The notes under the pieces are model-generated. The model did not search any database. It worked only from the letters and a program-made list of their open reading frames with translations, and was not told the origin of the DNA. This document shows, piece after piece, positions 1-52,824 of a stretch of 52,824 bases of DNA. The translations under genes were made by a program, and so were the position numbers. The stretch is from NCBI GenBank assembly GCA_021202335.1, contig JAJQDE010000001.1, positions 1-52,824 of the forward strand. Direction: 5' to 3'. The stretch comes from Lachnospiraceae bacterium. GTDB taxonomy: Bacteria > Bacillota > Clostridia > Lachnospirales > Lachnospiraceae. The stretch's first letter is position 1. Every line of letters begins with the position of its first letter.

Positions 1-5
1 ATCTT

Positions 6-1109
6 ATGGCAGGCTCTACATTCGGCAATATTTTCAAAATTACAACATGGGGCGAATCTCACGGCGAGGCTCTCGGGGTTGTCATAGACGGCTGCCCGGC
101 AGGGCTTGCGCTGAGCGTGGAGGACGTGCAGAAATTTCTTGACAGGAGAAAACCAGGCGCGACTAAATTTGCCACACCGCGAAAGGAGCCCGACCGAGTG
201 GAAATCCTTTCGGGCGTTTTTGAGGGAAAAACCACCGGCACGCCCATTTCAATGCTTGTGCGAAACACCTCGCAGCGCTCTGCGGATTACGGCGAGATTG
301 CCTCATACTACCGCCCCGGCCATGCTGACTATACCTTCGACATGAAATACGGCTTCCGCGACTATCGCGGCGGCGGCCGCTCCTCAGGGCGTGAAACCAT
401 CGGGCGCGTGGCTGCAGGCGCAGTCGCCTCAAGGCTGCTTGAGCAGCTTGGCATCTCCGTGGCTGCATATACCTTCGCAATCGGAGATATAGAAATTAAC
501 CCGGAGCATTTTGATTTGGAAGAAGCAAGAAGCAATCACACCGGAATGCCCGACAGAGAAGCCTCCGAAAGGGCTGAAATATATCTGCGGGAATGTATGG
601 AAAGGCTTGACTCTGCCGGCGGCGTAGTGGCATGCTCCATCAAAAATGTGCCGGCGGGCGTCGGCGAAACAGTGTTTGAAAAGCTTGACGCCAATCTCGC
701 AAAGGCGGTCATGTCCATAGGCGCCGTAAAGGCTGTAGAAATCGGCGACGGCACTAAGGCTTCCAAATCAAACGGCTCCGCGAACAACGACAGCTTCCGC
801 ATGGACAACGGCAGGGTTATCAAGGCGACAAACCATTCCGGCGGCATTTTGGGCGGTATGAGCGACGGTTCCGAAATACTCTTGAAGGCATATTTCAAGC
901 CGACGCCCTCCATATTCCAAGAGCAGCAGACGATAAATCAAAACGGTGAAAACATCACCGTGCAGATAAAGGGCAGGCACGACCCTGTCATAGTCCCCAG
1001 AGCCGTGGTCGTCGTTGAGTCGATGGCGGCGATTACCGTTCTTGACATGCTGCTTCAAAACATGACCGCAAGGATTGACAATATTAAACGCTTTTACCAA
1101 AGCTTATAA
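6..1109 (+). CDS. aroC: Chorismate synthase
   Basis: Converts 5-enolpyruvylshikimate-3-phosphate to chorismate, the last step of the common aromatic amino acid pathway, using reduced FMN. The 367-residue product has the normal family length. It opens with the typical MAGSTFGNIF...TTWGESHG signature, carries the RPGHADYT and GGGRSSGRET segments (about residues 103-130), and ends near the conserved R-x-D-P stretch (GRHDPVIVPRA). The ATG lies 5 bases from the window edge, so its ribosome binding site cannot be seen, but the N-terminus matches the family start. It converges with the lactonase-like gene, leaving only 8 bases between the stops. No other aro gene is in the window. Confidence 0.97.
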   Translation: MAGSTFGNIFKITTWGESHGEALGVVIDGCPAGLALSVEDVQKFLDRRKPGATKFATPRKEPDRVEILSGVFEGKTTGTPISMLVRNTSQRSADYGEIASYYRPGHADYTFDMKYGFRDYRGGGRSSGRETIGRVAAGAVASRLLEQLGISVAAYTFAIGDIEINPEHFDLEEARSNHTGMPDREASERAEIYLRECMERLDSAGGVVACSIKNVPAGVGETVFEKLDANLAKAVMSIGAVKAVEIGDGTKASKSNGSANNDSFRMDNGRVIKATNHSGGILGGMSDGSEILLKAYFKPTPSIFQEQQTINQNGENITVQIKGRHDPVIVPRAVVVVESMAAITVLDMLLQNMTARIDNIKRFYQSL

Positions 1110-1117
1110 AGCTTATG

Positions 1118-2176
1118 CTACGCCCCCAACTCATGGAATATGATGCAGTTTGCCTGCTTAATGTCCAGCGCCGGTCCGTTCATGATGATACAGCCGGTTT
1201 CATAGTCCACCTTGAAAAATGTCATGGTATTGGACTCATGGTTTAAGCTCACAAGATGCCTGTTATCGGGAAACAGCGCCGCATCCTTCGGATAGTCACC
1301 GCTTATCGGCAGACAGAACAGCCGCTCAAGCTTTCCCTGCTCATGGTCAATCTCAAACAGCGCCACGCTGTTTTCTCCCGCGTTGGACGCAAGGATATAT
1401 TTTCCGTCATAGGAAATATTCAGGGCGCTTGCCGCCACGCCCTTGACATCGTATTTGTCAGAGGTCGGAACCGTCTGTATAAGGTCAAAGAAGGGCTGGT
1501 TATCCTCCTCATGGTACTCATACACGTCAATGCAGTTTTTCAGTTCGCTGATAATGTACATGTAGCGCCCGTCGTCGGTAAATTTCAGATGCCGCGGAGC
1601 AGACTCCAAATCACAGCGGATAATGTCCACCTGCTGCAGCGTGCCGCGCTCATGATTTAAACGATAAATGTTCACATAGTCGATGCCCAAATCCGCCGCG
1701 CACAAATATTTATTGTCGCGCGTCATTTTTACACAGCTTATATGCGGGCGGAAGCTGCGCTCCGCAATGCTTCCCAGCCCCTTGTGGAATACCTCCTCCG
1801 TGATTGCCCCTACCGCGCCCGTCTTTTGGTCCAGGCGCAGCACGGTAATCTTTCCATCGTGATAACCGGCGCAGAAAAGGAATTTGTCGTCATAATCCGT
1901 CGAAAGATAGCAGCCGCGCATACCGTTCGTGGAAGCCTTGTTAATCAGCTCCAAATCGCCGTTTTCCATGATTTTAAAGCTCTCAACGCCAAAATCCGTA
2001 ATCGCATAAAGATATTTTCCATTGTGTGAAACAGTCACATATGAGGAATTGGTAATCTCGACCTCTCCCTTGGGCGTAAGCCTTCCATGCTCCATGTCCA
2101 CATCAAAAATTTTGATACCGTTCTTGTCCTCACCCATTGTGTAAGTAGACACATAGGCGATATATCCTCCTGCCAT
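1118..2176 (-). CDS. Lactonase-family beta-propeller protein (6-phosphogluconolactonase-like)
   Basis: A 352-residue protein of the Lactonase/YkgB beta-propeller family (PF10282 type). Repeats with the pattern S-x-DGKY-x-A or DNRHLV-S recur every 45-55 residues (for example SHNGKYLYA, DDGRYMYI, SYDGKYILASN and FPDNRHLVSLN). Some members hydrolyse 6-phosphogluconolactone in the pentose phosphate pathway; many have no proven substrate. No signal peptide is present, so it should be cytosolic. The ATG is preceded by GGAGG nine bases upstream. A promoter of its own lies at 2227-2255. There is no neighbouring glucose-6-phosphate dehydrogenase, so the sugar substrate is inferred only from family membership. 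Confidence 0.85.
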   Translation of the reverse strand: MAGGYIAYVSTYTMGEDKNGIKIFDVDMEHGRLTPKGEVEITNSSYVTVSHNGKYLYAITDFGVESFKIMENGDLELINKASTNGMRGCYLSTDYDDKFLFCAGYHDGKITVLRLDQKTGAVGAITEEVFHKGLGSIAERSFRPHISCVKMTRDNKYLCAADLGIDYVNIYRLNHERGTLQQVDIIRCDLESAPRHLKFTDDGRYMYIISELKNCIDVYEYHEEDNQPFFDLIQTVPTSDKYDVKGVAASALNISYDGKYILASNAGENSVALFEIDHEQGKLERLFCLPISGDYPKDAALFPDNRHLVSLNHESNTMTFFKVDYETGCIIMNGPALDIKQANCIIFHELGA

Positions 2177-2226
2177 TCCATCAGTCCTCCATCTCTGCTA
2201 ATAATAGTTGTAAAAACACCATTACC

Positions 2227-2255
2227 ATAATAGCACAAGAAGCTTCAATTGTTAA
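2227..2255 (-). promoter_or_regulatory. Sigma-A-type promoter of the lactonase gene
   Basis: On the minus strand, TTAACA (2250-2255) and TATTAT (2227-2232) are 17 bases apart, with a TG extended -10 element. The promoter lies in the 87-bp gap upstream of the lactonase start. Confidence 0.6.
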
Positions 2256-2263
2256 TCACTTTT

Positions 2264-4429
2264 TTACTCCCCCCGCTCATCAATAAACTCCGGCACCATA
2301 TCCTTTTTAAACTGATAATAGTACAGACCGCCGCTGTCGGAATTGTCGTTAATATACACCTGAATATCCTTATCAACCAAATCCGCATAGCTTGTCACCT
2401 GCTGAGCGCAGTTTGCAGCCAGGACAGCCTCCAACACCTGACGGCGCTGCAGGACATCATCAATATCAGCCTCATACACCAAATCATAATAAGTGCCGTA
2501 CTCATCCTCCCTTTCCGCGTAATATTCCACCTTAACGGAGTTAATCTCTTCGTCAGAGAGGGTTTCATATATGTCAAAGCCGTTTTCCTTTAAAAGCGCA
2601 ATGGTTTTCGTAAACTGCGGGTAAATCAGACTGACCTTAGCCCGACTGAAATAATAGTCATCCTTTTCGCAGTAATCATACTCCTCCCGTGTCATAAGGC
2701 TGATTCCGCCCACAGGACAGGCTTCAAGCACCGTGAAAAAATCAAGCTCCATGTATTCCTCACGGTATGTTTCCAAAAGCTTCGTTTGAAGCGCGGGCGT
2801 CATGTCCATTACCTGTTCCTTAAATCTCCCCATACAGTAAAGCTTTTCATAATCCTTTTTTACGCCCTCGCTAAGCAGTACGTTTGTTCCCGTCTTATAG
2901 CTGCTGTCATTAAAAACCTCCGCCAACAGCTCCATCATTTCCGCATCCGTTATGTCAATCATGTATCTTCTGTATACCGATTTGCCGTTTTTCAGATTAT
3001 AACCAAAAAGAATACTCCTGTAAGAGGCATCCTCATCCCCCGCCTGCTCCTCATTATGCGTTTTGAGATACCTGTCCCACTCTGCCGCCGCTTTCACCGC
3101 AAGCTCCATGACGCTCCCGTTTCCCTGAAGTTTTACGTTTTCCATGCGGTAATCGTCCACATCACCGCCGGCGTAATAGGAATAATAATACCCTCTGTCC
3201 ACAATTTCCGCGGGTGCCGTCGCCATCAGCCCTTCAATTGAAACGGCGCAGCTTTCCAGCTCGGCGCTCTCCGGCACATATGTGTCAAAGCCAAACGCGT
3301 CATAGCGGAAAACAATAAATATCAGCGCCACGCACGCCGCATTAAACGCAAGCTGCCTTTTATGGTGCAGCGCGCTCTTGATATCCAAGCGGAATATCGC
3401 CTCAAGCAGCAGCGCAAAAATCAGATATCCGAATATGACGCCGAACAGGTACCACACATTCCGACTGTCCGTTTCCACAATATCGCGAAAAAGCACGCCC
3501 GTATAAAATGCCGCAGGGATTACAAGCCCGGTCTTTATGACCGGCTCCGCCCAATGGTAGGCGATTGCCTTTCCTGCAGCTTCCGACGCCCGCAACCGGT
3601 AAAGCACAAACGCAATACCCGTGCAGACAACAGCCGCCGCCGCAATCACCCAAAGATAGCCGCCATTATATCGAAACCATTCGTCCGCATGCGCCTCAGC
3701 CGTGTGCTGAGTGAAAAGCTTTATCAGCATGGAGCACGGCGAAAAAGCCCAAAACCTTTCATATACGGATTTATTGTTGTCGTAAATCGCCGGATATGTT
3801 TCAAAGAACTGCACAAACAACGCTTCCATAAGGCATGCCCATATCGTGCTGTAGCAAAACAGCACCGCGCTTGCGAGCGTGCTTATAATCATATTCCCGG
3901 TAAGGCATACCGCCATAATAAACACGGCATACGACAGCAGAAATACCAAAAGAGTCACTCCAACCGCATCCATGGCATTTCCAAACGCCGCAGCGGAAAG
4001 TATGCCCTTTCCCGCGCATATACCCACGGACGCGAAAGTATGGAGCGCATAGGGAATGATAAAGCACAAAATTCCCGACACATATTTTGATATGAAAAGC
4101 TGTGTGCGGCTTACGGGAAGGCTGTGATAAGCGTCAAGCTGCGTCTTTGAATGAAGATACGAAAAGCCGCTCATCGCGCACAGAAATGCCGCACAGCATC
4201 CGGTAAGCGCATAAACCGCCGTATTTGTTCCGAAAAATTCCTTTGCCACATAGCCTTCAATTCCAGAATAAAGCTTTGCATAATAGGGATTGCTCTCAAT
4301 TTTGTCAAGCATCATCAAAAGCCTGACCTCCAGCAACAGAAAATATCCTATAAAAATCAGGACAGGGCACCATATCCTTTTTTGCAAATCCTGTTTTATC
4401 AGCTTAAAATATAAGTTTTTTGATATCAT
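2264..4429 (-). CDS. ABC transporter permease with large C-terminal soluble domain
   Basis: The membrane partner of the ATPase encoded just upstream. The ATG at 4429 (MISKNLYFKLIKQ) is chosen because GGAGG lies nine bases before it, giving 721 residues. An in-frame start further upstream at 4504 would overlap the ATPase by about 100 bases and has less support. The first ~390 residues hold several hydrophobic helices (for example LIFIGYFLLLEVRLLM, YAVFIMAVCLTG and FGVIFGYLIFALLLEAIF) and a conserved YHSLPVSRTQLF loop found in ABC-2-type permeases. The last ~320 residues are acidic and soluble (EYYAEREDEYGTYYDLVYEAD) and probably lie outside the membrane. The start overlaps the ATPase end by 26 bases, suggesting translational coupling. 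The GntR/ATPase/permease order resembles YtrA-YtrB systems, whose substrates are mostly unknown. Confidence 0.85.
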   Translation of the reverse strand: MISKNLYFKLIKQDLQKRIWCPVLIFIGYFLLLEVRLLMMLDKIESNPYYAKLYSGIEGYVAKEFFGTNTAVYALTGCCAAFLCAMSGFSYLHSKTQLDAYHSLPVSRTQLFISKYVSGILCFIIPYALHTFASVGICAGKGILSAAAFGNAMDAVGVTLLVFLLSYAVFIMAVCLTGNMIISTLASAVLFCYSTIWACLMEALFVQFFETYPAIYDNNKSVYERFWAFSPCSMLIKLFTQHTAEAHADEWFRYNGGYLWVIAAAAVVCTGIAFVLYRLRASEAAGKAIAYHWAEPVIKTGLVIPAAFYTGVLFRDIVETDSRNVWYLFGVIFGYLIFALLLEAIFRLDIKSALHHKRQLAFNAACVALIFIVFRYDAFGFDTYVPESAELESCAVSIEGLMATAPAEIVDRGYYYSYYAGGDVDDYRMENVKLQGNGSVMELAVKAAAEWDRYLKTHNEEQAGDEDASYRSILFGYNLKNGKSVYRRYMIDITDAEMMELLAEVFNDSSYKTGTNVLLSEGVKKDYEKLYCMGRFKEQVMDMTPALQTKLLETYREEYMELDFFTVLEACPVGGISLMTREEYDYCEKDDYYFSRAKVSLIYPQFTKTIALLKENGFDIYETLSDEEINSVKVEYYAEREDEYGTYYDLVYEADIDDVLQRRQVLEAVLAANCAQQVTSYADLVDKDIQVYINDNSDSGGLYYYQFKKDMVPEFIDERGE

Positions 4430-5306
4430 AGCCTGCCACCTCCGTTTCACTGATGAAAATTTCCTCGAGCGTAAGCGGAATGCTTTCAATAAAAATCGGA
4501 GCATGGCTGTTGATTAGCACCATGATTTCCTCAAGCCTTCCTCTTACGGTCAATGTGTTTAAAGAGCCTCTTTTCTCGGATTTTACAATATCCAAGCCGT
4601 CAAACGCTCCCGCCTCGTCCTCCGGTGAGCGGAACACGCATTGTATGTTGTGGATGTTGAGCTTCATTTCCTCCAAGTCCTTCTGCATCAGCACGCCGCC
4701 CTGATGCAAAATTCCCACACAGTCGCAAATGTCCTCAAGCTCGCGCAGGTTGTGCGAGGCTATCACTGGCGTAAAGTCACGGTTTGCAAGCTCTCCCGCA
4801 AAAATGCTCTTTACCGCCTGGCGCATTACCGGGTCAAGACCGTCAAAGGTTTCATCGCAGAACAGCCAGCGCGTGTTTGCGCAGACCCCGAGCAGCACGG
4901 AAAGCTGCTTTTTCATGCCCTTTGAAAAGGTGCTGATTTTTCGCCTCTTTTCAAGCCCGAATTTTCCCAGCAAATCCAAAAAGCGCGCCATGTCAAAGTC
5001 CGGATAATAGTCCTTATAAAATTTACCCATATCCTGCGGCGACGCGTTCGGCAGAAAATACTGGTCATCCGATATGTAGAAGATGTCCCTCTTTACCGCA
5101 TTGTTTTCATACACGCTCCTCTCGTCGACAAGAAGCTCTCCGCTGTCAGGCTTTAAGACCCCGCACGCCATGCGCAGAAAGGTACTCTTTCCCGCTCCGT
5201 TTGTGCCGATCAGTCCAAAAACCTCCCTGTTCTTTATAGTTACACTAATATCTTTAACAGCCGCTATACCATCGAATTTTTTACTGATGTGTTTTGCCGT
5301 TATCAT
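4404..5306 (-). CDS. ABC transporter ATP-binding protein
   Basis: Energises the adjacent permease. The ATG at 5306 overlaps the GntR stop by one base (TAATG) and follows a GGGAGGGAG Shine-Dalgarno, giving 300 residues starting MITAKHISKKF. An alternative in-frame start at 5342 lies inside the GntR gene. Visible motifs are Walker A (GTNGAGKS), the signature region FSKGMKKQLSVLLG, Walker B (WLFCDETFDGLDP) and the switch His (VIASHNLRELE). The Walker B and D-loop residues are present, so it should hydrolyse ATP. The C-terminal ~80 residues after the nucleotide-binding core are typical of this exporter class. It is likely repressed by its own GntR regulator through the operator at 5709-5731. Confidence 0.93.
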   Translation of the reverse strand: MITAKHISKKFDGIAAVKDISVTIKNREVFGLIGTNGAGKSTFLRMACGVLKPDSGELLVDERSVYENNAVKRDIFYISDDQYFLPNASPQDMGKFYKDYYPDFDMARFLDLLGKFGLEKRRKISTFSKGMKKQLSVLLGVCANTRWLFCDETFDGLDPVMRQAVKSIFAGELANRDFTPVIASHNLRELEDICDCVGILHQGGVLMQKDLEEMKLNIHNIQCVFRSPEDEAGAFDGLDIVKSEKRGSLNTLTVRGRLEEIMVLINSHAPIFIESIPLTLEEIFISETEVAGYDIKKLIF

Positions 5307-5689
5307 TAATTTTTCTCCCTCCCTTTTGCATCCTCTATACATTCCTCAAGCAGCGCTTTAAGCTCATCAGGCGATACGCCCGCAAGCAGCGCCTTTGAAA
5401 CCACCTCATACATCCCGTTCTTTATCTCCTGCCGTTTTTTGTCCGCAGTAAGGGATGCCTCGCTCACAAAGCTGCCCTTTCCCTTAATCGTGTATATATA
5501 GCCTGCGCGCTCAAGCTCCTGATATGCACGCTGAACAGTATTGGGGTTTAGCGACAGCTCCATTGCAAGACTTCTGACGGATGGCATCGGCGAATCCGGC
5601 TCCAATGCGCCGCATAGTATAAGCTGTTCAAAACGCTCTGCAATCTGCTCATATATCGGGCGTCTGTCCTTGTGGTCTATAAAAATCAC
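5306..5689 (-). CDS. GntR-family transcriptional regulator (YtrA-like)
   Basis: A 127-residue protein with an N-terminal winged helix (PIYEQIAERFEQLI ... PSVRSLAMELSLNPNTVQRAYQELERAGYI, about residues 11-66) and a short helical tail, the size and layout of the YtrA subfamily. The start is GTG, preceded by AAAGGAGG seven bases upstream. It is the first gene of a three-gene operon with an ABC ATPase and permease. A perfect inverted repeat downstream of the promoter is the probable binding site, so autorepression relieved by a transported compound is likely. YtrA-type regulators often respond to cell-wall-active compounds, but the inducer here is unknown. Confidence 0.92.
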   Translation of the reverse strand: MIFIDHKDRRPIYEQIAERFEQLILCGALEPDSPMPSVRSLAMELSLNPNTVQRAYQELERAGYIYTIKGKGSFVSEASLTADKKRQEIKNGMYEVVSKALLAGVSPDELKALLEECIEDAKGREKN

Positions 5690-5708
5690 TTTCTTTCCTC
5701 CTTTCCAT

Positions 5709-5731
5709 CTGTATTAATACAATTAATACAG
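5709..5731. promoter_or_regulatory. Probable GntR (YtrA-type) operator
   Basis: A perfect inverted repeat with arms CTGTATTAAT and ATTAATACAG, separated by 3 bases. It lies just after the -10 box and before the Shine-Dalgarno of the GntR gene, so a bound repressor would block transcription of the operon. Confidence 0.75.
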
Positions 5732-5735
5732 TTAT

Positions 5736-5764
5736 ACTATATTACATTAATCGCTCCCTGTCAA
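5736..5764 (-). promoter_or_regulatory. Promoter of the GntR-ABC operon
   Basis: On the minus strand, a perfect -35 box TTGACA (5759-5764), a 17-base spacer and TATAGT (5736-5741). It reads straight into the operator. Confidence 0.8.
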
Positions 5765-5778
5765 GGCACTTACTGCAT

Positions 5779-5812
5779 AAAAAAAGAATGTGCCTTAGCA
5801 CACTCTTTTTTT
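5779..5812 (-). terminator. Intrinsic terminator after metH
   Basis: A 15-bp stem with one mismatch around the loop 5794-5797 (CTTA). An A-run on one side and a T-run on the other make it a terminator for metH; it could act in both directions. It lies 11 bases past the metH stop. Confidence 0.8.
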
Positions 5813-5823
5813 CATACCCATGA

Positions 5824-8247
5824 TTACAGCTCTCCTCTGTCATGCAGCTCGTTTGCGTAACGCACGGAGCCCATCGCATCCTTCGAATAAAAGTCCGCTC
5901 CTATCATGTCCGCATATTCCTGCGTAAGCACCGCGCCTCCCACCATAACGCGGCAGTCCGCGTTGTTTTTGCGCAGCAGCTTTATCGTTTCCTCCATGTT
6001 TACCACCGTTGTAGTCATAAGCGCGCTTAAGCCCACAAGGCGGATATTGTTTTCCTGCACCGTTTTTAAAATCAGCTCAGGGTCAACATCCTTTCCCAAA
6101 TCAATCATATCAAAGCCGTAATTTTCAAGCAGCGTCTTTACGATATTTTTCCCGATATCATGTATATCTCCCTTTACCGTGGCAATGACGATTTTGCCCT
6201 TGCTCTCACTGCTTTTGCCCTGCCTTGACAAAGTGGTTTTTATCGCCTCAAAGGAAGCCTTTGCCGCGTCCGCGCTCATCAAAAGCTGCGGCAGAAACAT
6301 CTTTTTTTCCTCAAAGCCCTTTCCCACCACGTCCAGCGCGGGAATGAGCATGTCGTTGATGATGGAAAGCGAGTCCGTATTCTGCTCAAGCAGCTTTACG
6401 GTCGCCTGATGCGCGCTCTCCGAAAGCCCCTTTATGATTGCCTCCTCCAGGCTAAGCCCGCTCTTTGGCGCAGCTTTTGGGGTCTGAGCCTGCGCATCGC
6501 CCGCAGCACAGCTTTCAATATACTCCATGCACTGCTCGTCCTCGCCGATCAGCGCATTAAAGCTGTAATACGCCGACATCATCGGCTCACTTGAAGGGTT
6601 TACGATACCCGCGCTCAGCCCGTTATTCATCGCCATCGTAAAAAATGCCGTGTTGATATTCACTCTCTCCGGAAGCCCAAAGGAAATATTGGAAACGCCA
6701 AGCACGGTATGAAGCCCCATCTCATATCGGATTTTCCGCAGCGTTTCAAGCGTTATGTTCGCATTGTCCTGCCCGGTGCTGATTGTAAGCACAAGCGCGT
6801 CCATCACAAGATTTTTCTTCGGAATACCGTATTCGGCGGCAGTGCGCACGAGCTTATCAGCCACTGCAAGCCTCCCCTCCACGGTTTCCGGGATTCCGTC
6901 CTCGTCCAGACAAAGGCACACCACCACCGCCCCATATTTCTTTGCAATCGGAAACACGCTTTCCATGGATTCCTTTTTTCCGTTGACGGAATTCAGCATC
7001 GGTTTGCCGTTGTAATAGCGAAGCCCCTTTTCCATCGCCACCGTGTCGGAGGTATCTATCTGAAGCGGCAAATCAATAATCGCCTGTATTCCCGTCACCG
7101 CCTCCTGCATCAGCGCAGGCTCGTCAATCTCGGGAAGTCCCACATTCACGTCCAAAATATGCGCGCCCTTTTCCTCCTGCGTCAGACCCTCCTTATAAAT
7201 ATATTCCATATCGTGGTCACGCAGCGCCTGTTTAAACTTCGATTTTCCCGTGGGGTTTATCCGCTCTCCAATAATGAGCGGCTTTCTTGTAAAATAAACG
7301 GCGTGGTTATAAGATGACACGACTGTCAGGTTTTTGTCCGTAACCGGCTTTATCTGCATATCCCCGCAAAGCCGCACTACCCGCTCAATATGCTTTGGAG
7401 TGGTGCCGCAGCAACCGCCGACCGCGCTTGCCCCCATTTCCACGAGCGTCCGCATGCTCTTTGCAAACTCGTCAGGCTCCACCGTATACATGGTCTGCCC
7501 GTTCACCACCACCGGAAGCCCCGCATTGGGGTTAATGACAATCGGAAGCGAACAGCACCCGGTCAACTGCGGCATCAGCGTTTTCATCTGCTCCGGTCCC
7601 AGACCGCAGTTAAAGCCGATTGCATCCACGCCAAGCCCTTCAAGCATCGCCGTCGCGCTTGCCACATCGCCGCCCGTCAGAAGCTTTCCGCCCTCGTCAA
7701 AAATCATGGTGACGACAACCGGAAGGTCGGAATTTTCCTTTGCCGCAAGCACCGCCGCCTTTATCTCATAGCTGTCGCTCACCGTTTCTATCAATATTAA
7801 ATCCGCGCCTGCCCTGTCTCCCGCAATGACGACCTCCCGAAAGGCGTTGTACGCCTCATCAAAGGAAATCTCACCAAGCGGCTTCAGGAGCTTTCCCAGG
7901 GAGCCGATATCCAGCGCACAATAGCGTGGAGCCGAGCTTCCACACTCATCACTCACCTGCGCGATTGCCTCCCGCGCAAGCCTGACTCCCGCTCCAACAA
8001 GCTCGTCCACACCATACTCAAGATTTTTGCATTTAAAGCTGTTTACGCCAAAGGTATTTGCCGATACCACATTACTTCCGGCAAGCAGATACTCCCGGGC
8101 AATCTGCCTTATAACCTCGGGATGCAGGATATTCCACGTTTCCGGCACCTCACCCGTCTTTAAGCCCCGTTCCTGTAAAAGCGTGCCCATTCCCCCGTCA
8201 AAAAACAAAAGCTCCTTTCCTATTCTGTCGATAAATCCCTTATCCAT
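5824..8247 (-). CDS. metH: Cobalamin-dependent methionine synthase, without activation domain
   Basis: Transfers a methyl group from methyl-tetrahydrofolate through cobalamin to homocysteine. Domain order in 807 residues: homocysteine-binding (1-295, zinc cysteines C214 in FNCGLGP and C279-C280 in GGCCGT), pterin-binding (about 320-570, starting IIGERINPTGKSKFKQ), helical cap (about 595-670), and B12-binding (about 685-807, with the GDIHDIGKNIV motif giving axial ligand H696). The ~330-residue AdoMet-binding reactivation domain of the long enterobacterial form is absent. It is supplied by the separate gene 37 bases upstream in the same operon. The Shine-Dalgarno is AAAGGAAG. No SAM riboswitch was recognised in the short leaders of this operon. 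Confidence 0.96.
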   Translation of the reverse strand: MDKGFIDRIGKELLFFDGGMGTLLQERGLKTGEVPETWNILHPEVIRQIAREYLLAGSNVVSANTFGVNSFKCKNLEYGVDELVGAGVRLAREAIAQVSDECGSSAPRYCALDIGSLGKLLKPLGEISFDEAYNAFREVVIAGDRAGADLILIETVSDSYEIKAAVLAAKENSDLPVVVTMIFDEGGKLLTGGDVASATAMLEGLGVDAIGFNCGLGPEQMKTLMPQLTGCCSLPIVINPNAGLPVVVNGQTMYTVEPDEFAKSMRTLVEMGASAVGGCCGTTPKHIERVVRLCGDMQIKPVTDKNLTVVSSYNHAVYFTRKPLIIGERINPTGKSKFKQALRDHDMEYIYKEGLTQEEKGAHILDVNVGLPEIDEPALMQEAVTGIQAIIDLPLQIDTSDTVAMEKGLRYYNGKPMLNSVNGKKESMESVFPIAKKYGAVVVCLCLDEDGIPETVEGRLAVADKLVRTAAEYGIPKKNLVMDALVLTISTGQDNANITLETLRKIRYEMGLHTVLGVSNISFGLPERVNINTAFFTMAMNNGLSAGIVNPSSEPMMSAYYSFNALIGEDEQCMEYIESCAAGDAQAQTPKAAPKSGLSLEEAIIKGLSESAHQATVKLLEQNTDSLSIINDMLIPALDVVGKGFEEKKMFLPQLLMSADAAKASFEAIKTTLSRQGKSSESKGKIVIATVKGDIHDIGKNIVKTLLENYGFDMIDLGKDVDPELILKTVQENNIRLVGLSALMTTTVVNMEETIKLLRKNNADCRVMVGGAVLTQEYADMIGADFYSKDAMGSVRYANELHDRGEL

Positions 8248-8284
8248 ATGCGTCTGCTTCCTTTCCCGTTACATGCTTTTTCTA

Positions 8285-8959
8285 TCAGAGCCGAAACTCA
8301 CAGTCAGTCTTTTTGCATGACTTACACTTCCCGACATGGCAGCCCTGCGGATTGCGCGTAAGGCCGATAAACGCCGTAACGCTCTTTGTGGGGTACATCA
8401 GAAGGCTTTGCGTCAGCGTAAGTCCAATCCTTTTTGTACATTCAAGCGCACGGAATATGTCCCTCTGCGTTTCCAGCGGCAAATCCCCATAGCCCGGACT
8501 AAAGCGCGGTCTGATATAAAGCGGCTCTCCTCCTGCCTCCTGCGCCGCAAGCCTTATCTGCTCCTGCAGCAGATTGCAGTACGCCTCTATGCATGCCGCA
8601 CCGCATGCCTGCGCTATGGAGGCCTTCGCCATGTTTACAATCTCATATCGCTGCAGCAGCTTGTCCGCCTCAAGCCCCAGCGTAGCCGCAAACAGCGCCG
8701 CCTTATTGCACTGCGCAAGATTTCCCGCAAGAGCGCTGCTTTTGAAGTCCATATCTCCAACCCGCACACCGCTGCCGTATGCGCCGCAGGCGTAAATCCT
8801 ATAGATGCTTTTTGGCTTTATTACGGAAAGCAGCTCTGAAAGCACCTCGTCTGCAAGCGCGCGCACGGCATCGGCAGGCTCATTAGCGCCATATCCTAAG
8901 TATCTGTATATCTCTTTTTTCTGAACCGTATTTTTAAGGTCGGAATTTTTAATGTTCAT
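8285..8959 (-). CDS. Methionine synthase activation-domain protein
   Basis: A stand-alone counterpart of the C-terminal AdoMet-binding domain of MetH, which reductively remethylates inactive cob(II)alamin. The 224-residue protein has the family signature RPRFSPGYGDLPL at 150-162 and the downstream MYPTKSVTAFIGLT strand. It ends in four cysteines (C207, C212, C215, C220, spaced C-x4-C-x2-C-x4-C), which could bind a metal or an Fe-S cluster; the last is in DCEFR. Full-length MetH has no such tail. The Shine-Dalgarno GAGG lies before the ATG. It is transcribed just ahead of metH, so the two products probably work as a split enzyme. Confidence 0.88.
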   Translation of the reverse strand: MNIKNSDLKNTVQKKEIYRYLGYGANEPADAVRALADEVLSELLSVIKPKSIYRIYACGAYGSGVRVGDMDFKSSALAGNLAQCNKAALFAATLGLEADKLLQRYEIVNMAKASIAQACGAACIEAYCNLLQEQIRLAAQEAGGEPLYIRPRFSPGYGDLPLETQRDIFRALECTKRIGLTLTQSLLMYPTKSVTAFIGLTRNPQGCHVGKCKSCKKTDCEFRL

Positions 8960-8994
8960 TATAAATCCTCACGTCAGGAATATCAATCGCTTTT

Positions 8995-9219
8995 TCAGTC
9001 GTTCTTTTCCTCACAGCCACAGGTTTCCGGTCCCGGGAAGCCCGCAAAACCGCGAGGCGGCAGCCTGTCGTCGCCTCGTCCACGGGGCGGCTCCACGGGC
9101 GGTGCAAGCGGACTGATTCCCTCACAGCCACAGTCGTTGGAGCGGCCGTTACCACATCCACAGCCGTTTCCGTTTCCTGAACAGAGCAGTAATAAAATAA
9201 GCAGCCAACAGCAATTCAT
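8995..9219 (-). CDS. Small Cys/Gly-rich protein
   Basis: A 74-residue protein that I do not recognise by name. It begins with a short hydrophobic stretch (MNCCWLLILLLLC) and continues with a Gly/Asn/Cys-rich segment (NGNGCGCGNGRSNDCGC). A Pro/Arg-rich middle (PLAPPVEPPRGRGDD) follows, then a CGCEEKND tail. A GAGGAG Shine-Dalgarno sits eight bases before the ATG. Codon use and spacing fit a real gene between the DUF5662 gene and the methionine synthase operon. Similar short Cys-rich, N-terminally hydrophobic proteins occur in Clostridia, some annotated as high-cysteine chorion-like. A membrane- or spore-surface role is only a guess. Confidence 0.65.
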   Translation of the reverse strand: MNCCWLLILLLLCSGNGNGCGCGNGRSNDCGCEGISPLAPPVEPPRGRGDDRLPPRGFAGFPGPETCGCEEKND

Positions 9220-9230
9220 AAAAACAACTC

Positions 9231-9266
9231 CTCATACATAAGCCATTCTAATAATTAATGTATGAG
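9231..9266 (-). other. Hairpin in the leader of the Cys-rich gene
   Basis: Arms CTCATACAT (9231-9239) and ATGTATGAG (9258-9266) pair perfectly over an 18-base loop. In the minus-strand transcript the hairpin base touches the GAGGAG ribosome binding site of the Cys-rich gene, so it could modulate translation or mark the 3' end of the DUF5662 message. There is no U-run. Confidence 0.4.
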
Positions 9267-9281
9267 AAGTCTTTATTTTGG

Positions 9282-9851
9282 TTACTTTTTACGGCAATTT
9301 TTACGATGCTCCTCCACCTTTATCTGCGGAATAAGCCTTTTCCTGATATAACGCATGGTATACGCCTCGCCTTTGGCTGCCAGCATTTTAAGAAGCCCCT
9401 CAAGCAGCCTTCGGGTATCTTCGTGCATATACTCCCCCGGATTGCCGCCAAGATAATACTTAAGCGGCATATCATCCGTATACTTGTCCTTATTATAATT
9501 CTTTGACGCCGCCACGCGGTCTATGAACATTTCTATCACATAGCGCATCGGCATCTTCGCCGGAATAATTCCCTTGCCTGTCCTTGAGCTGTAATCCATC
9601 CAGTATTCATAATGATGCCTGTTGCGCCCCTTGTGGTGAAGCCACGCCGACGAGTAGCCCTTGTCCAGGCGCTCCGCGTTGTTCGGGCTTTGCGTCCCCT
9701 GATAATATTTTGCGCCCATGATAAACTCGCTCGGCATATACTTTGACAAATCGTGCAGTAAACCCTGACGGTAAAGACCCAGCCTGAAACAGCCCGCCAT
9801 CACCATCAGCTTATGCTCCGTAATTGTTTTAAAGTGTTTCCAAATCTGCAA
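9282..9851 (-). CDS. DUF5662 family protein
   Basis: A 189-residue protein of unknown function, matching the DUF5662 pattern WKHFKTITEHK ... GLLHDLSKY ... AWLHHKGRNRHHYEYW. The HD pair at H33-D34 and the later His cluster (about 72-80) suggest an HD-like metal-binding fold, possibly a hydrolase. Start choice: TTG at 9851 follows AAGGGGAAATAAGGT and keeps the conserved N-terminal WKHF segment; the next ATG would remove it. It overlaps the end of the upstream GH13-like gene by 23 bases, so the two are probably co-transcribed. No membrane segment or signal peptide is seen. Confidence 0.8.
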   Translation of the reverse strand: MQIWKHFKTITEHKLMVMAGCFRLGLYRQGLLHDLSKYMPSEFIMGAKYYQGTQSPNNAERLDKGYSSAWLHHKGRNRHHYEYWMDYSSRTGKGIIPAKMPMRYVIEMFIDRVAASKNYNKDKYTDDMPLKYYLGGNPGEYMHEDTRRLLEGLLKMLAAKGEAYTMRYIRKRLIPQIKVEEHRKNCRKK

Positions 9852-11802
9852 CCTTATTTCCCCTTCTTATTTTTGCGGCAGCCGGCATCTGTTTTTTGAC
9901 GGCAGGCTTTTTCTTCACAGGCTCCGGAAGCTTTTTCCCAACGAGCACAGACACGCTCCGTGGGGAAATATCAATATATCCCGTATTTTTCTCGCGGTCA
10001 GTCACAAGCTCATTTTCCGCCGTTTCAAACGCCTTTGTCCACTCAAAGCCCGCAATTGACGGCAACGCAAAGCGATGCGGGTTCCAATGCATATTGCTCG
10101 CAATGTAAATATAATCGGCGCTCCCGCCGTCAAGCCCGCGCCCGCAGTACATAATGCCAATCTGCCTGTTGCCGGCGTCGGTCTTAAGCTTCCATGCCTC
10201 CTCGCCGTGATAGGAAAGGTCGGGATAGCCGCAGCCAAACCGGTCTAGCATAGTCATGGCATCGTCCAAATGCACTATCGGATGTGATTTGCGAAAGGCT
10301 ATCAGCTCTTTTACATACTCGAAAATGTCCGTATTCTTTGTCAGTCCGCGCCAGTCAACCCAGCCGACTTCATTATCCTGGCAATAGCAGTTATTGTTTC
10401 CATACCGGCTGTTTCCAAACTCATCCCCCGCAAAAATCAGCGGCGTCCCCTGCGCCATAAACAGGAAGCTCAGCGCGTTTTTCATCTGCTTATGCCGAAG
10501 CTGCGTGATTGCCTTTTTGCGCGACGGTCCCTCCACGCCGCAGTTCCAACTGCAATTATAGTCCGTTCCGTCCGTGTTTCCCTCGCCGTTATCCTCGTTG
10601 TGCTTATGGTCGTAGGAAACAAGATCCGCAAGCGTAAAGCCGTAATAATTTGCCATATAGTTGATAATGCCACACCTTTGGTCGTAGTTGCGCATATGGT
10701 GTTGGAAGCTTCCCAGCATCGCGCCGTCACCCTTCAAATACCTGCGCATGTCGTACATAAAGCCGTCCCCGTAATACGCTAAATTTTTGCACTGTAAATT
10801 CGCTGAAGCCGGGTAAATCTCATCAAGGCTGAAATCCTCGCACATAAGCTTTGTGTGCGCAAACAGCGGCTCTGTCGCAATCAGCGTCATGGGAACGCGC
10901 TCTCCCTTTAAATGAAATCCGTCAATACGGTATTCCAGCAGCCAATGCTTTAAAATTTCCAAAATATAGCTCTGCTTTATATTCGGCGGGAAATAAAACT
11001 GCATGATAAGCTCAATACCGTTTTTGTGAAGCTCCCTCACCATGCGCTTAAACTCAAGGCTTGCGTCCTCACCCGCCGCAAACGACGCCTTTGGCGCAAA
11101 GTAAAACGCCTCCTTGTAGCCCCAGCAGTTTAAACGCCTCGGCTGCGCCGGCTCCTCCACGTTTTCTATCCTTGCGTCGATATGCCCGACCTGATACTCT
11201 ATCGTGTGCGTCATCGCAATGCTCTCCACATTGTCCCACTCGCACTCCTCAAACTCATATGCCGGCATAAGCTCTAAGGCATTTATTCCAAGCTCCTTTA
11301 AATAAGGGATTTTTTCGATAATCCCCTCAAAGGTTCCCTTATGCTTTACCCTTGACGAGCCGTGCTTTGTAAAGCTTCTGACGTTACAGCAATACATAAC
11401 GCTCTCATTGTATGGGATATGAAGCTGCGCCGTGCCCTGCCAGTCAAACGGGCTGCCGTAAAAGCTTCCCCTAAGAAACGGGCGTTTCAGCTCACCTCTT
11501 CTCCACCTCTCATTTCCGACAATCCGCTTCGCATAGGTGTCAACGAGCACCTTATCGCCGACAAAAAAATTATATTCGTAGCGCGTGCTGTCTATTCCCT
11601 CTATCAGAGCGCAGAAAATATTCCCGACTCTGCAGCTTTTGTCAAACAAAATACGCTCCCTTTGCTCAACTCCCTTTCGATAAAGGATAATCCCGCACTC
11701 CGCATTTGTATCGTTTACCATTGAAAAATTAATACTGCCATCCACATTCAGGGAGGCGCCCAGTGGGTAGGGCTGTCCGTTTTTAATTTTAAGCTTTTTC
11801 AT
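9829..11802 (-). CDS. GH13 (glycogen-debranching-like) protein with degenerate active site
   Basis: A 657-residue protein with the GlgX/isoamylase layout: N-terminal beta-sandwich (about 1-110), a TIM-barrel region (about 130-560) and a C-terminal beta domain. Family landmarks remain: LGINALELMPAYEF, LNCWGYKEAFYFAP, YYGDGFMYDMRRYLKGD and a KHNEDNGEGNTDGTDYNCSWNCG loop. The catalytic regions do not. Region I (265-273) reads IMQFYFPPN instead of a D-x3-NH motif. Region II (294-299) is DGFHLK, losing the Arg and the nucleophile Asp. Region IV (381-390) is NYMANYYGFT, losing the H-D pair. Only the region III Glu (E322 in KLMCEDF) survives. It is therefore probably not an ordinary hydrolase and may bind glycogen or act as a regulator. 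The Shine-Dalgarno is AGAGAGG. Confidence 0.85.
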   Translation of the reverse strand: MKKLKIKNGQPYPLGASLNVDGSINFSMVNDTNAECGIILYRKGVEQRERILFDKSCRVGNIFCALIEGIDSTRYEYNFFVGDKVLVDTYAKRIVGNERWRRGELKRPFLRGSFYGSPFDWQGTAQLHIPYNESVMYCCNVRSFTKHGSSRVKHKGTFEGIIEKIPYLKELGINALELMPAYEFEECEWDNVESIAMTHTIEYQVGHIDARIENVEEPAQPRRLNCWGYKEAFYFAPKASFAAGEDASLEFKRMVRELHKNGIELIMQFYFPPNIKQSYILEILKHWLLEYRIDGFHLKGERVPMTLIATEPLFAHTKLMCEDFSLDEIYPASANLQCKNLAYYGDGFMYDMRRYLKGDGAMLGSFQHHMRNYDQRCGIINYMANYYGFTLADLVSYDHKHNEDNGEGNTDGTDYNCSWNCGVEGPSRKKAITQLRHKQMKNALSFLFMAQGTPLIFAGDEFGNSRYGNNNCYCQDNEVGWVDWRGLTKNTDIFEYVKELIAFRKSHPIVHLDDAMTMLDRFGCGYPDLSYHGEEAWKLKTDAGNRQIGIMYCGRGLDGGSADYIYIASNMHWNPHRFALPSIAGFEWTKAFETAENELVTDREKNTGYIDISPRSVSVLVGKKLPEPVKKKPAVKKQMPAAAKIRRGNKVADLETL

Positions 11803-11834
11803 AAGACCTCTCTGTTGATATTATATTTGTATTT

Positions 11835-11936
11835 CTATGACTGATTGTCCACAAGCGCCGGCAAAATTGCCTGAATTTCGTCATGTATAACTATATCCAC
11901 CTTTCTGTCAGGCAGATATTTTTCCTTTAATTGAGG
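11835..11936 (-). pseudogene. C-terminal remnant of a sirtuin-like gene
   Basis: Directly after the stop of the sirtuin-like ORF, another reading frame stays open for 33 codons. It reads ...LKEKYLPDRKVDIVIHDEIQ and then AILPALVDNQS before TAG. The segment VDIVIHDEIQAILPAL resembles the last strand and helix of Sir2 proteins (A-D-[LI]-V-I-x-x-x-x-x-x-[VI]-[LF]-P). Together with the truncated N-terminal ORF it suggests a deletion plus frameshift that removed the middle of the gene. The assignment rests on pattern only. Confidence 0.45.
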
Positions 11937-12367
11937 TCAAACATTTTATTGCACCGCCGGCATTTATTGGAATGTATGCTTCCATTAAGCTCTACCACAT
12001 TATTAAAGCGTATCCCGTCCGGAATACCGTGGAAATTCTGGTTAATCACGGCAGAAAGCTTCCCCTGCTCCTGAAGCCGCAAAAGCGCCTCATAAGCCGG
12101 TGTCGGCTTTACCTCCATCGAGAGGATTTCGTTTTTGTAGAAGCGATAAAACCTCTCAACCTTCGCGTTACAAAAGGCTGTGGAAATCATGTCCTCAGGG
12201 GTATATCCGTAGGCTTCCTCCACCCGGTAGGTTTCCTCATTGCTGTCAAGGTCATAGCCTCCGCCCTCAACCATCATTTCAATCCCAAGCACTGCCACAA
12301 TGCTCTTTGCCTCTGATATTTTTCTTCTGATATAGCTGATTATTTTCTCATCCGTTTCCGGTTTCAT
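11927..12367 (-). CDS. Truncated Sir2-like (sirtuin) protein
   Basis: A 146-residue ORF resembling the N-terminal half of a divergent clostridial Sir2 family. It has a Rossmann-like start (SIVAVLGIEMMVEGG), a YRVEEAYGYTPEDM segment, FYRFYKNEIL, a NQNFHGIP stretch at the usual N-x-D-x-L-H position, and VELNGSIHSNKCRRCNK with the first zinc CxxC pair. The G-A-G-x-S NAD motif of true sirtuins is missing. The protein stops just after the first CxxC, so the second zinc pair and the distal NAD-binding region are absent. Canonical members are about 240 residues. The following 100 bases hold a possible C-terminal remnant in another frame. Probably a decaying gene with no deacetylase activity. The Shine-Dalgarno GAGGTG is part of a repeat shared with 36858-36888. 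Confidence 0.6.
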   Translation of the reverse strand: MKPETDEKIISYIRRKISEAKSIVAVLGIEMMVEGGGYDLDSNEETYRVEEAYGYTPEDMISTAFCNAKVERFYRFYKNEILSMEVKPTPAYEALLRLQEQGKLSAVINQNFHGIPDGIRFNNVVELNGSIHSNKCRRCNKMFDLN

Positions 12368-12369
12368 GC

Positions 12370-12400
12370 TTTCACCTCATGTCACGACCACAGGGAATGA
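12370..12400 (-). repeat. Dispersed 31-bp repeat, copy 1
   Basis: Matches 36858-36888 at 27 of 31 positions; the core shared by both is ATGTCACGACC on the plus strand. On the minus strand it ends in GAGGTGAAA, the ribosome binding site of the sirtuin-like gene. Confidence 0.7.
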
Positions 12401-12427
12401 ATAAATGCATACTGATACTCCACTATC

Positions 12428-12457
12428 ATAATACTCGCTTAGTATACCTTATGTCAA
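12428..12457 (-). promoter_or_regulatory. Promoter of the sirtuin-like gene
   Basis: Minus strand: TTGACA (12452-12457), an 18-base spacer and TATTAT (12428-12433), about 60 bases ahead of the start codon. The 12368-12569 gap holds this promoter, the 31-bp repeat and the divergent promoter for the DUF1292 gene. Confidence 0.65.
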
Positions 12458-12480
12458 TTTAATTTTTATTAGGTCTTGCT

Positions 12481-12509
12481 TTGTCCGCATAATTTATGTA
12501 AGATATAAT
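12481..12509 (+). promoter_or_regulatory. Promoter of the DUF1292-DUF2225 operon
   Basis: Plus strand: TTGTCC (12481-12486), a 17-base spacer and a perfect TATAAT (12504-12509). Confidence 0.75.
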
Positions 12510-12569
12510 TGTATATAAATCTGCCATTTTTTTGAAAACAACACGGGCAGGGAAAGGCATGGTGCAACA

Positions 12570-12902
12570 ATGGCAAGCAATAATACAAACGGATATGACG
12601 ACGAGGAGATGACCGTGGAGCTTGAGCTTGACGACGGTCAGAAGGTCAGCTGCTCAATCATCACAATCCTGACAGTTGACAAAAAAGATTATATTGTCCT
12701 TCTTCCGCTTGATGAAAACGGAAATAACGATGACGGAGAGGTATGGTTTTACCGCTATTCCGAGGACGAAGAAAATCCCGACGCCGAGCCCTCTCTTGTA
12801 TATATTGATGACGACGAGGAGTACGAAAACGTAGCGGACGCTTTTGACGAGTATCTCGACAACGCGGAATTCGATGAGCTAATCGATTCCGATGCTGAAT
12901 AA
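12570..12902 (+). CDS. DUF1292 family protein (YrzB-like)
   Basis: A 110-residue, strongly acidic protein with the DUF1292 core: MTVELELDDGQKVSCSIITILTVDKKDYIVLLPL, then VWFYRYSEDEE and a C-terminal DEEYENVADAFDEYLD. The family is widespread in Firmicutes, where it often lies near ruvX/alaS, but its function is unknown. Here the partner is a DUF2225 gene starting 17 bases after its stop. AAAGG lies 12 bases before the ATG, a slightly long spacing. The ~25 percent Asp+Glu content and lack of cysteines or membrane segments suggest a soluble cytosolic protein. Confidence 0.88.
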   Translation: MASNNTNGYDDEEMTVELELDDGQKVSCSIITILTVDKKDYIVLLPLDENGNNDDGEVWFYRYSEDEENPDAEPSLVYIDDDEEYENVADAFDEYLDNAEFDELIDSDAE

Positions 12903-12918
12903 AGGAGGAAAAGGTACA

Positions 12919-13683
12919 ATGGATATGACGGCAATGGAAGAGGCAGTCGCAAAGGAAAAAGCACTGATTATAGACAGGAAGTACACCTGCCCTGTGTGCG
13001 ATAAGCAGATACACTCTAAGGCAGTAAAATCAAACTCTGCAAAGTTTATTGATTCCATGGCGGACTTAAGACCGGTCCACAACAACATTAACATCACAAA
13101 ATACGACGCAATATGCTGCCCTCACTGCGGTTTTGCGGCGCTTACAAAGAATTTCACAAAAACCACGTCCACACAGAGGAAGCTGATTCGTGAAAAAATA
13201 CAGGCAAATTACAAATCCCACGATGAAACGGAAAGCGATATTTATACGACGGAGGTTGCCATAAGCAGAATGAAAATGGCGCTTCTTTGTTCGGTCACAA
13301 AGGGCGGGAAGGACAGCGAAATCGGAAATGTATGCGTGAAAATCAGTTGGCTTTACGAAAGCCTTGCGGAGGAGATTGACGACAGCGACCCGCATGCCGA
13401 AGAAAAGCGCGCCCTGTACATAAAGGAAGCGGACAACTATGCCTTCAACGCATACGACCATCTTTCCAATGCGAGAATGAAAGAGGGCTTCCCCATTGCC
13501 GGCATGAACGAAACGACCTTGGACTATCTACTCGCCTATTATGCATACAAAAAGGGAGAATACCAGACCGGTATGCAACTCCTCTCAGGCGTAGTGACAA
13601 GCAGGAGCGTTTCGCCGCGCCTTAAGGAAAAAGGGCTGGAGCTAAAGGACATGCTTTCCGAAAAGCTTCACGAAAACGACTGA
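12919..13683 (+). CDS. DUF2225 family protein
   Basis: A 254-residue protein of unknown function. It has two zinc-binding-type pairs near the N-terminus (YTCPVCDKQ and AICCPHCGFAA) and a helical, TPR-like C-terminal half (KISWLYESLAEEID ... LDYLLAYYAYKKGEYQTGMQLLSGV). The ATG at 12919 follows AAAGGAGG by ten bases; an in-frame ATG at 12892 lies inside the DUF1292 gene and has no such site. It is probably co-transcribed with the DUF1292 gene and ends at the terminator at 13721-13748. Confidence 0.88.
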   Translation: MDMTAMEEAVAKEKALIIDRKYTCPVCDKQIHSKAVKSNSAKFIDSMADLRPVHNNINITKYDAICCPHCGFAALTKNFTKTTSTQRKLIREKIQANYKSHDETESDIYTTEVAISRMKMALLCSVTKGGKDSEIGNVCVKISWLYESLAEEIDDSDPHAEEKRALYIKEADNYAFNAYDHLSNARMKEGFPIAGMNETTLDYLLAYYAYKKGEYQTGMQLLSGVVTSRSVSPRLKEKGLELKDMLSEKLHEND

Positions 13684-13695
13684 TTGACCGGCACT

Positions 13696-15570
13696 TCAGA
13701 AAATTTCATTCAAAAAACGCGAGGGCAGGAAGCTTCCTGCCTCTTTTTCGTGAATATAAAAAATGAAAAGCTTTTCCTTTGCCCGCGTCATCGCCACATA
13801 AAACATACGCCTCTCCTCCTCAAGCTCCGCATCGGTCACCGCCTTTTTGTGCGGCACGACGCCCTCATTCACGTCGGGAAGTATCACTATCTTCCACTCA
13901 AGCCCCTTTGAAGCGTGCATTGTCACAATGCTGACCGCATCCTCGTTTCCGCTTTGGCTTTTTCCGGACGCCGCCTGCATCATCGCATCATAGCCCTCAA
14001 TGTGCTCAAGCCACTCTCCGATTGTGTCAAAGCCCTTTGCAAGCTGCTGCAGCCCGTCAAGCTCCGCAAGCTTTTCAGCGCTGTCAAGCCCGCGCTCCGC
14101 GCACTGCTTTTTGACGTGCGCATCATAGCCCACGCCTTTTCGGATAAAATTCACTGCCGAAAACGGATTAAGCCCCCTGATAAAGGCAAAATCCTCATAG
14201 AGCTTTACTATATTGCGCACCACATAGTCCTCATTTTTGCAGCTCTGCAGCAAATCATACATGCCAAAGGGCTTTGACGGCACATGGCTCCGTCTGATAT
14301 ATCTGACAGGGCTGTTCATAAGCCTTAAAAAATCGGAAACGCTGTCCTCACGCAGCGCATAGCGAAGATACGCCGTTATATCCCTTGCTATGGGCGTCTG
14401 ATAAATATTTTTTGGCTTCTCGTTCACACGGAAGGGAATTTCCTCCCTTGTAAGGCATGGCAGCGTATGCATCATGTGGCTGCCCGTGCGGTAAAGGATT
14501 GCTATGTCGCTGTAATGCGCATCCTCCCGGGACATATACTGCCTGATTAAAAGCGCAATATTCTCCGCCTGCTTCTGCTTTGACTCGAAGGAATATACCT
14601 TTACTCCGTCCATATGCGGATTTTGCGTTTCCACCTGCTTTTCAAAGCGCACCCTGTTGTGCGCAATAATCTTTCCCGCAGCGTCCACAATATCCCGTCT
14701 GCTCCTGTAATTGACATTCAGCAAAATCCGTTTCGCACATGGGTAATCCTTCTCAAAATTCAGCATAAGCTCGGGTCTTGAGCCTCTAAAGCCATATATG
14801 GACTGATCGTCGTCCCCCACGATAAAAAGATTATCCTGCGGCTTTGCAAGCAGACGCACCACCTCATACTGCAAGGGACAGATATCCTGAAATTCGTCTA
14901 TCAGTATGTATTTGAACCGCTCCTGCCACATTTTAAGCGTATCCGGGCGCGACAGCAGCAAATCCCTGCATAAGAGCACCATGTCGTCAAAATCCACAAG
15001 CCTGTGGCTGTTCATTTCCCTTTTATATGCGGCGTAAATGTATTCGAGCTGCTCCTGCGGCACGGTTTCACTCTGAAACTCCTGCGGCGTTATCCCGTTA
15101 TTTTTGATGGCGCTGATTTCAGACAAAAGGCTTTGGACAAAATCGCCGTCGTTGTCCCGCGCTTTGTCCGTCCGGTTCTCTCCCTCGCCCTGCTCCTGCG
15201 GCATCTCCTCAAGGATTTGCGAAATCAGCCTGTATTTATCGCTCTCTCTTATGATGTTTTCAGCCGTAAATTTATAGGTGCGCCGCAATATTTGGAAAAA
15301 GGTGGCGTGAAAGGTCCCGAAGCTGACAGGGCAGCTTCCTCTGTCCATAATACGCAAAAAACGCTCCTGCATTTCCTTCGCGGCAGCCTTTGTGAACGTA
15401 ATAACGAGAATATCCTCGGGATTTACGTTCCTCTCCTCTATTAAATATTTTATTCTTTGGGTAATCACAAGAGTTTTCCCGGAGCCGGGGCCTGCCAACA
15501 CAAGCATCGCCCCTTCTCCGTGAGTTATGGCGCCTGACTGCGCCTCGTTCAGATTCAGATTATTCAGCAT
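13696..15570 (-). CDS. UvrD/PcrA-type superfamily 1 DNA helicase
   Basis: A 3'-5' ATP-dependent DNA helicase of about 624 residues, shorter than PcrA or UvrD (700 or more), with no long C-terminal extension. Helicase motifs appear in order: LNEAQSGAI (Q motif), GPGSGKT (I), TFTKAAAKEMQERF (Ia), YILIDEFQDICPLQYE (II), GDDDQSIYGFRGS (III), VNYRSRRDIV (IV), SIVTMHASKGLEWKIVILP (V) and EEERRMFYVAMTRAKEKL (VI). The ATG at 15570 overlaps the gltX stop by 11 bases; a TTG at 15585 is the alternative. The last codons overlap a plus-strand terminator. Likely roles are repair or clearing replication blocks, but the exact member (PcrA, UvrD or Rep) is not decided. Confidence 0.93.
   Translation of the reverse strand: MLNNLNLNEAQSGAITHGEGAMLVLAGPGSGKTLVITQRIKYLIEERNVNPEDILVITFTKAAAKEMQERFLRIMDRGSCPVSFGTFHATFFQILRRTYKFTAENIIRESDKYRLISQILEEMPQEQGEGENRTDKARDNDGDFVQSLLSEISAIKNNGITPQEFQSETVPQEQLEYIYAAYKREMNSHRLVDFDDMVLLCRDLLLSRPDTLKMWQERFKYILIDEFQDICPLQYEVVRLLAKPQDNLFIVGDDDQSIYGFRGSRPELMLNFEKDYPCAKRILLNVNYRSRRDIVDAAGKIIAHNRVRFEKQVETQNPHMDGVKVYSFESKQKQAENIALLIRQYMSREDAHYSDIAILYRTGSHMMHTLPCLTREEIPFRVNEKPKNIYQTPIARDITAYLRYALREDSVSDFLRLMNSPVRYIRRSHVPSKPFGMYDLLQSCKNEDYVVRNIVKLYEDFAFIRGLNPFSAVNFIRKGVGYDAHVKKQCAERGLDSAEKLAELDGLQQLAKGFDTIGEWLEHIEGYDAMMQAASGKSQSGNEDAVSIVTMHASKGLEWKIVILPDVNEGVVPHKKAVTDAELEEERRMFYVAMTRAKEKLFIFYIHEKEAGSFLPSRFLNEIF
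13721..13748 (+). terminator. Intrinsic terminator of the DUF1292-DUF2225 operon
   Basis: A palindromic stem built on GCAGGAAG/CTTCCTGC, extended by GAG/CTC with one bulged G, is followed by TTTTT. It is read on the plus strand and lies inside the last codons of the convergent helicase gene. Confidence 0.8.
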
Positions 15571-17023
15571 TTTCAAGCAGTTCAATGCCCTTTCGTATTC
15601 TTATCAGCGTTTCCTCTTTCCCCAGCACCTCCATAATTTCAGTTGCGCCTGCGGGAGTCATTTGAAGCCCGGAAACCGCCGTTCTTACCGGCCACATGAC
15701 ATAGCCGTTTTTAACCTCCTTTTGCGCCACATAGGACAAAAGAAGCTGATAAAGCGCGTCGTTGCCGTAGTCCTCCTGCGCCTCAAGCATCGGGAGCAAA
15801 TCCTTCAGCAGTAAAAGCGCGCTTTCCTTCGTGGTTTTCATTTTCTTGTGCGCGTACATTGCAGTGTCATACTCCGGAAGCTCCTCAAAAAATCCGATAA
15901 GACCGGGAATATCGGGAAATACCTCTATCCTGGTTTTCACCATGGCGGCTATCTTTTTCAAATCAAGATCCTTTTTGATTGCCTCTTTCATATATGGAAG
16001 CGCCATATCATAGAAACGGTCAAAATCCATCGCCTTGATGTACTCGCCGTTCATCCATTTTAATTTAGCCATATCAAAGACGGACGGCGACTTGTTGATT
16101 CTTGTATAATCAAAATCCCGTATCAGCTCATCGAGAGTGAAAATCTCCCTGTTGTCCTCAGGGCTCCAGCCGAGAAGCGCGATAAAGTTCACAATCGCCT
16201 CCGGCAAAATTCCCTGCTCCACAATGTCATCAAAGGATGAATGTCCGCTGCGCTTACTGAGCTTCTTATGCTCCTCATCCGTAATCAGCGGCAGATGGAT
16301 GTAGACGGGGACTTCCCAGCCAAACGCCTCGTATAGCCTGTTATATTTCGGCGTTGATGAAAGATATTCGTTTCCGCGCACGACATGAGTTATTTCCATC
16401 AGATGGTCGTCCACCACATTCGCAAAATTATAGGTCGGATAGCCATCCGATTTAATAAGTATCATATCGTCAAGCTCCGAATTATCCACGGAAATGTCAC
16501 CGTAAATCTCGTCGTGAAAGCTTGTGACGCCCTCCGTGGGATTATTCTGCCTGATTACATAGGGAACGCCTGACGCAAGCTTCTCTGCGACCTCCTCCTT
16601 GGAAAGTCCGAGGCAGTGCTTGTCGTAGACCGTGATTTCCTTACCCTCAACGACCTCTGATTTAAGCCCTGCAAGCCTTTCCTTATCACAGAAGCAATAA
16701 TAGGCTTCGCCCTTATCAATCAGCTCCTTTGCATATTTCATATATATGCCTGCCTTTACGCGCTCGCTTTGGATATACGGTCCATAGCCCTTATCCTTAT
16801 CCGGTCCTTCGTCATAGACCAGTCCTGTCTTTTCCAGCGTGCTGTATATGATTTCCGTAGCGCCCTCTACATAACGCTCACGGTCCGTGTCCTCTATGCG
16901 GAAAATAAAATCTCCGTCTGCGTGCTTTGCAATCAAAAACTCATATAATGCCGAGCGCAGATTGCCAACGTGCATTTTCCCCGTCGGACTCGGCGCAAAC
17001 CTGCATCTTACCTTCTTTGCCAT
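15560..17023 (-). CDS. gltX: Glutamate--tRNA ligase
   Basis: Charges tRNA-Glu (and, if GatCAB is used, tRNA-Gln) with glutamate. The 487-residue class I synthetase starts MAKKVRCRFAPSPTGKMHVG, whose HVGN is the HIGH-type motif, and has the KMSKS equivalent KKLSKRS around residue 240. A GGGGGAAG Shine-Dalgarno supports the ATG at 17023; a longer in-frame start at 17071 lies over the promoter and is rejected. It has its own promoter at 17062-17090 and is followed by the overlapping helicase gene. A tRNA-Glu(TTC) gene is also in the window. Confidence 0.97.
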   Translation of the reverse strand: MAKKVRCRFAPSPTGKMHVGNLRSALYEFLIAKHADGDFIFRIEDTDRERYVEGATEIIYSTLEKTGLVYDEGPDKDKGYGPYIQSERVKAGIYMKYAKELIDKGEAYYCFCDKERLAGLKSEVVEGKEITVYDKHCLGLSKEEVAEKLASGVPYVIRQNNPTEGVTSFHDEIYGDISVDNSELDDMILIKSDGYPTYNFANVVDDHLMEITHVVRGNEYLSSTPKYNRLYEAFGWEVPVYIHLPLITDEEHKKLSKRSGHSSFDDIVEQGILPEAIVNFIALLGWSPEDNREIFTLDELIRDFDYTRINKSPSVFDMAKLKWMNGEYIKAMDFDRFYDMALPYMKEAIKKDLDLKKIAAMVKTRIEVFPDIPGLIGFFEELPEYDTAMYAHKKMKTTKESALLLLKDLLPMLEAQEDYGNDALYQLLLSYVAQKEVKNGYVMWPVRTAVSGLQMTPAGATEIMEVLGKEETLIRIRKGIELLENAE

Positions 17024-17061
17024 ATTCTTCCCCCATTTCTCTGTTTGGACTACAATATTAG

Positions 17062-17090
17062 ATTTTACCAACCGCCGCAGGTAAAGTCAA
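17062..17090 (-). promoter_or_regulatory. Promoter of gltX
   Basis: Minus strand: TTGACT (17085-17090), a 17-base spacer and TAAAAT (17062-17067). No T-box or other leader structure was seen in the short 5' region. Confidence 0.75.
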
Positions 17091-17105
17091 GCATAAATAC
17101 TCTTA

Positions 17106-18602
17106 TCATTCCGGCTGGCGCAAATCCGCGTCGGGCAGCTTTTTCTCCGATGCGTTCTTGAAGCCGAGCAAATCCTTTGCAGCCGTCGGTATCGCAATAT
17201 TCGTGCCCGCGCCCGCCACGCATCCGCCGGGGCACGCCATTCCCTCAATCAGGCAGCCGTTCTTCTTTCCGGCTTTCGCAAGCATAAGGATTTTTTTGCA
17301 CTCCGAAAGGCTCTCCGCGTGTTCGATGTGGATTTCCGTGTCGGGATAGTATTCCTTTATGCAGCTCTCAATCGCGCTTGCAACGCCGCCCGCCACACCA
17401 TAGCCCCTGCCTGCCGCAGTAGCGCCCTCTAACGTGTCGAGCGCTTCTATCTGCTCAAGCAGTATGCCCTTTGCCTCAAACATTCCCGTCAGCTCTTCAA
17501 AGGTAATGACAAAATCCACGTCGGAGCGCACGGTCCTTCGCATTGCCTCAAGCTTCTTGCTCGCGCACGGCCCGATAAATACCACACTCGCGTCGGGATG
17601 CTCCTCCTTGATTACTCTCGCAGTTGCTACCATCGGCGTAAGCGCGTTACTGATTTTATCGATTGTTTCCGGGAAAAATTTTTTTGCAAGCATAGACCAC
17701 GATGGGCAGCATGAGGTAAGCAGAAACGGCAGCTCACCCGTCGCGACCTCATTCACATAATGCTCCGCCTCCGTCATCGCGCCCATATCGGCTCCGACCG
17801 CCGTTTCATACACATCATAAAAGCCAAGCTCCTTTAAGGCTGTTTTTATCATATTCGGCGTTACATTAGGGCCAAACTGCCCTACAAACGACGGCGCAAC
17901 CTGCGCAATGATTTTTCTTCCCGACTGCATGGCGCGGATGAGCTGGAATATCTGCGACTTATCCGCGATTGCGCCAAACGGACAGCTCACCATGCACTGT
18001 CCGCAGGAAACGCATTTGTCATTGTCTATGACAGCCCGCCCGTGCATATCCGACCTGATGGCGTTTACGCCGCAATGCTCAAGGCACGGTCTTTGCTGAT
18101 GTGAAATAGCGTCATACGGACATACGGTCTTGCATTTTCCGCATTTAATGCATTTCTCCTGGTCTATGATTGAACGTCCGTCCTTCATCGTAATCGCACC
18201 TCTGGGGCAGACCTCGTTACAGGGGTGCGCAAGACAGCCCATGCACTTGTTTGTCACCTCATATTTATTTTCCGCACAGGCATTGCACGCCGATGAGATT
18301 ACCTGCATCAGAGGCGGCTCGTAATACTTTTCATCAATATTGCTCTCCTCCACGCCGCAGCTAACCTGTACCGGCTCATCCTCCGGGCGCAGCGACATTC
18401 CCATCGCAAGCCTTGTGCGCTCGCGCACGATTTCGCGCTCCCTGTAAATATTATTCCAATACGGCGAATTTTCCACATTCACCAGCTTATACGGAAGCGC
18501 TTCCATGTCCTCCACAATATTTTCGGAATTATAAGCCATATTTGCCACTTCCCTGAAAATCGCCCGCCTTATTTTCCTGACCTGCGTATCTATTCCTCTC
18601 AT
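17106..18602 (-). CDS. [FeFe]-hydrogenase, monomeric group B type
   Basis: An iron-only hydrogenase-type enzyme (498 residues) that would exchange electrons between ferredoxin and H2. The N-terminal third carries Fe-S cysteines, including NKCMGCLAHPCNEVCP (about 119-132), CIKCGKCKTVCP (151-162) and CVSCGQCMVSCP (197-208). The H-cluster domain (about 220-480) has the three signature loops: L1 TSCCPSW (C298, C299), L2 IGPCASKK (C346) and L3 EGMACPGGC (C457, C461). All cluster ligands and the proton-relay cysteine are present. The loop variants fit the less-studied group B enzymes. No maturase genes (hydEFG) are in the window. The ATG is preceded by AGGAGG nine bases away. Physiological direction is unknown. 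Confidence 0.88.
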   Translation of the reverse strand: MRGIDTQVRKIRRAIFREVANMAYNSENIVEDMEALPYKLVNVENSPYWNNIYREREIVRERTRLAMGMSLRPEDEPVQVSCGVEESNIDEKYYEPPLMQVISSACNACAENKYEVTNKCMGCLAHPCNEVCPRGAITMKDGRSIIDQEKCIKCGKCKTVCPYDAISHQQRPCLEHCGVNAIRSDMHGRAVIDNDKCVSCGQCMVSCPFGAIADKSQIFQLIRAMQSGRKIIAQVAPSFVGQFGPNVTPNMIKTALKELGFYDVYETAVGADMGAMTEAEHYVNEVATGELPFLLTSCCPSWSMLAKKFFPETIDKISNALTPMVATARVIKEEHPDASVVFIGPCASKKLEAMRRTVRSDVDFVITFEELTGMFEAKGILLEQIEALDTLEGATAAGRGYGVAGGVASAIESCIKEYYPDTEIHIEHAESLSECKKILMLAKAGKKNGCLIEGMACPGGCVAGAGTNIAIPTAAKDLLGFKNASEKKLPDADLRQPE

Positions 18603-18700
18603 TCCCTCACGCCTCCTAAGCTCTGCCTTAAATTTTCAAGCTTATTTTGACATATTTTTAACAAACATGCAACCCTTTACCGAAAACTTTTCGATATACA

Positions 18701-18738
18701 AATCATGACCACCCGTTTTTTTACGGGTGGTCATGATT
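18701..18738 (-). terminator. Perfect 16-bp hairpin at the end of the pectin operon
   Basis: Arms 18701-18716 and 18723-18738 are perfectly complementary (core GACCACCCGT/ACGGGTGGTC) around six identical bases (T on plus, A in the minus transcript). It includes the stop codon of the isomerase-like gene. No clear U-run follows on the minus strand, so it may be a terminator or a 3'-end-protecting hairpin. Confidence 0.55.
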
Positions 18739-19573
18739 AACTGTTTTTATAAACCTCTCTGATATGCTCAAGCGCCGCCACCGCATTATCCGGGCTTGTA
18801 TTTTCAAGCGTAGCATGCATAAACGGCTTTTCCTTCTTCATGTACGGAATGACACGCTCCCAGTGGCACATTCCCTGCCCTACCGGAACCGACACCAGCT
18901 TTCCGTCATTAATGACAAAGTCCTTCACATGAAGCACTGCCACGTCCTTTCCCAGCAGCTCGACCGCCTCATCCAAAATTTCATCCTGCTTTTCATAATT
19001 ATAAATTTCAAGCAGATTTACGGGGTCTAAAATAATCCTGAGATTTGGCGAATTGATTTCGTCAAGCACGCGCCGGGCGCGGACCGGATTGCATACAATG
19101 TGCCGTACCACCGGTTCAATCGCCATGAGCACGCCCATCTGCTCCGCGTATTTTACCACGGGACGAAGATTGCTGATAAAGGTTTCCAACGCCTCCTCGC
19201 TCCAACATGCCTCCTCAAACTTATACTCGACATTGGGCGCGCCTGTTTCCGTCCCTACCACTCCCGCGCCCAAGTACGCCGCAAAGCGGATGTTCGCCAT
19301 ATATTTATTCTGAATTGCCTTAAGCTTTTCAGGGTCAGGATTGGCAAGATTCAGATAACAGCCCAGCACTGCCACGTCAAGCCCGTACTTATCAAAAAGC
19401 CTTTTTAAATACATCGCATAGCCCGGCGTCAGCGCGCTGTCCGCAACTGAATTTTCGCTGATGACCTTCGAGAGCGCAAGATGGCAGCATGCAAAGCCCT
19501 GCTCCTTTACCGCCGCAAGCCGCTCCTCCAACGGAGCCTTTATTGCATCATGTAACCGAATACCAAACTGCAT
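18737..19573 (-). CDS. Sugar phosphate isomerase/epimerase-family protein (xylose-isomerase-like TIM barrel)
   Basis: A 278-residue AP endonuclease 2/xylose-isomerase-like TIM barrel protein. Typical features are FGIRLHD at the start, LGCYLNLANPD, GVVGTETGAP, IEPVV near the middle, the metal-site stretch NLRIILDPVNLLE, and LHVKDFVINDGK. These support divalent-metal sugar isomerase or epimerase chemistry, but the substrate cannot be read from sequence. It is the last gene of the pectin operon, so a keto-sugar derived from galacturonate or rhamnogalacturonan is a reasonable inference. The ATG at 19573 follows GGAGG by six bases; an upstream in-frame ATG at 19606 lacks such support. Confidence 0.8.
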   Translation of the reverse strand: MQFGIRLHDAIKAPLEERLAAVKEQGFACCHLALSKVISENSVADSALTPGYAMYLKRLFDKYGLDVAVLGCYLNLANPDPEKLKAIQNKYMANIRFAAYLGAGVVGTETGAPNVEYKFEEACWSEEALETFISNLRPVVKYAEQMGVLMAIEPVVRHIVCNPVRARRVLDEINSPNLRIILDPVNLLEIYNYEKQDEILDEAVELLGKDVAVLHVKDFVINDGKLVSVPVGQGMCHWERVIPYMKKEKPFMHATLENTSPDNAVAALEHIREVYKNS

Positions 19574-19612
19574 ATTAATCCTCCAATCTTCCAAAATTAT
19601 ATCCACAGCAGC

Positions 19613-21703
19613 TCAATCCGCAAAGCGGGTTATTCCAAACCCTTGCATGATATCGCCCAAATGCTCGTCGTGCCAGCGGTGCCCGCCCTCACAGACATCG
19701 TGCACCACCCTGTCCTCATGCCCGGACAGGCGATACGCCGCCCTGATTATGTCCACCTGCTCATAAACATTCTCAAGACCTCTCGGACCGTTCAAATGGT
19801 CGCCCCTGCACGACTGTATCATCAGATTTCGCGGCGCAATCAGGCTTGCAATGTCGCCCATGTCAAAGCGCTCCCACAGATGCGGCACGTAATTGCAGCT
19901 GCAATTGCCGTTCAAAAGCATAAGCGACTCCTTACATCCGTACATATATCCGCTGATGAAAGCATTTTTCACACGTTCGTCAAGTGCCGCAAAATAAAGC
20001 GTCTGCATCCCGCCGCCCGAAAAGCCCAGGCAGGAAACATTTTTTGCGTCCCAGCCCATCGCATCAGCCTGTTCTTCGATAAAATCCATAATTTTCATCA
20101 AATCCCACGCGCACATGCCCGCCACCGTTTCGCCGATTGCCTCAGCCATATGGGCAAGATGAAAGCAGGAGGAGGTGAGAAAATCCGCTTCCTTATCGCC
20201 CTGCTTTTTCTCATCACGCCGTTCGCCAAAGCCGCGGCAGTCCGGACATATTACCGTAAAGCCCTGCCTGGCAAGCTGCAGACCGTAATCATAGTTGAAT
20301 TTTTTAATGGCGTCCGCCACCGCAGGTATTTCGCTAACGCCCGCCACCGAATACTTTCCTGCTCCCTGATGCCCCGGAGGCGCTATAAAGACTCTGTTCT
20401 TCTTCATGCCCTGACCCGAATTGCGCGGAGGCGTCAGAATATACATCGGAATCCACACATCCTGCTCCGACTGTATCAACACCCTTTGCCTCACAATTCC
20501 GCGGTTTTCGGCATCCTCAAGCGTCACCGTTTCCTCCGTGCGCGGCATCAGTTCAACCTTGTCCATTTTGTCAAGCCCCAAAAGCTCCCACAATGTCCGG
20601 CGCGCCTTGGTCTGCCATTTTTGAAATTCCTCAAGCGTATTTCCCAAAAATGCGTCCCTGCGCGCGTAGCGGTCAAATTTTGACAGCATGTTCGGAAGGC
20701 TGCTGTAATATGTCTTGATTGAAATTGTCCTCATAAAGCCCCCGTTTTTAAAGCCCAGCACATTTTCACGCGTATATTTTGCCGCTTCCTGTGCGCTAAG
20801 CATTTTCACAAACGGCGCGCGCTCCTTTGAAGCGCCCTCGCCAAAATTTCCATACTCCGCAAAGAACATTGTGTCCCACGCGTTTTTCTTATCCCAATCG
20901 TGCCAGCCTTCTTTTTTAATGTGTGCTCCGATTTCGGAATTTAAGATAACCGCTTTGGCAAAATCACGCCACGGTCTGCCAAGATACGCGCTTTCTCTCG
21001 GACAGTCGCTCGTAAAGCGGCAATGGTTGAACACATAGCCGAACTCCTCTCCCTCATAGGTTGAGGGCGCTGTCACATAGCCGCTAAGCATATCGTTGCG
21101 GTTTCGCATAAAAATTTCGCAGCCTTCAAAATACGCCGTCGCGCTTCCGAAAATAAAGTCAATATTTCCGGAAATAAAGCAATCCTTGTACAGATGCCTT
21201 CCGTGTCGGCGCGGCGCAAACTCCTTTGGCCCCTTAAAGCCGCCCGGCTGTTTTTCCTTTTTGGGAAGCTGAGCGGTAAAGAGCGTATCCTGATAGCCCT
21301 CGAAGCGGCAATTCTCAAAGGAGAGTCTGTCACCGTCAGCGTAAACAGCCAACGCCTGCCCTACCTCATATCCCTGTCCCGCTTCATTCATAAATGAGAT
21401 GTGACAGGCATAAAAATCGTCGGCGTCAATAAACACGCTCGGAGTCCTGAACGTGCCGCGTTTATCGCCATCCGGCATCACGTCCAGCGCCGCATCCGAC
21501 CATGTGATTTTTGTAGTGCCTTCGTCCTCGCCGATAAATGAAACATTGTTCTGATTTATAACAAGCCGCTCGCGATAAATCCCGGGGGAAATATGCAGGA
21601 CGACCTTGCTGCCGTCATATTCCGCGGCAGCCTCAAGCGCCTCCCCTATCGTCGAAAACTCTTTTTGTCCGTCTTTAGAAACATACATCTCTTTTACTTC
21701 CAT
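19613..21703 (-). CDS. Pectin methylesterase fused to alpha/beta-hydrolase esterase
   Basis: A 696-residue two-domain enzyme. Residues about 5-320 form a carbohydrate esterase family 8 pectin methylesterase with FEGYQDTLF (D139), GNIDFIFGSATAYFEG (D182) and YLGRPWRDFAKAV (R243). Residues about 330-696 form a dienelactone-hydrolase/acetyl-esterase-like domain with PDCRGFGER, nucleophile GFSGGG (S562), a GDH segment near 634-636 that may hold the acid, and GGHRW (H675). It would remove methyl esters, and possibly acetyl groups, from pectic oligosaccharides. There is no signal peptide, so it acts in the cytosol. An alternative start five codons in (21688) has a GGAAG site. It follows the GH105 gene by 18 bases. 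The acetyl-esterase substrate is inferred. Confidence 0.88.
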   Translation of the reverse strand: MEVKEMYVSKDGQKEFSTIGEALEAAAEYDGSKVVLHISPGIYRERLVINQNNVSFIGEDEGTTKITWSDAALDVMPDGDKRGTFRTPSVFIDADDFYACHISFMNEAGQGYEVGQALAVYADGDRLSFENCRFEGYQDTLFTAQLPKKEKQPGGFKGPKEFAPRRHGRHLYKDCFISGNIDFIFGSATAYFEGCEIFMRNRNDMLSGYVTAPSTYEGEEFGYVFNHCRFTSDCPRESAYLGRPWRDFAKAVILNSEIGAHIKKEGWHDWDKKNAWDTMFFAEYGNFGEGASKERAPFVKMLSAQEAAKYTRENVLGFKNGGFMRTISIKTYYSSLPNMLSKFDRYARRDAFLGNTLEEFQKWQTKARRTLWELLGLDKMDKVELMPRTEETVTLEDAENRGIVRQRVLIQSEQDVWIPMYILTPPRNSGQGMKKNRVFIAPPGHQGAGKYSVAGVSEIPAVADAIKKFNYDYGLQLARQGFTVICPDCRGFGERRDEKKQGDKEADFLTSSCFHLAHMAEAIGETVAGMCAWDLMKIMDFIEEQADAMGWDAKNVSCLGFSGGGMQTLYFAALDERVKNAFISGYMYGCKESLMLLNGNCSCNYVPHLWERFDMGDIASLIAPRNLMIQSCRGDHLNGPRGLENVYEQVDIIRAAYRLSGHEDRVVHDVCEGGHRWHDEHLGDIMQGFGITRFAD

Positions 21704-21721
21704 AACCGTATTGCAACCCCG

Positions 21722-22855
21722 CTATCCTTCTATTCTGCACATCTCCGCGTAAGCAAACAGGAACGGTCCGGTACCCTTTGCGTCGTCCTTCACTATCGGC
21801 TCGGTCATATAGTATTCGTAGGTACCGTCACGCCATTTTTTATCATCCGGACCCAGCCCCGCCATAAGACAGATTCCGCCAAGGCTCATCTCGCCGTCAA
21901 CCGTCGTCAGATATTTATCGCAGATACCGTTAAACGCCTTTACGCCATACGCGCTGTATTCTTTGGGAAGATAACCCAAACGCGCGCCCTTCATAAGGCA
22001 GAACGCCATGATGGCGCTGCCGCTTGTTTCCAAATAATTCTTTTCCCTGCCGGGGAAATTCGGCACCTGATACCACATTCCCTCGGGTGACTGATACTTG
22101 AGCATCGCATCTATTAAATCCTTATACATTTTCGCCAAATGCTCATAGTCGGGAGTTCCCGCATCAGCAATAATCAGTGTGTCGAGCAAAGCCATCGAAA
22201 ACCATCCAAGCGAACGCAGCCAGAAGTTCTTTGAAAGACCCGTTTCGGAATCCGCCCAAAACATCTTTCTCTCCGAATCGTATGCATGATAATACAGACC
22301 CGTTTCGGAATCCCTCATATTTTTCTCCACGTTAAAGAACTGCGCGTAGATGTCATTGTAATTTTTCTTGTCGTTAAAGCGCTTTTCATACTCCATGTAA
22401 AAGGGCTGCGCCATGTACAGACCGTCCAGCCATACCTGGTGGGGATAAATGTTTTTGTGCCAAAAATTCCCCTCCTTCGTGCGCGGCATTTCCAATATCT
22501 GACTGTAAATGGTTTTCGTAGCCTTTGCATACTTTTCCTTACCCGTCAGGTCATAAAGCGTAAAGAGGTTTTTGCCCTCGTTAATATTGTCCAAATTCAG
22601 CTCGTCCTTGTCGTAGCCCCGAATTGTTCCGTCCTCTTCCACGCGGTACCCGATATATTCGTCAGAGAACTTAAGATATTTCTCATCTCCCGACACCTTA
22701 TAAAGCTCCAAAAACGCCATAATCATGCAGCCGTCAATATAATCCCAGGTTGCCTTTTTCCCTGCCCTTATTTTTTCAATGTTCCACACAGGCTCGTCCA
22801 GCGTGCTCCTGTCAATCAATCCTCTCCCATATTTTTCCACAATTTCAATAGCCAT
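21722..22855 (-). CDS. GH105 unsaturated rhamnogalacturonyl/galacturonyl hydrolase (YteR-like)
   Basis: A 377-residue (alpha/alpha)6-barrel hydrolase that removes the unsaturated uronic acid left at the end of oligosaccharides by pectate or rhamnogalacturonan lyases. The catalytic Asp region reads YPHQVWLDGLYMAQPF (D144, equivalent to YteR D143), and a second acidic site, LDNINEGKNLF (D89), also fits. The C-terminal TGPFLFAYAEM segment is typical. There is no signal peptide, so it should be cytosolic. The Shine-Dalgarno GGAGGG lies before the ATG. It sits between the GH28 and the esterase fusion genes. Rhamnogalacturonan versus homogalacturonan preference cannot be decided. Confidence 0.92.
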   Translation of the reverse strand: MAIEIVEKYGRGLIDRSTLDEPVWNIEKIRAGKKATWDYIDGCMIMAFLELYKVSGDEKYLKFSDEYIGYRVEEDGTIRGYDKDELNLDNINEGKNLFTLYDLTGKEKYAKATKTIYSQILEMPRTKEGNFWHKNIYPHQVWLDGLYMAQPFYMEYEKRFNDKKNYNDIYAQFFNVEKNMRDSETGLYYHAYDSERKMFWADSETGLSKNFWLRSLGWFSMALLDTLIIADAGTPDYEHLAKMYKDLIDAMLKYQSPEGMWYQVPNFPGREKNYLETSGSAIMAFCLMKGARLGYLPKEYSAYGVKAFNGICDKYLTTVDGEMSLGGICLMAGLGPDDKKWRDGTYEYYMTEPIVKDDAKGTGPFLFAYAEMCRIEG

Positions 22856-22897
22856 TTGTACCCTCCGCTTTCCATGCGTTTTCGCGCATAAATCATT

Positions 22898-24451
22898 TTA
22901 TTGATTGATGAAACAATCAATTCCGTCACTTATGACCGGCTCGCCCTTTTGCCCCGAAACAGTCACGTTCTTCAATTCAAATGTTTCGATATTTTTTGCA
23001 AAAATTCCGGTATTTGTCTGCTTATCAGCGCCGTCCATCATCGCGGGGACTCCTGCCGTAGGATTTTCCGCAAATGAGAACTCAGCGTTTTCAAAAATTA
23101 CATGATGTATCTTCTGCTCCGGGAGTCCGTACATATAAGACGCCGCCGCGTGGCAGTTCGTCGCCTTAAGGTTTTTAAACAGAAAATCCCCAAGATACGG
23201 CGTGCGCTCGTCAACCGGATAAGGCTCCTTCGACTGCACATATTCGGAATGACCGTCCGAATCGCAAAAATAAAAGGAATTCATGACCACCGGCGTCATC
23301 ACATGATCCATGATTATATTCTCAAATTTTATGCCTGTTACAATCGCGTCCTTGCCGCGCCCGCGCCTTGTCTTGATTCGCAGCCCTCTGTCCGTATGTA
23401 AAAACAGGCAGTTTTCCACGTTTAAGCTCTTAACGCCGCCTGCCATCTCACTTCCTATCGTAATCGAGCCGTGTCCGTCCCGCATACAGCACTGCCTGAT
23501 TGTGAGGTTTTCGGACGGTGTCTTATATTTCGCTCCCATGTAAATTTTCCCTGATTTAATCGCAATACAGTCGTCGCCAACGGAGAAATACACACCGATG
23601 ATTTCAACATTTTTGCAGGATTCAGGGTCAAGCCCGTCCGTATTTGGGGAATCCTTTGGTCCCAGAACATTGATGCCGATAAATTTCAGGTTTTCCGAAA
23701 AATACGGATGTATGTTCCACGAGGGACTGTTTTGAACCGTTATGCCATGAAGCACGACATTTTTACATTTATTAAGGAAAATCATCCTCGGACGCCACGC
23801 AATGCGCTTCACCTTCGGATTGTCCCACCAATTCTCACGGCTCGCGCAGCCGTCTATGGTTCCCTGTCCCGTAATCACCACATTCTCCACGTTGATTCCC
23901 GTGATAATTCCGGCAAACATATCCAGCGGATCGCCCTCCCACGTGCCGAGCAGATATTCCTTTTCCTTATCCACACACTCAATTTTCCCCGGCAGAACGG
24001 GAAATTTATTTCTGTCCGTGAAAGCCGAAAGAGTGGCGTCCTTTCCTATCTCAAGCACCAAATCGCTCTTTAGGAAAATCGGATAAATCTTATATACGCC
24101 TGCGGGTATGTAAACTCTGCCTCCCTTCGGGCACGCGTTAATCGCGCACTGAATAAATAAGGTATCGTCCGTTTCCCCATCGCCCTTCGCGCCAAAATCC
24201 TTTACGTTAAGGGTGACATACTCATCATCGGTAGTGACCTGAAAGCTCTCCGTTTCCTCCCCGTACTTTATCCGCACGTCGTAGCTTGTGGCAGGCTCAA
24301 GCCCGAACACGCTCGCTACATTTCTGTCACTTTTTTCAGCAAGACTGCCATTCACATAAATTTCATGCTGCCGCTCTGATGAAAAGTAACCATTGTCCAT
24401 GATTTCAACCACAAAGCTCGTGGACGTCTTGTAGATAATGTCATACTTCAT
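22898..24451 (-). CDS. GH28 polygalacturonase-family glycoside hydrolase
   Basis: A 517-residue protein with an N-terminal fibronectin-III-like part (about 1-80) and a right-handed beta-helix from VKDFGAKGDGETDD onward. GH28 catalytic motifs are all present: SPNTDGLDPE (D272), VGDDCIAIKSG (D293, D294), DGHGSITIGSE (H327) and DRGLRIKTRRGRG (R358, K360). It hydrolyses alpha-1,4-galacturonosyl bonds. The N-terminal domain and lack of a signal peptide fit an exo-acting, cytosolic enzyme on oligogalacturonides. The ATG at 24451 follows GGAGGAATTT, so the in-frame starts at 24475 and 24463 are less likely. It is the first gene of the pectin operon, with a promoter at 24499-24527. Confidence 0.94.
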   Translation of the reverse strand: MKYDIIYKTSTSFVVEIMDNGYFSSERQHEIYVNGSLAEKSDRNVASVFGLEPATSYDVRIKYGEETESFQVTTDDEYVTLNVKDFGAKGDGETDDTLFIQCAINACPKGGRVYIPAGVYKIYPIFLKSDLVLEIGKDATLSAFTDRNKFPVLPGKIECVDKEKEYLLGTWEGDPLDMFAGIITGINVENVVITGQGTIDGCASRENWWDNPKVKRIAWRPRMIFLNKCKNVVLHGITVQNSPSWNIHPYFSENLKFIGINVLGPKDSPNTDGLDPESCKNVEIIGVYFSVGDDCIAIKSGKIYMGAKYKTPSENLTIRQCCMRDGHGSITIGSEMAGGVKSLNVENCLFLHTDRGLRIKTRRGRGKDAIVTGIKFENIIMDHVMTPVVMNSFYFCDSDGHSEYVQSKEPYPVDERTPYLGDFLFKNLKATNCHAAASYMYGLPEQKIHHVIFENAEFSFAENPTAGVPAMMDGADKQTNTGIFAKNIETFELKNVTVSGQKGEPVISDGIDCFINQ

Positions 24452-24498
24452 AAATTCCTCCATTCTGTCAGACAATTTAAAACTGTGCTGTCCTTTTT

Positions 24499-24527
24499 CA
24501 TATACTTCTACGATAACACATTTGCAA
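24499..24527 (-). promoter_or_regulatory. Promoter of the pectin operon
   Basis: Minus strand: TTGCAA (24522-24527), a 17-base spacer and TATATG (24499-24504). The -10 box is weak, as expected for a regulated promoter. No clear operator palindrome or catabolite-responsive element was found in the 211-bp divergent gap. Confidence 0.45.
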
Positions 24528-24601
24528 ATAAATATCCACTAAAAAATGTGCGCGCTTTTATTGAAAATTTATAATAAAATAAATATTTTTTTTCATTTCT
24601 A

Positions 24602-24610
24602 TGTTATAAT
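24602..24610 (+). promoter_or_regulatory. Extended -10 promoter of the MATE gene
   Basis: Plus strand TGTTATAAT: an extended -10 element with a perfect TATAAT box, about 50 bases before the MATE start. No good -35 box is seen. Confidence 0.5.
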
Positions 24611-24662
24611 ATTAAAATACGTCAAATTTCAGAGATAAATGCTTTCAGGGAGGAAACGCTTA

Positions 24663-26045
24663 ATGAAAACGAAACCAAAATACAACAGCGACTTAATTTT
24701 AAACGGAAATATGGTGCAGGCAATTTTGTCGATTGCGATTCCCGTAGTGATAAATTCCTTTTTACAGACAATGTACAATCTCACGGATACATATTGGCTT
24801 GGAAAAATCGGCACGGAGCAGCTTGCCGCCATCAATCTTGTGACACCCGTGCAGAATATCATACTGAATTTCGGCACAGGCATTACCGTTGCCGGCTCCG
24901 TTCTGATTGCTCAGTATGTCGGCGCTAAAGATATCGAAAACGCCAAAAGCATGGCAAATCAGATTTTTGCGTGCGCAATGATTTTTGCTTTCGCGTGCGC
25001 CGGCGGCTGCTTCCTTGCCACGCCTGCAATCGTGAGCTGGCTCGGCGCGGACGGCGCCACTTATCAGTACGGCAAAACATACCTTCAGATTGTAGTGCTC
25101 GACATGCCTCTTTTATACACCATCAATATTTATAACGCCATCCGCCAGGCGCAGGGAGATACGGTGCGCCCTATGCTCTTAAACCTGCTGGGCATCATCA
25201 TCAACATGATTTTAGACCCGCTTTTCATGGTAGTATTTGACCTTAACGTCACCGGAGCCGCGCTCGCCACGCTGCTGGCAAAGCTTCCCTCCGCGCTGAT
25301 TGCCATTTGGGCGCTGACGCGTCCGGACCGTACAGTCCGTCTTGATTTACGCCATATACGCTTTGAAAGGGAAAAGCTGATGTCCATATTCCGTGTCGGG
25401 CTGCCTACCGCCATCGGCGGCTCCACGATGCAGCTCGGCTTTCTGCTTATGAGCAAAAATGTATATAAATACGGCACGGAAGCGATGGCTGCCTACGGCA
25501 TCGGCAACAAGGTAAACGGCCTGATTACTCTTCCGTCAAACGGTATCGGCTCCGCCGTGGCGACCATTGTCGGTCAGAATGTCGGCGCAAGGCAGCTTGA
25601 CAGGGCTGAACACGGCTATAAGCTGTCAAGAAACATAAGCGTTGTCTTTTTGTTTGCGGGCGGTCTGATTTTATCCCGCGCACCGATATCGGAGAGCATC
25701 GTGAGCATATTCTCCGATGACCCGGCGGTTGTAGCCATGGCTGCCGACTTTTTGAGCATTATGGCGTTTTGGTGCTGGACAAACGGCATCTACAATGCCA
25801 CCTCCGGTCTGTTCCAGGGGACGGGACACACCGAGGTTACGATGCTTGTCGATGCGTCAAGGCTGTGGATATTCCGTTTCTTAACGCTGTTTATCTGTGA
25901 ATCCGTATTCCATATGGGAGTTCGCAGCATTTGGTACAGCGTCGTTGTCAGCAACGGCATTTCCGCCTCGATTTTATATGTGCTCTACCGTTTTAAAATT
26001 TGGAAAAAACCTGCCCTGAAAAAGCCTGTCGGACAGCAGGGCTGA
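24663..26045 (+). CDS. MATE-family multidrug/organic cation efflux transporter
   Basis: An integral membrane antiporter of 460 residues, the usual MATE length, with twelve predicted helices in two six-helix halves. The first is preceded by NGNMVQAILSIAIPVVINSF. MATE landmarks include MYNLTDTYWLGKIGTEQLAA, AYGIGNKVNG and GQNVGARQLDRAEHG (about 300-320). The ATG at 24663 follows GGGAGG by nine bases; the in-frame ATG at 24639 has no site. It is divergent from the pectin operon and 40 bases ahead of a cation antiporter gene in the same direction. The substrate (drug, toxin or metabolite) and coupling ion (Na+ or H+) cannot be told from sequence. Confidence 0.93.
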   Translation: MKTKPKYNSDLILNGNMVQAILSIAIPVVINSFLQTMYNLTDTYWLGKIGTEQLAAINLVTPVQNIILNFGTGITVAGSVLIAQYVGAKDIENAKSMANQIFACAMIFAFACAGGCFLATPAIVSWLGADGATYQYGKTYLQIVVLDMPLLYTINIYNAIRQAQGDTVRPMLLNLLGIIINMILDPLFMVVFDLNVTGAALATLLAKLPSALIAIWALTRPDRTVRLDLRHIRFEREKLMSIFRVGLPTAIGGSTMQLGFLLMSKNVYKYGTEAMAAYGIGNKVNGLITLPSNGIGSAVATIVGQNVGARQLDRAEHGYKLSRNISVVFLFAGGLILSRAPISESIVSIFSDDPAVVAMAADFLSIMAFWCWTNGIYNATSGLFQGTGHTEVTMLVDASRLWIFRFLTLFICESVFHMGVRSIWYSVVVSNGISASILYVLYRFKIWKKPALKKPVGQQG

Positions 26046-26085
26046 AATGGGAGGGGGAGGAATAACGCAGAAATGAGGTAATCCA

Positions 26086-27678
26086 ATGACAATTACACTG
26101 CTGCTTGTCGCAATCGTAATACTGCTCTGTGTGATGGCTGAAAAATTTTCCGGGAAATTCGGCATGCCGGCTCTGATTTTATTTATGTTTATCGGCATGC
26201 TTTTCGGAAGCGACGGAATTTTCAAAATTCCCTTTGACGACTATAAACAAGCTGAAAACATCTGCTCCATCGCTCTGCTTTTCATCATGTTTTACGGCGG
26301 CTTTAACCTTAAATGGAAGGCCGCCAAAAGCGTGGCGGTCAAATCAATACTGCTCTCCACAATAGGCGTGGCCGTAACTGCTTTCGTAACCGCGCTGCTT
26401 GTGAGGCTTGAGCTCGGCTACACATGGATTGAAAGCTTCCTCGTAGGGGCTGTGCTCGGCTCCACCGATGCGGCAAGCGTGTTTGCCATACTTCGTCTGA
26501 AAAAGCTCAACCTGAAGGACGGTACCGCCTCCCTGCTTGAAATGGAAAGCGGAAGCAACGACCCCATGGCATACATGCTGACCTTTATCGCAATTCAAAT
26601 TATCAGCGCGGGAAAAGCCGAAAATATTTTGCTTCAGATTATCCTGCAATTGGTTTTCGGCGCTGCCATAGGCGTTGCACTTGCCGTCGCCACTGTATGG
26701 CTGCTTTTGAAAACACGCCTTATCTCGGAAGGGCTTGACACGATTTTCATGGTCGCAATGGCGCTTATCTGCTACGGATTGTCGCAGCTTTCGGGCGGCA
26801 ACGCATACCTTAGCGTATACATAATGGGTATTGTGATCGGCAACAGCCCGATTAAATGCAAGTCAACGCTGATTGCCTTTTTTGACGGCGTTACCACACT
26901 CGCGCAAATCCTTATTTTCTTCCTGCTGGGGCTTTTAACCTTTCCCCATCAAATGCCGGAGGTCTTTATATCAGCAATTATCATCACCGTCATACTTACA
27001 CTGATTGCACGACCCGCGGCGGTATTTTTGCTGCTAAAGCCCTTTCGCTGTTCATCAAAGCAATGCCTTTTAGTGTCGTGGGCGGGACTCAGGGGCGCCT
27101 CATCATCCGTGTTTGCCATTATGGCTGTGGCGGCAGGTGTCGTTATGCCGCACAATCTGTTCCATATCGTGTTCATGGTATCGCTCTTCTCCGCAGCCAT
27201 TCAGGGTACTCTTCTGCCAAGGGTGGCGGCGCGGCTTGACATGATTGACGACAGCGCAGACGTGCGCAAGACCTTCAACGACTATCAGGAGGATTCCTCC
27301 ATCACACTGATGCGCATGTTCATTCCCAAGGGGCATAATTACGAGAACAGGCTTGTGCGCGAGGTCAGCTTCCCGACAGGCTCGCTTGCGCTGATGATCA
27401 AGCGCAACCACGAAACAATCATCACCAAGGGCGACACGCGCATTTTAGCAAACGACACGATTATCTTAAGTGTCCCCGCCTACGAGCCAAGCGACAACGA
27501 GCAGCTTACGGAAACGCGCATCGACGGCGACCACAACTGGTGCAACCACAGCATCGCGGAGCTGAGCCTTGCTCCTGACGAGCTGATTGCCATGATTATG
27601 CGCGGCGATGAAACGCTGATACCTGACGGCAAAACCGTGATACTGGAAAATGACATCGTTGTGACTTATCACGAATAA
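26086..27678 (+). CDS. Potassium/proton antiporter (CPA1 family, NhaP2/CvrA-like)
   Basis: Exchanges K+ or Na+ for H+ across the membrane. Residues about 1-385 are a Na_H_Exchanger-type domain of about twelve helices, with GSTDAASVFAILR and the ESGSNDPMAYMLT segment carrying the conserved N-D ion-site pair. Two RCK_C (TrkA-C)-like regulatory domains follow, about 400-465 (EVSFPTGSLALMIKRNHETIITKGDTRI...) and about 480-530 (LSLAPDELIAMIMRGDETLIPDGKTV...). This architecture matches NhaP2/CvrA antiporters that respond to cytoplasmic ligands such as nucleotides. An AGGT site precedes the ATG. It converges with proB, leaving 13 bases between stops. Confidence 0.92.
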   Translation: MTITLLLVAIVILLCVMAEKFSGKFGMPALILFMFIGMLFGSDGIFKIPFDDYKQAENICSIALLFIMFYGGFNLKWKAAKSVAVKSILLSTIGVAVTAFVTALLVRLELGYTWIESFLVGAVLGSTDAASVFAILRLKKLNLKDGTASLLEMESGSNDPMAYMLTFIAIQIISAGKAENILLQIILQLVFGAAIGVALAVATVWLLLKTRLISEGLDTIFMVAMALICYGLSQLSGGNAYLSVYIMGIVIGNSPIKCKSTLIAFFDGVTTLAQILIFFLLGLLTFPHQMPEVFISAIIITVILTLIARPAAVFLLLKPFRCSSKQCLLVSWAGLRGASSSVFAIMAVAAGVVMPHNLFHIVFMVSLFSAAIQGTLLPRVAARLDMIDDSADVRKTFNDYQEDSSITLMRMFIPKGHNYENRLVREVSFPTGSLALMIKRNHETIITKGDTRILANDTIILSVPAYEPSDNEQLTETRIDGDHNWCNHSIAELSLAPDELIAMIMRGDETLIPDGKTVILENDIVVTYHE

Positions 27679-27691
27679 AGGGATTGCCGCT

Positions 27692-28546
27692 TTATCTGTG
27701 CAGCTCCTCAATAAATTGAGCAAAATCAAAAGCTTCATTTTTGTTCGCCTTGAAAATCGTTCCGTAGTCCCTGCCTTCCATAATGCGGTGTATCACGCGC
27801 ACATCCGCTCCGTTTGCAATAATCATGTCCGCTCCTGAATAGGTGGCGATTTTTGCCGCGGTCAGCTTTGTTTCCATACCGCCGGTGCCTACGCTGCTGC
27901 CCGTCGTTCCCTTCCCCATGCGGAGACGCTCGTCCGTCAGACTGTCCACACGCGCGACAAATTCAGCGTTTGGGTTCTGTCGCGGATCGTCCGTGTAAAG
28001 CCCGTCGATATCCGACAGCAGGATTAACAAATCCGCTCCCGTCAGCGCCGTAACAATCGCGGAAAGAGTGTCATTATCCCCTATTATGTCCTCCACCTCA
28101 AACGTGGAAATAGTATCATTCTCATTGACGATTGGTATGACCTCCATGCGGAGCAGCTCGTTAAAGGTGTTCTGCGCGTTCCTCCTGTTCAAATCCGCCA
28201 CAATCGTATTTCTCGTCATAAGAATTTGCGCCGCCTGATGGCTGTACTCGGAAAAAATCTTCTGATATGTAGTCATAAGCCTTGCCTGACCGATTGCAGC
28301 GCATGCCTGCTTTTGGGCTATCGTAAGAGGAGGCTTAAGGTGCAGCGACTTCCTTCCGCAGCCGATTGCCCCAGAGCTTACGAGGATTACATCCTTGCCC
28401 TCGTTTCTGATATTGCACAGCTCCCTTACCAAAATATCCATTTTCGTATAGTCCAAATCCCCTGTTTCGGGATGCTGCAGTGAAGATGAACCGATTTTCA
28501 CTACCACTCTCTTTTTATTTTTTAAATTCGCACGTAAATTATCCAT
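27692..28546 (-). CDS. proB: Glutamate 5-kinase, short form without PUA domain
   Basis: Phosphorylates glutamate in the first step of proline synthesis. The 284-residue product contains only the amino acid kinase domain: VVVKIGSSSL, ILVSSGAIGCGRKSL, IPIVNENDTIST and the C-terminal GTGGMETKLTAAKIA loop. It ends shortly after, whereas the enterobacterial enzyme continues with a C-terminal PUA domain to ~367 residues. The short form is common in Clostridia. No proA is next to it. It lies 21 bases downstream of a large FAD-dependent protein gene and is probably co-transcribed with two flavoprotein genes. The Shine-Dalgarno is GGGGGA. Confidence 0.94.
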   Translation of the reverse strand: MDNLRANLKNKKRVVVKIGSSSLQHPETGDLDYTKMDILVRELCNIRNEGKDVILVSSGAIGCGRKSLHLKPPLTIAQKQACAAIGQARLMTTYQKIFSEYSHQAAQILMTRNTIVADLNRRNAQNTFNELLRMEVIPIVNENDTISTFEVEDIIGDNDTLSAIVTALTGADLLILLSDIDGLYTDDPRQNPNAEFVARVDSLTDERLRMGKGTTGSSVGTGGMETKLTAAKIATYSGADMIIANGADVRVIHRIMEGRDYGTIFKANKNEAFDFAQFIEELHR

Positions 28547-28567
28547 TATAATCCCCCATTCTGAACT

Positions 28568-30214
28568 TCAACCGCCATATGGCTTGTACTGCGCGGCTAT
28601 CCTCTCCGCAACCAAAATTCCGTCCATTGCCGCCGAGGTAATTCCCCCTGCGTAGCCCGCTCCCTCACCGCACGGATAAAGTCCGCTCACTGAAGGGCTT
28701 TGCAGCGCTTCGTTGCGGTGAATCCTTACGGGCGAGGAAGTACGGCTTTCGACGCCCGACAAAATCGCATCGTCCCCGGCAAAGCCCTTTATCCGTCTGT
28801 CAAACTGCTCCATGCCCTCGATAAATGCCTGCTCGCACTCCGCGGGCAGCAGACCTCTCAAATTGGCAAATCCATAGCTGCCCTTCATACACGGTTCGTT
28901 GTAATGCAGGGCAGACATTTCCGTATCCGTTGAGGAAATATTTCTTTTAAAATCTCCATAATACTGTACCGGAATTTTCCCGCCGCAAAGCCGGTATGCT
29001 TTCTCCTCCAGCCGCCTTTGGAACTCCACTCCGGCAAGCGGACCCGTATCTCCATAGTCCTTTGGGGAAACCTGCACAATAATGGCGCTGTTTGCGTTTT
29101 TAGCGCCTCTGTCGGAATAGCTCATCCCGTTGATTGCAAGCCGCCCCTCCTCGCCTGAAGCATTTACCACATATCCTCCCGGACACATGCAAAACGAATA
29201 CACGCCGCGTCCGCTGCCCGTCCTTGCCGTAAGCTTATAGGGTGCGGCGGGAAGGTCATTTCCATGCTCAGCGCCGTACATGTTTTCGTTAATCAGGCTT
29301 TGACGGTGCTCCACCCTCATGCCCACCGCAAATGCCTTCGCCTCCATTGACACATGCATACGCTCAAGGTATTCAAAGGTGTCCCTTGCGCTGTGCCCGA
29401 TTGCCAGCACTGCCGTTTCGGTTTTTATGACATCCGTGTCATTTATCTTCACTCCGACAAGTGCGCCATTTTCAAGCACAAGCCCTGTCACCTTCGCCCC
29501 AAACCGCACGCTCCCGCCATTTTCCAAAATCGCCCTGCGCATATTCGCAACAACCGTTTTTAATATATCGGTACCGATATGCGGCTTGCTCTCGTACAAA
29601 ATGTCAGACGGCGCGCCGCACTCCGCAAAAATGCGCAGCACCTCCATGTTTCTGCCATTCCTGTCCTTTACCAGCGTGTTTAGCTTCCCATCCGAGAAAG
29701 CGCCCGCTCCGCCCTCGCCAAACTGCACGTTGGACTCAGGGTCAAGCTTCCCGGTTTCCCAAAACTTCTCCACCGCCTTTGTCCTTGCCTCCACATCAAA
29801 GCCGCGCTCTAAAAGAATCGGTCTGTAACCGTGCCTTGCAAGCATATAGCCGCAGAAAAGCCCTGCCGGACCCATACCTATAATGACGGGGCGCGCGCGA
29901 AGCGTTTCAGCGCCGCTTTGGGGAAATATGTACGGAGCCGGCTTACAAAGCGCGGCGTTCACATTGCCGCAGCGTTTCAGCGCTCTTTCCTCCTGCCCCT
30001 CGTCCTTTAGCCTTACGCCCAGCGAATATACATGAAAAAGCTGCGGCTTCCTTCTCGCGTCTATGGAATGTTTTAATATCACCGTTTCCTCAATCCGGTC
30101 AACAGGGATTTTCAAAAGTCCCGCAGCCTTTTTGCGAAGCGTCATCTCATCCGGTTCAACGGGCTTTTTGTCCCAAAATTGAATTTCTGTTTTTAACTGA
30201 TTAACCGTTATCAC
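28568..30214 (-). CDS. FAD-dependent dehydrogenase-like protein (COG2509 type)
   Basis: A 548-residue flavoprotein with an N-terminal region (about 1-90) before a Rossmann FAD-binding start (RPVIIGMGPAGLFCGYMLA). NVQFGEGGAGAFSDGKLNT follows, and the C-terminus is GLYPCGEGAGYAGGITSAAMDGI, the second FAD-contact motif. The family is widespread in Firmicutes and uncharacterised. The start is GTG at 30214, overlapping the upstream flavoprotein stop (GTGA) and preceded by AAAGGGG. The upstream ATG at 30256 lies inside the preceding gene and is rejected. The coupled overlap suggests the two flavoproteins are made together, but the substrate is unknown. Confidence 0.88.
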   Translation of the reverse strand: MITVNQLKTEIQFWDKKPVEPDEMTLRKKAAGLLKIPVDRIEETVILKHSIDARRKPQLFHVYSLGVRLKDEGQEERALKRCGNVNAALCKPAPYIFPQSGAETLRARPVIIGMGPAGLFCGYMLARHGYRPILLERGFDVEARTKAVEKFWETGKLDPESNVQFGEGGAGAFSDGKLNTLVKDRNGRNMEVLRIFAECGAPSDILYESKPHIGTDILKTVVANMRRAILENGGSVRFGAKVTGLVLENGALVGVKINDTDVIKTETAVLAIGHSARDTFEYLERMHVSMEAKAFAVGMRVEHRQSLINENMYGAEHGNDLPAAPYKLTARTGSGRGVYSFCMCPGGYVVNASGEEGRLAINGMSYSDRGAKNANSAIIVQVSPKDYGDTGPLAGVEFQRRLEEKAYRLCGGKIPVQYYGDFKRNISSTDTEMSALHYNEPCMKGSYGFANLRGLLPAECEQAFIEGMEQFDRRIKGFAGDDAILSGVESRTSSPVRIHRNEALQSPSVSGLYPCGEGAGYAGGITSAAMDGILVAERIAAQYKPYGG

Positions 30215-31461
30215 GTAAACCCCTTTCCCGCGATAGCTCCCGTAGCCCACGCCCATTGAAGATTATATCCGCCGCAAAGCCCGTCGCAGTCCAAAAGCTC
30301 GCCGACAAGATACACATTTTTGCAGAGCCTTGACTCAAAGTGTTCGTCCACCTCGCAAAGCGGCACGCCTCCGCTGCATACCTGCGCGTTTTCAAACGGA
30401 TTTGTGCCCTTTACCCTTACTCTGAAATCAAACAAATCCCTGATGCATTTTTGCACTGCCTTTACTCCCGCCTCCGAGGCGCGCATCTTAGCGTCAATAT
30501 GATTTTTTTTGCAAATCATCGCGGCAAGCTTTTTATGTACCATCCCTGCAAGCAGCCCCTCCACCGTCTTACAGCCGAAGCGTTCCGCATCCGCGCTCCT
30601 TGCGATAAAGCTTTCCCGGTTATCCGCATAAGGCAGGAAATTGATGCGCACCTCACAGGACTTTTTCTCAAAAAGCGCCCTTGCCGCCACACGGCTAATC
30701 TGAAACACGGGGATCCCCGATATGCCGTAATCCGTAAGCTGCAGCTCGCCCCTATCACGGGCCGCCGGCTTACCGTCCGCGTAAAGCACAATATCCGCCT
30801 GTGCGCGCACGCCTGCAACAGCCTTGAAAAAGCTGCCCTCACACCTAAGCTGCACCAATGCCGGCAGCGGCTCGACGATACTGTGCCCGATGCTTCCTGC
30901 AAGCCGATAGCCGGAGCCGTCCGAGCCTGACGCCGGAGCCGCCGCGCCACCCGTTGCCAAAATCAGTCTGTCATATGAAAACACCGGCTTCTTACTTTCC
31001 CCGGCCGCATCAGTCTGCACCGTTTCCACCGCACCGCCGTTTTTTCCCGGCATAACACGCCGCACCTCGCAGTTCGTAAGAAGCTTTATTTTCAGCCGCT
31101 CGCACTCGCTTTTCAGCACATCGGCTACCGCCGACGCCTGCTCCGAAACAGGGTATACGCACCCGTCCCTTTTTTCCTTTGTGTAAAGCCCGATACGCTC
31201 AAAAAAAGCAATGGTGTCCTTCGCGCCAAAGCGGGCAAGCGTGCCATATATTTTTTTCAGCGACTCTTCGTCGCTGCTGTAATATTTTCCGTCAAAGCCG
31301 CTTACGTTTGTAAGGTTACACTTACCGTTTCCCGTCATAAGTATTTTTTTCCCGACTCTGTCCTTATGCTCAAGGATTGTAACCTCATCGCCGTTTTGAG
31401 CCGCAAAGACAGCCGCCATAAGCCCGCTTGCACCACCGCCCACAATTAAAACTCTTTTCAT
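30211..31461 (-). CDS. HI0933/YhiN-family flavoprotein
   Basis: A 416-residue NAD(P)/FAD-dependent oxidoreductase family member. Its FAD site starts MKRVLIVGGGASGLMAAVFAA, followed by KKILMTGNGKCNLTN (a hallmark of the HI0933 group), RLILATGGAAAPASGSDGSGY and the C-terminal VYLVGELLDCDGLCGGYNLQWAWATG. Function is not established for the family. Starts at 31473 and 31461 are both possible. The -10 box at 31501-31506 would place the transcription start close to 31494, so the farther ATG at 31494 is unlikely. It is the first gene of an apparent operon with the COG2509-type gene and proB. Confidence 0.87.
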   Translation of the reverse strand: MKRVLIVGGGASGLMAAVFAAQNGDEVTILEHKDRVGKKILMTGNGKCNLTNVSGFDGKYYSSDEESLKKIYGTLARFGAKDTIAFFERIGLYTKEKRDGCVYPVSEQASAVADVLKSECERLKIKLLTNCEVRRVMPGKNGGAVETVQTDAAGESKKPVFSYDRLILATGGAAAPASGSDGSGYRLAGSIGHSIVEPLPALVQLRCEGSFFKAVAGVRAQADIVLYADGKPAARDRGELQLTDYGISGIPVFQISRVAARALFEKKSCEVRINFLPYADNRESFIARSADAERFGCKTVEGLLAGMVHKKLAAMICKKNHIDAKMRASEAGVKAVQKCIRDLFDFRVRVKGTNPFENAQVCSGGVPLCEVDEHFESRLCKNVYLVGELLDCDGLCGGYNLQWAWATGAIAGKGFT

Positions 31462-31500
31462 ATTCAATCTCATTCCATTCCTGCTCAAACTCACTCATTT

Positions 31501-31509
31501 TGTATAACA
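31501..31509 (-). promoter_or_regulatory. Extended -10 promoter of the flavoprotein-proB operon
   Basis: Minus strand TGTTATACA gives an extended -10 element about 40 bases upstream of the flavoprotein start. The -35 region is poor. Confidence 0.45.
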
Positions 31510-31535
31510 TAATTCCCCGATAAACCCTAATATGC

Positions 31536-31561
31536 GAAAAACGCTGTCCTTTGCGTTTTTC
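31536..31561 (-). terminator. Hairpin between the structured repeats and the flavoprotein gene
   Basis: Arms GAAAAACGC (31536-31544) and GCGTTTTTC (31553-31561) pair perfectly over an 8-base loop. In the minus transcript the 3' arm ends in a U-run, so it is a plausible terminator for the BofC-like gene and its trailing repeats. Confidence 0.6.
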
Positions 31562-31565
31562 CGGG

Positions 31566-31626
31566 GTGAAACTTAGAAGTTCTTTGCGAAATGCCCCTTG
31601 GCATGAGCATTAGAACTTCTTTTCAC
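31566..31626 (-). repeat. Structured 61-nt repeat, copy A
   Basis: A hairpin of three nested stems: outer GTGAAA/TTTCAC, middle AGAAGTTCT/AGAACTTCT and inner ATGCC/GGCAT closed by CCTT (plus-strand sequence). The internal loop is TTGCGAA opposite GAGCATT. It shares its exact architecture and loop bases with copy B, 64 bases away. Confidence 0.85.
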
Positions 31627-31629
31627 CGT

Positions 31630-31690
31630 ATGAGATTTAGCACTTCTTCGCGAAACAGCCCTTGCTGTGAGCGTTAGAAGTACTTCTCAT
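31630..31690 (-). repeat. Structured 61-nt repeat, copy B
   Basis: Same layout as copy A with different stem bases: outer ATGAGA/TCTCAT, middle AGCACTTCT/AGAAGTACT, inner ACAGC/GCTGT closed by CCTT, and internal loop TCGCGAA opposite GAGCGTT. The one non-Watson-Crick pair in the middle stem is C-A on plus but G-U on minus, pointing to a minus-strand transcript. It starts one base after the stop of the BofC-like gene. Confidence 0.85.
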
Positions 31691-31691
31691 T

Positions 31692-32357
31692 CTAGCTGCT
31701 ATACGACTCCAAAAAATGATACACCTGCAGCTCTGTTTCCATGAATTTCCCATTCCTTACATCGTTTAATACATCCTCCGGAAGCGCATCAGGGTCAAGA
31801 CCCGTCCTGAAATACAGGGTCGTCCTGTCCTGCCTGTAAACCCCAATCTCACCGTCAATCTCAATAATATAAAACCCCGTCTGCTCTGTGGACGTGTCAT
31901 AAATCCGCAGTATTTTTATTTTCTCGGGCGAAAAAAGCTCCAAATGCTGGGACTGAAAGCCGGTCTGCTTGTCCTCAAGCGTTGACGCCCTGCCGTCCTC
32001 TAAAAGCGCCTCCTCAAGCTGCTCCCTCGTAAGCCCTATATATTTTGCCGGCAGCTTCTCCTGCTGCGTCGACACTGCTCCATCCTTTTTATCAATATTT
32101 TCATAAATGCATATGGTATCGCAGGTCGTCACAATATCGACACTCTGCGCCTGTACATCCTGCATGTCCGGCTCCTCTAAGCCTGTTTCCGCCTCCGGAT
32201 TTTTCGCGCTTATCTGCTCCTCTCCAATGTCACCGCTGAATTTGCCTTCTCCGTCTGATCCGTCGTCCGCCGTGCTGCGCTTCCAAACAAGCGCCGCCAT
32301 CAGCGCAACAATCATTATACACACAAAAAATAAGCCTATCTTATATCCTTTTCTCAT
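31692..32357 (-). CDS. BofC-like membrane-anchored protein
   Basis: A 221-residue protein with one N-terminal transmembrane helix (GLFFVCIMIVALMAALVW, about 7-24), a low-complexity acidic linker (about 30-75) and a C-terminal domain resembling BofC_C. The domain reads LPAKYIGLTREQLEEAL, LELFSPEKIKILRIYD, GFYIIEIDGEIGVYR, then LPEDVLNDVRNGKFMETELQVYHFLESYSS. In Bacillus, BofC restrains SpoIVB signalling during sporulation. Here it is only domain similarity and may serve a different envelope function. Two ATGs overlap; the one at 32357 has the better GGAGG spacing (six bases). Its stop is immediately followed by the two structured repeats. Confidence 0.75.
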   Translation of the reverse strand: MRKGYKIGLFFVCIMIVALMAALVWKRSTADDGSDGEGKFSGDIGEEQISAKNPEAETGLEEPDMQDVQAQSVDIVTTCDTICIYENIDKKDGAVSTQQEKLPAKYIGLTREQLEEALLEDGRASTLEDKQTGFQSQHLELFSPEKIKILRIYDTSTEQTGFYIIEIDGEIGVYRQDRTTLYFRTGLDPDALPEDVLNDVRNGKFMETELQVYHFLESYSS

Positions 32358-32446
32358 CATCAGCCTCCATTACGTAATAATAGGAACCATAACCTCAGCG
32401 TCTTTGATATAGTATCAGCTTATTTTTTTATTTTATTCATCGACGG

Positions 32447-34081
32447 CTACATTAGCCGGAATCTCTTTGCAAGCGCAAGCACCGTTCTTCCTCCGGGCAT
32501 CTTCCTTAAATCATACTCGCTGACTCCCTTAAGCAGTATTAAAGCCGCAAAGTATACAATCACTCCCAGCACAATACAAAGAAGCACAGTCACCACATTT
32601 CCCGCAGCCTTTGACAAAAGCATACTGGCAATGCCGATTACCACTCCCATTATAACAGCCGCAATCGCGGGAATGACAAAGGTTTTTACATATTCCTGGC
32701 GGTAGCGCAGATACCGTCTGATTGCAAATGCGTTGAAAATGCAGACCAGCACGGCAAACAGGATATTGGCGTAAACCACGGCGTTTATTCCCATCCCGAT
32801 TTCCAAAGCCGCATATAGAAATACAATGTGTATTACAAGCGCAACCGCCGCGTTTCTCACGGGTATCTTCATCCTGTTGATACCCTGCAGCACTCCATTG
32901 GTAAGCGTCGATACTGTGTAAAACACCACGGATACAGAGCCTATGTGGAGCATCTCCACAGCCATGTCAATCTCACCGCTGAACAGCATTGACACAATCG
33001 GGCGTGCAAGCACGGTAAGCCCCACTGCGCTGGGAATTGCCACAATCATTGTAAAGCGCATCGCCTGATTGATTTTTTCCCTTACCTGCGAGTATTCCTC
33101 CTTTACCATCAGACCCGTAAGCACCGGGACAATCGAGGAGCACATCGCGTTTGCAAGTGCAATCGGGACATTCACAAGCACTCTGTACTTTCCCGAGTAA
33201 ACTCCCCAATTATAGGCTTTGACATCCTCCAAGCCCTTTTGTATCATCACGCTGTTGTAAATCCTGATGTCAAGCACATTGCTGAGATTGTATACCGTCG
33301 TGCTCAAAAGCACGGGAAGTATCGTGAGCAGTATCAGCCGGAATATCTGTCCGTAGCTGTCCGTTTTCTGCACCGTTTCTCTTATGCGCTGTCCTCTCAT
33401 TCCCTTCCTGTACAGCAGATACACCAAAATCAAAAAAATCAGACCGATTACGGAGCCTATGACAGGTCCCAGCGACGCACCCGCCGCCCCGTATGCCGGC
33501 GCATAATCCTCGTCATGGAGCAGCTCTCCCACCATGCTGCCGTAGTCAAAGAGAATATAAGCCCCCGCAACGCTGCCTATCAGCACGAAAATCTGTTCAA
33601 GTATCTGCGAAACCGCCGTCGGAACCATTGTTCCAAGACCCTGAAAATATCCGCGGAGCACTCCCATCACGGAAACAATCAAAAGCGCGGGACCCAATAC
33701 CTTCAAAGCCATTGCGCTCATCGGCTCCAGCATCACATCGGAAGCCAGAAAATCGCCAAACATCTCGCACACAAAAAAGGTAAGCCCACCCGCCACAATC
33801 GCAAAAATCATCGCGCAGCGGAATGCGCGCTCCGCACTCTTATATTGCTTTTTACTCATTTTGGAGGACACAACCTTCGACACCGCAAGCGGCAGACTGT
33901 AACAGGATATAATAAGCATCATGGCATAAACCTCATATGCCGCGGAATAATACCCGTTTCCCTTGTCCCCGATAATACGCTCCATGGGAAAGCGCCGCGC
34001 GATGCCGATAATCCTTGAAAGGATTCCCGCCGCCGCAAGAATACTTCCCTGCATGATAAAATTAGACTTCCTTTTTTTCAT
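32447..34081 (-). CDS. SpoVB/MurJ-like polysaccharide flippase
   Basis: A 544-residue membrane protein of the MVF/polysaccharide exporter superfamily with about fourteen helices. N-terminal features are KKRKSNFIMQGSILAAAGILSRIIG and the RFPMERIIGDKGNGYYSAAYEVY loop, typical of SpoVB-like proteins. Members move lipid-linked precursors for cell wall or spore cortex; SpoVB itself is needed for cortex assembly in Bacillus. It overlaps the ybeY stop by four bases (ATGA), continuing the phoH-HD-ybeY cluster. A GGGAG site precedes the ATG by nine bases. A vegetative role in exopolysaccharide transport cannot be excluded. Confidence 0.85.
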   Translation of the reverse strand: MKKRKSNFIMQGSILAAAGILSRIIGIARRFPMERIIGDKGNGYYSAAYEVYAMMLIISCYSLPLAVSKVVSSKMSKKQYKSAERAFRCAMIFAIVAGGLTFFVCEMFGDFLASDVMLEPMSAMALKVLGPALLIVSVMGVLRGYFQGLGTMVPTAVSQILEQIFVLIGSVAGAYILFDYGSMVGELLHDEDYAPAYGAAGASLGPVIGSVIGLIFLILVYLLYRKGMRGQRIRETVQKTDSYGQIFRLILLTILPVLLSTTVYNLSNVLDIRIYNSVMIQKGLEDVKAYNWGVYSGKYRVLVNVPIALANAMCSSIVPVLTGLMVKEEYSQVREKINQAMRFTMIVAIPSAVGLTVLARPIVSMLFSGEIDMAVEMLHIGSVSVVFYTVSTLTNGVLQGINRMKIPVRNAAVALVIHIVFLYAALEIGMGINAVVYANILFAVLVCIFNAFAIRRYLRYRQEYVKTFVIPAIAAVIMGVVIGIASMLLSKAAGNVVTVLLCIVLGVIVYFAALILLKGVSEYDLRKMPGGRTVLALAKRFRLM

Positions 34082-34587
34082 TCACATAACTCCCTTGTAA
34101 TTCCAAGTCCCGAAAGGATTGCCTCCTGCTTCTGCTCCATCTCTTCCGCCTCCTTTGGCGTCATATGGTCGTAGCCCAGCAAATGCAGCATACTGTGCGC
34201 CGTCAAAAACGCATATTCCCGCAGAAGGGAATGGCCGTATTCCGAAGCCTGACTGTACACTCTGTCCACATTGATTACAATATCGCCAAGGAAAAGCTCG
34301 CCGCTCTCCGGCTCAAAATAATCCTCAGCTTTATCCTCAAGCCCCGAAAAATCGGCGGGTCTGTCATAATCCACGTTTGGAAATGAGAGCACATCCGTAG
34401 GCATGTCTATCCCCCGAAACTCATGGTTCATGGCGTGTATTCCCGCGTCATCCGTAAGCAGCAGCGACACGCTCGCCTCATATGGGCAGTCCTCAGAGGC
34501 AAGCGCCTCCGAAATCACCTTTTTGGCAATCTCCTCCACGTCAAACGGCAGCGTCTTGTCCGTTTCACTCTCTACGCAAAAAGTCAT
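34078..34587 (-). CDS. ybeY: Endoribonuclease YbeY
   Basis: A zinc-dependent endoribonuclease involved in 16S rRNA 3' maturation and ribosome quality control. The 169-residue product carries the H-x3-H-x5-H motif HSMLHLLGYDH (H131, H135, H141), the conserved R-x3-PTDVLSFP stretch and GDIVIN. The ATG at 34587 has a GGGAGAG site ten bases upstream; the in-frame ATG at 34656 lies deep in the HD gene and is rejected. It overlaps the HD-protein end by 23 bases and the SpoVB-like start by four. The order phoH - HD protein - ybeY is the classic Firmicute arrangement. Confidence 0.95.
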   Translation of the reverse strand: MTFCVESETDKTLPFDVEEIAKKVISEALASEDCPYEASVSLLLTDDAGIHAMNHEFRGIDMPTDVLSFPNVDYDRPADFSGLEDKAEDYFEPESGELFLGDIVINVDRVYSQASEYGHSLLREYAFLTAHSMLHLLGYDHMTPKEAEEMEQKQEAILSGLGITRELCE

Positions 34588-35797
34588 AGTATAATTTCTC
34601 TCCCGTATATATTTTTTCAAGCCCTCCAAGGTCTGCCAGCGAGATATCACTGTCATTTAAAATCCCGCTGTCAATTTTCCTGTGCAGAACGGCAACCGCG
34701 ATTTTTCCATAGTCCGGAGCGGATTTATCCGCATCGGCTCCGTCCTGTCCGGAATTTTTCCTGCCGATCAGATACATGATTGCCGACACGACATTGTCGG
34801 CAATGTAGACAGCCACCGTTTCACGCATCTTCACCGGAAGGAATTTGTAATTATATTCCTGCAAAAGCTGTACCGCCTTCGGCGGAAATTTGTTCTCACT
34901 GCAAATCTGCTCAAGCGTTTTCCCCTGCGTCTTACATTCTTTGGCCATGATGCGGTGGTAATAGCCGCCGTTCTTTGCCACATCCACGTCCATGTGGAGA
35001 AGTCTTGCCGTTTTCTCCGCAAAATACGCCGTATGTATGGCATTATAATACAACTGCCTGTCCTCCTCCTTGTATTTTGCAAGCAGCTTGTACTCCTGAT
35101 CGTTTATAACCAGATATTTTCCCTTTTCCCTGTCAATCGCCACCGCGCAGTAAAACCGCAGAACCGCAAGCATGATGATAAACGTAATAAAAATATTGAT
35201 TACCGCCACCGCAAGCGTATCATCCGACACAAGTCCGTGATTTTCAAACACAAGCTTTGCAATCATCACCGTGACATACAAAATCATCGCCACAAGCATC
35301 GGCGCACCCGTCTTATAGTCCTCGTCCAGCTTTTCAAAGAGCACGGCAAAGATTACTCCCATAAGAAAATACAGAAGGAATACCAAAAGCTCCTCCGAAG
35401 CCAGATACACGCACACCCCGAGCAGACCCGCGTAAGCCAAAACGCCCGTCACCGTATTTGAAAACAGCGAAAGCGCAAGCGCAATCGAAGGCACCGCCCA
35501 CGCCTCATTCTGCAAAGTCGGCAAAAGACAGGACGCCGCCGTTGAAAACAGGAAAATAATCACAAAGCGAACATAATGGCCTCCGTTATCATAATGCAGC
35601 GTGCCGAATATCTCAGACTGCACCAGTGAAAAGATTACCGTGCCAAAGCAGGCGGCAGTAATCAAAATAAGCATAAAAATATCCCTGACTGATTTACCGT
35701 ACAGATAAGCGGCAGCCGCCGCTGACGGTATCGAAATCAAAAGCATCAGAACCGACAAAAGCGCCTTCTGCCAGCGGGCTTCTTCTTTTTTTTTCAT
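34565..35797 (-). CDS. Degenerate, shortened PgpH/YqfF-like 7TM-HD protein
   Basis: A 410-residue protein at the place of yqfF (pgpH) between phoH and ybeY. About seven hydrophobic helices fill residues 10-220, then a cytosolic domain of about 190 residues. In PgpH this domain is a c-di-AMP phosphodiesterase with an HD dyad in a YYHD-type motif. Here the matching segment is AIHTAYFAEKTARLLHMDVDVAKNGG followed by YYHRIM (about 254-284), so the Asp is an Arg (H281-R282). The ~250-residue extracellular 7TMR-HDED domain is also missing. It is unlikely to hydrolyse c-di-AMP in the standard way. The ATG at 35797 follows GAGG by six bases; an overlapping ATG lies at 35803. Confidence 0.75.
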   Translation of the reverse strand: MKKKEEARWQKALLSVLMLLISIPSAAAAAYLYGKSVRDIFMLILITAACFGTVIFSLVQSEIFGTLHYDNGGHYVRFVIIFLFSTAASCLLPTLQNEAWAVPSIALALSLFSNTVTGVLAYAGLLGVCVYLASEELLVFLLYFLMGVIFAVLFEKLDEDYKTGAPMLVAMILYVTVMIAKLVFENHGLVSDDTLAVAVINIFITFIIMLAVLRFYCAVAIDREKGKYLVINDQEYKLLAKYKEEDRQLYYNAIHTAYFAEKTARLLHMDVDVAKNGGYYHRIMAKECKTQGKTLEQICSENKFPPKAVQLLQEYNYKFLPVKMRETVAVYIADNVVSAIMYLIGRKNSGQDGADADKSAPDYGKIAVAVLHRKIDSGILNDSDISLADLGGLEKIYTGEKLYYDFLRRE

Positions 35798-35799
35798 GT

Positions 35800-36819
35800 T
35801 CATCCTCGTTTCTTTCCCGTACTGCCATAGGTGTTTTTCGCGCGCGCCGCCTTTCGGTTCAGCCGGCTATCATAATCCTCATATGCCTTTACGATTCTCT
35901 GCACCAGCGGATGCCTTACCACATCCCTGCTTGTCATGGTCACAAAGGCGATATCGTCTATTCCGGCAAGCACCTTTTCCGCCACGTCAAGCCCCGACTG
36001 CGTTCCCACCGCCAAATCCTTTTGTGAAGCATCGCCGGTGACGATTACCTTCGAGCCGAAGCCGATACGCGTAAGGAACATTTTCATCTGCGCAGGTGTT
36101 GTGTTCTGAGCCTCGTCCAAAATAATATAGGCATTGTCGAGCGTCCGTCCCCGCATATACGCCAAGGGCGCAACCTCGATCAACCCCTTTTCCATGTTTT
36201 TCTGAAAGCCGTCCGCTCCCATAATCTGATACAATGCGTCATAGAGCGGTCTGAGGTACGGGTCTACCTTACTCTGCAGATCCCCCGGCAGAAAGCCCAG
36301 CTTTTCGCCTGCCTCTATCGCGGGTCTTGTGAGAATAATCCTCTCTACCTCATGATTTTTAAATGCCGTAATTGCCATCGCCATCCCAAGATACGTTTTT
36401 CCCGTACCTGCCGGTCCCAGCCCGAACACAAGCATGTTTCTTTTAATTGCCTCGATATATTTCTTCTGCCCCAAGGTCTTTGGCTTAATCGGCTTTCCCG
36501 ACACCGTATGGCAGATAAGCTCCGAATCCATCTCCAAGAGCGATGTGTCGTCGCCGGAGTCATGCGAAAGCTCCAAACCGTAGGACACGCTCTGTCCCTG
36601 TATGGCGTTTCCCCGCTTTGAAAGCTCCACAAGCTCTCCGATAAGCCCCTGTGCCTTTTTTACCGCTTCCTTTTCGCCGCTTATTCTGACCTCGCCGTTT
36701 CTGTCCGTTATGGTAACAGCCAGGTCATCCTCAATCCTTCGCAGATAGACATCGTTGCCGCCAAAAACATTCTGCATGTGCTCCGTGTCAATCTGCATAC
36801 CTATCTGAATTTTCTCCAA
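35800..36819 (-). CDS. phoH: PhoH-family ATPase
   Basis: A 339-residue ATPase of the PhoH/YbeZ group, associated with YbeY in RNA metabolism. An N-terminal KH-like segment (about 20-70) precedes the P-loop GLGPAGTGKT (Walker A 135-142). LTRPAIEAGEKLGFLPGDL, Walker B YIILDEAQNTTPAQMKMF and VTGDASQKDL follow. The start is TTG at 36819 with AAAGGAG seven bases upstream; the first ATG in frame would remove conserved N-terminal residues. A short ORF beginning at the upstream repeat (36788-36856) overlaps this start in another frame. It lies 69 bases after yqfD, separated by the 31-bp repeat. Confidence 0.93.
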   Translation of the reverse strand: MEKIQIGMQIDTEHMQNVFGGNDVYLRRIEDDLAVTITDRNGEVRISGEKEAVKKAQGLIGELVELSKRGNAIQGQSVSYGLELSHDSGDDTSLLEMDSELICHTVSGKPIKPKTLGQKKYIEAIKRNMLVFGLGPAGTGKTYLGMAMAITAFKNHEVERIILTRPAIEAGEKLGFLPGDLQSKVDPYLRPLYDALYQIMGADGFQKNMEKGLIEVAPLAYMRGRTLDNAYIILDEAQNTTPAQMKMFLTRIGFGSKVIVTGDASQKDLAVGTQSGLDVAEKVLAGIDDIAFVTMTSRDVVRHPLVQRIVKAYEDYDSRLNRKAARAKNTYGSTGKKRG

Positions 36820-36856
36820 TGTCCTGCTCCTTTATTGCTTCATACCCCACATTCAT
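36788..36856 (-). other. Possible leader ORF overlapping the phoH start
   Basis: A 22-codon ORF (MNVGYEAIKEQDIGENSDRY..., ending at a TGA) starts at ATG 36856, four to five bases after the AGGTG at the end of the repeat. It runs across the phoH ribosome binding site and start in a different frame. Whether it is translated is unknown. Confidence 0.25.
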
Positions 36857-36857
36857 T

Positions 36858-36888
36858 TTTCACCTGATGTCACGACCGCAGGGAGTAA
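36858..36888 (-). repeat. Dispersed 31-bp repeat, copy 2
   Basis: Second copy of the 12370-12400 sequence (27 of 31 identical). It starts right after the yqfD stop codon and ends upstream of phoH. On the minus strand it also ends in an AGGTGAAA site followed by ATG. Confidence 0.7.
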
Positions 36889-38112
36889 CTAATTGTGCAA
36901 GTTGGTGGAGCTTGCTTCTCCTGTGGGTTTTATTACAAGCAGCGCTCCAATTATTTCCATTCCATCGCTGTTTTTTTCTATTTTAACATTTTTTTCAACA
37001 ATTTGAACCCCTTTTTCCTCCAAACCTGAAATAAATTTTTCAAAGCCGTCGGAAAGCAGCGTTTCCATCTCCTTGTCGGTATACGTCATATACCTTATAT
37101 AATACTCCTTTTTGCTGATTTTACCATAGTAAATGGGAAGATAAATATTATCAAGCAATATCAGTTGCTTTTTTTCGGTAACAACCTCATACGGGAAATT
37201 TTTCCCGCCGCCGAACCAATCATAAACAGGCATGGCGTCAATATGCCTGCCGAACGCCTCCAAAAAACCGACACAAATGTCATTACCGGTATAATATATG
37301 ACCGGATATGCTTTTTTCTGTATGGCGCTGTACTCAAGCAGCGTCCGTATGGAAATATCAGCGTCCGCGTCATAAATATGATATCCCGTGACCTCCTGTT
37401 CCTCATTGTAAATCGGCACGCCTCCCGAAACCAGCACATCTCCCGGCTCCACGCTGTCCCCCGCCTTTACCATTGGCACGCCGTTTCTCGTGACAATGGA
37501 CGTAATCACCCCGCTCTCGTCCGCCACGATATCCGTCCCACGGACAGCCGTCACGACAGGCTCCGTTTTTTCATTTTCCTTGATTTCCACATACAGCTTC
37601 GTTCCCTCAAAATAAATCGAGGTCCAGGTGACATTTGCAAAGCGCTCACGCAGCCGCTTTTCCTTCTCATCGCAATTGATATCGGACTTTTTCACGCCAT
37701 AGCGTATGTCCTCCTGCTTTAAAAAGTCTGTCAGCTCATCGTCGCTTATCTGCAGATTTCCCACATACTCAATCGCCCACACATAGCCCGTCGCGTGGTT
37801 CAGCATGGCAAGGCACGCTATAACTCCCGCAAAAAAAATAATCCTTTTTTTGAAAAAAGGAAGATAAAAAGGTAGTCCTGTCTTTTTTATGATTTTTGCT
37901 CTTGTCCCTGTCTTTTTCAAAAAAGGAACAAGCCGCCTGAAATCCGCGGCATAAACCTCACATGTGCAGACCTCATCCACTCTCCTGATATTCCAAAGAT
38001 AAATGTCGTGCTGTCTGCAAATATTAAAAAAGCGCTCAAGATAGTCGCCGCCAAGCCTGATGATAAGGCAGCCCTTTATATACCGCATGTAATTATTCTG
38101 CAAGAGCCTCAC
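36889..38112 (-). CDS. yqfD: Sporulation protein YqfD
   Basis: A 407-residue sporulation-associated membrane protein, made in the mother cell in Bacillus. A small N-terminal domain (YIKGCLIIRLGGDYLERFFNICRQHDIYLWNIRRVDE) precedes one transmembrane helix (KKRIIFFAGVIACLAMLNHATGYVWAIEYVG, about 88-118). A large extracytoplasmic domain with VEIKENEK and SGGVPIYNEEQEVTGYHIYDAD follows. The reading frame opens at GTG 38112, but TTG at 38103 has a better GAGGTG spacing, and the first ATG is at 38088, so the true start is uncertain by eight codons. The yqfC stop and the yqfD start are adjacent, supporting co-transcription. Biochemical function is unknown. Confidence 0.9.
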   Translation of the reverse strand: MRLLQNNYMRYIKGCLIIRLGGDYLERFFNICRQHDIYLWNIRRVDEVCTCEVYAADFRRLVPFLKKTGTRAKIIKKTGLPFYLPFFKKRIIFFAGVIACLAMLNHATGYVWAIEYVGNLQISDDELTDFLKQEDIRYGVKKSDINCDEKEKRLRERFANVTWTSIYFEGTKLYVEIKENEKTEPVVTAVRGTDIVADESGVITSIVTRNGVPMVKAGDSVEPGDVLVSGGVPIYNEEQEVTGYHIYDADADISIRTLLEYSAIQKKAYPVIYYTGNDICVGFLEAFGRHIDAMPVYDWFGGGKNFPYEVVTEKKQLILLDNIYLPIYYGKISKKEYYIRYMTYTDKEMETLLSDGFEKFISGLEEKGVQIVEKNVKIEKNSDGMEIIGALLVIKPTGEASSTNLHN

Positions 38113-38113
38113 C

Positions 38114-38416
38114 TCATGTCTCTCTTATTACTCTAACTTCACTGATCTGCCCCGATATCTTCATATCGTCATTGCAGTAATGCTCAATCAAAAGCCCCTC
38201 GCCGCACACGCAGAATTTTACGCCATAGCCCTTGATAAGCACCTCATGGCAGGTATATGAAATAATCCCTTTAAAATTTTCCACAAATACATCGGACTTC
38301 CCTATCATATGTATCAGCGTCGCGTTCACCACCATATCCTTTGGCAGCGAAAACGCGTCCGCAAAGCGCTCTCCCGCGTTCATATAATCATATTTAAGCA
38401 TGCTGCGTCTGTTCAT
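38114..38416 (-). CDS. yqfC: Sporulation protein YqfC
   Basis: A 100-residue YabP/YqfC-family protein: RFADAFSLPKDMVVNATLIHMIGKSDVFVENFKGIISY, then VLIKGYGVKFCVCGEGLLIEHY. It is the small partner of YqfD in a conserved sporulation pair usually under sigma-E. The Shine-Dalgarno before ATG 38416 is weak, and the promoter was not identified; the gene starts only 11 bases past the deoA-side terminator. The product is soluble with no membrane helix. Confidence 0.9.
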   Translation of the reverse strand: MNRRSMLKYDYMNAGERFADAFSLPKDMVVNATLIHMIGKSDVFVENFKGIISYTCHEVLIKGYGVKFCVCGEGLLIEHYCNDDMKISGQISEVRVIRET

Positions 38417-38426
38417 ATATCAATAC

Positions 38427-38460
38427 CAAAAATGAAGTATAGGCTTTCTATACTTCATTC
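38427..38460 (-). terminator. Intrinsic terminator after the pyrimidine phosphorylase gene
   Basis: A perfect 12-bp stem AATGAAGTATAG (38431-38442)/CTATACTTCATT (38448-38459) with a 5-base loop. On the minus strand it runs into CATTTTTGG. It separates the deoA-type gene from yqfC. Confidence 0.85.
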
Positions 38461-38468
38461 TATGTTCG

Positions 38469-39776
38469 TTATTCCGTTACTATTCCCTTTATCAGCTCAT
38501 TTTTTATGACAGGAGTGTCAGAAATTATGTATGCCCGCAGGAACCGCTCCTTTGCCTCCTTAAGCTTATCCGCGTCGTTTGCATGTATCGTTGCAAGCGG
38601 CTCCCCCTTCTTCACGCTGTCGCCCACCTTTTTGCGGAGCACCAGCCCCACCGAAAGGTCGATTTCGCTTTCCTTTGTTTCTCTGCCGCCGCCAAGTATA
38701 AGGGAGCACATTCCAATCTCATCGCACACAATACGCCCGACATAACCGTCCGCCGGCGATGCAATGTCCTCCGTAATGGAAGCCTTCGGAAGCCGCTCGG
38801 GATGATACACAAGCTCTCTGTCGCCGCCCTGCGCTTCCACAAAATCCGCAAGCTTATTTAAAGCGCTTTTGTCCTCGATGCACTGCTCAAGCATAGCCCT
38901 TGCCTTTTCAGCATCAGCAGCCTTTCCCGCCACCGTCACCATATGGGAGCCGAGTGTAAGGCAAAGCTCCTTAAAATCTTCTGGGCCTCTTCCGTTCAGG
39001 GTTTCTATCGCCTCCCGCACCTCAAGCGCATTTCCGACCGCATATCCGAGCGGCTGATCCATGTCGGAAACAATTGCGACAGTATTTCTGCCGGCGCCCT
39101 TTCCAAGCTTAACCATCTCTTCCGCAAGCGCAAAGGCGTCCTCCTCCTTTTTCATAAACGCGCCGCTTCCCGTCTTTACGTCAAGCACAATAGCGTCCGC
39201 CCCCGCCGCAAGCTTCTTGCTCATAATCGACGATGCAATAAGCGACATGTTGTCAACGGTCGCCGTAACGTCCCGAAGCGAATAAAGCTTTTTATCGGCG
39301 GGTGCGAGGTCAGCCGTCTGCCCCATGATGGCAATTCCGATACGATTGACGTTTTCCTTAAACTGCTCCTCTGTCAGGGCTGTCGAAAAGCCCGCAAAGC
39401 TCTCGAGCTTATCAATCGTTCCGCCCGTGTGGCCAAGGCCTCTGCCGCTCATTTTTGCCACGGGCACGCCAAGTGACGCCACCATCGGAGCGAGCGCAAG
39501 CGAGGTCTTATCGCCCACACCTCCCGTGGAATGTTTATCAACCTTTATTCCTTTGATTGAGCTAAGGTCGAGCATGTCGCCGCTTTGAGCCATTTCCATT
39601 GTGAGCGCAAGCGTTTCCTGCTCATTCATTCCCTGAAAATAAATTGCCATCATCATTGCCGACATCTGATAATCATAAATTTCACCGTTTGTAAATCCTT
39701 TTATCATAAAGGCAATCTCATCGTCCGAAAGCGCTCCGCCATTTCTTTTTTTCATAATGAGGTCATACATTCTCAT
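38469..39776 (-). CDS. pdp: Pyrimidine-nucleoside phosphorylase
   Basis: Splits uridine, deoxyuridine and thymidine with phosphate in nucleoside salvage. The 435-residue protein has the family signature KHSTGGVGDKTSLALAPMV, the phosphate-loop SGRGLGHTGGTIDKLESF, and a C-terminal domain ending in VGDSVKKGEPLATIHAND. The ATG at 39776 (MRMYDLIMKKRNGG) matches the normal family start and has GGAG six bases upstream; the ATG at 39788 is less likely. The sequence alone does not separate broad-specificity Pdp from thymidine phosphorylase DeoA, but short Firmicute homologues are usually Pdp. It follows rlmH by 42 bases. Confidence 0.92.
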   Translation of the reverse strand: MRMYDLIMKKRNGGALSDDEIAFMIKGFTNGEIYDYQMSAMMMAIYFQGMNEQETLALTMEMAQSGDMLDLSSIKGIKVDKHSTGGVGDKTSLALAPMVASLGVPVAKMSGRGLGHTGGTIDKLESFAGFSTALTEEQFKENVNRIGIAIMGQTADLAPADKKLYSLRDVTATVDNMSLIASSIMSKKLAAGADAIVLDVKTGSGAFMKKEEDAFALAEEMVKLGKGAGRNTVAIVSDMDQPLGYAVGNALEVREAIETLNGRGPEDFKELCLTLGSHMVTVAGKAADAEKARAMLEQCIEDKSALNKLADFVEAQGGDRELVYHPERLPKASITEDIASPADGYVGRIVCDEIGMCSLILGGGRETKESEIDLSVGLVLRKKVGDSVKKGEPLATIHANDADKLKEAKERFLRAYIISDTPVIKNELIKGIVTE

Positions 39777-39818
39777 CAAAATCTCCATTCTTATTCAAAC
39801 CTGCAAATTTTATAATTA

Positions 39819-40298
39819 TTATTTGTGATACGGTTCATTGCTGCTAATCCTGAAGCAGCGGTAAATCTGCTCCAGCAAAATCACCCGCATAAGCTGGTGC
39901 GGAAAGGTCATATCGGAAAAGCTGAGCGTTTCGTCAGCCCTCTTCAGCACATTTGCATGAAGCCCGAGCGACCCTCCGATTACCAGCGCGATATTACTTT
40001 TCCCCGAGAGCGCAAGGGCGTCAAAATGCTTTGAAAGCCCCACGGAATCATATTTTTTCCCGTCGATGGCAAGCGCAATGCAATAGGCGTCCTCTCTTAT
40101 ATTTTTCAAAATCCGCTCCGCTTCCTTTTGTTTGATTTTATCCTCCGCGGCATCCGACGCCCCGTCCGGCGTCTTTTCATCCGCCACCTCGACAATATCA
40201 AACCTGCAATACCTCGAAAGCCTTTTCTGATATTCCGCTATTGCGTCCCTGAAATACTTCTCCCTGACCTTTCCCACTGCCACAAGCGTTATGTTCAT
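39819..40298 (-). CDS. rlmH: 23S rRNA (pseudouridine1915-N3)-methyltransferase RlmH
   Basis: Methylates pseudouridine 1915 in helix 69 of 23S rRNA. The 159-residue SPOUT-fold protein has the usual length and landmarks: ITLVAVGKVREKYFRDAIAEY, the AdoMet loop LVIGGSLGL (the knot region), and the near-invariant FPHQLMRVILLEQIYRCFRI ending EPYHK. The start overlaps the stop of the upstream membrane-protein gene by four bases (ATGA). It is usually found in isolation in Firmicute genomes. Confidence 0.96.
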   Translation of the reverse strand: MNITLVAVGKVREKYFRDAIAEYQKRLSRYCRFDIVEVADEKTPDGASDAAEDKIKQKEAERILKNIREDAYCIALAIDGKKYDSVGLSKHFDALALSGKSNIALVIGGSLGLHANVLKRADETLSFSDMTFPHQLMRVILLEQIYRCFRISSNEPYHK

Positions 40299-40777
40299 TC
40301 CTGCCCACCGTTCTCAAAAATATCCGCATACAGCTCCTCGCAAAGCTCTTCCGAATAAGACGCTTCCAACACTCCAAACTCCTGCTCCACCATATCCTTT
40401 ATGATTTCAAAATATTTTAAGCATTTCACCTCGTCCGGCGTGTTTTCCTCAAAGGACAGCTTCTCATTTACCGCTTCCGGTATGATATTTTCCCTTGCCC
40501 ACGCCTTTATCAAATCGGTACTCCGCTCCTCGCCGGCTGCCTGCCGGGCGTATTGCTTAGCGGAACGAAACGACGCAAGCCCCGTAACGATAAAAATAAC
40601 AAAAAGCGCTCCCATCACCCCATAGGTAACGTATTTTTGCGGTGACGCAAGCCTGATGGGAAACACTCCCAGCTCCAGCAGCACAAGCGCCGCTATTCCC
40701 AAAACTCCCACTATAATAAGCGTATAGGCAGAGCTTTTAAAATCCTCTGCCTTTGTCCTTTTATCCTGATAAGCCAT
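40295..40777 (-). CDS. Membrane protein of unknown function (two helices)
   Basis: A 160-residue protein with two transmembrane helices (YTLIIVGVLGIAALVLLELGV, about 18-38, and KYVTYGVMGALFVIFIVTGLASF, about 47-69). A soluble, acidic, helical C-terminal half follows (about 80-160). I do not recognise the family. The ATG at 40777 follows GGGGGACTGTTG; a long frame extending upstream to 41098 overlaps the glutamate-synthase-like gene antisense to nothing known and is not used. It overlaps rlmH by four bases, suggesting a shared transcript. Confidence 0.7.
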   Translation of the reverse strand: MAYQDKRTKAEDFKSSAYTLIIVGVLGIAALVLLELGVFPIRLASPQKYVTYGVMGALFVIFIVTGLASFRSAKQYARQAAGEERSTDLIKAWARENIIPEAVNEKLSFEENTPDEVKCLKYFEIIKDMVEQEFGVLEASYSEELCEELYADIFENGGQE

Positions 40778-40790
40778 CAACAGTCCCCCA

Positions 40791-42176
40791 TTATTTCCCG
40801 GATAAATAATTATCAATACCCTTTGCCGCAGCCTTTCCCGCACCCATCGCGAGAATGACCGTAGCTGCGCCCGTAACGGCATCTCCGCCTGCAAAAACGC
40901 CTTCCTTGGTCGTCTTTCCAAACTCCTCCTCAGCCACAATGCATTTGCGGCTGTTCGTTTCCAGTCCCTCAGTCGTGGAGGAAATAAGCGGGTTCGGCGA
41001 TGTTCCAAGCGACATGATGACCGTGTCAAGCTCCATCTCAAACTCACTTCCCGGAATCTCAACAGGTCTTCTTCTTCCCGACGCGTCAGGCTCGCCAAGC
41101 TCCATCCTGATGCACTTCATTCCTCTCACCCAATTATTTTCATCCTCAAGAATCTCAACAGGGTTCGTCAGAAGGTCAAAGATAATGCCCTCCTCCTTTG
41201 CGTGATGCACCTCCTCCACTCTTGCAGGAAGCTCCTCCTCGCTTCTTCTGTACACGATATGCACCTCTGCGCCAAGCCGCAGCGCAGTTCTCGCCGCGTC
41301 CATAGCCACGTTGCCGCCGCCTACGACAGCCACCCGCTTTCCGCGCATAATCGGCGTGTTGGATTCCCCGTCAAAGGCTTTCATGAGGTTGCTTCTTGTA
41401 AGGTACTCATTTGCGGAAAATACGCCGTTTGCATTTTCTCCGGGAATACCCATAAATTTGGGAAGCCCTGCGCCGGAGCCGATAAACACAGCCTCAAAGC
41501 CTTCCTCCTCTATCAGCTCATCAATCGTAATCGACTTTCCGATAATGACATTTCTTTCAATTTTAACGCCAAGGGCTTCAACATTTGCAATTTCCTTTGC
41601 CACAACATCCTCTTTAGGGAGCCTGAACTCCGGAATACCATATACAAGCACTCCGCCCGGCTCATGAAGCGCCTCAAAGATTGTCACGTCATACCCAAGC
41701 TTCGCCAAATCACCCGCGCAGGTAAGTCCCGCAGGACCCGAACCGATTACTGCCACCCTTCTGCCGTTCTTCTCCTTTGCAGGTTCAGGCTTAATACCGT
41801 TCTCTCTTGCCCAATCCGCCACAAAGCGCTCAAGCTTGCCAATGGAAATGGCATCTCCCTTAATTCCTCTGATGCACTTCCCCTCGCACTGGCTTTCCTG
41901 CGGGCACACGCGTCCGCATACCGCGGGAAGCGACGACGACTCGCTGATCACCTTATAAGCCTCCTCAATATTTCCGTTCTTTACCTGCTCTATAAATGCC
42001 GGAATATTAATTGCAACAGGGCAGCCCTTTACACACTGCGCATTTTTGCAGTTAATGCAGCGCGCTGCCTCCTCCATCGCTTCATCCTGATTATAGCCTA
42101 AGCAAACCTCGTCAAAATTCTTCGCCCTTACTGCTGCATCCTGTTCCCGTACAGGTACCTTTGTCAAAACATCCAT
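40791..42176 (-). CDS. NADPH-dependent glutamate synthase beta-like / NfnB subunit
   Basis: A 461-residue FAD and Fe-S flavoprotein. Two 4Fe-4S-type cysteine sets lie at the N-terminus (AARCINCKNAQCVKGCPVAINIP and CGRVCPQESQCEGKCI, about 36-110). A first Rossmann fold (VIGSGPAGLTCAGDLAKLGYDVTIFEA, about 143-172) and a second NADPH-type fold (VVGGGNVAMDAARTALRLG) follow. It is named gltA/gltD-like in many annotations, but no glutamate synthase large subunit is nearby and the FAD/Fe-S partner gene overlaps its start by one base. That pair is the layout of the electron-bifurcating NfnAB transhydrogenase (NADH + reduced ferredoxin with NADP+). Confidence 0.9.
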   Translation of the reverse strand: MDVLTKVPVREQDAAVRAKNFDEVCLGYNQDEAMEEAARCINCKNAQCVKGCPVAINIPAFIEQVKNGNIEEAYKVISESSSLPAVCGRVCPQESQCEGKCIRGIKGDAISIGKLERFVADWARENGIKPEPAKEKNGRRVAVIGSGPAGLTCAGDLAKLGYDVTIFEALHEPGGVLVYGIPEFRLPKEDVVAKEIANVEALGVKIERNVIIGKSITIDELIEEEGFEAVFIGSGAGLPKFMGIPGENANGVFSANEYLTRSNLMKAFDGESNTPIMRGKRVAVVGGGNVAMDAARTALRLGAEVHIVYRRSEEELPARVEEVHHAKEEGIIFDLLTNPVEILEDENNWVRGMKCIRMELGEPDASGRRRPVEIPGSEFEMELDTVIMSLGTSPNPLISSTTEGLETNSRKCIVAEEEFGKTTKEGVFAGGDAVTGAATVILAMGAGKAAAKGIDNYLSGK

Positions 42177-43063
42177 TATTTGTCACCTCCGCACTGACCG
42201 CAACCGCCGTGATGCGTGTCGCCCTCCTGTAACTTAAGCATTGCCCTTCCCTCCTGCGTCTTATAAATCTGCTGGCGCTTCATCGCCTCGTCAAAATTTA
42301 CAAGATGTCCGTCAAACTCAGGGCCATCAACACATGCAAACTTCACTTCATTTCCGACAGTGACACGGCATGCGCCGCACATGCCCGTGCCGTCTACCAT
42401 AATCGGATTTAAGCTGACAATCGTGGGAATCCCCAGCTCCTTCGTGAGCTTACAGACAAACTTCATCATAATCATGGGGCCGATTGCAACGCAGACGTCA
42501 TATTTTTTTCCCTCGTCCACCAAATCCTGAATAGTCTGAGTCACCATACCCTTTCTTCCATATGAGCCGTCATCCATCGTCACGTAAAGATTTCCCGCGA
42601 CAGCCTCCATTTCCTTCTCCAATATCAAAAGCTCTTTAGTCTTAGCTCCCACGATAACATCTGCCTTTACACCCTGCCCGTGAAGCCACTTTACCTGAGG
42701 ATATACCGGCGCGGTGCCGACACCGCCCGCCACAAAAAGAATACTCTTTTTTGCAAGCGTTTCCCTGTCCTCACCGACAAGCTCCGACGCGCAGCCCAAA
42801 GGGCCCACGAAATCATGGAACGCATCTCCTGTTTTTAAAGCCGCCATTCTCGTCGTTTCAGCGCCCACTGTCTGAAATACGATTGTAACCGTGCCCTTTT
42901 CCCTGTCATAATCGCAAATGGTAAGCGGTATACGCTCCCCCTCGCTATCCATTCTTACGATTACGAATTGCCCCGGTTTACAATTCTTTGCCACGCGCGG
43001 AGCTTCTACCGTCATCAGATAAATATTGGCAGTAAGCTCTTTTGCCTCCAAAATTTTGTACAT
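42176..43063 (-). CDS. nfnA: NfnA-like ferredoxin-NADP+ reductase subunit alpha
   Basis: A 295-residue FAD/NAD-binding protein with a 2Fe-2S site. Motifs include CKPGQFVIVRMDSEGERIPLTICDYD (FAD), ILFVAGGVGTAPVYPQVKWLH (NAD-binding) and GTGMCGACRVTVGNEVKFACVDGPEFDGH (2Fe-2S cysteines). It is the NADH/FAD subunit of the bifurcating NfnAB complex, or the related sulfide dehydrogenase. A cysteine-rich tail, HHGGCGQCGGDK, extends the C-terminus. The TAA stop overlaps the nfnB ATG (TAATG). Confidence 0.9.
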   Translation of the reverse strand: MYKILEAKELTANIYLMTVEAPRVAKNCKPGQFVIVRMDSEGERIPLTICDYDREKGTVTIVFQTVGAETTRMAALKTGDAFHDFVGPLGCASELVGEDRETLAKKSILFVAGGVGTAPVYPQVKWLHGQGVKADVIVGAKTKELLILEKEMEAVAGNLYVTMDDGSYGRKGMVTQTIQDLVDEGKKYDVCVAIGPMIMMKFVCKLTKELGIPTIVSLNPIMVDGTGMCGACRVTVGNEVKFACVDGPEFDGHLVNFDEAMKRQQIYKTQEGRAMLKLQEGDTHHGGCGQCGGDK

Positions 43064-43124
43064 TAGAAAATCACCATACCTTTCTTATTTTTTCACACAC
43101 CCTGTTTATTGTAAAGGAGAAGCC

Positions 43125-44648
43125 CTATTCGTCAAAATCCGTCAAATGATACTCTCCCTCATCAATCTTGTAAGCCTTGTACAAATCTGCGGTATTTACG
43201 TCTATTGCATAGATATTGCCCGTATCATGCGACTGCCCCGTAATGTCGACGTATTCCTCATATACCACATAATACAAGGTCTCCCCGATATTTGCGGCGG
43301 TCTGCACTCTGTATTGATTAATCCCAAGCTTTCCTGGCACATTGCCGTCCGTGTTCAGCAGCTTTCCCGCCGCGTACAGATTGTTTTTAAGCACCTGCAC
43401 GGCAAGCTCCGCATCAAAATTAGCCTCCACGCTAAGGCGGTAGCTCCTGCTCACCGGCTCACTCCCTGCCCCATCGTCGTTTATGGCAATAAATGAAAAG
43501 TTGCTCATGCCATACGGCAGCTCAATCGGATGGCTGTACCGTTCGCTGTATTTATCGGGCACGCTCCCGTCAAGCGTATAATATATTTTCGTATTGTCGT
43601 TATGATATACCTCTATCAGGGCAGGCTCATTGTATGTACCGCTGTCGAGGCTGACTATCGGGCTTTCCGGCACTGACACACTGATATAATAGCTCTGCGT
43701 CGCTATTTCACTCGCAACGCCGTACATATTTACAAACATTGCGCGGATTATGTAGTCACCCGACTCCAGCAAAATCGGCGTTTCATAAACAGGCGAATTT
43801 TCAGATGGAGAAGAGCCGTCAAGCGTATAATACACAAAGCCTTCCGTATTTCCCGTAATCGTTATGGATATCAGCTCGTCATAAACGCCGCCCTCTTTGT
43901 TAAATTGAGGAGTCAGCGCCGCATACTCATTGTATTTTGACACAATATCATCGGCGTCACATTCCGCAAGAAGCTCTCCCATTTCCTCATATCGTTCCTC
44001 CTCCTCATAGATTGAGAGAAGCAGGTCGTATACCTCCGAACGCCCGGAATAATCGGCTTTCCGCGTCAAAATTCCGTTCAGCACCGAAACCGCGCTTGAA
44101 CGCATTCCGCTTTTATCATAATACTGCGCCAAAAGGAAGCTCGCATCTGCCTGTGAATCGTCTATCGCCAATGCCCTCTCTAAATGGCTTATGGCTTCCT
44201 CATAATCATTTTCCTCCGCGCATTGAAGAGCCTTTTCATACTGATATTGATAGGAATTTTCCAATTGCCCGGAAATCCTGACAAAGCAAGCCATGCCGAC
44301 TATAATGATGACCGCAACTATTAAAACCACCAGCATCAGTCTGTTTTTTAACAGCCGGACCGGCTTTGCCGGAAAATAATCCCGAAATGCGTCCTTTAAC
44401 TCATCGTCAGCCTCAAGCTCATCATAGCCGCTCCCGGGAAGCTCCTCCTCCTCGGGGCTGCCGTTCCCCGGCTCCTCCTCTTCCTCCTGCTCCTTTTGGG
44501 CAAGCTCTTCCATCATGGAGGATATTGATTCCTTCAGCTTATCCTCAAGCTCTATGTCAAAAACAGGCACATACTTTACTTCTTCGCCGCATTTTTCGCA
44601 AAGAAGCTTCCCCTCTGCAAGTTCATTTCCACATTTTGGACATTTCAT
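43125..44648 (-). CDS. Zinc-ribbon, TPR and CHB_HEX-like repeat membrane protein
   Basis: A 507-residue protein. It begins with a zinc ribbon (MKCPKCGNELAEGKLLCEKCGE, CxxC...CxxC), then an acidic linker, one transmembrane helix (LMLVVLIVAVIIIVGMACFVRI, about 104-125), and a TPR-like region (CAEENDYEEAISHLERALAIDDSQADASFLLAQYY, about 142-180). Two repeats of the chitobiase C-terminal (CHB_HEX_C-like) type follow: YYTLDGSSPSENSPVYETPILLESG and YYTLDGSVPDKYSERYSHPIELPYG. A C-terminal domain follows. The zinc ribbon would be cytosolic and the rest outside the cell. A surface-sensing or scaffold role is a guess. AGAGGAG lies ten bases before the ATG. It follows fhs by 15 bases. Confidence 0.8.
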   Translation of the reverse strand: MKCPKCGNELAEGKLLCEKCGEEVKYVPVFDIELEDKLKESISSMMEELAQKEQEEEEEPGNGSPEEEELPGSGYDELEADDELKDAFRDYFPAKPVRLLKNRLMLVVLIVAVIIIVGMACFVRISGQLENSYQYQYEKALQCAEENDYEEAISHLERALAIDDSQADASFLLAQYYDKSGMRSSAVSVLNGILTRKADYSGRSEVYDLLLSIYEEEERYEEMGELLAECDADDIVSKYNEYAALTPQFNKEGGVYDELISITITGNTEGFVYYTLDGSSPSENSPVYETPILLESGDYIIRAMFVNMYGVASEIATQSYYISVSVPESPIVSLDSGTYNEPALIEVYHNDNTKIYYTLDGSVPDKYSERYSHPIELPYGMSNFSFIAINDDGAGSEPVSRSYRLSVEANFDAELAVQVLKNNLYAAGKLLNTDGNVPGKLGINQYRVQTAANIGETLYYVVYEEYVDITGQSHDTGNIYAIDVNTADLYKAYKIDEGEYHLTDFDE

Positions 44649-44663
44649 GCTTTCCGGACTCCT

Positions 44664-46334
44664 CTAAAACAACCCCGTTATTACGCCTTCATTTGTCACG
44701 TCAATATTGTTTGCCGCAGGCTCCTTTGGCAGCCCCGGCATCGTCATAACAGCGCCCGTAAGCACTACCACAAAGCCCGCGCCCGCCGACACATATACTT
44801 CTCTGATATTCATTGTGAAGCCCTTTGGCCGTCCCAAAAGCGTCGGGTCATCCGAAAGCGAATACTGATTTTTCGCCATGCAGACGGGAAGCTTGCCAAA
44901 GCCCAGCTCCTCAAGCCTTTTTATCTGCTTTACCGCCGCAGGCGAAAAGGCTGCGCCCTCCGCGCCGTAAATCTCCTTCGACACCCTGATTATCTTCTCG
45001 ACTATCGTAAGCTGGCTGCCATATATCGGCGCAAAATGGCTTTCCTTCGTTTCCAAAGTGCTGAGCACGGCATTTGCAAGCTCTATTCCGCCCTCGCCAC
45101 CCTTCTCCCACACGTTGGAAACAGCAAAATCACAATTCCTGTCATTGCAGAATTTCTTTACAAAATCAATCTCCGCGCGTGTGTCTGACACAAACGCATT
45201 CAGCGTCACTACGACCGGCACGCCGAATTTGTGCAGATTTTCAATATGCTTTTCAAGATTTACGATGCCTCTTTCAAGAGCCGCAAGGTTTTCAGTGTTC
45301 AGGCTGTTTTTTGAAACGCCGCCGTTATACTTAAGCGCTCTTATCGTAGCGACAAGCACCACTGCATCCGGAGAAAGCCCCGCCTGACGGCACTTAATGT
45401 CAAAAAACTTTTCCGCTCCCAAATCCGCGCCAAAGCCCGCCTCCGTCACGACATAATCCGCCATCTTAAGCGCCGCCTTTGTGGCGCGCACACTGTTGCA
45501 GCCGTGCGCGATATTCGCAAACGGCCCTCCATGCACAATCGCGGGCGTATGCTCCAGCGTCTGTATGAGATTAGGCTTAATCGCGTCCTTCAAAAGCGCC
45601 GCCATAGCGCCCGTAGCCTTTATCTGCCCCGCCGTCACCGGCTCTCCCTCATGGTTATACGCAACTACCATTCTGTCAAGGCGCTTTTTTAAATCCTCCA
45701 TATCCTCAGCAAGGCAGAGCACCGCCATAATCTCTGACGCCACGGTAATTACAAAATGTTCCTCCCGCACAGTGCCGTCAGTTTTGTTTCCCATGCCGAC
45801 CACAATGTTTCTAAGGACCCTGTCATTCATGTCAAGGCAGCGCTTCCAAACTATCTGCTTTGTATCAATTCCCAGCTCGTTTCCCTGATGGATATGATTA
45901 TCCAGCAATGCGGCGCAAAGATTATTTGCTGCTGTAATGGCATGAAAATCTCCCGTAAAATGCAGGTTCAAATCCTCCATCGGAACAACCTGAGCCATTC
46001 CGCCTCCCGCAGCTCCGCCCTTTATTCCAAAGCAGGGACCAAGGGACGGCTCCCGAAGCGCGATGACCGCCCTTTTGCCAAGCCTCCCAAACGCCTGCCC
46101 CAGTCCCACGCTGGTGGTCGTCTTTCCCTCACCGGCAGGGGTGGGATTTATCGCTGTCACGAGTATCAGCTTCCCGTTTTTATTGTTTTCTATTTTTTTT
46201 AAGTACCGGTCCGATATTTTTGCCTTATATTTTCCGTATAGCTCCAAATCATCCGAATCTATATCGAGCTGCTTTGCCACCTCTGTAATCGGAAGCAGCT
46301 CTGCGCTCTGTGCAATCTCGATATCAGATTTCAT
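44664..46334 (-). CDS. fhs: Formate--tetrahydrofolate ligase
   Basis: Makes 10-formyl-THF from formate, THF and ATP, supplying the Wood-Ljungdahl methyl branch or purine synthesis. The 556-residue enzyme has the usual length with [19 protein letters not shown] (P-loop, about 65-83), [19 protein letters not shown] and [17 protein letters not shown]. Among alternative starts, GTG at 46337 and ATG at 46334 are adjacent; the ATG has better spacing from GGGGG. The upstream gap of 75 bases shows no obvious THF riboswitch. It is followed by the zinc-ribbon protein gene. Confidence 0.96.
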
Positions 46335-46409
46335 CACAATCCCCCATTTCTTCGCCGGTTTTATTCAATCCGGTTTCCTCTCCATGCTTTCTATATAGAA
46401 TAACATAGG

Positions 46410-49142
46410 TCAACCGTGTTCTTCAAGATAATTTTCAAACTGCTCCCTGCTCATGAGAATACGGCGCGGCTTTGTTCCCTCCTCCGCGCCCACAACACCC
46501 GCTTCCTCAAGCTGGTCGACAATGCGCGCGGCTCTGTTAAATCCTATCTTAAACACTCTCTGCAACATTCCGATGGAAGCCTTGTCCTTCTCAATGACAA
46601 ATTTCCCCGCCTCCGCAAAATAAGCATCCGTACCGCCACCGCCCGCGGCAGCGGCAAATATGTTATTATTGCTCTGCATGGTTTTGATTTTATCCTCAAT
46701 GTCACTGTTATATGTATTGCCGAGAACCTGATTTTTCAAGAAGTCCACCACATCCGAAATCTCCGAGTCAGACACCAGCGCCCCCTGCACTCGAACCGGC
46801 TTTGGATAGCCCTGAGGATAAAACAGCATGTCGCCCTTCCCGAGCAGCTTCTCCGCGCCGTTCATATCCAAAATAGTGCGGGAGTCCACGCCGCTCGATA
46901 CGCTAAAGGCAATACGGCTTGGCATGTTTGCCTTAATCAGACCCGTAATAACATCCACGGAGGGTCTTTGCGTTGCAATAACCAAATGTATTCCGCAGGC
47001 TCTTGCAAGCTGTGCCAAACGGCAGATGCTTGCCTCAACCTCGCCTGACGCCACCATCATCAGATCCGCAAGCTCGTCCACAATAATGACAATCTGCGGA
47101 AGCTTTTGTACGGGCTGTCCGTCAGGCAGGAGCTTCCCCTGCTCCGCCGCCTTATTGTAGCCCTTTAAATCACGCACGCCAAGCTCCGCGAACTTACGAT
47201 ATCTGTCATCCATCTCCGTCACGCCCCAGTTCAGGGCTGCGGACGCCTTTTTCGGGTCAGTGACCACCGGTATCATAAGATGCGGTATTCCGTTATATAC
47301 GCTAAGCTCAACTACCTTCGGGTCAATCATTATAAGCTTCACGTCAGTCGGAGCAGCCTTGTATATAATGCTCATGATTATCGTGTTTATGCAGACGGAT
47401 TTCCCGGAGCCGGTGGCTCCCGCTATAAGCACATGCGGCATTTTTGCAATATCCGTCACGACCACCTGACCCGCAATGTCCTTTCCCACGGCAAATGCAA
47501 GATTAGATGGAAAGCTCCGGAAAATTTCCGATTCCAGCAAATCCCTCAATGCTACGGCGCCGGTTTCCTTATTCGGCACCTCAATGCCGACTGCCGCCTT
47601 ACCCGGAATCGGCGCTTCTATACGAATATCAGTTGCCGCAAGATTAAGCTTGATATCATCCGCAAGCCCAACTATCCTGCTCACCTTCACGCCCTGCTCA
47701 GGCTGCATCTCGTATCGTGTCACGGAAGGACCCTGACTGATGTCCGTAATCGTCACCTTCACGCCAAAATTTTGGAGCGTCTGCTGCAGCCGCAGCGCGG
47801 TTTCCTTCAGGCGGTTTGCTGAATCGCCCTTCTTTCCCTCTCCTTTTTTAAGTAAGGAAAGCGGCGGAAAAACATATTTCTGAACAGGAGGCTGCTCCTG
47901 TTCATTTTGAATATGCTCATGTATTTTCATTTCTTCCCGGACAATATCCGCCTTATCCCGGTCAGTCAGGCGCACCGGCTCTTCTTCAGCGGCAGGCTCC
48001 TGCTTTACGGCTGCCTCAAAAGCAGTGTCCTCCGTCACAGGCTCAGGCATGCTCTCCAACGCTGAAGCATCAATTTCCGACATGTCTGTCACTTTCGGTA
48101 TCTCCGGAGCAAAACGGCTGTCAAAAGAAAAATCATCGTCCTCCGGCTCCGTCCCGTTATACGGCTTTATGCTGATATCCTCCTCTAAAACATTCGGCGC
48201 ACTCTCCTCCTCAAGAACCGTAATTTCGTGAATGTCCTGCCTCGGCGCCGCCGGCTTTTCTGCCTTTAAGGTGATTGCCGCGCTTGACACAACCCCTCTC
48301 GCCTTTTTATCCGGTCTGCGCTGCTTTTCCGCATGGCTCCCGGAAGTCTGCGCATAATTTCTTTCCGCACGCTTCCCTGTTCGGGCGCGGCGTCCGGCGT
48401 CAAAAACGGTTTCCTCGTATTCCTCCATGTAGTCATCGCTGCAGTATTCATCATCCTCATACTCCTCGCGCAGCGACTCCCGATACTCTATCATTCTCAC
48501 TGCGTCCTCTTTTGCCGACTCTATAAGATAAGCGCCGCCCCTTTTAACGCCCGACAGAAAGCTCTTTTCCGTGATAAAGACAACGGATATGATTGCAAGC
48601 ACAAGCACCAAAAAAAGAGTGCCGCCAAAGCCGATAAGCTGATACAGACCATACGCCAAAAGACCGAACAGAACACCGCCCCCGCTATGCCTCTCCGCCG
48701 AGCTGTCATAAAGCTGCTTTGCGACATTCGAAGCCGTAATCTCACCGCTCTGCCCCGCGATCATAAATGCCAAAATGCCTGTTAAAAACACAAGCACCAC
48801 GCCGCTTACAAGCTTCACCGCAGCCACCGCGTTTCCTTTATTTGAAATGCCAAAGGCAAACCCCAAAAATATAATTACCGGGATTGCATATGCCAAAAGA
48901 CCGAAAACACCGAACATGATATCCCTGATGCCTCCCGCCGCCGCGCCTTGGATAAGCCCTGTCACGCATAAAAAAAGAAAGATTGCCACGGCAAAAATCC
49001 CAATGAGCATTACCTCGTTTTTTACCGCGACATCCACCTGACTGCGCTTTCTTCCTCTTGTACCTGATTTTCTTTTTGTATTTTTCGACGCCGTCTTAGC
49101 CGACCTGCTTTTTGAAGTATTCCTGCCTGCCGCAGATGCCAT
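46410..49142 (-). CDS. DNA translocase FtsK/SpoIIIE
   Basis: Pumps DNA during chromosome segregation and, in spore-formers, into the forespore. The 910-residue protein has a basic N-terminus (1-40), four or so transmembrane helices (about 43-195) and a long acidic linker (about 225-425). The motor follows, with Walker A GATGSGKS (575-582), Walker B QIVIIVDELADLMM and RDLKGYNKAAEQGK. The C-terminal gamma DNA-recognition domain includes MLQRVFKIGFNRAARIVDQLEEAG. AAAGGAG lies 12 bases before the ATG. Its own promoter sits at 49221-49249. The tepA-spoIIIE order is typical of Firmicutes. Confidence 0.95.
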   Translation of the reverse strand: MASAAGRNTSKSRSAKTASKNTKRKSGTRGRKRSQVDVAVKNEVMLIGIFAVAIFLFLCVTGLIQGAAAGGIRDIMFGVFGLLAYAIPVIIFLGFAFGISNKGNAVAAVKLVSGVVLVFLTGILAFMIAGQSGEITASNVAKQLYDSSAERHSGGGVLFGLLAYGLYQLIGFGGTLFLVLVLAIISVVFITEKSFLSGVKRGGAYLIESAKEDAVRMIEYRESLREEYEDDEYCSDDYMEEYEETVFDAGRRARTGKRAERNYAQTSGSHAEKQRRPDKKARGVVSSAAITLKAEKPAAPRQDIHEITVLEEESAPNVLEEDISIKPYNGTEPEDDDFSFDSRFAPEIPKVTDMSEIDASALESMPEPVTEDTAFEAAVKQEPAAEEEPVRLTDRDKADIVREEMKIHEHIQNEQEQPPVQKYVFPPLSLLKKGEGKKGDSANRLKETALRLQQTLQNFGVKVTITDISQGPSVTRYEMQPEQGVKVSRIVGLADDIKLNLAATDIRIEAPIPGKAAVGIEVPNKETGAVALRDLLESEIFRSFPSNLAFAVGKDIAGQVVVTDIAKMPHVLIAGATGSGKSVCINTIIMSIIYKAAPTDVKLIMIDPKVVELSVYNGIPHLMIPVVTDPKKASAALNWGVTEMDDRYRKFAELGVRDLKGYNKAAEQGKLLPDGQPVQKLPQIVIIVDELADLMMVASGEVEASICRLAQLARACGIHLVIATQRPSVDVITGLIKANMPSRIAFSVSSGVDSRTILDMNGAEKLLGKGDMLFYPQGYPKPVRVQGALVSDSEISDVVDFLKNQVLGNTYNSDIEDKIKTMQSNNNIFAAAAGGGGTDAYFAEAGKFVIEKDKASIGMLQRVFKIGFNRAARIVDQLEEAGVVGAEEGTKPRRILMSREQFENYLEEHG

Positions 49143-49220
49143 ACCGGTTTACCGCTCCTTTCATCCGGTTTTCTCAATATTTTGCTCGCACCGGACTGTT
49201 TTCATAGTATTTCAGATTTT

Positions 49221-49249
49221 ATTATAGCATTTTTTCCTATGCTTGTCAG
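49221..49249 (-). promoter_or_regulatory. Promoter of ftsK/spoIIIE
   Basis: Minus strand: CTGACA (49244-49249), a 17-base spacer and a perfect TATAAT (49221-49226), preceded by the TG of an extended -10. Confidence 0.8.
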
Positions 49250-49260
49250 TATTAAAATTT

Positions 49261-49294
49261 TTTGAAAGTCTCATTTGAAAGTCTCATTTGAAAG
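49261..49294. repeat. Tandem 13-bp repeat
   Basis: TTTGAAAGTCTCA occurs twice in a row (49261-49273, 49274-49286), followed by a partial copy TTTGAAAG. It lies between the TepA-like gene stop and the ftsK promoter. Confidence 0.85.
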
Positions 49295-49300
49295 GTTTTC

Positions 49301-49996
49301 TTATCGCGAAGCTGCGTCAATCAGTTCATGCAGCTTTGCGATTGCCTGCGCAATACCTCCAATCTCATTGATAATCCCCTCTCTGACAGCCTCCTCGCCT
49401 GCAAGCACCGTCCCCACATCCTTTGTAAGCATTTGGGTTTCCATCATCAGCTCCTCAAAACGATTTTGGGTGATATTGCAATGGCTGCACACAAAGCTTG
49501 TTATTCTGTCCTGCACATCCCTGAAATATGAAAATGTCTGCGGCGCACCGATAACCATTCCGTTTACCCTGACCGGATGTATCACCATAGTCCCGCTTGG
49601 CACAATAAATGAGTAATCGCTGCTTACCGCAATCGGCACGCCGATACTTTGGCTTCCTCCCAGCACAAGAGACACTGTCGGCTTGCTGAGCGACGCCACC
49701 ATTTCGGCAATCGCAAGTCCCGCCTCCACATCGCCTCCCATCGTGTTCAGAAGCAGCAGCAGCCCGTCAATATCCTCGCTGTCCTCAATGGACGCAAGCT
49801 GCGGCAGCAAAAGCTCATACTTTGTCACCTTCGATTGATTTCCCGCATTTTCGTGTCCCTCAATCTCTCCGATAATCGTAATCAGATGTATTCTGTGCCT
49901 GCTTTTGTTTTCGTCGAGCGTCACCTGACCCTCTTTCTCAATTTTTTCATCCTTATAGCGTTTGCTTTCAACCACATCATTCTGTTCAGTGTTCAT
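49301..49996 (-). CDS. tepA: TepA-like ClpP-fold serine protease
   Basis: A 231-residue ClpP/crotonase-superfamily protease, homologous to translocation-enhancing protein TepA (YmfB). ClpP-type catalytic elements are recognisable: the oxyanion loop NTMGGDVEAGLAIAEMV, Ser in GGSQSIGVPIA, His in MVIHPVRVNGMV, and DVGTVLAGEEAVREGIINEIGG, which may hold the acid. The ATG at 49996 has GGAG six bases upstream; the ATG at 50008 is an alternative. TepA helps protein secretion or germination signalling in Bacillus. It sits just upstream of ftsK/spoIIIE, as in B. subtilis. A terminator lies upstream (50020-50066), so it needs its own promoter. Confidence 0.88.
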   Translation of the reverse strand: MNTEQNDVVESKRYKDEKIEKEGQVTLDENKSRHRIHLITIIGEIEGHENAGNQSKVTKYELLLPQLASIEDSEDIDGLLLLLNTMGGDVEAGLAIAEMVASLSKPTVSLVLGGSQSIGVPIAVSSDYSFIVPSGTMVIHPVRVNGMVIGAPQTFSYFRDVQDRITSFVCSHCNITQNRFEELMMETQMLTKDVGTVLAGEEAVREGIINEIGGIAQAIAKLHELIDAASR

Positions 49997-50019
49997 AATA
50001 ATCTCCATTTTCCCTGCAT

Positions 50020-50066
50020 AATAAAAAGAACTCTTTCCCTATCAGGTAATCAGAGTTCTTTTTATT
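50020..50066 (-). terminator. Intrinsic terminator after the orphan membrane-protein gene
   Basis: A perfect 15-bp stem AATAAAAAGAACTCT (50020-50034)/AGAGTTCTTTTTATT (50052-50066) with a 17-base loop. U-runs lie on both sides, so it may act in both directions. Confidence 0.85.
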
Positions 50067-50097
50067 GTCTGCATATTAAAATTTTTTATTCCGTCTT

Positions 50098-50871
50098 TCA
50101 CTCAATGTCAAAAAAATCTTTTCCCGCCATATCAATAATGTCATAATCATCCCTTGCGTCAATCTCTATGGCGTAGTCCATTTCCTTATGCTCCCTGCGC
50201 TTTGGCACCGGCAGCGGATTTTCGATAAATCGGGGCTTTTGCTCCTCTGCTTCCTCCAAAACAATCTCCTTCATGGAGCTGTCAAAAACCGCTTCCGGCT
50301 GCGTCTGCGGACTTTCCGTGCTTTTTTCCTGCTCCTCCTCTGTCAAAGGCTCACAGGCAGCCCTTCTCTTTTTACCGCAAAGATACCTGACAGCACAGAC
50401 GGCAACGGATATAAGCCATAAAATCAATGCCGCCAAAAGTATGCTAAAATTCGACACATCGACTGCCGATACCTGCTCTACGGCAATCGGCAAAAGTGAA
50501 AAAACAGCGCCGAACAGCAATCCCAAATATCTGTTTAAGAAATTTACCCCCGTACCGAAAAGTAATACCGCCGCAATAACCTGCATCGCAACATTCAAAT
50601 ATACGCCGGCTACCGCAAAATTTCCAAACAGCATGCACGACGCCGACAGGCACATGCCATAAAACGCCCTTGCGGAAAAGCCCTCCGCAAAAATATCCGT
50701 CAGAGCTGCTCCGTTCTCCTTAATCAGCGCGCCGGTTAAAAGCTGTTCATCGACGTTTACTCTGTCCATCACATACGCAACATAGAATACCCGCACGGCA
50801 AGAGCCGCCGCTATAACAGCCAAAAGCATAATAACCGTAATAATTCCTTTTTTTCTCATAACCGTATTCAT
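50098..50871 (-). CDS. Membrane protein of unknown function
   Basis: A 257-residue protein I do not recognise. About four hydrophobic helices lie in the first 160 residues (for example IITVIMLLAVIAAALAVRVFYV, VAGVYLNVAMQVIAAVLLF, and ILLAALILWLISVAVCAV). A charged cytosolic tail of ~95 residues follows, with PRFIENPLPVPKRREHKEMDYAI and an acidic DYDIIDMAGKDFFDIE end. The first membrane segments resemble the N-terminus of integral glycosyltransferases (ArnT-type), without the catalytic acidic residues being clear. It is six bases downstream of metY and may share its promoter. A start at 50859 is also possible. Confidence 0.7.
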   Translation of the reverse strand: MNTVMRKKGIITVIMLLAVIAAALAVRVFYVAYVMDRVNVDEQLLTGALIKENGAALTDIFAEGFSARAFYGMCLSASCMLFGNFAVAGVYLNVAMQVIAAVLLFGTGVNFLNRYLGLLFGAVFSLLPIAVEQVSAVDVSNFSILLAALILWLISVAVCAVRYLCGKKRRAACEPLTEEEQEKSTESPQTQPEAVFDSSMKEIVLEEAEEQKPRFIENPLPVPKRREHKEMDYAIEIDARDDYDIIDMAGKDFFDIE

Positions 50872-50876
50872 AATGC

Positions 50877-52160
50877 CTATATATTTGCAAGAGCCTGCTC
50901 AATATCCGCAATAATGTCTGCGGCATTCTCAATTCCCACCGAAAATCTTATCAAATCCGGCTGAACGCCCGCTTCCTTGAGCTGCTCATCAGTCATCTGC
51001 CTGTGCGTATGGCTTGCAGGATGAAGCACGCAGGTTCTCGCATCCGCCACATGCGTCACAATGGCTGCCAGCTTTAAGCTGTCCATAAACGCTACGCTCA
51101 CATCTCTTCCGCCCTTTAGCCCAAATGAAATCACTCCGCAGGTTCCGTTCGGCATGTATTTCCGCGCAAGCTCATAATATTTACTGCTCTTTAAGCCCGG
51201 GTAATTTACCCACGCAACCTTCTCATGATTTTCAAGCCATGTCGCAACCTTCAACGCATTCTCGCAATGCCGCGGGACTCTCAGGTGAAGCGTTTCCAAG
51301 CCAACATTCAGCAAAAAGGCGTTCATCGGCGCCTGTATGGAGCCCAAATCACGCATAAGCTGCGCCGTAGCCTTTGTTATGTAAGCCTTCTTTCCAAACT
51401 GTTTCGTATAGGTTACGCCGTGATATGACTCATCCGGTGTAGTAAGCCCCGAAAATTTGTCGCCGTATTTATCCCAGTCAAAATTGCCTGAATCGACAAT
51501 CGCTCCGCCCACGGTCATGGCATGTCCATCCATATATTTTGTGGTTGAATGTGTCACGATATCGGCGCCAAACTCAAACGGGCGGCAGTTAATCGGCGTC
51601 GCAAAGGTATTATCGACAATCAGAGGCACTCCATGCGCATGCGCCGCGTTCGCGAATTTTTCAAAATCAAGCACCACTAAAGCGGGATTTGCAATCGACT
51701 CCGCAAGCACGCACTTTGTATTTTCTCTAAATGCCTTATTCAGAGTTTCTTCATCCGCATCAGGGTCGACGATTGTGCACGAAATTCCCATTTTTTTCAT
51801 CGTAACGGTAAGCAGATTAAAGGTACCGCCGTAAACAGTTGACGACATTATCACATGGTCGCCTGCCTCGCAGATATTAAACACCGCATAATAATTTGCC
51901 GCCTGCCCGGATGACGTAAGCATCGCTGCAGCGCCGCCTTCAAGCTCACAGATTTTCTGCGCCACCATATCATTTGTGGGATTTTGGAGCCTCGTATAAA
52001 AATATCCCTCTTTCTCAAGGTCAAAAAGCTTTCCCATCTCATCAGAGGTTTCATATTTAAACGTTGTGGACTGATAAATAGGAAGCACTCGCGGTTCTCC
52101 GTTTTTAGGCTTCCAGCCTGATTGTATACATTTTGTTTCAATAGAATACTCGTTTTCCAT
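50877..52160 (-). CDS. metY: O-acetylhomoserine aminocarboxypropyltransferase / cysteine synthase
   Basis: A PLP-dependent Cys/Met metabolism enzyme that makes homocysteine from O-acetylhomoserine and sulfide, feeding methionine synthase. The 427-residue protein has the family core: TTFKYETSDEMGKLFDLEKE, YTRLQNPTNDMVAQKICELEGGAAAMLTSSGQAA, and the PLP-binding lysine in HSTTKYMDGH. The ATG at 52160 has GGGAGAGAG upstream; the in-frame ATG at 52193 is rejected. Its promoter is at 52219-52247. No SAM riboswitch was seen in the short leader. Confidence 0.93.
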   Translation of the reverse strand: MENEYSIETKCIQSGWKPKNGEPRVLPIYQSTTFKYETSDEMGKLFDLEKEGYFYTRLQNPTNDMVAQKICELEGGAAAMLTSSGQAANYYAVFNICEAGDHVIMSSTVYGGTFNLLTVTMKKMGISCTIVDPDADEETLNKAFRENTKCVLAESIANPALVVLDFEKFANAAHAHGVPLIVDNTFATPINCRPFEFGADIVTHSTTKYMDGHAMTVGGAIVDSGNFDWDKYGDKFSGLTTPDESYHGVTYTKQFGKKAYITKATAQLMRDLGSIQAPMNAFLLNVGLETLHLRVPRHCENALKVATWLENHEKVAWVNYPGLKSSKYYELARKYMPNGTCGVISFGLKGGRDVSVAFMDSLKLAAIVTHVADARTCVLHPASHTHRQMTDEQLKEAGVQPDLIRFSVGIENAADIIADIEQALANI

Positions 52161-52218
52161 TGCTCTCTCCCTTTCTTTAATGCGCACATTCACCGTTACT
52201 TAATTCAACACTTTATAA

Positions 52219-52247
52219 AGTATAACATACGCCAAATACAAGTTCAA
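52219..52247 (-). promoter_or_regulatory. Promoter of metY
   Basis: Minus strand: TTGAAC (52242-52247), a 17-base spacer and TATACT (52219-52224), with a TG extended -10. It abuts the terminator of the tRNA operon. Confidence 0.75.
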
Positions 52248-52295
52248 TAAAAAATGAAGTATTCAATGAATACCGCATTCAATGAATACTCCATT
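52246..52295 (-). terminator. Terminator of the tRNA operon
   Basis: Arms 52253-52265 and 52283-52295 form a 13-bp stem on the minus strand with one G-U pair. They are followed by CATTTTTTATTG. Confidence 0.8.
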
Positions 52296-52302
52296 TCTTT
52301 CG

Positions 52303-52375
52303 TGGGACCTACAGGGCTCGAACCTGTGACCCTCTGCTTGTAAGGCAGATGCTCTCCCAGCTGAGCTAAGATCCC
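52303..52375 (-). tRNA. tRNA-Val (TAC anticodon)
   Basis: A 73-nt cloverleaf. Acceptor stem GGGATCT/AGGTCCC has discriminator A. The anticodon loop CTTACAA lies on a TCTGC/GCAGA stem, and the T-arm contains GGTTCGAGCC. CCA is not encoded. It is the last gene of the tRNA operon. Confidence 0.95.
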
Positions 52376-52379
52376 ATAA

Positions 52380-52453
52380 CGACCCCAATCGGACTCGAAC
52401 CGACGACCTCCGCCGTGACAGGGCGGCGCTCTAACCAACTGAGCCATGAGGCC
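52380..52453 (-). tRNA. tRNA-Asp (GTC anticodon)
   Basis: A 74-nt cloverleaf with acceptor GGCCTCA/TGGGGTC, discriminator G (typical of tRNA-Asp), anticodon loop CTGTCAC, and GGTTCGAGTCC in the T-arm. Four bases separate it from tRNA-Val. Confidence 0.95.
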
Positions 52454-52456
52454 GTA

Positions 52457-52528
52457 TGACTCCAACGGGAATTGAACCCGTGTTACCGCCGTGAAAGGGC
52501 GATGTCTTAACCGCTTGACCATGGAGCC
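52457..52528 (-). tRNA. tRNA-Glu (TTC anticodon)
   Basis: A 72-nt cloverleaf with acceptor GGCTCCA/TGGAGTC, discriminator A, anticodon loop CTTTCAC, and GGTTCAATTCC in the T-arm. It lies three bases from tRNA-Asp. Confidence 0.95.
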
Positions 52529-52604
52529 TTTAAACATTAATACTTACCGGCTCACTGCATTACTGTCCTCATACCTTAAACCTGTTTACATCTTCCGGTA
52601 ACAG

Positions 52605-52678
<74 letters not shown>

Positions 52679-52714
52679 GCTCATTCTTCTGTCTTTCCAT
52701 GTGACAGCTTATTT

Positions 52715-52744
52715 AGCTTAACACAGACCGGCATATTTTGTCAA
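52715..52744 (-). promoter_or_regulatory. Promoter of the tRNA operon
   Basis: Minus strand: perfect -35 TTGACA (52739-52744), an 18-base spacer and TAAGCT (52715-52720), about 35 bases before tRNA-Ile. The -10 is weak. Nothing else is recognised in 52745-52824 beyond a small GGGC/GCCC hairpin and a repeated TGCCGATGT. Confidence 0.5.
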
Positions 52745-52824
52745 GCGCTTTTTCTGCCGATGTGTGCCGATGTAAAGTCTAAAATGAATATCGACAGGGC
52801 AGAAAGCCCGGCAATCAATATTAT

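Follow-up and report, generated by a model that had tools for sequence, protein, structure and literature searches.

Two tandem hairpins on the minus strand of a 52,824-nucleotide stretch of Lachnospiraceae DNA (the whole of which is called the window here) are probably two copies in tandem of a mobile palindromic element of the Lachnospiraceae that is REP/BIME-like and non-autonomous. They are members of a dispersed repeat family and not a single-locus RNA. An earlier note on this DNA had seen in them selection on the RNA structure of a minus-strand transcript and had listed a mobile hairpin repeat among the alternatives; its interpretation is partly supported, and the alternative fits best, with dispersed near-identical copies, presence and absence in close relatives, and head-to-tail units. 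Strong covariation between copies is usually taken as proof of a functional RNA, and here it accompanies an element that apparently jumps and is swapped with its palindrome intact, which calls for caution when RNAs are sought in gut metagenomes. The family adds to the Lachnospiraceae a REP-like repeat with empty sites in closely related species, opening its target choice, its direction, and its influence on fab, transketolase, and other genes to testing.

The hairpins lie where the earlier note had placed them (31566-31626 and 31630-31690, minus strand, 61 nt each), share one layout, and fold as described on both strands, with a start-to-start distance of 64 nt and 70% ungapped identity in register. 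Along the minus strand, a gene for 222 amino acids (31692..32360) is followed by its TAG stop codon (31694-31692), which ends 1 base before the first hairpin and occupies the position of the TAG tag of the relatives, then by the first hairpin (31690-31630), 3 bases, the second hairpin (31626-31566), a stem-loop (31561-31536), and a gene for an HI0933-like flavoprotein (30211..31494; PF03486, TIGR00275) whose true start may lie further in, so that the pair stands between two co-directional genes. The upstream gene, which 34 of the 38 genus genomes carry, had been called BofC-like, a label that found no backing in Pfam (no family at E 0.01) or NCBIfam (none at E 0.001).

By folding, the first copy consists of an outer stem (31685-31690/31630-31635), a 3-nt bulge (31636-31638), a middle stem (31676-31684/31639-31647), an inner stem of 3 bp (31671-31673/31649-31651), an apical stem (31664-31668/31655-31659), and an AAGG loop (31660-31663), and the second copy repeats these parts at 31621-31626/31566-31571 (outer stem), 31572-31574 (bulge), 31612-31620/31575-31583 (middle stem), 31607-31609/31585-31587 (inner stem), 31600-31604/31591-31595 (apical stem), and 31596-31599 (AAGG). 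The 7x7 internal loop of the earlier description contains the 3-bp stem in the folds, and the T/C difference that had been put down to drift within this loop is a paired change, because the first inner-stem pair occurs in the relatives in four Watson-Crick forms (C-G, U-A, A-U, or G-C). In many relatives the outer stem is longer by two pairs (positions -2,-1 against +1,+2 read GT/AC at 151 and GC/GC at 52 of 314 places), and within the window only the copy at 31566-31626 gains one such pair. The stem-loop right behind the hairpins, detected both as an inverted repeat and by folding, has a perfect 9-bp stem (GAAAAACGC/GCGTTTTTC) with an 8-nt loop and is of the type, here called B, that follows the hairpin (A) in many relatives.

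The minimum free energies predicted for RNA at 31566-31626 and 31630-31690 are -23.6 and -25.8 kcal/mol on the minus strand (z -4.67 and -5.07) and -25.9 and -23.5 kcal/mol on the plus strand (z -6.80 and -5.20), and of 200 shuffles 0 and 1 (minus) and 0 and 0 (plus) folded as well. The strands are told apart by the covariance model of the relatives, which gives the first and the second copy 85.2 and 84.4 bits on the minus strand versus 14.6 and 16.7 bits on the plus strand, in agreement with the orientation that the earlier note had assigned to the structure-constrained element.

A covariance model built from the two window copies (R1) detected additional copies in the genome of the window, at E 7.1e-17 and 2.1e-15, so the pair is more than a chance resemblance. 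At E <= 0.1, the same model matched 30 of the 38 genomes of the genus, with 29 of the matches in a single genome. A second model (R2), made from 109 relatives and applied to the family at E <= 0.001, matched 33 of 397 sampled genomes and 28 of 334 genera, counts that are lower bounds owing to stricter filters and to the scoring of at most 13 candidates per genome; the window's own genome (G000) gave 12 hits in this search. On other contigs of G000, six of the hits that were read fall into a shorter hairpin class of 56-57 nt, and a GGCAGCAAAAGACGCTGCC-type interior within the same outer architecture was seen in this class at L405, L406, L407, L408, and L372 of that genome, in part directly after stop codons. 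In total, the models yielded 341 hits for hairpin A, of which 27 were left out for repeated context or N stretches, leaving 314 distinct places. One genome (G389) carries eight identical 61-nt copies, and the left flanks are unrelated in all seven that have a flank available. A scan of GTDB contigs for the hairpin pattern returned at least 118 stretches, and among the 80 listed titles most were Lachnospiraceae or genera such as Acetatifactor, Roseburia, and Parablautia, and some were unnamed bacteria, Clostridia, or Bacillota. Copies were also seen in contigs labelled as Treponema and Gastranaerophilales MAGs (L215 and L234), perhaps through binning errors. The window pair had no match in phage or plasmid collections at E 0.01; the pattern occurs in two IMG/VR stretches (viral contigs L441 and L442), which are perhaps prophages or host DNA.

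As the earlier note had supposed, the hairpins fall outside any named RNA family in the Rfam searches made: at the gathering cut-off the whole window matched only tRNAs, nothing appeared up to E 10 within 31495-31760, and related loci gave nothing either at gathering (nine loci) or up to E 1 (three loci). Four tRNA genes matched by Rfam are clustered at 52303-52678 on the minus strand. No earlier description of the hairpin family in Lachnospiraceae was recognised in the literature searched, and a survey of structured RNAs of human microbiomes (PMC8040213) might contain part of it.

Hairpin A is often the first part of a ~135-bp unit that continues with two other stem-loops, namely B (GAAGAAYGC.../...GCRTTCTTC), which follows A in many copies, and C, which ends in ATGGAGGTTA or similar, and the boundaries of within-genome repeats coincide with the ends of this unit. 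All 36 pairs of neighbours within 400 nt lie on the same strand, head to tail, and none on opposite strands; the spacing is 135-137 nt in 13 of the 36 and 63-64 nt in three, the window pair included. Additional hairpins appear at unpaired positions, by eye in at least eight copies in place of the 3-nt bulge, and mini-hairpins resembling an outer stem closed by a TAAA-like loop were also seen; both would be nested hairpins. A GGAGG-like motif was recognised at the end of 51 among 267 last copies, and in 21 of the 51 an ORF starts no more than 10 nt away, which compares with 92 of 438 for the same motif anywhere in all loci examined (elements included), and a role for the right end of the unit as the ribosome-binding site of the next gene is therefore suggestive only.

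The family sits in sense direction and often exactly at the 3' ends of genes. Both flanking ORFs are sense at 195 of the 314 places, both antisense at 14, and mixed at 50, and the remainder have an ORF called on one side only (36) or lie inside an automatically called ORF (19). An ORF open over at least 80 codons ends at the junction at 139 places, with TAG at -4 in 79, TAA there in 5, a stop within the first stem in 31, and a stop directly before the tag in 24; at 32 others the stop lies 8-37 nt before the hairpin, and by the 80-codon test there is no abutting or near upstream ORF at 143, in part because inner members of arrays follow another unit. The family often provides the stop codon of the upstream gene: TAG ends 75 of 138 abutted ORFs versus 186 of 942 other ORFs, the GTGA of the first stem gives a TGA stop in another frame, and twelve ORFs continue into the element in an open frame. 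Over the 314 places the tag reads TAGT in 126, TAGC in 48, and AAGT in 40, with 84% G at -2, 92% A at -3, 65% T at -4, and mixed bases at -5 (A 45, T 26, G 19, and C 8%). Among the 25 largest clusters of neighbouring genes (886 ORFs from 252 loci), judged by eye on the first 110 residues of one representative each, no recurrent gene looked like a transposase or integrase.

Close relatives differ in the presence of the family at the same site. In the genome G028, ~135 bp follow an upp-like gene, which we take to be upp, at the filled junction ..ACAAAATA^GCGTGA.., and this insert is missing from all five relatives read (G025, G012, G006, G032, and G010); the empty site of G025 reads ..ACAAAATAATGTG, and the insert measures 135 bp with the right junction chosen here and ~136 bp from the BLAST coordinates. 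At the end of fabD, which was matched in 36 of 38 genomes and read in 30 loci, the TTA TAA of G025 and G012 runs almost directly into fabG, whereas G028 has TTA^GTGTGAG, with the TGA stop supplied by the element; G032 carries the shorter hairpin class there, G010 and G006 carry a mini-hairpin and another stem-loop, and the FabD proteins of the compared species are 95-97% identical to that of G028. A site behind a gene for the N-terminal half of transketolase has an A hairpin in G028 and none in G006, G032, and G012. At this site G010 (L444/L465) has a short stretch, TTAGCGTAG, in the hairpin's place, a possible remnant of a lost copy. Orthologues of the window site, read by eye in 30 loci, have A hairpins only in G000 (two) and G028 (one), and many of the other loci have short junctions; another long hairpin, of the CCATTAAGGAAATCTAAGG.. 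type, stands directly after the stop codon at this site in G020 and G017 (L177 and L178).

Both clear comparisons of an empty with a filled site place the left junction at TA^G, and a TAA stop that receives such an insertion becomes TAG. Taken together, the empty and filled sites indicate that the element is gained or lost at the stop codon or directly beside it, its G being preceded by TA. Insertion as such is inferred from presence and absence and from parsimony: in the empty-site comparisons the right junction was not sharp and showed no target duplication, and inverted ends of the whole unit were not seen by eye at one clean site. The automated candidates for empty sites, among those listed, were largely the same places twice or orthologues of the window gene and were excluded from the counts.

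The copies would spread as single-stranded hairpins acted on in trans by a structure-recognising enzyme, as has been proposed for REPs and TnpA-REP. Such a hairpin would enter next to TA, and since TAA and TAG both start with TA, insertion there would rebuild TAG and spare the gene; selection would then retain these harmless sense copies. Once inserted, the element would be transcribed as a 3'-UTR or intercistronic hairpin directly after the stop codon, where it could alter translation, the stability of the mRNA, or how the next gene is coupled, by analogy with REPs lying no more than 15 nt from a stop. REPs within 15 nt of the stop codon reduce translation according to the accessible part of PMC12306157, and the hairpin 1 base behind the stop codon in the window may act like them. 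The family may also have a function as RNA. A bolder version, which we consider conceivable though on balance improbable, is that the family is a mobile gene spacer of a new kind: it would enter gene ends along the direction of transcription, swap the native stop for its own (TA^G, or GTGA in another frame), be able to carry a ribosome-binding-like end for the next gene, be moved by an enzyme other than Y1/RAYT, and exchange nested hairpins as modules at fixed sites.

The paired changes between the two window copies, on which the earlier note had built its case, are real. In a set of 96 distinct sequences, standard pairs make up 97.1% of 2178 pair cells, two-sided changes occur at 19 of 23 pairs, and the covariation score is 0.414 versus 0.157 for shuffled and at most 0.089 for slid alignments; a second set of 113 distinct sequences gave two-sided changes in 17 of 23 pairs and a score of 0.393 versus 0.151, both alignments having been fitted to the model and the structure thus favoured by the method. 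These scores, the outer-stem preference for G-U over A-C (74 to 17), the sense orientation, which holds toward both flanking genes in 195 out of 209 two-sided cases, and the extra hairpins seen by eye at unpaired positions in eight copies would suit a cis-acting structured RNA, be it a 3'-UTR regulator, a stabiliser, or a processing site, that selection on the transcript maintains and that has spread through its use to the host. The sense bias and the G-U excess, which also fit selection on RNA, are points against the mobile-element reading. We regard this explanation as unlikely, however. Across 274 distinct sequences the pair cells comprise 5781 Watson-Crick, 135 G-U, 99 A-C, and 117 other combinations, so that the stems are almost purely Watson-Crick and only the outer stem shows a clear excess of G-U over A-C. 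G-U is barely ahead in the middle (21 versus 12) and apical (22 versus 17) stems, together 43 versus 29, and A-C leads in the inner stem by 53 to 18, 42 of these A-C cells coming from a single pair next to the internal loop. As the cells are not independent, the ratios serve only as a guide, uncalibrated against a known RNA. With so few changes through G-U, the proposal of selection on the RNA structure of a minus-strand transcript was not borne out.

Fixed sites point the same way. At 13 sites common to two genomes, 298 pair comparisons contained 26 two-sided Watson-Crick changes, 6 changes through G-U, and 22 breaks, these 13 being what remained of 17 site pairs after two truncated pairs and two class switches had been left out. 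The excess of two-sided over G-U changes suits whole-palindrome exchange or a constraint at the DNA level better than slow RNA covariation, and several copies are broken. Two two-sided changes were found at each of two sites with upstream flanks 94.9% and 90.0% identical, and the two class-switch sites carry different hairpin classes, although their orthology is less sure because their flanks are only 71-74% alike. Replacement by another copy, while not proven, accounts for the differences at fixed sites more easily than the stepwise evolution of one RNA. Different hairpins or none at orthologous sites, and identical copies after unrelated genes, also tell against an RNA kept for its function.

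Somewhat less probable again is that the hairpins form a REP family proper, mobilised by a RAYT/Y1 HUH transposase since lost from some carriers. In its favour, a short 5' tag stands at the foot of a long bulged hairpin, matching the REP rules in the consulted part of PMC6006769; the copies are extragenic, multicopy, and near gene 3' ends; TAG serves as a stop, as in GTAG REPs; and the hairpin of 61-62 nt with a 3-nt bulge falls within the REP format of 21-65 nt and two stems joined by a bulge of 1-3 nt. A RAYT-like protein is also encoded in G001, the genome with the most R1 matches. This protein of 263 aa (L142, 993-1784; REP_Tyr_transpos, 55.9 bits) has no hairpins beside its gene. Against such a family, the protein remains under the NCBIfam cut-off (55.9 of 80 bits) and occurs in only one of the 38 genomes of the genus, with a 41-residue match in another, no hairpin was found in 30 loci around Y1 genes of the genus or in 12 of other genomes, and four of 11 hairpin-rich genomes lack a PF01797 match at E 0.01. 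The window's genome had no match to PF01797 either, and the failure of these searches to turn up a mobilising enzyme also weighs against the preferred reading of a mobile element. RAYT/Y1 as the mobiliser was set aside as not required, as it shows no linkage to the copies and is absent from several carriers. The tag, moreover, lacks a fixed preceding G (TAGT, TAGC, and AAGT as counted above): a GTAG or GTGG tetranucleotide 0-2 nt before the hairpin is precluded as a rule by the unconserved -5, and a REPtron, that is, a RAYT/Y1 gene flanked by the repeats, was not found among the loci examined. The family is not filed as a REP because the GT[AG]G tag and the REPtron are missing.

With the REP/BIME-like mobile element kept as the preferred reading, the likeness to GTAG- and CGTC-tagged REPs and BIMEs (PMC3733652 and PMC6006769, in the parts available) lies in dispersed, tagged palindromes with long bulged stems near 3' ends and a tag used as stop. 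The accessible text of PMC3733652 places GTAG REPs near 3' ends, in the gaps of unidirectional and of convergent ORF pairs, and states that they "often provide" a TAG stop codon to flanking ORFs; the present family likewise lies between co-directional or convergent genes, and the same text names no REP family from Firmicutes. The differences are the tag (TAG[T/C] or AAG, with no fixed G), the hairpin itself, which is 61-62 nt long, has three additional helices and a bulge conserved at 3 nt, and is part of a ~135-bp unit of three hairpins, and the lack of a Y1 gene beside the copies in the loci examined. The long-REP rule, in the portion of PMC6006769 at hand, is without the further internal loop of the present hairpin, and many REP families, as far as these sources go, have close units mostly in opposite orientation, whereas the present copies stand only head to tail. 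By analogy, the family would work like GTAG REPs, and it resembles the REP repeats of E. coli, yet it is built differently.

A TA-targeting MITE of the Tc1/mariner (IS630) kind could explain why TA tends to precede the left end (T 65% at -4, A 92% at -3) and the TA^G at two empty sites, but is very unlikely, as the right end of the 135-bp insert has no TA or matching inverted repeat and the consensus at +3 and +4 behind hairpin A is not TA. Least probable of all are ordinary intrinsic terminators that merely look alike, for although the hairpins directly follow stop codons and stem-loop B has T-rich arms, a terminator scan of 30100-34200 does not list the hairpin site, no T run follows A in the window or the consensus, the hairpins occur within the fab and transketolase gene pairs, and terminators would leave one shared sequence family with a fixed bulge and fixed loops unexplained.

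Two further systems resemble the family in architecture. The attC sites of integrons are imperfect hairpins with conserved extrahelical bases and freely varying stems, located after the stop codon of a gene. The present hairpins are similarly imperfect, with conserved unpaired bases, variable stems, and a place behind the stop codon; unlike attC sites, they were not seen in cassette arrays, and the genes around them appear to be ordinary chromosomal ones. Among modular repeats known from a Firmicute, the BOX elements of Streptococcus pneumoniae (PMC3049150, in the part available) come nearest, being likewise modular, tandem-expandable, and strongly folded. Compared by architecture only, they differ in sequence and modules and have terminal inverted repeats, likened to ISSpn2 in that source, of which none were found here; the same pages propose BOX elements to be parasitic and to affect co-transcribed genes.
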